Program-made: the position numbers and the translations under genes
From: a virus
Reading direction: 5' to 3' (one strand)
Length of the DNA stretch: 34,346 bases
Virus record (IMG/VR): IMGVR_UViG_3300023174_000020
Coordinates: 1 to 34,346 of that record
In this document: positions 1-34,346 of the stretch, piece after piece
How positions within the stretch are numbered: position 1 is the first letter of the stretch
Layout: each line of letters starts with the position of its first letter
The notes under the pieces: generated by a model
The model's database searches: none
What the model saw: the letters and a program-made list of their open reading frames with translations, nothing else
Told to the model about the DNA's origin: nothing

Positions 1-359
1 TTCTTGATTGCTTCAACATCTATAGGGTTTCCACCTATATCTTGGATGTTGTCTTCAATATCAAAGAAGTCGCCTTGACCAAAGATAGCTTCCATGATCT
101 CAGCATGGCGAGTCTCTACGGCTTGTTGTGTGGCAGGGGTAACAATACGGCTACGCTCAGACTCACGGGTCTTGTCTTCAGAAGCCCACTGGCCTCGAAA
201 AATGCGCTCATACTCAAGCCAATCAGGAAGAAAGTTGGTGTCTCTATAGTCACGCCACTTGGTGCAATGGTCAGTAATAAAGGCCGTAAGTTCTTTGTCA
301 GCCTCAGTCGGCTCATAAAACTCATTCTGCTCTAACTTGACTTGTTTGTCTGTTGCCAT
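1..359 (-). CDS. Portal protein, N-terminal part (continues at right end of window)
   Basis: This is the first ~119 codons of the portal gene, starting at the ATG at 359-357, immediately after the TAA of the large terminase gene and behind a GGGGA ribosome site. The reading frame runs off position 1 and resumes in frame at 34219, because bases 1-127 repeat at 34220-34346. Joined, the protein is 686 residues, normal for a podoviral portal. The portal is the dodecameric ring at one head vertex through which DNA is packaged and ejected. The neighbouring terminase genes upstream in the same operon support this. The split is only an effect of where the circle was opened. Confidence 0.88.
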   Translation of the reverse strand, partial: MATDKQVKLEQNEFYEPTEADKELTAFITDHCTKWRDYRDTNFLPDWLEYERIFRGQWASEDKTRESERSRIVTPATQQAVETRHAEIMEAIFGQGDFFDIEDNIQDIGGNPIDVEAIK

Positions 360-1619
360 TTATATCCCCGAAATAATATCTAGAGGCTCCCACTCATCTT
401 CTTGGTCATCAGCAAAGTATGAGGTCACAGCCAGTTGGTCAATGTAGGAAAGAGCATCGGGCAAGTCATCGTGTACTCCATTGGCAGGGAACATCAAGAG
501 TTGATCTTTGAATTCATCCCAATCTTCCTCAGAGTTCAGCACAATACGCCCATGCTCAAACCTTCCTTGGAGACTCCAGATAATCCTGTCAGTCTTTTTC
601 CTGTTGCCATGCGTTAAGTCAACTATATGCGAATATACATTATTTTTCCGCATTAAGTCTGACAAATATGGCAAAACTGCATTTTTTAATGCTCCACGCT
701 CAATTCCAACGCTCAAAGGTCGGTATTCCCGCATCTTTAGCAGAATCGTAGCCGCAGTCTCCCTGATGTCCCACCTACCAAAAGCAATCTCTTTTACAAA
801 CCATTTGCCATCATCAGTCACCTTAACCACAGCAATGGCAGTCTGATCTAGCCTTTTCTTCGAGTTAGCCGCCTGTCTAGCTACTTCTTCAAATCCAGCC
901 AAGTCACAGGCTATGAAGTAAGAACCATACTCAGGCTCAGTCCCGTACTTAATCCATTCTTCTTTAAAGACATCGCTACCCGCATTGTCAAAAGATGCCA
1001 TATACTCTTGCTTGAAGGCAAAGCTGGATAGGGTCTTCTTTGCACTTTCGATTTCGCTAGGGTCAATCAAGGGGTTATCTTTGGTGGTGAAATGCCAACT
1101 TTTCCAATCTTCGTCTTCTTCTGACTGTCCAAGTTTAAAGATGTCATAGAAGAAATTGCGACCCTTGGGAGTGCCGATAAACATAGCCCTACCCTTTTTG
1201 TCTGACAGAGAAGCACGAATAACCTGTTCCCATGCTTCTGGTTTGATATCCGCAACCTCGTCAAGCACAGCGTAGGTGAGCGACACTCCTCGCAAAGTAT
1301 CTGGTCTATCTGCACCTCGGACATAGATCTTTGCTCCGTTTATCAAAGTTATGTCCATATTATTGATGTGGCTGGCTTGGATAACCTCCCGTCCCAACTC
1401 CATTAAAACATCCCAAATAATCTGACGAGCCTGACCATTGGTAGGGGCAACATAAAGCACAGCAGAACCAGCAGTACATTGCAAACCCTCAATCAAGAGG
1501 GTAATGGCTGAGAGTCTAGATTTACCACAACGCCGCCCTGCCGCAATGACTTTAAATCTTGTTTTGTCAGTAAAAACTTCTTGTTGCCAAGGAAGGAGGC
1601 TAAAGTTAAGGTCAGACAT
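360..1619 (-). CDS. Terminase large subunit (TerL)
   Basis: Packaging motor with ATPase and nuclease, 419 residues, a usual size for TerL. A Walker A motif is at about residues 28-34 (GRRCGKS), and a Walker B is at 116-121 (YAVLDE). The sequence GTPKGRNFFYD near 149-159 matches the coupling region of terminases. The C-terminal RNase H-like nuclease shows an aspartate in FIACDLAGF (D239) and a closing HDDLPDALSY near residue 385. It overlaps the small terminase gene by 8 nt and abuts the portal gene, the classic packaging order. With Erf-like recombination genes and a circular assembly, headful packaging is likely but not shown. Confidence 0.95.
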   Translation of the reverse strand: MSDLNFSLLPWQQEVFTDKTRFKVIAAGRRCGKSRLSAITLLIEGLQCTAGSAVLYVAPTNGQARQIIWDVLMELGREVIQASHINNMDITLINGAKIYVRGADRPDTLRGVSLTYAVLDEVADIKPEAWEQVIRASLSDKKGRAMFIGTPKGRNFFYDIFKLGQSEEDEDWKSWHFTTKDNPLIDPSEIESAKKTLSSFAFKQEYMASFDNAGSDVFKEEWIKYGTEPEYGSYFIACDLAGFEEVARQAANSKKRLDQTAIAVVKVTDDGKWFVKEIAFGRWDIRETAATILLKMREYRPLSVGIERGALKNAVLPYLSDLMRKNNVYSHIVDLTHGNRKKTDRIIWSLQGRFEHGRIVLNSEEDWDEFKDQLLMFPANGVHDDLPDALSYIDQLAVTSYFADDQEDEWEPLDIISGI

Positions 1620-2007
1620 CTTTGCTTTCTATATCTTCAGCCTCTATAGTGTTTTCACCAATAGTGACACCACCAATGCCTGAGATCGTAATATTTACAG
1701 CACTTCTCTGATTCTTCTCTTTTTCAAACAGAGTAACGGGAAGCATCCTATCCATGCACAACTTCAGTGCAGCCATCTGTGCAGGGTGGTCATCATCAAG
1801 GGCAATCTGAACAGTCTTTTGGACAACATTAGCACCAGCACTGTTTATCAACAACTCTTTGAGTTCTTTGACCCGTTGATTCTCAGTCTTAGGCAACAAA
1901 GCTATTGGCTTGGCATCAGCGTATTTCGCCATAGTCAGCTTACCCGAACCTTTAGGTCGACCCTTGGTTTTCTTAAGGTTATCAGTGAGTGCATCTACTA
2001 CGTTCAT
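1612..2007 (-). CDS. Terminase small subunit-like protein (TerS)
   Basis: A 131-residue protein directly upstream of TerL and overlapping it by 8 nt. The N-terminus carries a basic GRPKGSGK segment (residues 16-23) resembling an AT-hook, followed by a helical core that could recognise the packaging site and form the TerS ring. Assignment rests mainly on position and size, since small terminases diverge quickly. It is the first gene of the long leftward late operon. A copy of the 16-bp phage motif AAGTACNCACTAACTT lies only about 19 nt upstream of its ATG, so late expression may be controlled there. Confidence 0.7.
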   Translation of the reverse strand: MNVVDALTDNLKKTKGRPKGSGKLTMAKYADAKPIALLPKTENQRVKELKELLINSAGANVVQKTVQIALDDDHPAQMAALKLCMDRMLPVTLFEKEKNQRSAVNITISGIGGVTIGENTIEAEDIESKDV

Positions 2008-2025
2008 CTTTTATCCAGTAAAGGG

Positions 2026-2041
2026 AAGTTAGTGCGTACTT
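2026..2041 (-). promoter_or_regulatory. Phage-wide 16-bp motif AAGTACNCACTAACTT, copy 1 (N = G)
   Basis: Read on the minus strand this is AAGTACGCACTAACTT, ending 19 nt before the small-terminase ATG. On the plus strand it overlaps the first two bases of the -35 box of the strong rightward promoter at 2040-2068. Two other copies, at 5614-5629 and 10335-10350, differ only at the seventh base. Likely an operator or activator site acting on the late operon, the early promoter, or both. Confidence 0.75.
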
Positions 2042-2068
2042 TACATGAGAATTGTTTTCTTGTATAGT
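2040..2068 (+). promoter_or_regulatory. Strong sigma70-like early rightward promoter
   Basis: A -35 box TTTACA (2040-2045) is followed by a 17-nt spacer and a -10 box TATAGT (2063-2068), predicting a start near 2075. Transcription would run through the structured leader into the small-gene operon at 2793 and beyond. The 16-bp phage motif at 2026-2041 touches the -35 box, which suggests regulation. Confidence 0.75.
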
Positions 2069-2074
2069 GACATC

Positions 2075-2290
2075 AAACGGGGGCATCACCCACCCCTCTA
2101 TGCGGTTGAGCCGACCAAGTAGGATAAACGTAGTGAACCATGTGGTACTCAAGTAAAGAGTAATCTTGAACAGGGCCTGTAGCGTGGAGAGTAAGGACTG
2201 ACAACCTTCTCTAACTTAGCATAAACGAGAGGCTCTCCTTTAAAAGGACATACCCACTCACGGGTGTCTACTCCTGTTCGTCAACTAATC
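2075..2290 (+). ncRNA. Hairpin-rich untranslated leader or small RNA
   Basis: Starts at the predicted transcription start of the promoter at 2040-2068. There is no ORF longer than about 18 codons. Local hairpins include CGGT/GCCG near 2103-2113, TACTC/GAGTA near 2146-2162, an AGAG-AAGG/CCTT-CTCT stem with one bulged T near 2189-2212, TCCTT/AAGGA at 2236-2248, and ACCC/GGGT near 2252-2265. The density of short stems suggests a structured RNA, but I do not recognise a known class. No poly-U terminator follows closely, so it may be a long 5' leader rather than a free RNA. Confidence 0.45.
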
Positions 2291-2418
2291 GAAGTAAGCA
2301 TTTACTTGTTAACACTATGTTTGGATTTTTCAGTGCGGAAGAGGGTACACAAATATTTACACACAGCACACCACCCCTCCCCCCCATCAAAGTAAGCGCC
2401 AACTAACATAAGGCTGAA

Positions 2419-2433
2419 TGAGAATCATTCGCA
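2419..2433. promoter_or_regulatory. Fur-box-like palindrome 1
   Basis: TGAGAATCATTCGCA matches the 7-1-7 Fur consensus (TGATAATNATTATCA) at 12 of 14 defined positions. Fur is the host ferric uptake repressor. A closer copy lies 56 bp downstream. Binding by host Fur is inference. Confidence 0.5.
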
Positions 2434-2474
2434 TCTAGACTGATTCCACTATATGAAATGATGCTGAATCTAAA

Positions 2475-2489
2475 TGAGAATCATTCTCA
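2475..2489. promoter_or_regulatory. Fur-box-like palindrome 2 (perfect 7-1-7 dyad)
   Basis: TGAGAATCATTCTCA is a perfect 7-1-7 inverted repeat and matches the Fur consensus at 12 of 14 defined positions, the two changes being symmetrical. A TATATA stretch at 2495-2500 follows directly, though without a clear -35 box. Likely a binding site for host Fur or a phage protein with similar specificity. Confidence 0.55.
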
Positions 2490-2602
2490 ATTGGTATATA
2501 TGCTTTATGCACCATTTTCCACACACCTAATAACTAAAAGTAATCTGCATTCCAAATACAGAATTCAATACATTAGGTTTCACATTATGGGATTGCACCA
2601 TG

Positions 2603-2695
2603 TTGGTGAATAGCGTGTACTAACATCCCTTATTTGGTGCATAGTGTTTACTAACATCACCTTTTTGGTGCGCTCTGTTAGTGATTACTATCATT
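2603..2695 (+). repeat. 31-bp-period tandem repeat (iteron-like)
   Basis: Units begin with TTGGTG at exactly 2603, 2634 and 2665. Units 1 and 2 agree at about 25 of 31 positions and share the core TACTAACATC. Unit 3 keeps the first seven bases and then carries a related element in inverted form (GTTAGTGATTACT). Such phased repeats beside AT-rich sequence are typical of replication origins or cooperative operator arrays. Confidence 0.6.
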
Positions 2696-2725
2696 AGAAG
2701 TACTGTATTTATTCAAAGTAAAATA

Positions 2726-2754
2726 TTGGCATGGTATGTGCATTAGTAAATAGT
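2726..2754 (+). promoter_or_regulatory. Probable second early promoter
   Basis: TTGGCA (2726-2731), 17-nt spacer, AATAGT (2749-2754). The start would be near 2761, about 32 nt ahead of the first small gene. It lies just downstream of the 31-bp repeats, which could control it. Confidence 0.5.
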
Positions 2755-2792
2755 CCCTAGGACAATCATTCAACATTTTAAAAGGCTTAAAA

Positions 2793-2966
2793 ATGAAACA
2801 ATTTTCCACATATGAATCGATCCCTATCAATGCTATTTTTCTTGGTAGTGAGGATCGAGAGGGTAACATGGGTGAGGTATTAGCGGATATGATCCTTGAA
2901 GCTATTAGCCCAGCTACATTTAAGGACAATGATGGGGTGAGACATTACTTTGATTTAATTGAGTAA
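2793..2966 (+). CDS. Small early protein, 57 aa, unknown function
   Basis: First gene of the rightward early operon, beginning MKQFSTYESIPINAIF and ending HYFDLIE. I do not recognise it. It is acidic with a probable helix at residues 27-38 (MGEVLADMILEA). The start is supported by AAAGG about 8 nt upstream, in a leader (AAAGGCTTAAAA) that is repeated before several other genes of this operon. A two-hairpin cassette follows its stop codon. Confidence 0.75.
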   Translation: MKQFSTYESIPINAIFLGSEDREGNMGEVLADMILEAISPATFKDNDGVRHYFDLIE

Positions 2967-2976
2967 AGTCTAGGGT

Positions 2977-3021
2977 CTAGGGCATTCTGTAGAGTGTCCT
3001 AGCACCTAGGGATTTTCCTAG
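2977..3021 (+). repeat. Two-hairpin intergenic cassette, copy 1
   Basis: Hairpin 1: 2977-2987 pairs with 2992-3002, eleven base pairs around a TGTA loop. Hairpin 2: CTAGG (3006-3010) pairs with CCTAG (3017-3021). It is followed by the AAAGGCTTAAAA leader of the next gene. Copy 2 at 3469-3513 keeps the pairing through compensatory changes, which argues for an RNA function such as processing, stability or attenuation. Confidence 0.7.
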
Positions 3022-3039
3022 ACTTTGAAAGGCTTAAAA

Positions 3040-3279
3040 ATGACAATCCAAATTACTAAAATCGGGAACATAGACAATGGTATCGATGGATCCGAAGAGT
3101 ATCTTTTACTAACCGATAATGAAGATGATCTAACCGAAGATCAAGCATGGGATTATCTTTATCCATTGGTCTACAGAGATACCGATGATGCTGGGGCTTA
3201 TTTTTGCCATACAGTTAAGACTTTGCAAAAAACCGATAATTCAGTTATTTGCATTGTTTATCATCAATATAACGTTTAA
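3040..3279 (+). CDS. Early protein, 79 aa, unknown function
   Basis: Starts at the ATG at 3040 (MTIQITKIGNIDNG), chosen over an upstream TTG because the AAAGG at 3028-3032 lies about 7 nt ahead of the ATG and would fall inside the longer version. The protein is acidic and rich in D and Y, with no motif I recognise. It sits between two hairpin-bearing intergenic spacers in the early operon, so it is probably an early host-takeover or accessory protein; that is inference from position. Confidence 0.75.
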   Translation: MTIQITKIGNIDNGIDGSEEYLLLTDNEDDLTEDQAWDYLYPLVYRDTDDAGAYFCHTVKTLQKTDNSVICIVYHQYNV

Positions 3280-3305
3280 ATTCTAGACTTTGAGAGGCTT
3301 AAATT

Positions 3306-3458
3306 ATGACTAAAAAACAAATTATTCAAATTCGCTGGAAGACATGGGATGCATGGTGTGTTGCATTTAATTCAGGCATACCATGTTGCTATTGGAATAA
3401 AACCTTATACGATTCCCATATGATAATTGTGCCAAAAAACAAGCTTTTAAAGGCTTAA
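3306..3458 (+). CDS. Small early protein, 50 aa, unknown function
   Basis: Begins MTKKQIIQIRWKTWDAW and ends with a basic KNKLLKA tail. It is tryptophan-rich (four W) with three cysteines and has no family I recognise. The ribosome site lies in a GAGAGGCTTAAATT leader matching the other genes of this operon, which is the best evidence that it is translated. The next hairpin cassette begins about 10 nt after the stop. Confidence 0.65.
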   Translation: MTKKQIIQIRWKTWDAWCVAFNSGIPCCYWNKTLYDSHMIIVPKNKLLKA

Positions 3459-3468
3459 ATTCTAGGGT

Positions 3469-3513
3469 CTAGGGTATTGTTTACAGTATCCTAGCACCTA
3501 GGTTTTTCCTAGG
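3469..3513 (+). repeat. Two-hairpin intergenic cassette, copy 2
   Basis: Hairpin 1: 3469-3479 pairs with 3484-3494 (11 bp, TTTA loop). Hairpin 2: CCTAGG (3497-3502) pairs with CCTAGG (3508-3513). Relative to copy 1, the pair 2983/2996 changes C-G to T-A and the loop-closing pair 2987/2992 changes C-G to G-C, both preserving pairing. Confidence 0.7.
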
Positions 3514-3543
3514 AATTCATTAACATTTTTTGATAGGCTCACA

Positions 3544-4302
3544 ATGAAAAACCCATATAAATCGATCCTAAGGGGTCTAGGCTTACCCTACAAAACAATC
3601 CTAGGTGAAAGCTCTGCTAAGACTGTCAAAGGCCAATCAATCGGTTATTTGACGGGTATCGTTTACCTAGTACCCGATGTAAAGCTTTGCCCAATGGCTA
3701 AGTTAGCTGGGTGTCTTGATGGATGCCTAAATACTGCGGGACGTGGTGCATTCAATTCAGTACAAAAAGCACGTAAGTCTAAAACTGATTTTTTCTACCA
3801 AAATAGACAAGCATTTTTATTGTCGTTATGCGCCGATATTTGGACTTTACAAAATAGGGCTAGAAACCTAGGTTTAATCCCTTTAATCCGCCCTAACGGG
3901 ACTTCGGATATCCCTTACGAGAATTTGATTGTCCTAAACGGGAAAAATATTTTCCAATTGTTTCCTACTGTGCAATTTTATGACTATACAAAAATCCCTA
4001 GTAGAAAATTAGACGGGAAAACGTGTAACAACTATGATCTAACCTATTCTTTTAGCGCTATTACACCAAAACCGATATCCATCAAAGGGTTAACTAATCC
4101 CAATAATTCCCGTGTAGCTGTCGTTTTCCAAAAACAATCGGATATTCCCAGTACTTTTAGAGAATGGGATGTTATCGATGGAGATAACACCGATGTACGT
4201 CATATTGAACCAAAACGTGTTGTTGTTGCACTCTATGCTAAGGGTAAGGCTAAACGTGAGGATAATGGTTTTGTTCAAATCAAAGGGGTTCACTATGCTT
4301 AA
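3544..4302 (+). CDS. gp88-like phage protein
   Basis: 252 residues, the largest early gene. It resembles the phage 'gene product 88' domain family, recognisable by a cysteine cluster CPMAKLAGCLDGCLNTAGRG at about residues 52-71, a following aromatic segment, and an RPNGTSDIPYENL stretch near residue 118. The molecular role of this family is not established, as far as I know; the cysteines suggest metal or Fe-S binding. Its ribosome site is GATAGGCTCACA. The next gene overlaps its end by 8 nt, so they are translationally coupled. CTAG and CCGAT tetramers are frequent here compared with the late genes. Confidence 0.7.
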   Translation: MKNPYKSILRGLGLPYKTILGESSAKTVKGQSIGYLTGIVYLVPDVKLCPMAKLAGCLDGCLNTAGRGAFNSVQKARKSKTDFFYQNRQAFLLSLCADIWTLQNRARNLGLIPLIRPNGTSDIPYENLIVLNGKNIFQLFPTVQFYDYTKIPSRKLDGKTCNNYDLTYSFSAITPKPISIKGLTNPNNSRVAVVFQKQSDIPSTFREWDVIDGDNTDVRHIEPKRVVVALYAKGKAKREDNGFVQIKGVHYA

Positions 4303-4480
4303 AAATATCACAAAAAAATATAAGGACTTCATTATCGATATTCATATCAATAGTGAAACAATATATGTTTATTGGACAGATGGTGATATTGAAAATTCTC
4401 GTAGATTTTCGGGGTATTCAATTAATGAAATTTTGGATATTGTCAAAGATGAAATTAACTCTCAGGAATTAACACCATGA
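4295..4480 (+). CDS. Early protein, 61 aa, unknown function
   Basis: The ATG at 4295 (MLKNITKKYKDFIIDI) is preceded by AAAGGGG at a proper distance inside the end of the gp88-like gene, so I prefer it to a much longer upstream reading whose N-terminus looks like an out-of-frame shadow. Predicted beta strands (IIDIHI, TIYVYW) are followed by a C-terminal helix (INEILDIVKDEI). The next gene overlaps it by ATGA. Confidence 0.7.
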   Translation: MLKNITKKYKDFIIDIHINSETIYVYWTDGDIENSRRFSGYSINEILDIVKDEINSQELTP

Positions 4481-4677
4481 AACAAAATAAATTTAGCACG
4501 TTATCCGATGCCCTAGAATCGGAGAATATCTCTCATATGTGGGATGGTAGACCATTGTCCTATGATCAAACCATAGGGCTAACCTATGATGATGGGACTA
4601 GATATGGTCATTATGTATCGGTCTACAGGGATGAACGGGGTCTATACGAGCGTCCTATTCATTATTCCCGTAATTAA
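4477..4677 (+). CDS. Early protein, 66 aa, unknown function
   Basis: Coupled to the preceding gene by a four-base ATGA overlap. Sequence features: an N-terminal helix (FSTLSDALESE), then a polar, aromatic region with RYGHYVSVYRDERG. No family recognised. It is followed by a third, more divergent two-hairpin spacer. Confidence 0.7.
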   Translation: MKQNKFSTLSDALESENISHMWDGRPLSYDQTIGLTYDDGTRYGHYVSVYRDERGLYERPIHYSRN

Positions 4678-4688
4678 AGCTTAGACTG

Positions 4689-4736
4689 TAGACCCTTATT
4701 CATAGGGGTCTATGGTCTAGGTTTTGATTAACCTAG
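4689..4736 (+). repeat. Two-hairpin intergenic cassette, divergent copy 3
   Basis: TAGACCC (4689-4695) pairs with GGGTCTA (4706-4712), and CTAGGTT (4717-4723) pairs with AACCTAG (4730-4736). The order, CTAG-ended stems and a downstream AAAGGCTTTGAT ribosome leader match copies 1 and 2, although the first stem has a different sequence. Confidence 0.6.
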
Positions 4737-4767
4737 AATTTCAATTAATCAACTAAAAGGCTTTGAT

Positions 4768-4851
4768 ATGGAAAAAATTGATCAAATTATTGTAGGGGTA
4801 AGCCTTACGGGTTTTGTGTGTTTAATGTTAATCATTGCATTATGGGGTTAA
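4768..4851 (+). CDS. Single-span membrane microprotein, 27 aa
   Basis: A very short ORF with a good ribosome site (AAAAGG about 8 nt upstream). After a polar start (MEKIDQII), residues 7-26 form one hydrophobic helix (VGVSLTGFVCLMLIIALWG), enough to span the inner membrane. The next gene begins 2 nt after its stop. Small phage membrane peptides of this kind can act on host membrane proteins or lysis timing; the role here is unknown. Confidence 0.55.
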   Translation: MEKIDQIIVGVSLTGFVCLMLIIALWG

Positions 4852-4853
4852 CT

Positions 4854-5033
4854 ATGACACAAATTGAACTAAACAAAAAAGCGGCTTATGCATTGGGTTT
4901 TTATCATGCACTCTATGACGGGTTTCAACATAACCCGTTTATGGATCAATACTATAACGAGTATAAAAAAGGATATGACGCTGGGATATCTGAATATTGC
5001 ATGATAGAACATCTAGAAGAGGTGAACATATGA
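4854..5033 (+). CDS. Early protein, 59 aa, unknown function
   Basis: Start at 4854 (MTQIELNKKAAYALGFY), with TATGGGG upstream; an earlier in-frame start would overlap the membrane microprotein. The sequence AAYALGFYHALYDG followed by YYNEYKKGYDAGISEY gives a repeated YxxGYxxG-type pattern seen in small phage proteins of unknown role. Overlaps the next gene by ATGA-type coupling. Confidence 0.7.
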   Translation: MTQIELNKKAAYALGFYHALYDGFQHNPFMDQYYNEYKKGYDAGISEYCMIEHLEEVNI

Positions 5034-5260
5034 AACATACCATGATATGGTTCGGTAATATGTCGCATGGATCATTTACTATAGCTAATGATGCTAACCC
5101 TATGGTTATTGTTCATTCTATAGAAGAAAAAATAATAATGAGCCCTAATGATGTAGATGAATATTGCATAAGCCAAGGGCATGATAGCTATTTAATCCCT
5201 GATGAATTTGAGGGTGAAATTGTATTTTCTCAATCATTTTTTAAGGGGTTAGCAGAATGA
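5030..5260 (+). CDS. Early protein, 76 aa, unknown function
   Basis: Starts at 5030 (MKHTMIWFGNMSHG) with AGAGGTG upstream and ends FFKGLAE. Acidic, with hydrophobic strand-like segments (MVIVHSI, GEIVFSQSFF). A longer upstream start is in frame but lacks a ribosome site and overlaps the previous gene extensively. No recognised family. Confidence 0.65.
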   Translation: MKHTMIWFGNMSHGSFTIANDANPMVIVHSIEEKIIMSPNDVDEYCISQGHDSYLIPDEFEGEIVFSQSFFKGLAE

Positions 5261-5319
5261 TCTATGCGACCATAGCACTACTGCTAAAAATCATTTTACG
5301 AAAGGCTTTAAAATGTTAA
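5257..5319 (+). CDS. Possible hydrophobic leader peptide, 20 aa
   Basis: An ATGA overlap links it to the preceding gene, and its stop overlaps the start of the next (5313). It reads MIYATIALLLKIILRKALKC, a short hydrophobic stretch with a basic end. Because the ribosome site of the next gene (AAAGGC) lies inside it, it may serve only to couple translation. Low confidence as a real product. Confidence 0.35.
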   Translation: MIYATIALLLKIILRKALKC

Positions 5320-5615
5320 CAGTTGGAAAATACAATATTAGGATTGTCAAAAACGGGGATAAATACGGGTTAGACCATAAGCTTACCTATGATGAAGATA
5401 AGCCTATGGTCGAATTTTATGATTCTAGATTTCCGCATTCTGAATTCGGACAATTCATAACACGTTATTACATAGGCACATTACTATGTTTAGACGGGTA
5501 CTATGGCAGTAATTTAGACAATGGTCTATGCTTAGATGGCGGAAATCGTAATGAATGGAGCGTTTCATCATGTGAAATGCAAGTGGTAAAGGACTATATT
5601 AGCCAGTACATCTAA
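5313..5615 (+). CDS. Early protein, 100 aa, unknown function
   Basis: Last gene of the rightward early operon, with the shared AAAGGCTTTAAA leader. It begins MLTVGKYNIRIVKNGDKYG, a strand-rich, aromatic and acidic protein with LCLDGYYGSNLDNGLCLDGG in the middle. I do not recognise the family. The 16-bp phage motif overlaps its stop codon and a strong terminator follows 24 nt later. Confidence 0.75.
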   Translation: MLTVGKYNIRIVKNGDKYGLDHKLTYDEDKPMVEFYDSRFPHSEFGQFITRYYIGTLLCLDGYYGSNLDNGLCLDGGNRNEWSVSSCEMQVVKDYISQYI

Positions 5616-5629
5616 GTTAGTGAGTACTT
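5614..5629 (-). promoter_or_regulatory. Phage-wide 16-bp motif AAGTACNCACTAACTT, copy 2 (N = T)
   Basis: On the minus strand: AAGTACTCACTAACTT, followed by TA as in copy 3. It lies at the very end of the rightward early operon, pointing back into it. It is in the same orientation as copy 1, so the two are direct repeats flanking the whole 3.6-kb early module. Confidence 0.75.
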
Positions 5630-5638
5630 TTCAATTTT

Positions 5639-5658
5639 AAGCCCTTCGGGGCTTTTTT
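5639..5658 (+). terminator. Rho-independent terminator of early operon
   Basis: AAGCCC (5639-5644), loop TTCG, GGGCTT (5649-5654) running into TTTTTT. A UUCG tetraloop on a six-pair stem is a textbook intrinsic terminator. On the opposite strand the following run is TTAAAATT, so leftward termination would be weaker. Confidence 0.9.
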
Positions 5659-5723
5659 CTTGTCTACTGCTACCCTGCCTTAGGTTATCAATAAAAATCG
5701 ATTCTAGGCACGTTTAAACCCGT

Positions 5724-5936
5724 TTAATCGGCATTGTCTAGGTTATAGGTGCATAGTCCAACATGATCTAGGGATGCATCGGGGTCTAAACCTAGGTTAT
5801 AGAAGTGTCCAGCCCATGCTATAGCGATCTTCATCCCAGCATGATCGCTACCATTACCCAGCGTATCTAGAATCAATTTTTCGCTATCGGTTAGCGTCAT
5901 ATAGATTCTATTTGGGGTTTTGCGGGGTAGTGCCAT
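5724..5936 (-). CDS. Ribbon-helix-helix-like small protein
   Basis: 70 residues, last gene of the leftward early operon, overlapping the RuvC-like gene by 29 nt. The pattern PNRIYMTLTDSEKLILD at residues 8-24 resembles the beta strand plus first helix of Arc/MetJ-type DNA-binding proteins, followed by a second helix (MKIAIAWAGHFYNLG). This is motif-level similarity, not a firm assignment. Its CTAG-rich DNA resembles the small-gene cluster on the other strand rather than its operon partners. Confidence 0.6.
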   Translation of the reverse strand: MALPRKTPNRIYMTLTDSEKLILDTLGNGSDHAGMKIAIAWAGHFYNLGLDPDASLDHVGLCTYNLDNAD

Positions 5937-6390
5937 GTATTTGAATTCTCCAATATTCAGCGATTAGTAGGGCTTCAGCCCTATTGATGTCCTTTTTGAG
6001 CTTTAACTTAGCCTTCGGGAATAACTGCCTAGCCTTTTCCAATGCTTCATTTTTGTCAGCAGTTAACCCGAAATAGCCCTTCCATTTTTGAGGACTTACC
6101 AAGTGAAAAGGGTAGTTAGTCAATTCGCAAACTGCACTAATAACACCTACAGCTCTTGCAAAATTCCATGTTGACGATATACCCTGTTTTGGCATAGCGT
6201 GAACCTGTTCCATGCAAATCTGAGCGCCTTCTTTGGGGTCAACAATGGATAGGATTCGACTTTTAAAAACAAGGGCGAGTATGTGTTTGTCTTTGTGTTC
6301 AATCATGAATGATTCAACATAATTCCCATCATGGTCAATTGCCCCAAGTGCGCCACTTACTGAACCAGCGTCTATGCCTATGTAAATCAT
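5908..6390 (-). CDS. RuvC-like Holliday junction resolvase
   Basis: 160 residues with the RuvC/RNase H-like layout. The first strand is IGIDAGSVSG, with catalytic D7. A second acidic residue lies in the CMEQVHAMP motif (E at about 60), followed by QGISSTWNFARAVG, as is typical of phage RuvC proteins. The final helix is NRAEALLIAEY. The last acidic pair is unusual: where bacterial RuvC has D-x-x-D before AL, this has N-R-A-E, with another D two residues before the N. It would cut branched DNA made by the Erf/exonuclease system before packaging. Starts with an ATGA overlap to the upstream gene. Confidence 0.82.
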   Translation of the reverse strand: MIYIGIDAGSVSGALGAIDHDGNYVESFMIEHKDKHILALVFKSRILSIVDPKEGAQICMEQVHAMPKQGISSTWNFARAVGVISAVCELTNYPFHLVSPQKWKGYFGLTADKNEALEKARQLFPKAKLKLKKDINRAEALLIAEYWRIQIHGTTPQNPK

Positions 6391-6656
6391 TGATTCCCTT
6401 TAATGTTGTTCATGCGCCAACGTAACTCATTAACGGCGGGTAACCCACGCTTTTTCTCGATGTCGGATAAGGTCTGCCACCACCATGCGGATGATTTCAT
6501 TTTCCCAAGGTCTTTCGTTTTCCTCTTGTGTCTCGCTATCCATTCCTTCGCTTCCATCTGCTTCAATGTCTCCAGTAGCTGTAAGCGCTCTTGTGGTGTC
6601 AGCGTAGCTAAGTTGCGAGGTTTCCCTGCATCTGTCCAGTAGTTTATTGGCTTCAT
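6387..6656 (-). CDS. Conserved phage hypothetical protein, 89 aa
   Basis: Lies between the replisome-organiser-like and RuvC-like genes and overlaps the latter by 4 nt, so it belongs to the replication operon. The C-terminal half (SSAWWWQTLSDIEKKRG, then ELRWRMNNIKG) reads like small basic phage proteins found near replication genes, with no known function. A second ORF in another frame (6430-6666) covers most of the same DNA and has an ATGA overlap with the upstream gene; I prefer this frame for its protein-like composition and its coupling to RuvC. Confidence 0.65.
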   Translation of the reverse strand: MKPINYWTDAGKPRNLATLTPQERLQLLETLKQMEAKEWIARHKRKTKDLGKMKSSAWWWQTLSDIEKKRGLPAVNELRWRMNNIKGNQ

Positions 6657-6662
6657 GTTTCG

Positions 6663-7001
6663 TCATGAGCGCCTCAATGCTTGAAGTTTAGCCCTTATAT
6701 CGTCAGGCATAGGTACTGACATTGCCCTGCTCTTTTCAATTGCTTCTAGGGCTGTTTCTGTGCGTTTAATCTCAGGAACTTCAGCACCATCCCATCTCTG
6801 TTGGTTAAGGTACACCAAGGGCGCAGGGATAAATGCACCATTTAACTTCAGCCATTGTTCTGTTGTTTTTAGCCAATTTATGTGTTTTAGGATTTGTTCG
6901 GCTTGGGTGTCGCAATAAGTCTTGTCCCATACCTGTTTGCATTTAGCCTTTCCACCTTTGCGTGGTGTGCTTGGGTAGGCTTTCCAAAAGTCTTCAAACA
7001 T
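6663..7001 (-). CDS. Replisome organiser / DnaT-like replication protein (C-terminal type)
   Basis: 112 residues from the ATG at 7001 (MFEDFWKAYPSTPRKGGKAK). This start has GGAG six bases upstream and leaves only an 8-nt overlap; two upstream in-frame ATGs lack it. The pattern FWKAYP..RKGGKAKCKQVWDK, then a helix with HINWLK and finally FIPAPLVYLNQQRWDGAEV is typical of the C-terminal domain of phage replication initiators and helicase loaders, which recruit host DnaB. The usual N-terminal winged-helix half is missing, so origin recognition must come from another protein. No phage helicase is visible. Confidence 0.7.
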   Translation of the reverse strand: MFEDFWKAYPSTPRKGGKAKCKQVWDKTYCDTQAEQILKHINWLKTTEQWLKLNGAFIPAPLVYLNQQRWDGAEVPEIKRTETALEAIEKSRAMSVPMPDDIRAKLQALRRS

Positions 7002-7296
7002 CGGTTTCTCCATGAGTTGGTGGGTCAAACAATCCAGTCCATTTTTGTGTTTGTTCTTGCATTAAATCAGGTAAAAGATTAAAAAACACCTTAGTTTGCT
7101 CAGGTGAGAGCATGAATTGAGTTACTCGACCACATTCAAAACAATCCTGTTTTAACACTAAGTATCCGACATCAGATACATAGAATTCTGTAGGATAGCT
7201 GTCGTTTAAGTGCATTGCATTTCCTTTAGACATAGTTTCTCCAAGGGTGGATAGAGTCATTTCTATCCTACCTTCTCCAGACTGATTAGTGTTCAT
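6994..7296 (-). CDS. Hypothetical protein of replication operon, ~100 aa
   Basis: First clear gene downstream of the leftward early promoter. The ATG at 7296 has AGGA 8 nt upstream; in-frame ATGs at residues 13 and 22 also have purine-rich sites, so the start is uncertain. The C-terminal part (GYLVLKQDCFECGRVTQFMLSPEQTKVFFNLLPDL) carries a CxxC pair and an amphipathic helix. No family recognised. Confidence 0.6.
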   Translation of the reverse strand: MNTNQSGEGRIEMTLSTLGETMSKGNAMHLNDSYPTEFYVSDVGYLVLKQDCFECGRVTQFMLSPEQTKVFFNLLPDLMQEQTQKWTGLFDPPTHGETDV

Positions 7297-7530
7297 TTAT
7301 TGAATCCTATTAACATTGAAAAACCAAAAAGCCCCAAGTGCGCTTGACGGATTTGTTCGCTTATACACACAGCCTTGTTTACCACCGATGTACTGTGTGC
7401 TTTACCAGTCGCCAAATCAACGCTGGTCACATTTTGCACAAGGGGTGTACTTGTGTGCGGTGTTTTCTTCCAAGCCATCCATGCAAATGCGCTGCTATCG
7501 TGTGGAGTACGGATGCTGTTGGTAGACAAT
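7297..7530 (-). other. Untranslated or weakly coding stretch of leftward operon leader
   Basis: Between the conditional terminator and the first clear gene. One minus-strand frame is open from 7661 to 7293 and ends in an ATGA overlap with the next gene, but its upstream ATG lies within the -10 box of the promoter and cannot be in the transcript. A shorter start at 7478 (MAWKKTPHTSTP, 61 aa) has no ribosome site. I cannot support a gene; coupling of a short peptide is possible. Confidence 0.4.
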
Positions 7531-7650
7531 AAAAAAAGCCGTTTACAACTGCTCTCTGGTGGTAGTCCTTTGTAAATTATTCCTACGAAATTTACAAAAG
7601 ACAGAAAGCATGTGCAAACGGCCTTAATTTCGTTACCTACCACAGCAACG
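7531..7650 (-). ncRNA. Structured leader RNA / small RNA with conditional terminator
   Basis: Starts about 7 nt after the -10 box at 7657-7662 and ends in seven T after a long stem. Pairing: A (7637-7643, GTGGTAG) with A' (7559-7565, CTACCAC), 7 bp; B (7608-7622) with B' (7538-7552), 15 positions with two mismatches and one wobble, directly before the T-run; C (7589-7598) with C' (7569-7578), 10 bp. The order A-B-C-C'-A'-B' means A/A' and B/B' interleave. That gives either a pseudoknot or an antiterminator/terminator switch. It controls, or is cut off from, the replication operon downstream. Confidence 0.6.
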
Positions 7651-7656
7651 GAGCGA

Positions 7657-7684
7657 ATCATAACAAACTTTTAGTGTTTGTCAA
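7657..7684 (-). promoter_or_regulatory. Strong leftward sigma70-like promoter with operator dyad
   Basis: Minus strand: TTGACA (7684-7679), 16-nt spacer, TATGAT (7662-7657). An inverted repeat ACAAAC-N7-GTTTGT (7663-7681) fills the spacer and includes one AACACTA motif. This is a classic position for repression. The promoter starts inside the 3' end of the ribbon-helix-helix gene. Confidence 0.8.
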
Positions 7685-7844
7685 GATTAATTTTGACTTG
7701 TTGTTGTCTCTCAATTGAGTCGGCTAATAATTGGCGCAACCATTTAGTCCCTCCGAGTCGTTTAAACTCATTCCACTCACTTAAGGTTGCTCTTACGGCA
7801 ATGGTCTTGCCGCTTTTGGTCATTTCAGTTTTAGGTCTTGGCAT
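7671..7844 (-). CDS. Arc-like (ribbon-helix-helix) candidate repressor, 57 aa
   Basis: Begins MPRPKTEMTKSGKTIAV. The segment KTIAVRATLSEWNEFKRLGG (13-32) looks like a DNA-contacting strand and first helix, followed by TKWLRQLLADSIERQQQ (33-49) as helix two, the layout of Arc/MetJ dimers. Its 3' end overlaps the -35 box of the leftward promoter. AACACTA motifs lie around both that promoter and the divergent promoter upstream of its own start (7860-7926), so it plausibly represses both and itself. The function is inferred from fold pattern and position. Confidence 0.7.
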   Translation of the reverse strand: MPRPKTEMTKSGKTIAVRATLSEWNEFKRLGGTKWLRQLLADSIERQQQVKINLDKH

Positions 7845-7859
7845 AGGGAATGGATTGTG

Positions 7860-7926
7860 TAGTGTTTAACAAATACCACAATTAGGGTTTATCCTAGTGT
7901 ACAACACTACAATCTGTGTAACACTA
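7860..7926. promoter_or_regulatory. AACACTA operator cluster and rightward promoter
   Basis: AACACTA occurs at 7860-7866 (minus), 7903-7909 and 7920-7926 (plus), and TAGTGT at 7895-7900 makes a TAGTGT-ACA-ACACTA dyad with the second. A rightward promoter fits here: TTAACA (7866-7871), 18-nt spacer, TATCCT (7890-7895), start near 7902. The motifs overlap the -35 box and the start site, good repression positions. A fourth exact copy is at 7672-7678 in the leftward promoter. Confidence 0.6.
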
Positions 7927-7959
7927 CGAACTCTACCAACCACATTGAAAGGCGTGAAC

Positions 7960-8187
7960 ATGGAACTGGATATAGATTTTTGTGACCTTGAAATAGACAT
8001 CAAGGCTTGGGTCGAATGGGAATATGACCCCGACTACTCTCCCAATGAGGGAGTCTACGATAAATTCATTTGGGTAGCCTACTTACAGGTCGGCAACAAC
8101 CGCATTGACATTACAGACGATCTCTCTGCCAAGGAGTGCAAACAAATTGAAAAACAGATTGAGGAGTCTATCGATGACAGCTTTTAA
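7960..8187 (+). CDS. Hypothetical acidic protein, 75 aa
   Basis: First gene of the second rightward early operon. The start at 7960 (MELDIDFCDLEIDIKAWVEW) has AAAGG 7 nt upstream; an earlier in-frame ATG at 7897 would lie before the predicted transcription start. Strand-rich N-terminus, then DITDDLSAKECKQIEKQIEES as a C-terminal helix. This architecture is common in small phage proteins next to recombination genes; role unknown. Confidence 0.7.
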   Translation: MELDIDFCDLEIDIKAWVEWEYDPDYSPNEGVYDKFIWVAYLQVGNNRIDITDDLSAKECKQIEKQIEESIDDSF

Positions 8188-8464
8188 TAAAGCCAAGTGG
8201 GAAGCCTACCAAGGGCTAAATGATGATGACATCATGGATGCCATTGATGGCTCTGTAGCTATCCCTCTTGCCATCAAATCAGGCGACTGGGAGTATGCCT
8301 TCCAGTTCATCAAAGAACGCATTGACAACAAGATGCAGCGCAGGGCTGAGTTTTACTTGTACAGCAAGACAAATACCCCATCAATTGATGATGACAATGA
8401 ACTACGCACCTTGCGTACCCTTTGGTTGAAAAACGAGTACAGGGGAGAGAAAGATGAAGCTTAA
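8174..8464 (+). CDS. Hypothetical protein, 96 aa
   Basis: Start at 8174 (MTAFNKAKWEAYQG), with GAGGAG at 8161-8166; a longer upstream frame overlaps the previous gene and looks non-coding. Helical, with an acidic DDDIMDAIDG segment and KERIDNKMQRRAEFYLY. It overlaps the preceding gene by 14 nt and the next by 11, so it is part of the recombination operon. No family recognised. Confidence 0.7.
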   Translation: MTAFNKAKWEAYQGLNDDDIMDAIDGSVAIPLAIKSGDWEYAFQFIKERIDNKMQRRAEFYLYSKTNTPSIDDDNELRTLRTLWLKNEYRGEKDEA

Positions 8465-8669
8465 AAACACCATTGCAACAATCTTAGAGGAAAGCCAAGA
8501 TGAATATTTTTGCCAGTTTTGCACAAAGCCTAAAGTTGGCTCTCTCCCGATCTGCTCATGCTCAGGGAATTGGTTCAGACTTTCCGACTTTGACTTTGAT
8601 ACCCAATTCTCCATTGCCCAACAAATCTTTAACTCACAGAAAGGTACTGCCGACAAAGAAACTGACTGA
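8454..8669 (+). CDS. Small zinc-ribbon-like protein, 71 aa
   Basis: Carries C20-x2-C23 and C34-x-C36 (CQFC and CSC), a plausible four-cysteine zinc site, followed by a polar tail ending ADKETD. It overlaps the previous gene by 11 nt. Such small zinc proteins often sit beside phage ssDNA-annealing genes; a nucleic-acid-binding role is inference. Confidence 0.65.
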   Translation: MKLKNTIATILEESQDEYFCQFCTKPKVGSLPICSCSGNWFRLSDFDFDTQFSIAQQIFNSQKGTADKETD

Positions 8670-8744
8670 CCCTGAGTTTGTATATACAGACTCAACCAAA
8701 ACAAACATTTTTAAAACATTTCAAAAGTTTAAACAGGAGTGAAT

Positions 8745-9326
8745 ATGAAAGAACAAAGCAAAGAAAATCTAGAGGTATATGTAAAGTTGGCTGTGGCACG
8801 ATCAAAGCTACGATCAAAGGTTCTTAAGAAGTCAGGACAAAATAAGTTTGCTGGATACAACTACTTTGAACTTGGCGACTTCCTACACCCAATCATGGAG
8901 ATATTTGATGAAGTTGGCTTGATCGGCATAGTGTCGTTTACCAAAGAACAAGCTGAACTTCGCATTGTAGATACCGAAATGGGAGGTGAGATTGTCATTA
9001 CTTCACCTTTTGGGTCTGCGGCTCTCAAAGGTTGCCATGAAGTGCAGAACATTGGTGCAGTTGAAACCTACCAAAGACGCTATCTTTGGGTGACAGCAAT
9101 GGAGATTGTTGAGCATGATGCCCTTGATTCAACAACAGGGTCAGGCAACATTGAAACAGTAGATGTAGGCTTGATGATTGACCACTTGGCGGCTATTGAA
9201 GCTGCATCAACTTTAGAGGAATTAAAGAATGTCTACACTGCTGCTTACGCTCATTGCGATGGTGATAAAGGTTGGCAAAAGAAAGTGATTGATGCCAAAG
9301 AAAAACGTAAAGGAGCATTGAAATGA
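8745..9326 (+). CDS. Erf-family single-strand annealing recombinase
   Basis: 193 residues from the ATG at 8745, which has AGGAG five bases upstream; a GTG at 8739 overlaps that site. The N-terminal half shows the Erf signature: SGQNKFAGYNYFELGDFLHP, then FGSAALKGCHEVQNIGAVETYQRRYLWVTAMEI, where the conserved GxxxTYxRRY motif lies at about residues 105-114. Erf proteins coat and anneal ssDNA and in P22 circularise the terminally redundant genome. The exonuclease gene follows with a 4-nt overlap, forming a two-component recombination system. Confidence 0.9.
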   Translation: MKEQSKENLEVYVKLAVARSKLRSKVLKKSGQNKFAGYNYFELGDFLHPIMEIFDEVGLIGIVSFTKEQAELRIVDTEMGGEIVITSPFGSAALKGCHEVQNIGAVETYQRRYLWVTAMEIVEHDALDSTTGSGNIETVDVGLMIDHLAAIEAASTLEELKNVYTAAYAHCDGDKGWQKKVIDAKEKRKGALK

Positions 9327-9943
9327 GTGAAGTAGAACAAGGCACACCCGAATGGTTTACACAGCGTTGTGGTAAAGCTACTGCTTCTCGTATCTCTGAC
9401 ATTGTTGCCAAAACAAAGACAGGCTACAGCACCAGCAGGGCTAACTACATGGCTCAACTGGTAGTAGAGCGTATGACAAACCAAGTGGCAGAGTCATACA
9501 CCAATGCGGCTATGGAATGGGGTATCGAGAATGAACCCTTTGCTCGTGCCGCATACGAGGCTAAAACAGGCAATATGGTCGATCAGGTAGGTGCTATTGA
9601 CCATCCACGCATTACTATGTCTGCTGCCTCTCCTGATGGGCTTATTAGTGATGATGGATGCCTAGAGATCAAGTGTCCCAATACGGCAACCCATATCGAC
9701 ACAATCCTTGGTGATGAGCCAGCAAAGAAGTATTACGACCAAATGCAATGGCAGATGGCGTGTGCGAACAGAAGTTGGTGCGACTTTGTGAGTTTCGACC
9801 CACGAATGCCTGAACACCTACAACTGTTCATCAAAAGAATCGAGCGCAATGATCGTTATATTGCAGAACTCGAACAAGAGGTTATCCAATTCCTTTCAGA
9901 AGTGGATGACAAAGTTAAAAAACTCAATGAAATAAAGGTTTAA
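9323..9943 (+). CDS. YqaJ / lambda-exonuclease-like recombination nuclease
   Basis: 206 residues. The N-terminus, [19 protein letters not shown], is the usual start of YqaJ-type viral exonucleases. The PD-(D/E)xK site is [17 protein letters not shown], with D, E and K at about residues 105, 115 and 117. A further helix, [20 protein letters not shown], matches the family. It digests one strand from DNA ends to give ssDNA for the Erf protein. Overlaps erf by ATGA and is followed 2 nt later by the SSB-tail protein. Confidence 0.92.
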
Positions 9944-9945
9944 AC

Positions 9946-10188
9946 ATGGAACAGCGTGACAACAGTGGCGTACTTTTTAAGAACGACAAAAAAGAATCAG
10001 GAAACCAGCCTGATTACAAGGGCAACATCACAGTTGATGGTCAACCCTATTGGCTATCGGCTTGGATTAAAGAGGGGAAAACAGGCAAATTTATGGGCTT
10101 GGCAGTAAGCCCCAAAGAAGAAGCCAACACTTCCTCGCCAAAGAAGAAGCCATCCATTGAAGACATGGATTCAGACATTCCTTTTTAA
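9946..10188 (+). CDS. SSB-tail protein, probable ssDNA-binding accessory
   Basis: 80 residues. The core, [20 protein letters not shown], is strand-rich and could be a small OB-like fold. The C-terminus ends in [11 protein letters not shown], a near copy of the acidic DxDIPF tip by which bacterial SSB recruits repair and replication proteins. Two nucleotides after the exonuclease stop. Either a minimal phage SSB or a protein that mimics its tail to bind host partners; the fold is not certain. Confidence 0.65.
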
Positions 10189-10189
10189 A

Positions 10190-10265
10190 TTATGGGGGGA
10201 TATTGAATACATCTTGTATATGTGAGATTTACAACTCCCCCATAAGTGAGTTTAAGTTGTAAATC
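10190..10265 (+). ncRNA. H-type pseudoknot-like intergenic RNA element
   Basis: Stem 1: TTATGGGGG (10190-10198) with CCCCCATAA (10237-10245), 9 perfect pairs. Stem 2: GATTTACAACT (10226-10236) with AGTTGTAAATC (10255-10265), 11 perfect pairs. The 3' arm of stem 1 lies in the loop of stem 2, directly adjoining its 5' arm, so the stems interleave and can stack. It begins right after the SSB-tail gene stop and ends about 100 nt before the winged-helix gene. Could be a processing, stability or switching element. Confidence 0.6.
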
Positions 10266-10334
10266 GCACGAGACATCTAACCACAGGGTGAATATACAGA
10301 GGTGGTGACAGCGGGAGAGACTGCATTTGATAGT

Positions 10335-10350
10335 AAGTACACACTAACTT
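10335..10350 (+). promoter_or_regulatory. Phage-wide 16-bp motif AAGTACNCACTAACTT, copy 3 (N = A)
   Basis: Reads AAGTACACACTAACTT, 14 nt upstream of the winged-helix gene ATG. It lies in the would-be spacer of a weak promoter (TTGATA at 10327-10332, TAATAG at 10350-10355). This placement suggests control, perhaps autogenous, of the winged-helix protein. Confidence 0.75.
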
Positions 10351-10364
10351 AATAGGAGTTGATG

Positions 10365-10700
10365 ATGAGTTTGTTAGACAAAACGCATTTTGGTGGTGAA
10401 GTGAAACGATTCTTTGATTTGCCAATATTTAACAGGGTAAGGAATTCCGACCCAGTAACCAGCCATGAATCTGCTGATGCCGCTAAAGACTTAGCCGCCA
10501 AGCATTTCAGTGTCATTGTGGACTGTTTAAAGGCTCATGGAGCGCTTGGAAAGGATGGCATAGCCAGACATAGCGGGTTAGAGGCAAGTCAAGTCTCACG
10601 CCGTTTAAACGAATTAGAGAAGATGAATCTGATTCAATTGACAGGCAGGACTGTTAAGTCTTCATCGGGGCGCAATGAACGTGAATGGAGGGCAGTCTAA
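10365..10700 (+). CDS. Winged helix-turn-helix protein (candidate phage regulator)
   Basis: 111 residues from the ATG at 10365 (MSLLDKTHFGGEV), with AGGAG six bases upstream; a second ATG at 10362 is possible. Residues ~45-90 show a winged-helix layout: helix VIVDCLKAHG, helix DGIARHSGL, recognition helix ASQVSRRLNELEKMNLI, then a wing with TGRTVKSSSGRNEREW. The preceding NSDPVTSHESADAA motif recurs in phage HTH proteins. It is the best candidate to bind the 16-bp motif, a copy of which lies just upstream, but this is inference. Confidence 0.75.
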   Translation: MSLLDKTHFGGEVKRFFDLPIFNRVRNSDPVTSHESADAAKDLAAKHFSVIVDCLKAHGALGKDGIARHSGLEASQVSRRLNELEKMNLIQLTGRTVKSSSGRNEREWRAV

Positions 10701-10819
10701 TGTGGGATGTACTCGTAACTTTTATGCTGATGCTATTTGGTGCATTTGTAGTGATTGCTTTTGGTGCAATCCTGATTTGGACACTTTATTTGCTACAAAA
10801 CGAGGCCGACAATGACTGA
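10700..10819 (+). CDS. Single-span membrane protein, 39 aa
   Basis: Starts in a TAATG overlap with the winged-helix gene and ends 8 nt inside the next. Begins MWDVLVTFMLMLFGAFVV and continues IAFGAILIWTLYLL, one long hydrophobic helix, then a polar QNEADND tail. The tight overlaps on both sides argue that it is translated. Possible inner-membrane effector; function unknown. Confidence 0.6.
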   Translation: MWDVLVTFMLMLFGAFVVIAFGAILIWTLYLLQNEADND

Positions 10820-11036
10820 AGAAGATGAAGCATTCAACGACATTGAACGACAAGCCAACCAGCGTAAGGAGTCTGTCAAAGCAAACTTTCTCAAGCCCAA
10901 GTCTGCACAAGAGTTCTACGATGAACTACGCAATAACGTGATTGAAGAAGTTGCTAGAGAGGTTAGGAAGCTAACTGGCTTTGGTAAAGATACCATAGAT
11001 GGTTTGGCTATTTACATTGAAGGGATGAAGAAGTGA
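10812..11036 (+). CDS. Hypothetical protein, 74 aa
   Basis: Acidic helical protein: MTEEDEAFNDIERQANQRKES at the start and EEVAREVRKLTGFGKDTIDGLAIYIEG at the end. It overlaps its upstream neighbour by 8 nt and the downstream one by 4, so it belongs to the same early transcript. No family recognised. Confidence 0.7.
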   Translation: MTEEDEAFNDIERQANQRKESVKANFLKPKSAQEFYDELRNNVIEEVAREVRKLTGFGKDTIDGLAIYIEGMKK

Positions 11037-11215
11037 ACAAAACAAAGAATGACTTTGATTGGCGAGGACAACCTAGTATTTGGACAACAGATAAGAAGCT
11101 CAAGCAAATAACGGCGGGTCATATTCTTGGTAAAAACGCAAGAGAACGCATTGCCATGACAGAAAAGAAAGAATTTACAATCTATTCAAGGGCTAAATTG
11201 AAGAATGATTTGTAA
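11033..11215 (+). CDS. Hypothetical basic protein, 60 aa
   Basis: Starts by overlap with the preceding stop. The sequence has NDFDWRGQPSIWTTDKKL and a basic C-terminus (EFTIYSRAKLKNDL). The start annotated by the ORF is a GTG-type codon in the overlap (GTGAAC), so the exact start is uncertain. Overlaps the next ORF by 11 nt. No known role. Confidence 0.6.
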   Translation: MNKTKNDFDWRGQPSIWTTDKKLKQITAGHILGKNARERIAMTEKKEFTIYSRAKLKNDL

Positions 11216-11408
11216 GATAAGAACCTTTTACGGCAGACGTAATGGTCAACGTGGAAACAAAGTCACCACCATTGATCGAGGTGAAGCATGGCTATGTGAG
11301 AAGTGCGGAGAGGTGATCTTCTTTGAACACCTTGTCCCCAAACACTTCTGCAAGCAGCTAATTAAGCCTGTAGTCCTTGGAGATACTGGGTCTTCCCTGC
11401 CACCTTAA
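11205..11408 (+). CDS. Small zinc-binding-like protein, 67 aa
   Basis: Contains C31-x2-C34 (WLCEKCGEV) followed by H and C in PKHFC, a possible zinc ribbon, with a basic N-terminus (YGRRNGQRGNK). Its last 47 nt overlap the 3' end of the convergent endolysin gene. The final residues (GDTGSSLPP) therefore come from DNA under selection on the other strand. Confidence 0.6.
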   Translation: MICKIRTFYGRRNGQRGNKVTTIDRGEAWLCEKCGEVIFFEHLVPKHFCKQLIKPVVLGDTGSSLPP

Positions 11409-11826
11409 CAGCAGTCAATTCCTGCTTTTTGAGGTTATTAGGATCATAGGACACATGAACCCAACCTGAATCAGGTACACCCTGTGTGTAAAACTCTAAG
11501 ATCAACTGGGTGTAGTCCAAGTTGTCCATAATCCATTGGGCGAGATCAGCATTGGCAACGCCAGCAATCTCAATATCTGCCGCCATACCTTTGCAGTGGT
11601 CGGAAGTCTTAGAACCACCAACAGCGGCATTAGACTCAGGGCTACGATAGGCAGAATTCACTGTCACAGACTTACCAAAATGCTCACGCACTGGCTGAAG
11701 CACCTTGTCGCACAAAGTCTTGAGATTGTCAATGGCTTCCTCATCAGGCGTATTGTCGATGCCAAGACGGGTAGCAGTGTCAGATTTCGTTAGTTCTTTC
11801 AAAGAAAAATTGGCAGATAAGTTCAT
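11362..11826 (-). CDS. Endolysin, peptidase M15 type
   Basis: 154 residues, with no signal peptide visible. Zinc ligands of the M15A family are in SDHCKGMAADIEI (H77 and D84) and in GWVHVSY (H124), with NSAYRSPESNAAVGG upstream as in phage L-alanyl-D-glutamate or D,D-peptidases. It cleaves peptidoglycan cross-links or stems at lysis and needs a holin to reach the wall. It is separated from the holin and spanins by two other genes, and is the last gene of the late operon. Early rightward transcription probably passes antisense across it. Confidence 0.9.
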   Translation of the reverse strand: MNLSANFSLKELTKSDTATRLGIDNTPDEEAIDNLKTLCDKVLQPVREHFGKSVTVNSAYRSPESNAAVGGSKTSDHCKGMAADIEIAGVANADLAQWIMDNLDYTQLILEFYTQGVPDSGWVHVSYDPNNLKKQELTAVKVAGKTQYLQGLQA

Positions 11827-11931
11827 TTATTTAACCTTTCGTTGTAAAAATTGATGGATTATGGGTGGAAGCTGTCACAAATCAGAGATAGGATTTTACT
11901 TGGCAATAGTGCCATAACCAAGGGGAACATT

Positions 11932-12231
11932 ATGTACAAAATTGAAATCGACATCTCTGGCTGGGAATTTGATTCTGAAACAGTCACCATCGAAACAAAT
12001 GATTTTGAAAAAATCGCCATCATTCAGGAATTCATTCAGTTCCAGCAAGATCATGGCTGGTGCGTTGATTATGACGTTACCGAAGAATACGAATACAACC
12101 AGTGCGATGAAGAAGTCAGCGAAGACGAAGTTGACGAAGACGAAACCTATGAAGACGAAGAATCCGAAGAATACGAAATCGGAGAGATCGTAGAAGACGA
12201 AGATGGAATAACTTGGGTTCGTGTGGCATAA
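11932..12231 (+). CDS. Very acidic protein, candidate DNA mimic, 99 aa
   Basis: Starts at 11932 (MYKIEIDISGWEFDSE) with AAGGGG six bases upstream. About 37 of 99 residues are D or E against three K/R, and the C-terminal half is nearly all acidic and tyrosine (for example VSEDEVDEDETYEDEESEEY). The N-terminal half looks like an ordered strand-helix unit. It is the only plus-strand gene in this part of the late region and has its own strong terminator, so it is either a moron or the end of the early transcript. Such charge is typical of DNA-mimic inhibitors of host defences; not proven. Confidence 0.75.
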   Translation: MYKIEIDISGWEFDSETVTIETNDFEKIAIIQEFIQFQQDHGWCVDYDVTEEYEYNQCDEEVSEDEVDEDETYEDEESEEYEIGEIVEDEDGITWVRVA

Positions 12232-12253
12232 TTTGCTCGCAGTTGACCTTTAC

Positions 12254-12281
12254 AGGGGAGTTTTAGGACTCCCCTTTTTTT
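12254..12281 (+). terminator. Strong rho-independent terminator
   Basis: AGGGGAGT (12254-12261), loop TTTAGG, ACTCCCCT (12268-12275), then a run of T to 12281. Eight perfect pairs. It ends rightward transcription after the acidic gene and protects the convergent lysis genes. Confidence 0.9.
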
Positions 12282-12492
12282 ATTCAATATCGTGATCTGC
12301 CTCAATGTCCCTAGCTAACTGTCGCCAATCAAGACTACGGCGGTAAAGCGTGTATATACGCTCATCACTTAAGGGTTCAGATCGGCGGTTTAGTCTGTCA
12401 TTTGCTTGCGCCAAAGCAAGTTGCGTCTCATGCAGAATGTTATGCAGTTCTTTGATTTCTGATCTTAGATAAGCTACAAGGTCATACGTCAT
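12280..12492 (-). CDS. Hypothetical protein, 70 aa
   Basis: Start at 12492 (MTYDLVAYLRSEIKELHNIL) overlaps the metallophosphoesterase end by 11 nt; an earlier start would overlap more. The N-terminal half is a probable coiled coil (SEIKELHNILHETQLALAQANDRL), and the C-terminal part is basic. Its stop touches the T-run of the plus-strand terminator. No family recognised. Confidence 0.65.
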   Translation of the reverse strand: MTYDLVAYLRSEIKELHNILHETQLALAQANDRLNRRSEPLSDERIYTLYRRSLDWRQLARDIEADHDIE

Positions 12493-13438
12493 ATACCTTA
12501 CCCCTAAACTCAACTTGACCCTCAGTCCACTTATGGACTAACTCAGGCCAAAGCAATTTCCCATTATGAAATGTCAATACAGCAAACCCTGACCTCCAGT
12601 TGGTAGGCGAGTCTTCAAGATAATTGACAAACTGAGGGCCACTTGTATCTGCTAACGTGCCAGTATCAACGCCAAACCTGTTGCCGTTGTAGTCAGCATA
12701 AGGAGTCACTTTAAGGCTATGTAAATGCCCTGTAACAATGCTCACACCAGCATTAACTGTATTGTTGTGAGTGGCGTGAATGCCACCCTTCCAGCGGTGT
12801 TTGACAACTACTTCTTCTGTAGGCCAACAAGACCAGCAAGGATGCCAAGCAGGGAAATGGTCTTTCAAGGAAAACCCCTTGACTTGCTCATACTGGGGTG
12901 CATTGGCAGCTAGGCGGTTCTCAAACCTAGCATCATGGTTGCCAAGCGTCCACACTAGATTGACATTATGTCTAGCTTTCTTGGCAGCTTCTTCAATCTC
13001 ACCCATTGCCAGTTCACAGGCTTTCAACTCCTGTATCACTGATGGCGTTGAATCCCATCCAATACGAGGATAGCGAGAGATAGAAGCGCCATCAAATATG
13101 TCTCCATTGGCAATGACAGCCTTTGGCTGAAACTCTTTGATAGCCCAAAGAAGACCTTTATACGCTGTTGTATGAATGCTAGGCCAGAAGTGAGCATCAC
13201 TAAAAACCAGAACAATGCCATTCTCAATCCCTAATTCTTTGCGGACTGAATTTTCCTTGATGGTTTGATGCTTACTGTTCTTTGACTTTAGTGGCTCGCC
13301 GTACCTAGCCTCTAGGTTGTTTTTGCGCCTAATGATGTTACGCATATCCATGCCAACGGCTTTGGCAAATGCACTGGCAGATTCATACGTTTTCCAAAGT
13401 TCAATAAACTCTTGATCGCTGTAAACAGTTTTGCCCAT
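12482..13438 (-). CDS. Metallophosphoesterase with N-terminal helix-turn-helix
   Basis: 318 residues. Calcineurin-like motifs in order: FSDAHFW (D81, H83), NGDIFD (D113), GNHDAR (N167-D169), GIHATHNN (about 220-225) and GHLH (237-240), i.e. a complete two-metal site. Residues ~8-45 (FIELWKTYESASAFAKAVGM, then RNIIRRKNNLEARYG) look like a small HTH. The substrate may be a nucleic acid end, a cyclic nucleotide or a protein phosphate. It sits between the spanin and endolysin genes. Phage enzymes of this type are often called DNA repair-like exonucleases without direct proof. Confidence 0.82.
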   Translation of the reverse strand: MGKTVYSDQEFIELWKTYESASAFAKAVGMDMRNIIRRKNNLEARYGEPLKSKNSKHQTIKENSVRKELGIENGIVLVFSDAHFWPSIHTTAYKGLLWAIKEFQPKAVIANGDIFDGASISRYPRIGWDSTPSVIQELKACELAMGEIEEAAKKARHNVNLVWTLGNHDARFENRLAANAPQYEQVKGFSLKDHFPAWHPCWSCWPTEEVVVKHRWKGGIHATHNNTVNAGVSIVTGHLHSLKVTPYADYNGNRFGVDTGTLADTSGPQFVNYLEDSPTNWRSGFAVLTFHNGKLLWPELVHKWTEGQVEFRGKVYDV

Positions 13439-13495
13439 GACAACTCCAGTGAAGTTGCCTGAAATTAAACTAAATCAATGACAACAACGTGAATC

Positions 13496-13978
13496 TTAAC
13501 GTGATTTGTTCAAAGTTTCGTAAACATTGTTGTAAGCATCAATACAAGCATTCAATTGCCTGATGGCTTTGTCTCCATCGTCTGTGATGGCGACAAGAGA
13601 TTTAGCAGTCTCTCGGTCAAATTCGGCTGTTGCTTGAACGCTATCTCCGCTGGCAACGGGGGTATCTGTGGCGGTATGTACGGGGCAGAGGGGGGCTTGG
13701 ATAGGAATCCGCAACTTGAGAGCGCCAGAATCAATGTCAGCATTGCGCTTTTGTTGAGCAAGTTTTGCATCTTGATTTGCCTTTTGAAGTTTAGTAGATT
13801 GGGTCTGAACAACAGTTATAAGGGCTTGTTCCTTTACCCTAGCTTCAGCATTTAGGGCAGCAATCTCAAGTTGTTGACGAGCAATCTCATCATTTGACCC
13901 CTTGAAATAGCCACCACCAAAAGAACCAACTACTGCCATCAGGATGCCCAACAGCACCCAAGGATTAAATAAACTCAT
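13496..13978 (-). CDS. i-spanin (Rz-like)
   Basis: 160 residues: an N-terminal membrane anchor (WVLLGILMAVVGSFGGGYF) followed by a long periplasmic coiled coil (EIARQQLEIAALNAEARVKEQ onward), the Rz plan. The outer-membrane partner Rz1 is encoded inside it in another frame. Spanins fuse inner and outer membranes in the last step of lysis of Gram-negative hosts. Overlaps the holin candidate by ATGA. Confidence 0.85.
   Translation of the reverse strand: MSLFNPWVLLGILMAVVGSFGGGYFKGSNDEIARQQLEIAALNAEARVKEQALITVVQTQSTKLQKANQDAKLAQQKRNADIDSGALKLRIPIQAPLCPVHTATDTPVASGDSVQATAEFDRETAKSLVAITDDGDKAIRQLNACIDAYNNVYETLNKSR
13552..13770 (-). CDS. o-spanin (Rz1-like lipoprotein), nested in Rz
   Basis: 72 residues from the ATG at 13770 (MQNLLNKSAMLTLILALSSC), in a different frame and wholly inside the Rz gene. 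It has a signal peptide with lipobox ALSSC (C20), then a proline-rich mature part (KPPSAPYIPPQIPPLPAE), the diagnostic pattern of Rz1. The lipoprotein would sit in the outer membrane and bind Rz. Confidence 0.85.
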   Translation of the reverse strand: MQNLLNKSAMLTLILALSSCGFLSKPPSAPYIPPQIPPLPAEIAFKQQPNLTERLLNLLSPSQTMETKPSGN

Positions 13979-14301
13979 GGCTTTGGTGGCTCATCGTTGT
14001 CAATGGCTTCAGCCTTAGCGCTGGCATTAGCGATTGCCTTGACACCAGAGCGACCAGCTACACCACCCAAAACACCAGTGATGAACACCATGATGGTGCT
14101 AATCTGTTGTGTATACACCTTGTCGATCGCCGCCATACTGCCGTTCATAGGCTGTTGAACAAACGAAACAGAGTACAGAAACATACCCATAGAAGCCAAC
14201 AGGATGGTCACCAAGACCACGATAACAAATGCCCATACCCTGACTTCAATCTCGTCAGCAGTAAGGCGATTATTAGGTTTATATCCAATGGTAGGCATCA
14301 C
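13975..14301 (-). CDS. Holin candidate, two-span membrane protein
   Basis: 108 residues with hydrophobic helices at about 27-49 (VWAFVIVVLVTILLASMGMFLY) and 72-90 (IMVFITGVLGGVAGRSG), and a charged C-terminus (AEAIDNDEPPKP). Size and position directly before Rz suggest a holin that forms inner-membrane lesions for the endolysin. Other small membrane proteins nearby (14477, 14641) are alternative candidates. Confidence 0.65.
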   Translation of the reverse strand: MMPTIGYKPNNRLTADEIEVRVWAFVIVVLVTILLASMGMFLYSVSFVQQPMNGSMAAIDKVYTQQISTIMVFITGVLGGVAGRSGVKAIANASAKAEAIDNDEPPKP

Positions 14302-14480
14302 TTCTTCTCCTCGGGTTTAACTAACATTTCGGGGCAAGTACCAGAAGCGGTACAGATTGGGGGTTTGCAATCAGGGTCGCTCCAATTCTTTGGATTTTGG
14401 CAGGGATAGCGGAAACGATCTTCACAACCAGTTAGTAATACCAATAGGATAGATAAACCCCAAATACAGTAAATATTCAT
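14298..14480 (-). CDS. Small phage lipoprotein, 60 aa
   Basis: Signal peptide MNIYCIWGLSILLVLLTGC, with a lipobox ending at C19, then EDRFRYPCQNPKNWSDPDCK and a PPICTASGTCPEM tail. The four later cysteines could make disulfides. Similar cysteine-rich lipoproteins occur beside lysis genes in other phages, where superinfection exclusion or lysis roles have been proposed. Overlaps neighbours by 4 nt on both sides. Confidence 0.75.
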   Translation of the reverse strand: MNIYCIWGLSILLVLLTGCEDRFRYPCQNPKNWSDPDCKPPICTASGTCPEMLVKPEEKK

Positions 14481-14683
14481 TTCTCTTTCTCTCTTTCCTT
14501 TTGTTCAACTTGTCTTCTCAGTTTCTCGACCTTCTCTACTTGCTGTTTGGCTTCATGCTTGGTTTGCAATACGTCTATGTATAACATACCCAATAAGGGT
14601 AGGAGCATACCCACAAGCACACAAGCCGCAATCCATCCCACTACGCTCTCCCAATCTTGCTTACCAGACCTATCACTAGCCAT
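14477..14683 (-). CDS. Membrane protein with C-terminal coiled coil
   Basis: The frame is open from 14881, but most of that overlaps the preceding gene; I chose the ATG at 14683 (MASDRSGKQDWESVV), while 14764 is also possible, and neither has a clear ribosome site. One membrane span (GWIAACVLVGMLLPLLGMLY) is followed by a charged coiled coil ending KEREKEK. Possibly a holin, antiholin or structural membrane protein. Confidence 0.55.
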   Translation of the reverse strand: MASDRSGKQDWESVVGWIAACVLVGMLLPLLGMLYIDVLQTKHEAKQQVEKVEKLRRQVEQKEREKEK

Positions 14684-15330
14684 AGGTAAAGGAGGAACAG
14701 GAAAGCTGCCAACAGGTACGCTTGTTTTTCTGCTAGGAGTCGCTCCCTTTCCTTTCGTAGCCATGATTCTGCATCCCGCTTCTTCCTTGCTTTTGCTTGC
14801 TCTCCAGCAATGATGTCTCTCATGCTGAACACTTCTGAATACAAAGCACCCATCTCTGGTGGTGATTGATAGACCATGCACTCTCTGATCTGAACTACCA
14901 ACCTCTCCATCTCTTGTTGCGCCAAAACCCTGTTTAGGGCTTCTTCCATCAAGTTCACATCATCAGAGAAAACTACAGTCCTAGCCTTCTCCTCTGAATC
15001 CCTGATATGCGCTTCTAACTGCTCCTGTAGCTTAAAGAACTCAGTCAGGTTCTTGACTATTTCAGCTTTGACTTGAGTTTCGTCAACAGCAACAAAGTCA
15101 GATTTTTTAGCTTTTCCAACAGGCTTTGTAACTTGAGGTTTAGACTTACTGCCAAAGAACCCAAGAACTGTTTCCCAGATTCCTTTAACCTCTTTGCCAA
15201 TGGCAACAACTTCATTAGCTGTGCTTCTAATCTCGACAAAAGATTCTTTAGCTTGCTTGTAAAGGTCACAGCCAGCTTGGATGTTTTTGACCAAACCAGC
15301 CGCAAGTAGACAAATAGATATTGGATCAAT
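14641..15330 (-). CDS. Virion-associated membrane/coiled-coil protein, possible ATT start
   Basis: The open frame has no ATG, GTG or TTG until 15294 (TTG), yet in-frame sequence upstream (IDPISICLLAAGLVKNIQAG) looks like true coding sequence, with AAGGA (15341-15337) six bases before an ATT codon at 15330. From there the protein is 229 residues: hydrophobic N-terminus, helical middle with charged coiled coil (LQEQLEAHIRDSEEKAR), and a C-terminal membrane span (YLLAAFLFLLYLWLVIGLV). It follows the ejection proteins and may assist DNA transfer; function unknown. Confidence 0.6.
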   Translation of the reverse strand: MDPISICLLAAGLVKNIQAGCDLYKQAKESFVEIRSTANEVVAIGKEVKGIWETVLGFFGSKSKPQVTKPVGKAKKSDFVAVDETQVKAEIVKNLTEFFKLQEQLEAHIRDSEEKARTVVFSDDVNLMEEALNRVLAQQEMERLVVQIRECMVYQSPPEMGALYSEVFSMRDIIAGEQAKARKKRDAESWLRKERERLLAEKQAYLLAAFLFLLYLWLVIGLVSKIGRA

Positions 15331-15342
15331 TTTATTTCCTTA

Positions 15343-17025
15343 TTAGTCTCTACGAATATTCAAAAGACCTTGTGGAGTTATTCCACCTCCAAGAAGTCCA
15401 CTGTATTCAGAAATACTTTGTCCCATTTTTCTAACAAGTTCTGGTCTTTGTCTCAATGCAACATCTGCGGCACGAATTCCCATAGGTGAGTACAAAGCTG
15501 ATGCTCCTGCAATAGCTGGAATAGAAACTACTGGCTTTGAAAGAGCAGCAATGCCACCCAATGAGCCAATAGCTAATCTGCCTTCAAGTGTTGAATTTGC
15601 ATCTTGACCAATGGTTTTAAGTGCGGCCTCAGACAATTCCTGTCCACGAGCAGTACCACGAGCAAAAGCAGACTTCTGTCTTGTGATGTCAGATTGTTTT
15701 ACAGCAAGACTATATTGCTTTGGCGTAAATACACCATTCTCAGCACCAGTATTTGCTGCTGCCCTTTCCATTATCTTCAAATCGCCATAAGCACTATCTA
15801 CTCTACGCAATTGAGGTGTGTATCGTTGATTCTGTTGATAAAGTTCTGTTTTGAAGTTCTTTAAAACGCCATCTAAAGCATCGCCAATGTTTCTATCAGA
15901 TGCACTTTGACTGTTTTTGTATTTGATGACTTCTTTGGCAAGATCAGATTCAATGCTCTTGTATTCAGCACCTGTCAATGTTTTTCCAGAAAATTTATTT
16001 AAAGCGATATTGTTTAAAACATTAGTTGCTTCTTCTCTTTGTGCAACAGATGGCAAATTAGCCTTATTTAAAGCATTAAGAATTCCACTTGTTGTTTTGA
16101 AGTCAAGATCAAATTTCATCTTTGACAATACTTCATCGTACTTGTTAGATACTTGTTCAGCAGCATAGGCTACAGCATCACGACCAACAACATTCTCAGG
16201 AAGTTTGTCTCCAACTTTATCAAGTGCTTTGTTGATAACTCCTTTATTGAAATCAAACAAAACCTTTTCTCTTGCATTACGAATTTGCCCACCAACTAAA
16301 GGCAAGTTTTGAGCAAAGTCTTCTGCTTTTTTATACATACCTCCAAGGGTCTGTCCAGGAGTTGGAGTAACGCCTAAATCACGCATTGTTTGTTCTGCTT
16401 TAGATGCAAGAGGATTTAAAACTTTACCAGTTGCAGATACTGCCGCTTCTCCTACCTTACCAGCTACAGCACCTAATCCAATTTGAGTTGCCTTTTCTTC
16501 TGCAAATCCAGTTGGCGCATTAACTGGTTGCATAGCGCCTTGTGCTGCACCCGCCGCAGCCGCCTGTGTACCAACACCAGCACCTAATGCACGAGCACCT
16601 TGAGCCGCTCTTACACCAACAGCAAGATTGGCGGGGCTTACAACATTACCAACAAGTCTTCCAACATCAAAACCAGTTTCTCCTTGAGCTTGTCGTTGCT
16701 GTTGATATGCTTGCTCTTCAGCAGCATTCATTGCTCTAACACGTTCTGCCTCAGAACCAAAAAACTGGCTTACTGGATTAGGAGCTAAACCACCAGCAGA
16801 ACTAATAAATTCAAGACCTTTTGGCAATAATTGGGCAGCCCCACTAATAGGCTCTTTAATTCCCATCAATAAACCACTTGAAGGGGCAGATACAGGTTGT
16901 TGTTGAACGCCAAAATCTTCAGGTTTTGCTAAACCAGCTCTGATGGCTTTCTCCATGACAACAGACTTAGGCGTTCCCTCTGGAATACCTTGAATTATTG
17001 TTCCATTTGGAAGTTCAATATCCAT
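15343..17025 (-). CDS. Internal virion / ejection protein
   Basis: 560 residues. The N-terminus MDIELPNGTIIQGIPEGTPK is a short motif shared by many podoviral internal proteins, followed by alanine/glycine-rich helices (for example VGTQAAAAGAAQGAM) and a long helical core. Third of three consecutive large genes whose size, composition and place after the tail adaptor genes match ejection proteins, which leave the capsid ahead of the DNA and form a conduit. Assignment by context and composition. Confidence 0.7.
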   Translation of the reverse strand: MDIELPNGTIIQGIPEGTPKSVVMEKAIRAGLAKPEDFGVQQQPVSAPSSGLLMGIKEPISGAAQLLPKGLEFISSAGGLAPNPVSQFFGSEAERVRAMNAAEEQAYQQQRQAQGETGFDVGRLVGNVVSPANLAVGVRAAQGARALGAGVGTQAAAAGAAQGAMQPVNAPTGFAEEKATQIGLGAVAGKVGEAAVSATGKVLNPLASKAEQTMRDLGVTPTPGQTLGGMYKKAEDFAQNLPLVGGQIRNAREKVLFDFNKGVINKALDKVGDKLPENVVGRDAVAYAAEQVSNKYDEVLSKMKFDLDFKTTSGILNALNKANLPSVAQREEATNVLNNIALNKFSGKTLTGAEYKSIESDLAKEVIKYKNSQSASDRNIGDALDGVLKNFKTELYQQNQRYTPQLRRVDSAYGDLKIMERAAANTGAENGVFTPKQYSLAVKQSDITRQKSAFARGTARGQELSEAALKTIGQDANSTLEGRLAIGSLGGIAALSKPVVSIPAIAGASALYSPMGIRAADVALRQRPELVRKMGQSISEYSGLLGGGITPQGLLNIRRD

Positions 17026-17034
17026 TTTTATTCC

Positions 17035-18279
17035 TTAAGGTAAGTCACTGAATTTAATTACATTGCCTCTTGGCGCTGGTGTTGATGGCGATGTCGATTG
17101 TGGTGTCGGCATATTTTTACCAACCCTATCTTTTGCCGCTTGCAAATAGGATTTAATTTTTACAATTTGCGAATCAAACTCAGATTGCTTCATTGATTGA
17201 GTCAATGCGCCAACCGCCGCTTCAAGTTTTTGACCTTCAGCATTAGACAAAGCGCCCATGCCCTTAAGAGCTTGAACTTGAGGCAAAAATGTCTGCGCCT
17301 TGAATGTTTCAAGTTGAGCCGCAAAACCAGCGGCATCCGTTCCGGGAATCATAGATAACTGTGCTCCACCAAATCCAACGGCAGCTTTTTTACCGGGATG
17401 AGTAGCAAGAGTATTTAAAGTATCTAATGCTGCATCAAATGATGAAGCAAGACCTTGTTGTTGTCTTTCAGCCGCAAGTTTTTTCTCATTTGCCGCCTCT
17501 TGACGTAATTGCAATGATGACTCTCTAATTGAATTCATAATCGCATTTTGTGCTTGACGACCTTCAGATGCAATCCTTGCTAACTCTGCTTTAGATGCAT
17601 TGTTTTCTCTTGCTCGTTCTAATCTTGCTTCATTATCTTTACGAGCTTGTTCAGCTTGAGCTTCAAGTTTTTCTCTAGCAAGTTTTTCTTGTTGAGCAAG
17701 TCTCTCAGACTGTTGTGATGCCAACAAATCACGTTGAGCCGCTTTATCAGTAGATGTTTGCAATGCAGCTAACACTCTGTCAGGACTTCCATACTTAGTA
17801 ACAATAGACAAAATATCAGCTTCAGTTGCATTTTGTGGCAATTGAGACAATTCAGACCTAAGATTCTGCTCTTGAGCTAAAGTTAATTCTGCTCGTTGTG
17901 CTTCAGCAGTTATTTTTCTTGTAGTTGCCATACTAGTTTGCATTTGTCTACCAGCATCAGCAATTAACATAGCAAACTGTGGATCACCAGATTGAGCAGC
18001 TAATTGAGCAACCCTCATGTATGAAGCTGGATCAGCTTGATCTAACTGACTAGCCAATGCTTGTCTACGGGAAATCAACTGTAACTGTGGGTCTTGACCA
18101 CCCAAAGCACCACCAATACCTTGACCCAACTGATAACCAGCAGTCCTAGCACCTAAAGCCGCTTGTTGAAAAGGATCAAGTTGAACTTCTTGAAACGCAC
18201 GATTCTGAAACTGTGCTAACTGGTTTTGTTGGTACTGTTGAGGAGAGGTAAACAATCCTAAGATGTCTGATGTTGCCAT
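17035..18279 (-). CDS. Internal virion / ejection protein, coiled-coil rich
   Basis: 414 residues, glutamine- and alanine-rich from the start (MATSDILGLFTSPQQYQQNQ). A long coiled coil at about residues 180-285 has heptad-like QEKLAREKLEAQAEQARKDN and following segments. It lies between two other large internal proteins, with short spacers containing ribosome sites. Probably part of the ejected channel. Not enough similarity to name a homologue. Confidence 0.65.
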   Translation of the reverse strand: MATSDILGLFTSPQQYQQNQLAQFQNRAFQEVQLDPFQQAALGARTAGYQLGQGIGGALGGQDPQLQLISRRQALASQLDQADPASYMRVAQLAAQSGDPQFAMLIADAGRQMQTSMATTRKITAEAQRAELTLAQEQNLRSELSQLPQNATEADILSIVTKYGSPDRVLAALQTSTDKAAQRDLLASQQSERLAQQEKLAREKLEAQAEQARKDNEARLERARENNASKAELARIASEGRQAQNAIMNSIRESSLQLRQEAANEKKLAAERQQQGLASSFDAALDTLNTLATHPGKKAAVGFGGAQLSMIPGTDAAGFAAQLETFKAQTFLPQVQALKGMGALSNAEGQKLEAAVGALTQSMKQSEFDSQIVKIKSYLQAAKDRVGKNMPTPQSTSPSTPAPRGNVIKFSDLP

Positions 18280-18291
18280 TGTTTTTTCTCC

Positions 18292-20397
18292 TTATGCTAC
18301 AAATTGTTGAACAGGCACAAATTGTTTTGAAACTGGGTCATAGGTGTATTGCTGTTGCGTTGGTTGTGTATTACCAAACGCTTTATTAACTGCATTGCTA
18401 AACACAGGACTTTGAGCCGCACCACTGAATAAATTACCACCTAGAGAATAAGCATTTGCTGGAGCCATTGTTGCTGCCGCATTGATGATTCCCTGACCAG
18501 TTAATTGACCAACATTAGCATTAGCTGTACTGACCTTTTGACCAATAGCAGTGCTTAAATCCAAAGGCTGTTGAGACAACCTCTCAAGTCCTGATGTTAC
18601 ATCCATAGGATTGGTAAATGGTGCAAGAGCCGCTGTTTGACCAGTGTAGTATTTACCTTGCAAACCAGCACCAGTATCAAATAATCCAGCACCATAAGTT
18701 ATGCGGTTTCTAGCCTCTTGATCTGCATTAGCCGCAAGAACCAAATCTTGTTGAGCCAATGAGTTGTAGTAAGCCGCAAGTTCAGGGCTTGTATTCATCA
18801 AGTTACCACCCTGTGCTGTAGCTACACCAGAACGACCTGTTTGAAACTGTCTATTACGCAACTCAGCAAGCTGATTTTCTCGACTAGGCGCAAGTAAAGC
18901 CGTTTGTTTAGCAATGTATTCTTGTGCCGCTTGCTCTGGTGTTTTAGCAAGGTAGCTTTGACCTAAACTAAACAAGTTCTGTGCTGCACCAGTTAAAGGA
19001 GCATAAGCCGCTTGTGCGCCCTCTGCACCAGTTAAACCTTGATTAGCCAATGTAGACAATCGGTTTTGGTAACCAAGAATCTCAGCACTAGGTGTATATC
19101 CAGCACCAATTACATTGCCTTGAGCATCAGTTTGGAAGTTTGATGAACCAAAGCGAGTGGTTACGCCAACAGGTCTAAAACGAGCAGCATCAGCAGCAAT
19201 CTGTGCCGCACGAATCTGTGCATCTGCTTGTGTCTTAGCAGCGTCAGTAGCTTGATTAGCAGTTAAAACAGAGCCAGTAGCGCCTAATATACCTTGAATA
19301 ACAGATGGGGCAAAAGTCCTTAAAGTATCTACTGAAATCCCAGTTGCATTTGCAATAGTTTGTAGCATACTTGGAGTAATTGTACTAGCAGCAGCAGGAA
19401 CAACAGGAGGCACAACAGGTGGAGTGACAGGAGGCGTAACAGGTGGAGTTACACCAGACATAGGACTACCGCTACCAGTTGGAGGAGTAGGCACACTAGA
19501 AATTGGTAATGCCGCTGTAAGACCAGTAACTCCTAAAGCCGCAGGAGTTAATCCAGTAGCGGCAGCAGTTGCATTTACTCCAGCCGCACCAGTGCCAAAT
19601 CCAGCCAAACCACCTGATGAACCACCGCCAGCCAACAATCCTGCTTCTGTTGCACCACCAGCAGTTAATGCGGCTAATGGTATTCCAGTAGCTGCTGCAG
19701 TAGCAGCCGCACCCGCCGCACCAGTACCCATACCAGCTAATGTTCCACCAGCCGCACCGCTAGCCGCACCGCCACCAAATAAACCATTAAGATTACCAGC
19801 GGCATAATTACCGAGTAATCCAGCTACGACCATTGGGCCAAAGTCACGTGCTAGATCGCCTACAAAACTACCAAAACTGCCATTGTCCTGATTATTTGTA
19901 TCTACAATTCCCCAATCCATAACATTGCCACTTGCATCTAGTCTCGGTTGTGAAATGATGTTTGGCTGGCTAGGGTCAGGCGTTAAATAATTTGGGCCTT
20001 CCATTGTTAAAAATTTAAAACCACCTTGTGGGTCATACTTTGCAACAAGTGGCTTATCGGCAAAGGTTTGTTCACTTGGTAATGTGTATCCTGTAATTCT
20101 TTGTGCGCCCATACCCCCTTGGACAATATCTGCAAAATGTCTATCAAATGGTGGTGGTGTTTCTACTATCCTAAAATTTAAACCACCTACATGCTCTAAT
20201 TGAGGTGGCGCAATTCCACCGTTTCTTGGGTCAATATAAAAAAACTCAGGCAAACCAGTTTTAGGATTAATTGTTCCAGACCCGCCCCTTGCCTTCAACA
20301 ATGCCGCTTCTTGAGGGTTGATGTGGGCGAGCATGGTGTCGCCATATCTACCTTTTGATGCTAGATTCTTATATTGATTGTTAAAAAGACTTGGCAT
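18292..20397 (-). CDS. Ejection / internal virion protein with Gly-Ala repeats
   Basis: About 701 residues from the ATG at 20397 (MPSLFNNQYKNLASKGR), with AAAGG upstream; a start at 20421 would overlap the previous gene. The middle holds two imperfect repeats built on GTGAAGAAATAAATG and GTGAAGVNATAAATG, then a proline stretch (TPPVTPPVTPPVVPPVVP). The C-terminal third (LAELRNRQFQTGRSGVATAQ and following helices) resembles DNA-injection proteins of P22-like podoviruses. Confidence 0.65.
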   Translation of the reverse strand: MPSLFNNQYKNLASKGRYGDTMLAHINPQEAALLKARGGSGTINPKTGLPEFFYIDPRNGGIAPPQLEHVGGLNFRIVETPPPFDRHFADIVQGGMGAQRITGYTLPSEQTFADKPLVAKYDPQGGFKFLTMEGPNYLTPDPSQPNIISQPRLDASGNVMDWGIVDTNNQDNGSFGSFVGDLARDFGPMVVAGLLGNYAAGNLNGLFGGGAASGAAGGTLAGMGTGAAGAAATAAATGIPLAALTAGGATEAGLLAGGGSSGGLAGFGTGAAGVNATAAATGLTPAALGVTGLTAALPISSVPTPPTGSGSPMSGVTPPVTPPVTPPVVPPVVPAAASTITPSMLQTIANATGISVDTLRTFAPSVIQGILGATGSVLTANQATDAAKTQADAQIRAAQIAADAARFRPVGVTTRFGSSNFQTDAQGNVIGAGYTPSAEILGYQNRLSTLANQGLTGAEGAQAAYAPLTGAAQNLFSLGQSYLAKTPEQAAQEYIAKQTALLAPSRENQLAELRNRQFQTGRSGVATAQGGNLMNTSPELAAYYNSLAQQDLVLAANADQEARNRITYGAGLFDTGAGLQGKYYTGQTAALAPFTNPMDVTSGLERLSQQPLDLSTAIGQKVSTANANVGQLTGQGIINAAATMAPANAYSLGGNLFSGAAQSPVFSNAVNKAFGNTQPTQQQYTYDPVSKQFVPVQQFVA

Positions 20398-20407
20398 TTT
20401 TTTTCCT

Positions 20408-20683
20408 TTAAACAGTTCCATTTGCTATGACATTACCAATCACAGTCAAATTACCAGAAGCATCAATCTTTGCTACAGGTGTCGATATATTGTAGATATA
20501 CAACACATTGGATGCCTCAACAAAAGAGAAGTTTGAAAATGTTCCATCTGCTTTTGAAGCAATAGCTGTTTGGATATTTGTAAATTCTGTGTCAATCTCA
20601 GTTCCCTTGACAACCTTTGAAGCATTACCAGAAGCAAGGGCATCTTTTGATGCAAAGTTGGTGGTTTTTGTGTAATTAGCCAT
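20408..20683 (-). CDS. Small tail-associated structural protein, 91 aa
   Basis: Starts MANYTKTTNFASKDALASGN, with KGTEIDTEFTNIQTAIASKA next. This layout is common at the N-terminus of phage tail fibre or spike adaptors. The C-terminus (KIDASGNLTVIGNVIANGTV) resembles the end of the protein at 31821, suggesting a shared tip or assembly module. Between the stabiliser and the ejection proteins. Role inferred. Confidence 0.65.
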   Translation of the reverse strand: MANYTKTTNFASKDALASGNASKVVKGTEIDTEFTNIQTAIASKADGTFSNFSFVEASNVLYIYNISTPVAKIDASGNLTVIGNVIANGTV

Positions 20684-20692
20684 ATTTATTCC

Positions 20693-22252
20693 TTAACCAA
20701 GTTTTCCATTTTTAGCCTGAATCTCAATCTTCTGAATACTCACAGCAGCACCATTTATATCAATTTCATACGCTGTTTGCACAACTTTGCCAAATCCTGA
20801 TGCTTGACCTATCAAAGTCCCAATCTGGATGCCTGATGAATAATACGCCACAGGAATTCCATTTGCACCATATTCAGCAATTCCATATTCTGCTACTGTA
20901 GATATAGGAATAGTTGCTTGTGTTGCGTAATATTGTGCAGAAAAGTCATACGACCATTTAATAGTAATGATCTGGTTAGTTCCACCAATTACCACAACAG
21001 AAATCTTCTTCAATATAGATGTGATATTTTGATCGCCAAGATCCGCATAATTGGTGTAATACTGAAAGCGATAGGTTGAGGCATGGTCAAGGTAAGTGCC
21101 ATACTTACCGATATATCCATTCTTACCAATCAACAAGTCACCATTTCTGCGAGACAATAATGCAGTTGGTTCAATGCTATCCCAAGTCGTTACCCTAGCT
21201 GAACCATCTTGCAACTGCGCCTTTGTATCAAATACATAGACTTGTTTTCCAATAGGAAGCGTTAAAAGGTAAAACGCATTGACTTCAGAATAAACAGCTT
21301 TGATGTTAGATTTTATTTCGCCAGATATATAACCCATCAAGTCATTACGCACATTTTTAGATAGATCACGCAAAGGTGCTGATTTCTCTTGAATGGTACG
21401 CATTAGACTACGTACACCAGAGTTAGACAAGAAAACAATGTCTGATCCCGTTGAAACTATGGTATCTCTTGCTAAACAACCAATATTGCCTATAGTGTCA
21501 GACAAAGACATTGTGGAAGGAGTTGTTGCTCCTTGATAGACCAATATCTGACGACTACCAAAGATAATTAAGAAATTGTTGTGTGCGCCAAGTCCTACGA
21601 TTTGATCCGAACCATTAGGCCAAACTCGTGAAACATCCAAAGTACCTGAAGTCCCACCAGTCCAATTATGACCAGCAAGCAAGTCAGAAAAGCTAATTGT
21701 TACATTGTCAGAAGTTGTTTCTGCCACCCATAAACGACCAAATGCAGATATAGCAATGTTTGCTAAAGGCACTGTACCTGTGTAACCAGTCTTTTCTGAG
21801 ACTCTGCGATATGTGGTGGTGCTTACAGCAGGATCGTAAATTAATGGATCAAATCCTGCTTGAAAAAAGTATGTAATTCCATTTAAAGATGCACATTGCC
21901 AATTGCTTGCCGTAATAGTAGGTGCAGTACCTCCCCCACCATAGGTCAACTCTGTAACTGTATTTGTAGAGCTAAGTTTGAATAATTTGTTATTTCCAGC
22001 AAACAATACAGTCAATGTTCCATCAAGCTGCACAAGTTCATGGATGACCTTTACATCATTTGCGCCAAGATTTCCACTTGAAGAATTAACCCTTGAATAG
22101 CCTTTACGAGCGCCAATACGTCCATATTGGTCAATCACGCAATTAGTGGCAATCGAAGCATATCCAGCCTCTAATGTTAGAGGGGAGTCTTGAGTGTTTA
22201 AGCCAAAAAATCCTGGGGCTTGAACACTAAAAGTCTGCAAGTTTTGCGTCAT
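20693..22252 (-). CDS. Tail stabiliser / head-closure protein (P22 gp10 or T7 nozzle type)
   Basis: 519 residues. The opening QTFSVQAPGFFGLNTQDSPLTLEAGYASIATNCVIDQYGRIGARKG is typical of podoviral stabilisation proteins that plug the short tail tube. The rest is beta-rich, with repeated ITYFF, FGRLWVAE and VFLSNSGVRSL strands suggesting a propeller. It overlaps the upstream adaptor gene by 4 nt, the usual adaptor-then-nozzle order. Confidence 0.75.
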   Translation of the reverse strand: MTQNLQTFSVQAPGFFGLNTQDSPLTLEAGYASIATNCVIDQYGRIGARKGYSRVNSSSGNLGANDVKVIHELVQLDGTLTVLFAGNNKLFKLSSTNTVTELTYGGGGTAPTITASNWQCASLNGITYFFQAGFDPLIYDPAVSTTTYRRVSEKTGYTGTVPLANIAISAFGRLWVAETTSDNVTISFSDLLAGHNWTGGTSGTLDVSRVWPNGSDQIVGLGAHNNFLIIFGSRQILVYQGATTPSTMSLSDTIGNIGCLARDTIVSTGSDIVFLSNSGVRSLMRTIQEKSAPLRDLSKNVRNDLMGYISGEIKSNIKAVYSEVNAFYLLTLPIGKQVYVFDTKAQLQDGSARVTTWDSIEPTALLSRRNGDLLIGKNGYIGKYGTYLDHASTYRFQYYTNYADLGDQNITSILKKISVVVIGGTNQIITIKWSYDFSAQYYATQATIPISTVAEYGIAEYGANGIPVAYYSSGIQIGTLIGQASGFGKVVQTAYEIDINGAAVSIQKIEIQAKNGKLG

Positions 22253-22896
22253 ACTGCAACAAACTCCTGATTCTCAGGATAGCGAGTGCCTTCCAAAGCA
22301 ATGTAATCAGACAACATAGCTTTATATAAAATGTATGCTTCAGATGATGTCAAACCACCATCTTCACCACGCTCAATTAAGGCACGGGAATAGGCATTCT
22401 GAACAACCAAAACGTCAGGAACAAGCACAACAGTTGCATCTGATGTCAATGTAGCCTGTGGTACTGTTAAGCTAAATGGAATGCTATAAACACCATTAGG
22501 ACGGGGATAAAGAGTTACCTTGGTGTTATAGTTACCATCAACACCATCAAAAGCATACTCTGATGGAATACCGCTAACAGGAGTAGAGAAGTTTTGCTTA
22601 CGATTCATTGACACATAATCAATATTACGCATTCCAATATTGCTTGTAGCATTGATAACATCAATAACTTGGAACTTCTGACCAGCACCAGTTAAAGAAT
22701 AAGAATATGTGCCAGAAGTAGTAGACAGAGTAATAGTTGTGCCTAGAACATTCCAAGCAAAAGCATCTTCAATTTGACGCTTGGCATCATTCACAAATTT
22801 GCCAATTAGTGTTGAGTAAGATGTTTCGGTAACAGTAGCTACTGTTGTCTCCCGTAACCTTATAAGGACATCATTTACAAGTTCTAAATAAGTCAT
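22249..22896 (-). CDS. Head-tail adaptor (tail tubular A / gp4-like)
   Basis: 215 residues. The N-terminal helix MTYLELVNDVLIRLRETTVA, then VNDAKRQIEDAFAWNVL and beta segments with a C-terminal helix (AYILYKAMLSDYIALEG), are the hallmarks of podoviral adaptor proteins that bind under the portal. Immediate neighbour of the stabiliser gene. Good confidence from pattern and order. Confidence 0.78.
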   Translation of the reverse strand: MTYLELVNDVLIRLRETTVATVTETSYSTLIGKFVNDAKRQIEDAFAWNVLGTTITLSTTSGTYSYSLTGAGQKFQVIDVINATSNIGMRNIDYVSMNRKQNFSTPVSGIPSEYAFDGVDGNYNTKVTLYPRPNGVYSIPFSLTVPQATLTSDATVVLVPDVLVVQNAYSRALIERGEDGGLTSSEAYILYKAMLSDYIALEGTRYPENQEFVAV

Positions 22897-23225
22897 TATC
22901 TTGTTAATCCTTCTTCTTCAATAGTAACTATTACTGAAAATGTAGATGCAGCCTCAGATTGTGCTTTAAGTATGTCACCTTCTTCCATTACAAAATAAGA
23001 CACACCACCCCAATCTTGTGTAGTTTTGGTAGTTAAAGCGGTTTCAAATACAAGAGAATAGGTGACAGATGCAGAGGTATCTGTCCAAGAAAAAGAAATG
23101 TGTTTTTGCGAACCAGTATTAACTGCCCGTAGCAATACCACCCTTGCGTAATACCCTTTTGGTACTGTGTAGAGGGTTGTCAGCGTGTTTGCTGTGAGGT
23201 TTGCGCCAACCGATAATGCTCTCAT
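22896..23225 (-). CDS. Small virion protein, 109 aa
   Basis: Beta-rich (NTLTTLYTVPKGYYARVVLL, GGVSYFVMEEGDIL), with an acidic C-terminus. The sequence pattern is like small phage proteins of head or tail decoration. It abuts the adaptor gene with a one-base overlap. No known function. Confidence 0.65.
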   Translation of the reverse strand: MRALSVGANLTANTLTTLYTVPKGYYARVVLLRAVNTGSQKHISFSWTDTSASVTYSLVFETALTTKTTQDWGGVSYFVMEEGDILKAQSEAASTFSVIVTIEEEGLTR

Positions 23226-23527
23226 TTAGCTTTTGCCTTGTTCCTTGCGGATATAGCTTTAGCTTTTGCCTTTGCGTCAGCTTTTGAGGATGCACCCCAT
23301 GCCTTGAGCGAAAGAAGCAGTCTTGTTGGTTCACCTTTCTTGTCGTACTCAGGGCCATCATTGCCGCTCATACGAGACAAGAAACTTGCTCTACGAGGGT
23401 TATCCCCCGACTTTACTGGAGGCTTCAGATTGCCACCAGTTTCTGCATTATAAGATGATCTACCCTTGGCATTCAAGCCGCCTTTTGGATTTTGACCAGC
23501 TTTTGTTTGCCAAGTGGGTGTTTTCAT
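23222..23527 (-). CDS. DUF6321-like phage protein
   Basis: 101 residues, strongly basic. PTWQTKAGQNPKGGLNAKGR, a central SFLSRMSGNDGP and GEPTRLLLSLKAWG match what I know of the DUF6321 family of phage proteins, whose function is unknown. The tail is a K/A-rich helix (KADAKAKAKAISARNKAKAK). Basic proteins here could be packed with the DNA. Its ATG lies one base after the TAG of the preceding small gene. Confidence 0.72.
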   Translation of the reverse strand: MKTPTWQTKAGQNPKGGLNAKGRSSYNAETGGNLKPPVKSGDNPRRASFLSRMSGNDGPEYDKKGEPTRLLLSLKAWGASSKADAKAKAKAISARNKAKAK

Positions 23528-23686
23528 CTACTTCACCTTTTTAGGCTTCTTTGCAGTCTTTGCCGCTTGTTTGAAGTCAGCCGCTGTAGGTGCATTTTTA
23601 GAACCCACCTTGTTCATCTTCTCGCCAGACCCCGCCTTGATACGAGCCTGTTTAGCGTGAATATTAGCGTACAAACCCTGCTTCAT
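23528..23686 (-). CDS. Small basic phage protein, 52 aa
   Basis: MKQGLYANIHAKQARIKAGS, then GEKMNKVGSKNAPTAADFKQ and a lysine-rich end. The opening is a recurrent short motif in phage genomes next to DUF6321/DUF6496-type genes. Start overlaps the previous stop (ATGA) and its stop is one base from the next ATG, so it is clearly part of the operon. Function unknown; probably minor, DNA-associated. Confidence 0.75.
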   Translation of the reverse strand: MKQGLYANIHAKQARIKAGSGEKMNKVGSKNAPTAADFKQAAKTAKKPKKVK

Positions 23687-23856
23687 TTCATCTTCCTCTT
23701 TGGTTTAGACATACCAGCTTCAGACAAAGCAATGGCAACAGCCTGTTTGGGGTTCTTGACAACCTTGCCCATTTTTGAGCCTGAATGCAAAGTACCTTCC
23801 TTGTATTCACGCATTACCTTGCCAACCTTCTTTTGTGCCATTGTGGGTTTTTTCAT
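23683..23856 (-). CDS. DUF6496-like small basic protein, 57 aa
   Basis: Start at 23856 (MKKPTMAQKKVGKVMREYKE) with a GGAGAAACCCT site upstream; the longer reading overlaps the previous gene. The core KVGKVMREYKEGTLHSGSKM followed by VVKNPKQAVAIALSEAG is characteristic of the DUF6496 family found in phages and bacteria. Lysine-rich throughout. Function unknown. Confidence 0.78.
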   Translation of the reverse strand: MKKPTMAQKKVGKVMREYKEGTLHSGSKMGKVVKNPKQAVAIALSEAGMSKPKRKMK

Positions 23857-23867
23857 AGGGTTTCTCC

Positions 23868-24152
23868 TTAGTAAAGAATTTTTGCGGTAATAGTTCCAGA
23901 CGTATAAGCAGTGCAATTTGCTCGCAAATACTTAGGAGCATTGGCTAAAGTAACAAAGCCATCAGCAGTTAAAGCTGTTCCAACAGTGCTAAATGTTGTT
24001 CCATCAAGACTACCTTGCAGGGCAACAGTGGCAGTTGTGATTCCTGTAACATGAAGAATTGCTGGAAAACCAGCATCTACTTGGACTGCCTTTGATGCAC
24101 CAGTTGCACCAACTGCACTAAGAAGCGTAATGGGGGAGGTTAATGATGCCAT
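23868..24152 (-). CDS. Small beta-rich structural protein, 94 aa
   Basis: Ser/Thr/Ala-rich and strand-forming (TGITTATVALQGSLDGTTFS, AYTSGTITAKILY), like head decoration or fibre-associated proteins. Overlaps its upstream neighbour's stop by one base. No family recognised. Confidence 0.65.
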   Translation of the reverse strand: MASLTSPITLLSAVGATGASKAVQVDAGFPAILHVTGITTATVALQGSLDGTTFSTVGTALTADGFVTLANAPKYLRANCTAYTSGTITAKILY

Positions 24153-24304
24153 TATTTGCCTCTTGAAGATTTCTTCATCATGTTAGTAGCAGTTCTGCTA
24201 CCTTTCATTGGCATAGCCATTTTTGGCTTGCCAACTGCAATCATTACAGTTACAGGAATACCCTTTTTGGGGGCTTTAGCGGGAGTTTTGGGTTTAGCTT
24301 TCAT
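24152..24304 (-). CDS. Lysine-rich small protein, 50 aa
   Basis: Start at 24304 (MKAKPKTPAKAPKKGIPVTV), with AAAGGA upstream; the longer frame overlaps the preceding gene. Mostly K, P, A and M, ending SRTATNMMKKSSRGK. It joins two other basic proteins downstream, perhaps a set of DNA-condensing virion components. Inference only. Confidence 0.65.
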   Translation of the reverse strand: MKAKPKTPAKAPKKGIPVTVMIAVGKPKMAMPMKGSRTATNMMKKSSRGK

Positions 24305-24305
24305 A

Positions 24306-24722
24306 TCAATCCTTTGTAATTGAACCACCAGATTTCCAAGCATCACAAGTCCTAGCTGCGGCACAAGTAAAGTGGAATAACTCACAAAAACCTAGATCAG
24401 CAGCATCAATGAATTGCTGATCATAGTCAAGTTCATTTTCTGAATTCTTGCCTTTTTCTAAGCCACCCTTGATACATTCCATCATTTTGGGTGTTTGAAT
24501 AAAGGCTGCACAGTTGCCGCAACGCATAGTTTTAACAACATCGGTAGGTGCGTTATACATCTTGGCTTTAGTTAGCCAAAAAGCATCATTAGGCTCGTCT
24601 GGATTAGGTGGGCCATAACCAAACTTCTTGAAAGCATTGTTCCTGTTTTTCAGGTTTACAACAATGTCTTGTGTGGGAAGTGGGCAAACTTGGCCTGAAA
24701 GCATTCCATCTTTCATTTCCAC
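24306..24722 (-). CDS. Cysteine-rich protein, possible Fe-S (HiPIP-like) fold
   Basis: 138 residues with seven cysteines. RCGNCAAF (CxxC), a further MMECIKGG, and a C-terminal GFCELFHFTCAAARTCDAW. The CxxC followed much later by GxCxLF and CxxW recalls high-potential iron-sulfur proteins, which bind [4Fe-4S] with four cysteines. Relatives exist in many marine and freshwater phages as conserved hypotheticals, as far as I recall. It lies among virion genes. The metal centre is inference. Confidence 0.6.
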   Translation of the reverse strand: MEMKDGMLSGQVCPLPTQDIVVNLKNRNNAFKKFGYGPPNPDEPNDAFWLTKAKMYNAPTDVVKTMRCGNCAAFIQTPKMMECIKGGLEKGKNSENELDYDQQFIDAADLGFCELFHFTCAAARTCDAWKSGGSITKD

Positions 24723-24916
24723 AACCTATCGGCTACAAATGTAAAGACTCCACCAGCAATACTAGCGATAGTCATTCCCATCCAAAAACCGCCTTTAGAC
24801 TTATTTGCCAACTCTAAAAGACACTTAACGTCTGCACTAAGACTATGCATTTCGTTCTGTAGAGCTTCTACTTGAGCCTCTAACTTGCCAAAATCCCTTG
24901 CGTCAACTTCAGACAT
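24713..24916 (-). CDS. Membrane-anchored coiled-coil protein, 67 aa
   Basis: Start at 24916 (MSEVDARDFGKLEAQVEALQ); AAAGG six bases upstream favours it over a TTG at 24922. Heptads in KLEAQVEALQNEMHSLSADV are followed by a C-terminal membrane span (FWMGMTIASIAGGVFTFVAD). This is the layout of XhlA-type lysis accessory proteins, so it could be an additional holin-like factor placed in the head gene cluster. Confidence 0.65.
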   Translation of the reverse strand: MSEVDARDFGKLEAQVEALQNEMHSLSADVKCLLELANKSKGGFWMGMTIASIAGGVFTFVADRLWK

Positions 24917-25124
24917 TTGCAACCTTTCTTGGTCTTCCCATACGCTTAATTGATGGAATTACAGGCGCAAATGCGGTATCTGTACGTTCAGAATCATCAG
25001 ATTCTATGGTTACTTCTTGTTCATCTACTCTAACATAACCTTGATGACCCCTCATAGAGTCAATATCATGCTGAAGCGTAAAAGTTACACAATTACCCGA
25101 CTGTAAACAACGAAAAGTAGCCAT
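24909..25124 (-). CDS. Hypothetical virion-region protein, 71 aa
   Basis: Strand-rich N-terminus (FRCLQSGNCVTFTLQHDID), an acidic middle (EQEVTIESDDSERTD) and a basic, AT-hook-like end (KRMGRPRKVANV). Overlaps the next gene by 8 nt. Known family not recognised. Confidence 0.65.
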   Translation of the reverse strand: MATFRCLQSGNCVTFTLQHDIDSMRGHQGYVRVDEQEVTIESDDSERTDTAFAPVIPSIKRMGRPRKVANV

Positions 25125-25144
25125 AAAACCCTTTAAATGAGAAA

Positions 25145-25163
25145 GGGGGGACTAGCCCCCCCC
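25145..25163 (-). terminator. Possible weak terminator after decoration-like gene
   Basis: On the minus strand six G pair with six C across a CTAGT loop, then TTTC. The U-tract is short, so partial termination or a transcript-stabilising hairpin is more likely. Confidence 0.4.
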
Positions 25164-25167
25164 GTCT

Positions 25168-25497
25168 TTACACTGGTCGAGCAATAACCAACTTAACAGT
25201 AGTTGATGCTAGATCAACGGCACTGCCAGTCAAGTTATTAGTTGAGATTGTTACAGTGTTAGCTGCTGAGACATAGGCTCTACGAACCAAGCCAGCTTCA
25301 CTAACACCAATTGACATACCAAGAACCATGTCTCCCAAAGCCACTCCTGCTACTGTAACAGTATCAGTTGCTGCACCCGCTGCACCACTCGCTACAGATG
25401 CAGAGTCTAGTGTTGCAGTTACAAGCCAAGTATCAGAAAACAAACCACGAAATTGGTCATTTCCACGGCGGGAAGTGACTGCTGTTGCTGCTGCCAT
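25168..25497 (-). CDS. Head decoration-like protein, 109 aa
   Basis: Directly downstream of the major capsid gene. It is rich in alanine, valine and threonine strands (VASGAAGAATDTVTVAGVAL, ANTVTISTNNLTGSAVDL), as expected of small capsid-stabilising proteins. Separated from the capsid gene by a terminator-like hairpin, suggesting a lower expression level. No specific family recognised. Confidence 0.65.
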   Translation of the reverse strand: MAAATAVTSRRGNDQFRGLFSDTWLVTATLDSASVASGAAGAATDTVTVAGVALGDMVLGMSIGVSEAGLVRRAYVSAANTVTISTNNLTGSAVDLASTTVKLVIARPV

Positions 25498-25519
25498 TTT
25501 GATTTCTCCTAAATAAGTT

Positions 25520-25550
25520 AAAAAATCCCCCCCACCATCAAGGCAAGGGG
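25520..25550 (-). terminator. Terminator after major capsid gene
   Basis: Minus strand: CCCCTTGCC (25550-25542), loop TTGAT, GGTGGGGGG (25536-25528), then an A and six T. Nine pairs with wobbles. Probably partial termination, raising capsid relative to downstream products. Confidence 0.7.
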
Positions 25551-25559
25551 AAACTGTTA

Positions 25560-26546
25560 TTAGCTAGGAACAACCAAAGCAAACATGGATGAAGACTTAG
25601 CTGCACCCACAGTAGCAAGACTACGCAAAGCGGCAACACCATACAGAGTGTCAGATGTAAACAGAGTAGCCAAATACTCTTGCTTGTACTGAATTTGTGA
25701 ACGAATGCCAATTTGCTCAACCAGAACCATAGAGTCCTTGTGACCCATCAAGCAGACACGAGCAATAGCAGAACCACTTGTTGGGAAAGCGGCTGTAGCA
25801 GATGCAGAGTCAGCGTTGCTGGAAGTGAACACAGGGATACCATACAGGTTACCGATTTCACCATTACGGATAGCATCGCCATTACCAACAAATGCTTGTT
25901 CGGTGTAACGAGCCAGACCCATCAAAGTGTTGCGGCTTGAGGGAGGAATCAGGAAGAAACGATTGTCCATAGGAGTATCGTTGTCATCCAAACGCTGAAT
26001 AGTGCGGCGAATAGCAGCATCAGTCAGAGCAGAAGCATTACCAGTGTTGGTGTTTGCTGTGTAGTCAAAGGTAGTTGTACCATCACCACCAATGAAAGCA
26101 GAGCCGTACTGAGCGCCAGTAGAACCACCATTAGCGGAACGACCCAACTGAATCAAGTCAGTGTCAACTTGGCGAGACAAAGCATAACCAGCATCAGCAG
26201 TGTAGAACTGACGCATAGAGTTGAGTGCTTGTGCTTCGACAATATCTTCAATCAAGCGGCTATATTCATAGTGCTTGTTGATAGACACTTGGACTTCAGA
26301 CTCAGTTGCGGCAATCAAGGTAACTGCGTCAGTAGCTGTTTTGGCAGAAGCTGAACCACGGGTAGGCGCAGGAATGTGAACAAGATCACCTTTCTTGCCC
26401 TTGAAGTTCATCTTCATAACCAAGTTAGCTAAAACTAGGTTCTTCTTGTAAGACGCAACAATTTCATCTGACCAAATTTCAGGAATAAACTTGTCAGCAG
26501 TTGTTACTGTGACTGAGTTCGTGGGGGAAAATGCTGTATTTGCCAT
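25560..26546 (-). CDS. Major capsid protein
   Basis: 328 residues, next to the scaffold gene. KFIPEIWSDEIVASYKKNLV near the N-terminus, then KGDLVHIPAPTRGSASAKTA and INKHYEYSRLIEDIVEAQAL are the pattern of HK97-fold coat proteins of podoviruses. A later MDNRFFLIPPSSRNTLMGLA and GEIGNLYGIPVFTSSNAD are also typical. Terminator downstream as usual for the most abundant protein. Confidence 0.9.
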   Translation of the reverse strand: MANTAFSPTNSVTVTTADKFIPEIWSDEIVASYKKNLVLANLVMKMNFKGKKGDLVHIPAPTRGSASAKTATDAVTLIAATESEVQVSINKHYEYSRLIEDIVEAQALNSMRQFYTADAGYALSRQVDTDLIQLGRSANGGSTGAQYGSAFIGGDGTTTFDYTANTNTGNASALTDAAIRRTIQRLDDNDTPMDNRFFLIPPSSRNTLMGLARYTEQAFVGNGDAIRNGEIGNLYGIPVFTSSNADSASATAAFPTSGSAIARVCLMGHKDSMVLVEQIGIRSQIQYKQEYLATLFTSDTLYGVAALRSLATVGAAKSSSMFALVVPS

Positions 26547-26576
26547 GTTTGTATCTCCAAAAAATCAAAAGTTAGG

Positions 26577-27359
26577 TTATTTGACCCGCCCGTCTGCATA
26601 CGCTTGCATGATCTCTTCACTCAAGGCATCGTAGCGGTTTGGGTCAGTCATCTTCAGCCGAATAAGGTCTGCCCTGCGATAGACTCTCTTTCCAGATTCT
26701 CCACTGCCACCTACATCTACTGTCGCTGCTTTAAGACTAGACTTGCGCTGAGTTTCCCCTGCTTCATTAGTCTGTTTAGCCTTAACACCACGCAACTGCT
26801 TGTAGGTACTCAGCAATTCATTAGCACTATCATAATCAAATTCGCCATCAGCTTTCGCATACAGACTAATCCTAATCGGTGAAGATTTCACCCAATTTAC
26901 AAAGTCTGTATCTTGAGCAATCTGACCAAAATCAGGATGCTCCTGCGCTAACTTTTGCTGAATTTGCATCTTTCTGAACTCTTGACCAGCTTGTCTAGCC
27001 GCAAGTACATCAGGATGGTTATCAACAGTCTTACGAACCGCTTCCTGTGGATTCTCAAAAAAATCTACTTCAGGTTCTTCCTCTTTAATATGTTGGTGTT
27101 TACCCGCAAGGTTTTGTTTGATGAGTTCATCTGCTAATTTGCGTACTTCGCCAACTTCTTGGGCTTGCTTACCAATCAGCTTTTCTGCTTCTTGGTGCAT
27201 TTTGATGATGTCTGACAACTCTTTACCCCGATACTTGTCGGGAATGTCATTACTCATCGGCTCAATAGTTGATTCAAGTTTCTGCTTTTCAACAGTCTCT
27301 AACTCGCCTAACATCTCGTCTGGGTTATCTACTAACATATTTTTTCCTTTTCCTGCCAC
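26577..27359 (-). CDS. Capsid scaffolding protein
   Basis: 260 residues, acidic and helical. KYRGKELSDIIKMHQEAEKL near residue 42, a charged coiled coil, and a C-terminal YRRADLIRLKMTDPNRYDAL helix pair. The position immediately before the capsid gene and the 'sufficiently helical, acidic with basic C-terminus' character match scaffolds, whose C-terminus binds coat protein. Assigned mainly by context. Confidence 0.82.
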   Translation of the reverse strand: MAGKGKNMLVDNPDEMLGELETVEKQKLESTIEPMSNDIPDKYRGKELSDIIKMHQEAEKLIGKQAQEVGEVRKLADELIKQNLAGKHQHIKEEEPEVDFFENPQEAVRKTVDNHPDVLAARQAGQEFRKMQIQQKLAQEHPDFGQIAQDTDFVNWVKSSPIRISLYAKADGEFDYDSANELLSTYKQLRGVKAKQTNEAGETQRKSSLKAATVDVGGSGESGKRVYRRADLIRLKMTDPNRYDALSEEIMQAYADGRVK

Positions 27360-27394
27360 TTTTGGGTTCTAGGATGACACAACGGCATTAATGC

Positions 27395-27622
27395 TTATGT
27401 TGTGGTTTTACGCTCTTGCACCAACTTATCACGATGTTTCTTGTCAAATTTCATCCATGAAGATGGGAAATGACCCGACCACCCTTCCAAGTTAATGCTT
27501 GGAGCAGAGATTGTGCGATTGGCTGAACCACCGCACTCACACTGAGTTGTTTGTGCCTCATAATCACAAAGTCTCTCAATTCTGTGTCCACTTTCGCAGA
27601 CAAATTCATAAATTCTTTTCAT
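27395..27622 (-). CDS. FmdB-type zinc ribbon protein, 75 aa
   Basis: N-terminus MKRIYEFVCESGHRIERLCD, then QTTQCECGGSANRTISAPSI. The zinc site is C9, a histidine after SG, and CxC; FmdB-like proteins start YEFxCxxCGHxxE, and here one cysteine is replaced (CESGHR). The C-terminal WSGHFPSSWMKFDKKHRDKL is as in phage versions. Overlaps the preceding gene by 17 nt. Function unknown, perhaps virion assembly. Confidence 0.7.
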   Translation of the reverse strand: MKRIYEFVCESGHRIERLCDYEAQTTQCECGGSANRTISAPSINLEGWSGHFPSSWMKFDKKHRDKLVQERKTTT

Positions 27623-27845
27623 TCAATTCCTCGTAGGCTCGTTCACTGACCTCTTTCAAGGTTTTCAGCCAAGTCAAGATGGAAAGTTCACCTTTTTTGA
27701 ACATTAAGGTCTTTTCATCAGGAATAACGCTTAGATTATTAAGCGACTCTATCATATTGTCAATATCAATAGTCAAATCCTTCCAACCCTCTGTTGACAT
27801 CATGTCAAAGCGGTCGGTATAGTACTTTTCAAGTTCTGGGCTCAT
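27606..27845 (-). CDS. Conserved phage hypothetical, 79 aa
   Basis: Start at 27845 (MSPELEKYYTDRFDMMSTEG), in an ATGA overlap with the tail chaperone-like gene. Helical, with WKDLTIDIDNMIESLNNL and FKKGELSILTWLKTLKEVSE. I recall similar short proteins near head genes of T7-like and pelagiphage-type podoviruses, without assigned role. Confidence 0.7.
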   Translation of the reverse strand: MSPELEKYYTDRFDMMSTEGWKDLTIDIDNMIESLNNLSVIPDEKTLMFKKGELSILTWLKTLKEVSERAYEELNEKNL

Positions 27846-28336
27846 GGTGCGACAGGCCACTCAATAGTCCAAGGGAAACCAGCCTGAGATGGCACATCAC
27901 GCAAGGCTTGGCAGTAGTCTTTCCATGCCTGTGAGGGTGTCATATCACTGCGAAACCGCCAATCAGTCTCAGATAGCTTGGCATCCCTAGAGGCACGAAC
28001 AGACTTGGCTTGCTCTGCGTCTTTAGCGGCTTTGTAAGCGGCTTCATTCTGTGCGGCAGTGGTTACATTGCCTTCAGCATCTTCAGTGTCAAAGAACGAT
28101 GGGCCTAGATTCCACTTGGTGTACCACTTGCCATCAATCTGCTCAATGCCGCCATAGACTGACATCTGATAGACAGTGCCGCCTGTGGCTTGTGGGCCTT
28201 CAAAGATGACATCAGCACCCAAGGCTTCTAGCACCTCAGTTGTTGTTGTCTCCCAAGTAGGGCCACCATTGGCTTTTGTATATGCACGAAATTCTGATTC
28301 GTACATTACTTGCCCGTCATTTGTTCGTATTTGCAT
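27842..28336 (-). CDS. Tail fibre assembly chaperone-like protein
   Basis: 164 residues. The C-terminal SETDWRFRSDMTPSQAWKDY, then CQALRDVPSQAGFPWTIEWP is the classic end of phage tail assembly chaperones that cap fibre proteins. It lies directly after the large tail protein gene, as such chaperones do. The N-terminal half (VMYESEFRAYTKANGGPTWE) is less typical. Confidence 0.78.
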   Translation of the reverse strand: MQIRTNDGQVMYESEFRAYTKANGGPTWETTTTEVLEALGADVIFEGPQATGGTVYQMSVYGGIEQIDGKWYTKWNLGPSFFDTEDAEGNVTTAAQNEAAYKAAKDAEQAKSVRASRDAKLSETDWRFRSDMTPSQAWKDYCQALRDVPSQAGFPWTIEWPVAP

Positions 28337-28345
28337 GATTTTTCC

Positions 28346-30358
28346 TTATGCGATGGCTAAAAAGATATAGCTTGCTGCGTTTGTGTTGATAGCCGCCAAG
28401 ACTGAAGCGTTTACCGCAAAGCCTGTTGATACGGTGGTTACTGAGCCAAGCGTAGCCGCTCCAGTTGAGGCGCTATTCATAAGCAAATACGGGTCTGTCA
28501 ATGTAGTCATGCCACGGGCTGTGTCGTAAACGTACCAATCACCAGTTGAGTCTGTACGTTTAATAAGCACGAACCTAGCGCCGCCAGCACCAAAGCCACA
28601 GTCAATGGTTTGCGTTGAGCCGTTACCTGTGTATGAGCCTACTTTGGAAACGCCAGCGCAAGTTGCAAAGAGATAGGCAACATAAGTGGTTCCTGAACCA
28701 GCATAATAATCTGCAACAGGAATAGTTGTACTTGTTGGAGCAGAAGTAAAAGATGTTAAATCGGATGTAGACGACTGAGTACCATTTAAAACAAAGTAAT
28801 TTTGATACCAATTAGAATTTGGTGAAGTCACAGGTTTTGCGTATGTCCACCAACTTTGAGCCGCATTTCTTGGCTTAATAATCATTAATTCAGGCGCAAC
28901 GCCAAGATTATGATTTATTGTGAATGGATAGCTTCCCGTACCTGTATAGCAAACCTCATCAAAGAAGCCGGGGGCGCGGCGCATAAACCAATCTACAGCA
29001 TTGCCATTATTGTTAATAGAACCGGTGCCAGCGTAACTTATGCCATCCATAGTAAAGGCGGCGGAAACGGCAGCGGCAGAAGATTCAACATTTGTATAGC
29101 AGGGTTGCAAAGTAAACTGACCTCTTAATCGGTCATACATGTACGAGCCATTTGCATATTGGTATGTTCCCTGCCACAATAAATCTGGTGCAAATCCTGC
29201 ACCACTTATTGTTCTAGGCGGTGTATTAGCATTGCTTTGCAATATAGGACTAAACACACTCGTACCCGTAGTAGGCACTTTCATCGGGCCTCTGCGTATG
29301 GCTATGTAGATGATGTCTCCACTACCAAAACTTGAAATGTAAAAACCAGTTGCTGTTGGATAAATAGTTCCTCCAACACCCTCTGCGGCAGAGGAATTGG
29401 CAACAAGGACTGTGCTTCCAGTTAAAGAACAACCACGCATCGTGTCATAAATTTCCCAATCATTACCAGCGCTACTTACCCTTCTTACCATTACCCATTG
29501 AGGCTCGTACCCAAGAGTAATTGTGTTGTTTCCATTAGCTGTAAAACCACCACAGCTAATCACATTGTCCGTACCCGTCAGGCCAAAGCCCCCTGCGTTA
29601 TGGGCGAATAGGTAGGCTACGTAAGTTCGACCTGAAACATTAGCGTTATCGCCAACAGTAAAAACCGTGCTTGTTGGGGCAACACCACCACCTGTTCCCC
29701 AATTAAATCCAGTAGTAGAAGCGGCAGTGGTATTTAAATTAAGATATGAATTTAAAGATGGTAAAGCACGATGGTTTACAAACCAATCTTGTGTATTACT
29801 AGTGCTTTTCACAAAAATACAACCCGGAGCTGACCCTAGTGCATGTGAAATTTGTCGGTCTGTAGCATCGTTACCCGTATAAGTCACAATATCAAAGAAC
29901 TTAGGTTGCTTGCGGAATGTCCATGAGACGTAGTTATTGTTAAGTGTATTAATCGCATCAACGCCAGTATTGCCTGGGCCTATGTAATACCCAGTAGTAG
30001 TTACGCCTTGAATAGCGTCACTCATTGTGACTTGAGCCGCTGTTGTATTTGTTTTTAGCATGTAAGGGCTATTACTAGTACCGGCAGGCCATGTTCCAGT
30101 GCCACGCAATGTATCAACAATCACGTTGTCATTTGTTCCAGTGGCGTTATTTGAACGGTCTTTTGTCCAAATCATCCCGCCTTTAGTCAATAAATCAATG
30201 TTATTTACTAAATATCCGTAAGCGCTGCTATTACCAGGTTGTGATGTACCCGCATACAAAAAGCAAGAGAACACATCTTCAATGTAGTTTGGTACAACAG
30301 CCGCACCACCACCAAAGGCATCGTAACTAGCCGCACCGCTTGTAGCTTGTAATGGCAT
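28346..30358 (-). CDS. Large tail / host-contact protein with DUF7483-like repeats
   Basis: 670 residues from the ATG at 30358 (MPLQATSGAASYDAFGGGAA), in a TAATG overlap with the HNH gene and with GGAGG upstream. Repeated units contain YVAYLFA, followed by G-x-YTGNG-type turns, then a VMVRR or VLIKRTDSTGDWYVYDTARG segment; I count at least three in different states of divergence. This is the DUF7483 style known from phage tail proteins. Probably the receptor-binding fibre or spike; beta-rich with many aromatic residues. Confidence 0.75.
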   Translation of the reverse strand: MPLQATSGAASYDAFGGGAAVVPNYIEDVFSCFLYAGTSQPGNSSAYGYLVNNIDLLTKGGMIWTKDRSNNATGTNDNVIVDTLRGTGTWPAGTSNSPYMLKTNTTAAQVTMSDAIQGVTTTGYYIGPGNTGVDAINTLNNNYVSWTFRKQPKFFDIVTYTGNDATDRQISHALGSAPGCIFVKSTSNTQDWFVNHRALPSLNSYLNLNTTAASTTGFNWGTGGGVAPTSTVFTVGDNANVSGRTYVAYLFAHNAGGFGLTGTDNVISCGGFTANGNNTITLGYEPQWVMVRRVSSAGNDWEIYDTMRGCSLTGSTVLVANSSAAEGVGGTIYPTATGFYISSFGSGDIIYIAIRRGPMKVPTTGTSVFSPILQSNANTPPRTISGAGFAPDLLWQGTYQYANGSYMYDRLRGQFTLQPCYTNVESSAAAVSAAFTMDGISYAGTGSINNNGNAVDWFMRRAPGFFDEVCYTGTGSYPFTINHNLGVAPELMIIKPRNAAQSWWTYAKPVTSPNSNWYQNYFVLNGTQSSTSDLTSFTSAPTSTTIPVADYYAGSGTTYVAYLFATCAGVSKVGSYTGNGSTQTIDCGFGAGGARFVLIKRTDSTGDWYVYDTARGMTTLTDPYLLMNSASTGAATLGSVTTVSTGFAVNASVLAAINTNAASYIFLAIA

Positions 30359-31032
30359 TAAAACCTCCAACCTTTGCTCAAATTCTCATGAGCAGTTATG
30401 ACTTGTAAATTCCAAGGAACGTGCATACCAGCAACATTCTTACCGTTAATTGGGACAATGTGGTCAACATGGTGTTTTATACCAGTTTGGATATATCTTG
30501 CTTCAGAAACATCATACATCTCTTGAATCATAGCTTTATCAATGGCTGATAACCAAGAGGGTGTAGCTGAATCTTGAGCAGCCCTACGCCTTGCGCTAGC
30601 AGCTATGTATCGTTCTTTGTTAGCTTTGTAAAAGTTGCTCGGATACTCGGGATTACGCTCAAGCCAAGCCTTAACTGCTTTTTGTCCATAGGCTCTGATT
30701 TTCTCAGGATTTTTCTCTGCCCATGATTTAGCTAATACTTTAACTTTCTCAGGATTGTCTTTGCGATATTGCTTGGCATAAGCACTACGCTTATCCCTGT
30801 TCTTCTCGTCATATTTCTTGCAAATAGCGGCTTGTTTCTCAGGATTCTTAGCCCTCCACTCACGCAAATATTCACGAGTTTTCTTGCGGCTTTCATCAAT
30901 GTTTGCAAGTCTGCGGTCATTTTGCGCTTTAACTCTGCACTTACGACAAGTGCCATAGTGTTTATTCCTGCGCTTATCTAACTGGAACTCATCCAGCGGC
31001 TTGTCCACATTACATTTTTTGCAGATACACAT
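30358..31032 (-). CDS. HNH endonuclease inserted among tail genes
   Basis: 224 residues. An N-terminal zinc module has C4-x2-C7 and C29-x2-C32 (ICKKC, TCRKC) around a KPLDEFQ segment. The middle is basic with repeated KNPEK / DNPEK units. The C-terminal HNH motif is HHVDHIVPINGKNVAGMHVP, followed by WNLQVITAHENLSKGW (D190, H191, N208, H215). Free-standing HNH genes are selfish homing nucleases or packaging helpers; the position between two tail genes and the unusual basic composition favour homing. Confidence 0.85.
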   Translation of the reverse strand: MCICKKCNVDKPLDEFQLDKRRNKHYGTCRKCRVKAQNDRRLANIDESRKKTREYLREWRAKNPEKQAAICKKYDEKNRDKRSAYAKQYRKDNPEKVKVLAKSWAEKNPEKIRAYGQKAVKAWLERNPEYPSNFYKANKERYIAASARRRAAQDSATPSWLSAIDKAMIQEMYDVSEARYIQTGIKHHVDHIVPINGKNVAGMHVPWNLQVITAHENLSKGWRF

Positions 31033-31034
31033 AA

Positions 31035-31811
31035 TTAGGCTTTAAACTGTGTAACTGAGGCAAGAATGGTGAACGTAGCACTTCCAGTTTTTACCAATAG
31101 ATAGCGGTAACTATCAATTCCACTTGCATTACCAGCAGTAGGCGCACCACCTAACCAGCGTGTAGTCACACCTGATGTAGTGCCATCAACTTGCACAGCA
31201 GAGTTGTAGTAAGCAGTAGAGCCTTGAGTCACCAAGAAAGCCACAGTCATTGACTGACCTGTGGACATCAATGTATTCAGCGATGTACCGCTAGAGCCTC
31301 GGAAGTTAACTGTCCAGTTAGCAGATGCGTTGCTGGTGTAGTACAAGATTGACTGTGTAGTGATGTCGTAGTTAATAGTACCTGTAGCTGCTGTAGCTGA
31401 GACTGTGGCTACCTCGGCGGCATCATTCAAGACAATTGCTGTTTTTGATGATGATCCTGAGAATGTTTGTGTTCCTGTGAAAGTATTGTCTGCAGATGCA
31501 GATAAACCAGAACTAGGTGTTACCCAAGTTGGTGCGCCAACTCCATTTGTTTGCAAGACCTGACCGCTAGTGCCAACTGCCAACATCTGAGTTGTGCCAC
31601 TTGCTGATTGGTAAGGAATTGTCCCGTTTGATCCACCAGCCAAATTGGTTGATGTGGTTGCTGTACTCGCACTTGTTAGAATTGTGCCACTGGTTGATGG
31701 CAAAGTAAGCGTTGTATTTCCAGCCACCGATGGGGCTTGTAAAGTTATAGTCCCTGACGTAGTGCCAGAAATATCAATTGCATTAGGTTTTAGGGTTACT
31801 GACGTTGCCAT
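31035..31811 (-). CDS. Tail fibre-like protein
   Basis: 258 residues, rich in T, S and G. LQAPSVAGNTTLTLPSTSGT and SGQVLQTNGVGAPTWVTPSS are hallmark repeats of phage tail fibre shafts. The C-terminal part (SIDSYRYLLVKTGSATFTIL) ends as a globular tip. It sits between the collagen-like protein and the HNH gene. Confidence 0.75.
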   Translation of the reverse strand: MATSVTLKPNAIDISGTTSGTITLQAPSVAGNTTLTLPSTSGTILTSASTATTSTNLAGGSNGTIPYQSASGTTQMLAVGTSGQVLQTNGVGAPTWVTPSSGLSASADNTFTGTQTFSGSSSKTAIVLNDAAEVATVSATAATGTINYDITTQSILYYTSNASANWTVNFRGSSGTSLNTLMSTGQSMTVAFLVTQGSTAYYNSAVQVDGTTSGVTTRWLGGAPTAGNASGIDSYRYLLVKTGSATFTILASVTQFKA

Positions 31812-31820
31812 ATTTTTCCT

Positions 31821-32525
31821 TTATGGTGTTCCATTTGCAACAATATTAGTTGCTGATGTAATTACCCCAGTTGAAGACATTGATGCAATTGTAGTTGCAC
31901 CATACTTAAATATCAACTTTCCACCCGATTCTTCAATTGTGAAGTTTGTTGTTGTGAGAGAACTTACAGATGGTGTTGCCCATGATGTACTTGTTCCATC
32001 AGTCTTTAAAAACTTCCCAGAATTGCTTGTTTGGGAGGGTAGGGTTGTACCAGCACCCCCAGAAGTCACAAGTTTAATTCTTTCTTGTAACTCAGGAGCT
32101 ACAACCTCACCCACATTGATTTGCTGACCCGTAGATAGGGTAATAACCAACGATCCATCAAAGTCAATTTGGGCATTTGAGACAGAAACGCCATCTTTTC
32201 CATCTAATCCATCTTTTCCATCCCGACCATCTCGACCATTCTTGCCATCTACGCCATGTCTACCATCAGCACCTTTTTCGCCTTTGTCACCCTTATCACC
32301 TTTTTGTGGAACTATGGCTTTGGCAATCTCTAGTTGGGTAGAAACCTTGTTTTCCATGACTTTGATAGCTTCAACTATCAAATCTACATTGTCTTGAACA
32401 GCCTTTTCTTCTTGCTGGCGCATTGCTACAAGAGTTTCTTCCATAGCATTTATAGCATATAACTTCTCATCAAAAGATGAGTCTGCTGACTCTATACTTT
32501 TAATAAGTTCTTTTATATTAGCCAT
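31821..32525 (-). CDS. Collagen-like tail protein
   Basis: 234 residues. N-terminal coiled coil (YAINAMEETLVAMRQQEEKA), then twelve G-X-Y triplets at residues 76-112, beginning GDKGDKGEKGADGRHG, rich in D/K pairs. A beta domain follows, ending SSTGVITSATNIVANGTP, which resembles the end of the 20408 protein. Collagen-like triple helices form rigid shafts in phage fibres. Overlaps the portal gene end by 8 nt. Confidence 0.82.
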   Translation of the reverse strand: MANIKELIKSIESADSSFDEKLYAINAMEETLVAMRQQEEKAVQDNVDLIVEAIKVMENKVSTQLEIAKAIVPQKGDKGDKGEKGADGRHGVDGKNGRDGRDGKDGLDGKDGVSVSNAQIDFDGSLVITLSTGQQINVGEVVAPELQERIKLVTSGGAGTTLPSQTSNSGKFLKTDGTSTSWATPSVSSLTTTNFTIEESGGKLIFKYGATTIASMSSTGVITSATNIVANGTP

Positions 32526-34346
32526 TCTTCAATCCATCTGTAAGCCTTGCTAGGAAATCTTGTTTAACTCTATTTTGTGAGTCTACTTTATCAGCCATCT
32601 GCAATTCAACAATCTTACTCTTGTTCTTAATATCAGCCTCTTTTAGCATCAACTCAGCAATCTTGACCCGCTTGTCAAACTCTCTAGATGCTTCATTATC
32701 TTGATTAGGTAGATTCTTGGTCATTGCCGCCATGTTCTTTGCCTGTACTTCTTGTGGCAATAACTGCGCCTCAACTGACAATTTGATGGCTTCTGCCTTG
32801 TTTTGCTCAGCTTGGCTAGTCTGAACAGCAATATTGGCCTGTGCAGCTTGCATTGCCAACTCTGCTTGCATCTGTTGCATCTGCTGTGCTTCAGGATTAG
32901 GCTTGCTCATCTCATCCAAAGCCGCCATCATCTCGTATCTATTGCTCAAACTTGAATTTGCGATGATTCCTTTGAGAATTACAGGCAAAACAGGTGTATT
33001 TGGGCCAAGAGTCTGCAACAAGCCAATAAATTGCTGCTGTTCGTACTCACGAGCAATGATTCCAAGCGTAGCAGTGGGGATGAAGTTCATGTCAACTGAA
33101 GGGTAACGCTCTGGATCGAACTGCATGAACCTGAAAGCCGCTTTTTTGATGAACGGCACAAGGAAATCTTCTTGGAAGTTGACCAATGTGCGCTTGTACT
33201 TCTTGATGATGGAAGCAACAGCCATCGACATCCCACCACCATCACGGCTTGACTGAGAAACCATGCCGTTAGAGTCAAGAGTTCCAGTAGCTTGCAACAA
33301 CATACGCTCAAAATCTTTGGCAGTTGCTAGGTTATTGGGGTCACTCTGACCAAACTTGAATGGATACAAGATTTCATTAGGGTTGCCATTGGTGAGAATG
33401 GCTTTACCAGCCTTAATCTCAAACTTCATGCCACGGGGGAGGCGAGTAGCATCCATAGCAACCATAGGAGCAGTGGTCAAAGCGAGTGAATCCAAGTGAG
33501 CACGAGTCTGAGCATCAATAGCTTTCTGCATATTGAATGCTTTTTCCACTGTACCTCGCCCCAACAATCGATTAGGCACTGTATCGTCTTGGTATGACAA
33601 CACTGGCCTGTCTTTCATCATGTAAGGGTTTTCTTCAGCCTTGAGCAACATACCATCGTTGGCAATTACGACAATGGCCTCGACCATATCTGAGTAGTCT
33701 TCAGCGGCAGAGTTCTCAGGAAACAACTCAACAATGTCTTTGTTCTCTGCCATGTTGTTCAAATACTCACGGGGTACTAATCCGTAGTACGTCAACAATA
33801 GAACCTTTTCATCTTGGTACTGGCTTACCTCTTGGGTAGGCTCTAGATCGGTATCTTCATAGGTGGGCGTGATGTCTACCTTGCGATAGATGCCTTTTTC
33901 GATTCCTTCTACAACCTTGTGGATTGAGACATACTTCTCAATAGCCACGCCCATACAGTCATCAATGCTTGTCCCGTTGGGGTCAAACAAGAAGTTCTTG
34001 GGGTTGATAGGCATGATCTTGACAGCAATCCTGTCTCTCTCCATCACGCCAATAGCAGCTTGACCCTGCTGATTGGGGATAGGCTGAGTAGAAGGAACAT
34101 ACTCTTTCTCAGTCTTGACGATGATCTCGCCAATGCCTGTTCCATAGATTTCAGCCATCAACTCGATCTGGTCGATAGATTTCCTGATCTTGTCTTTCTT
34201 GAAATCTTCCATCAACTGGTTCTTGATTGCTTCAACATCTATAGGGTTTCCACCTATATCTTGGATGTTGTCTTCAATATCAAAGAAGTCGCCTTGACCA
34301 AAGATAGCTTCCATGATCTCAGCATGGCGAGTCTCTACGGCTTGTT
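32518..34346 (-). CDS. Portal protein, main part (continues from left end of window)
   Basis: Residues from about 78 to 686 of the portal, with the last 127 bases repeating the start of the window. Characteristic portions: GTGIGEIIVKTEKEY, PINPKNFLFDPNGTSIDDCM, the long PVLSYQDDTVPNRLLGRGTV before the stem/wing helices (AFNMQKAIDAQTRAHLDSLA) and a Q/A-rich C-terminal coiled coil (MQQMQAELAMQAAQANIAVQ). Domains and length fit podoviral portals. Coupled to the collagen-like gene. Confidence 0.92.
   Translation of the reverse strand, partial: QAVETRHAEIMEAIFGQGDFFDIEDNIQDIGGNPIDVEAIKNQLMEDFKKDKIRKSIDQIELMAEIYGTGIGEIIVKTEKEYVPSTQPIPNQQGQAAIGVMERDRIAVKIMPINPKNFLFDPNGTSIDDCMGVAIEKYVSIHKVVEGIEKGIYRKVDITPTYEDTDLEPTQEVSQYQDEKVLLLTYYGLVPREYLNNMAENKDIVELFPENSAAEDYSDMVEAIVVIANDGMLLKAEENPYMMKDRPVLSYQDDTVPNRLLGRGTVEKAFNMQKAIDAQTRAHLDSLALTTAPMVAMDATRLPRGMKFEIKAGKAILTNGNPNEILYPFKFGQSDPNNLATAKDFERMLLQATGTLDSNGMVSQSSRDGGGMSMAVASIIKKYKRTLVNFQEDFLVPFIKKAAFRFMQFDPERYPSVDMNFIPTATLGIIAREYEQQQFIGLLQTLGPNTPVLPVILKGIIANSSLSNRYEMMAALDEMSKPNPEAQQMQQMQAELAMQAAQANIAVQTSQAEQNKAEAIKLSVEAQLLPQEVQAKNMAAMTKNLPNQDNEASREFDKRVKIAELMLKEADIKNKSKIVELQMADKVDSQNRVKQDFLARLTDGLKNG
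34220..34346. repeat. 127-bp terminal overlap (copy of 1-127)
   Basis: Bases 34220-34346 equal bases 1-127 exactly and lie in the middle of the portal gene. The length 127 equals a common largest assembly k-mer, so this marks a circular assembly graph, not a biological terminal repeat. The unique genome is 34,219 bp. Confidence 0.95.

Follow-up and report, generated by a model that had tools for sequence, protein, structure and literature searches.

A widespread pseudoknotted phage RNA, possibly one half of a two-RNA switch whose second half is RF02932 in other viruses

A lake virus record of 34,346 bases (here called the window) carries RNA1, a short RNA that is not in Rfam yet is widespread, with at least 118 distinct copies recovered by an IMG/VR pattern scan for its conserved stem and from other loci. 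Comparison of these copies makes RNA1 almost certainly a real RNA gene with an internal pseudoknot, formed between two strands designated A and A′. Whether RNA1 is also the unrecognized first half of a two-RNA switch, one that ends in the Rfam family RF02932 in other viruses, we consider evenly balanced.

RNA1 is encoded on the minus strand, as are all of its parts described here. Its promoter, TTGACA-16-TATGAT, spans 7684 to 7657 (−35 hexamer, 7679 to 7684; −10 hexamer, 7657 to 7662), matches the consensus at 11 of 12 positions, and has TG ahead of the −10 box, in agreement with the near-consensus promoter proposed in an earlier, sequence-only reading of the window. The predicted start at 7650 lies seven bases after the promoter end, and the RNA runs for 120 nt from there to 7531, the last T of the T7 run of an intrinsic terminator (7531 to 7537). 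At the sequence level, the terminated RNA of ∼120 nt in that reading is therefore borne out. The 5′ end forms the hairpin P1 (7631 to 7650; 7650-7645 pair with 7636-7631), whose loop holds A (GTGGTAG, 7637 to 7643). The terminator stem P2 (5′ strand, 7608 to 7622; 3′ strand, 7538 to 7552), earlier named B/B′, comprises 15 positions as previously described, made up of 13 pairs and a 2×2 internal loop; both strands are supported by the sequence and by covariation in homologues. P2 encloses the region from 7553 to 7607, which contains the stem P3 (7607-7602 with 7558-7553) and the hairpin P4 (7601-7589 with 7578-7566). P4 is the C/C′ hairpin of the earlier reading, present as claimed and slightly longer than the 10 bp assigned to it. 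A′ (CTACCAC, 7559 to 7565), which forms the 7 bp with A that were also noted previously, sits between C′ and the stem leading into B′. Since A′ thus lies inside the terminator hairpin, A/A′ and P2 are interleaved yet compatible; the two helices are indeed not simply nested, as had been recognized, but they are not mutually exclusive, as had been supposed, and both fit together as a pseudoknot. The predicted fold of 7525 to 7651 is far more stable than that of dinucleotide shuffles (−51.9 versus −25.7 ± 3.2 kcal/mol; z = −8.1), none of 200 of which reached its value. RNA1 in the window scores 85.2 bits with the covariance model R1, which also matches the plus strand weakly at 7514 to 7629 (24.9 bits), because RNA1 and the downstream element Z, described below, make up an imperfect inverted repeat.

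The decisive case against chance comes from covariation in relatives. With A located by a blind anchor (GTTGNY, then 7 nt), its exact reverse complement was found within the same RNA's own terminator hairpin in 104 of the 109 copies listed, compared to 31 of 10,942 swaps between copies; the five failures were misplaced anchors (GTTGTTG...). These 109 copies contain 26 different A sequences. Where RNAs are nearly identical, both strands are exchanged together; between L082 and L131, for example, the pair changes from GTGAGAA/TTCTCAC to GTAGGAA/TTCCTAC. The covariance check called for in the sequence-only reading therefore shows A/A′ to be compensated. The nested stems behaved likewise: in 43 diverse sequences, P1, P2, and P3 had 99.0% standard pairs (91.1% when shuffled, 35 to 54% when slid) and 85 cells changed on both sides (23.7 expected), and neither the pairing nor the double-change value was reached in any of 500 shuffles. 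The four core pairs of P1 were standard in 70 of 70 homologues and the first four pairs of P3 in 69 to 70 of 70, the latter with many compensatory types, while the length of P4 differs from phage to phage. The IMG/VR pattern for the conserved stem, which matched at least 120 stretches, itself fixes most of P2, so the constancy of the P2 sequence in that set is not evidence of conservation. In the diverged copies L010, L126, L040, and L283, the P2 sequence is greatly altered, in some of them entirely, and the fold is retained. The L040 unit (5467 to 5570, minus strand) has a wholly different P2 and a T7 run followed directly by the ATG of an open reading frame (ORF); no RNA2 lies behind it, and no copy of Z was seen there.

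A promoter matching at least 9 of 12 consensus positions precedes 93 of the 109 listed copies, the −10 box ends 6 to 7 nt upstream of P1 in most of the copies displayed, and the T-run is kept in nearly all homologues. This constant promoter position, together with the covarying stems, indicates an RNA gene that stands on its own and has definite start and end points. The earlier suggestion of a stable pseudoknotted small RNA is thereby upheld, with promoter, terminator, and covarying pseudoknot in more than 100 phage copies. Among loci fetched via the neighboring RuvC-like gene, most relatives have other sequence in place of this RNA or a much diverged version of it, and 13 loci keep the same RNA design with an altered sequence.

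At the gathering score, RNA1 matches no family in Rfam 15, and a search of the whole window at gathering and relaxed thresholds gave chance matches only (microRNA and CRISPR models). When phage and plasmid collections were searched at the nucleotide level, a single match came up, MW202484.1, a podovirus from a spring. In this genome (L281), a coding sequence annotated as a hypothetical protein (6023 to 6382) overlaps RNA1 (6000 to 6099) as well as the sequence that follows; this annotation is probably spurious. We also considered RNA1 as a common cellular RNA and rejected this idea, as RNA1 occurred in 1 of 369 sampled bacterial genomes of the class and 1 of 74 of the family, the same betaproteobacterial metagenome-assembled genome (MAG) in both cases. 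This MAG also contains a copy of RF02932 with a diverged RNA1 ahead of it.

A second structured RNA, RNA2, begins ∼20 nt past the RNA1 terminator on the same strand (7231 to 7512, 3′ boundary approximate) and includes a conserved hairpin at 7280-7231. The window thus presents a promoter, a short RNA, an intrinsic terminator, and then a structured RNA in the same orientation, as in known leaders. Simple translation calls an ORF across RNA2 (7293 to 7511, minus strand; RTPHDSS...), for which a protein search found 85 relatives and no Pfam or PHROG family was matched. We judged that it is not a gene: the frame is not kept in relatives, whose lengths differ by single bases, and the stems of the RNA2 5′ domain covary, which together identify the region as RNA2. 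In 37 diverse sequences, seven pairs of this domain show compensatory changes, including whole exchanges of C-G to G-C and of A-T to G-C, and six of the seven are standard in 37 of 37. A copy of A within RNA2 was tried as a further pairing partner and dropped, there being no significant signal. In L187 and L186, a tRNA-like domain (TAGCTCAG...GGTTCGAAGCC, with a long closing stem) has seemingly been inserted into RNA2. In six other loci (L206, L222, L230, L231, L266, and L279), RNA1 is immediately followed by RF02932, "Betaproteobacteria-1" (71 to 96 bits; cutoff, 49.4), a family that is reportedly from Weinberg 2017. RF02932 thus serves as RNA2 in other phages. RNA1 is not part of this family, and the RNA2 of the window is a different class; neither of the two window RNAs reaches the RF02932 gathering score.

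Judging from their co-occurrence across loci, RNA1 and RNA2 very probably form a two-RNA module. Similarity to RNA2 alone retrieved 78 loci, 6 of which start within RNA2; in 62 of the 72 testable loci, an RNA1 match lay directly upstream, and in the other 10 the RNA1 slot was occupied by a structured RNA of another kind, likewise with a promoter and a terminal T-run. In these ten loci (L122, L123, L124, L136, L137, L139, L148, L149, L150, and L159), the replacement RNA lies in the 200 nt upstream of RNA2 and shows a compensatory change between P1 loop and interior (GTGGC/GCCA versus GTGGT/ACCA in L150). In the reverse test, RF02932 loci were fetched independently by a pattern inside RF02932, and the 54 analyzable loci were searched for a stretch of 6 nt or more, within the first 28 nt of the upstream RNA, that is perfectly complementary to the terminator interior of that RNA. 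A promoter, a T-run, and such an RNA1-like complement were found upstream in 52 of 54 loci; both failures were misplaced starts, the RNA being visible by eye. When reduced to 32 non-redundant loci, 29 had a complement of at least 7 nt, compared to ∼7% of cross-swaps. One match (L294) may stem from terminator pairing rather than from A, and there is one true exception (L315), in which RF02932 lies immediately behind an ORF.

Between the two RNAs lies Z (7510 to 7530, minus strand; ATTGTCTACCAACAGCATCCG), which is complementary to the 5′ end of RNA1 and could form with it an alternative helix, P0, at about −18 kcal/mol. Because Z is complementary to the 5′ hairpin, the RNA1 5′ strand can pair either with itself and A′ or with Z, so that Z competes with P1 and A. 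Mean duplex energies were lower for own than for permuted partners in three non-redundant sets: 55 loci (−13.6 versus −11.2 kcal/mol), 29 loci with Z anchored on RNA2 (−13.0 versus −9.8 kcal/mol), and 45 RF02932 loci (−12.0 versus −9.3 kcal/mol). The corresponding z-scores of −6.9, −6.4, and −7.0 (0 of 5,000 permutations in each) are upper bounds, since the permutations ignore relatedness, but two sets collected with unrelated queries both show the effect. In all three sets, then, the short RNA and the downstream RNA covary in their complementarity, which is imperfect in many phages and does not reach significance when the 12 loci with insertions are taken by themselves (z = −1.5). In such loci (L188, L205, L242, L267, and others), insertions of 73 to 232 nt follow the T-run and Z still adjoins RNA2. 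The insertions between the RNA1 T-run and Z in L188, L205, L163, and L267 measure roughly 90 to 210 nt and have closing helices of their own. Z also holds a degenerate copy of A′. Taken together, these comparisons make a competing pairing between Z and the RNA1 5′ end likely.

Given that Z pairs with the RNA1 5′ end in rivalry with P1 and A, a switch of the seqA/CI type is our leading hypothesis. By analogy, we see an even prospect that the module works as a leader in the manner of P4 seqA/CI, P1 c4, and Salmonella IsrK. Most transcripts would stop at the RNA1 terminator, and a fraction would read through into RNA2. In the terminated RNA, the RNA1 5′ strand would pair with itself and A′; in the read-through RNA, or where RNA2 is supplied in trans, it would pair with Z. 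Through Z, RNA2 would capture newly made RNA1 at its 5′ hairpin, or Z would be captured by RNA1, and this capture would set the amount of transcription entering the downstream genes, here the replication operon. A changing 7-nt contact would give each phage lineage a specificity of its own. We infer expression, termination efficiency, and the direction of control throughout; the module may control replication or exclude co-infecting phages.

Other readings of the locus were weighed against this one. That RNA1 is a stand-alone, protein-binding small RNA, with RNA2 separate and the Z pairing merely aiding folding or processing, would account for its own promoter and terminator, its compact fold with the internal loop in P2, and its presence as a single copy per phage genome in varied genome neighborhoods. 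We think this unlikely, since RNA1 almost always lies directly ahead of an RNA2 and Z covaries with it, and the constancy of P2 is partly imposed by the search pattern. A single noncoding RNA of ∼400 nt, in which P0 closes RNA1 and RNA2 and the terminator-like hairpin is a domain causing little termination, is clearly improbable: a GC-rich stem followed by T5 to T7 is kept in nearly all copies, and A/A′ is retained as an exact match more faithfully than A/Z, even though P0 runs from the predicted first base to the first bases of RNA2, the insertions fall inside the loop it closes, and the read-through RNA with P0 folds at −62.6 kcal/mol.

The interleaved helices, and a terminator that precedes a co-oriented operon, might instead suggest an attenuator of the classical type: A/A′ would oppose the terminator, with some factor deciding read-through into the operon. 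A/A′, however, forms without using the terminator strands, pseudoknot and terminator are conserved jointly, and no antiterminator helix was found: neither A′ (7565-7559) nor Z (7530-7510) overlaps 7622-7608 or 7552-7538. This explanation is accordingly one to which we assign a low probability, and the strict terminator/antiterminator switch of the sequence-only reading, which would need a helix that consumes a terminator strand, is not supported. Covariation of A with A′ would look the same for pairing within or between molecules, and A/A′ might thus join RNA multimers, as in the phi29 packaging RNA; the narrow distance between A′ and the terminator stem (10 to 14 nt across the listed copies) is what a fixed internal geometry would give, and we regard multimers as highly improbable.

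An extension of the two-RNA leader that we find rather doubtful is a phage-specific code, in which A, A′, and their copy in Z would vary in concert as part of a widespread RNA-RNA specificity system among phages. If this were true, a phage would have its leader shut by the matching RNA of a co-infecting phage with the same code, the code would be driven to diversify, and RF02932 would acquire the role of a trans-acting partner.

In the window, RNA1 is flanked on the right by diverging ERF and RecE-like genes and on the left by a replication-initiator fragment and a RuvC-like resolvase. It lies behind a 57-amino-acid ORF (7671 to 7844) that is conserved in relatives and matched no informative Pfam or PHROG family, leaving its earlier designation as a ribbon-helix-helix gene unsupported. 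The initiator homologue (6663 to 7001) covers only profile positions 179 to 258 of 288; its N-terminal part, present in relatives without RNA1, is seemingly missing. Control of replication, expected earlier from the position of the RNA, would fit the window, because the next genes include the initiator fragment and the resolvase. It would not hold in general, since the neighborhood differs between phages and some RNA1 copies sit after a scaffold-like gene. The next gene of at least 80 amino acids is on the strand of RNA1 in 56 of 60 loci, at a median of 434 bases from it. In close relatives without RNA1, the slot between a small regulator gene and the replication initiator is filled by int-alpA RNA (RF02996; L022, 3893 to 3961; L030, 4077 to 4145; L021, 4870 to 4937; L035, 4260 to 4327), whose sequence is unlike RNA1 and where no RNA1-type promoter-terminator unit was recognized; the position therefore looks like a regular place for regulatory RNA. 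Scanning of the window proteins turned up no integrase, which gives no indication of lysogenic immunity, although this is uncertain as the record may be incomplete. A 62-kb phage contig bearing RNA1 and RNA2 (L267) also has six tRNA genes (7027 to 8044).

RNA1 represents a new and common phage RNA family with unusually clean pseudoknot covariation, and it gives RF02932, an orphan family without a role in Rfam, a previously unrecognized upstream partner and a testable mechanism. The phages that carry it are mostly from freshwater, and their hosts are probably betaproteobacteria. P4-like RNA leaders have so far been studied in satellites and prophages; RNA1 suggests that such leaders extend beyond these to this large group.

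The RNA1 module falls outside the C4 and isrK families as modeled in Rfam: the only match of the window to the isrK model (RF01394) is below threshold (16 bits at 15665 to 15762; cutoff, 50), and the C4 model (RF01695) had no match at an E value of ≤1 in G000 or in 11 related phage records. At the IsrK locus of the Salmonella prophage Gifsy-1 (PMC4825925), a short terminated RNA interacts with its own read-through transcript, and a stable processed downstream RNA contains sequence complementary to the short RNA. Common to both loci are a promoter and a short RNA ending at an intrinsic terminator, and also partial read-through with a complementary stable downstream RNA and alternative structures of the short and long forms, which here are predicted from sequence. 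In contrast, the IsrK read-through product is an mRNA (orf45-anrP), whereas RNA2 is a structured noncoding RNA, and the portion of the report at hand describes no pseudoknot of the A/A′ type. The authors of that report link IsrK to P4 seqA; in P4, CI RNA pairs with both seqA and seqC, and this stops the replication genes from being transcribed (PMC4825925; PMC10111431). The c4 RNAs of P1 and P7 arise by processing of a longer transcript, and what distinguishes them is a short specificity loop (PMC5320573). Unlike these systems, the present one has no Rfam C4 match, and no integrase was found in the window. Common to RNA1 and these systems are short contacts by complementarity that join a leader RNA to a second RNA of one transcription unit; in P4 seqA/CI, phage replication genes are under control, and c4 has a variable specificity loop (PMC4825925, PMC10111431, PMC5320573).
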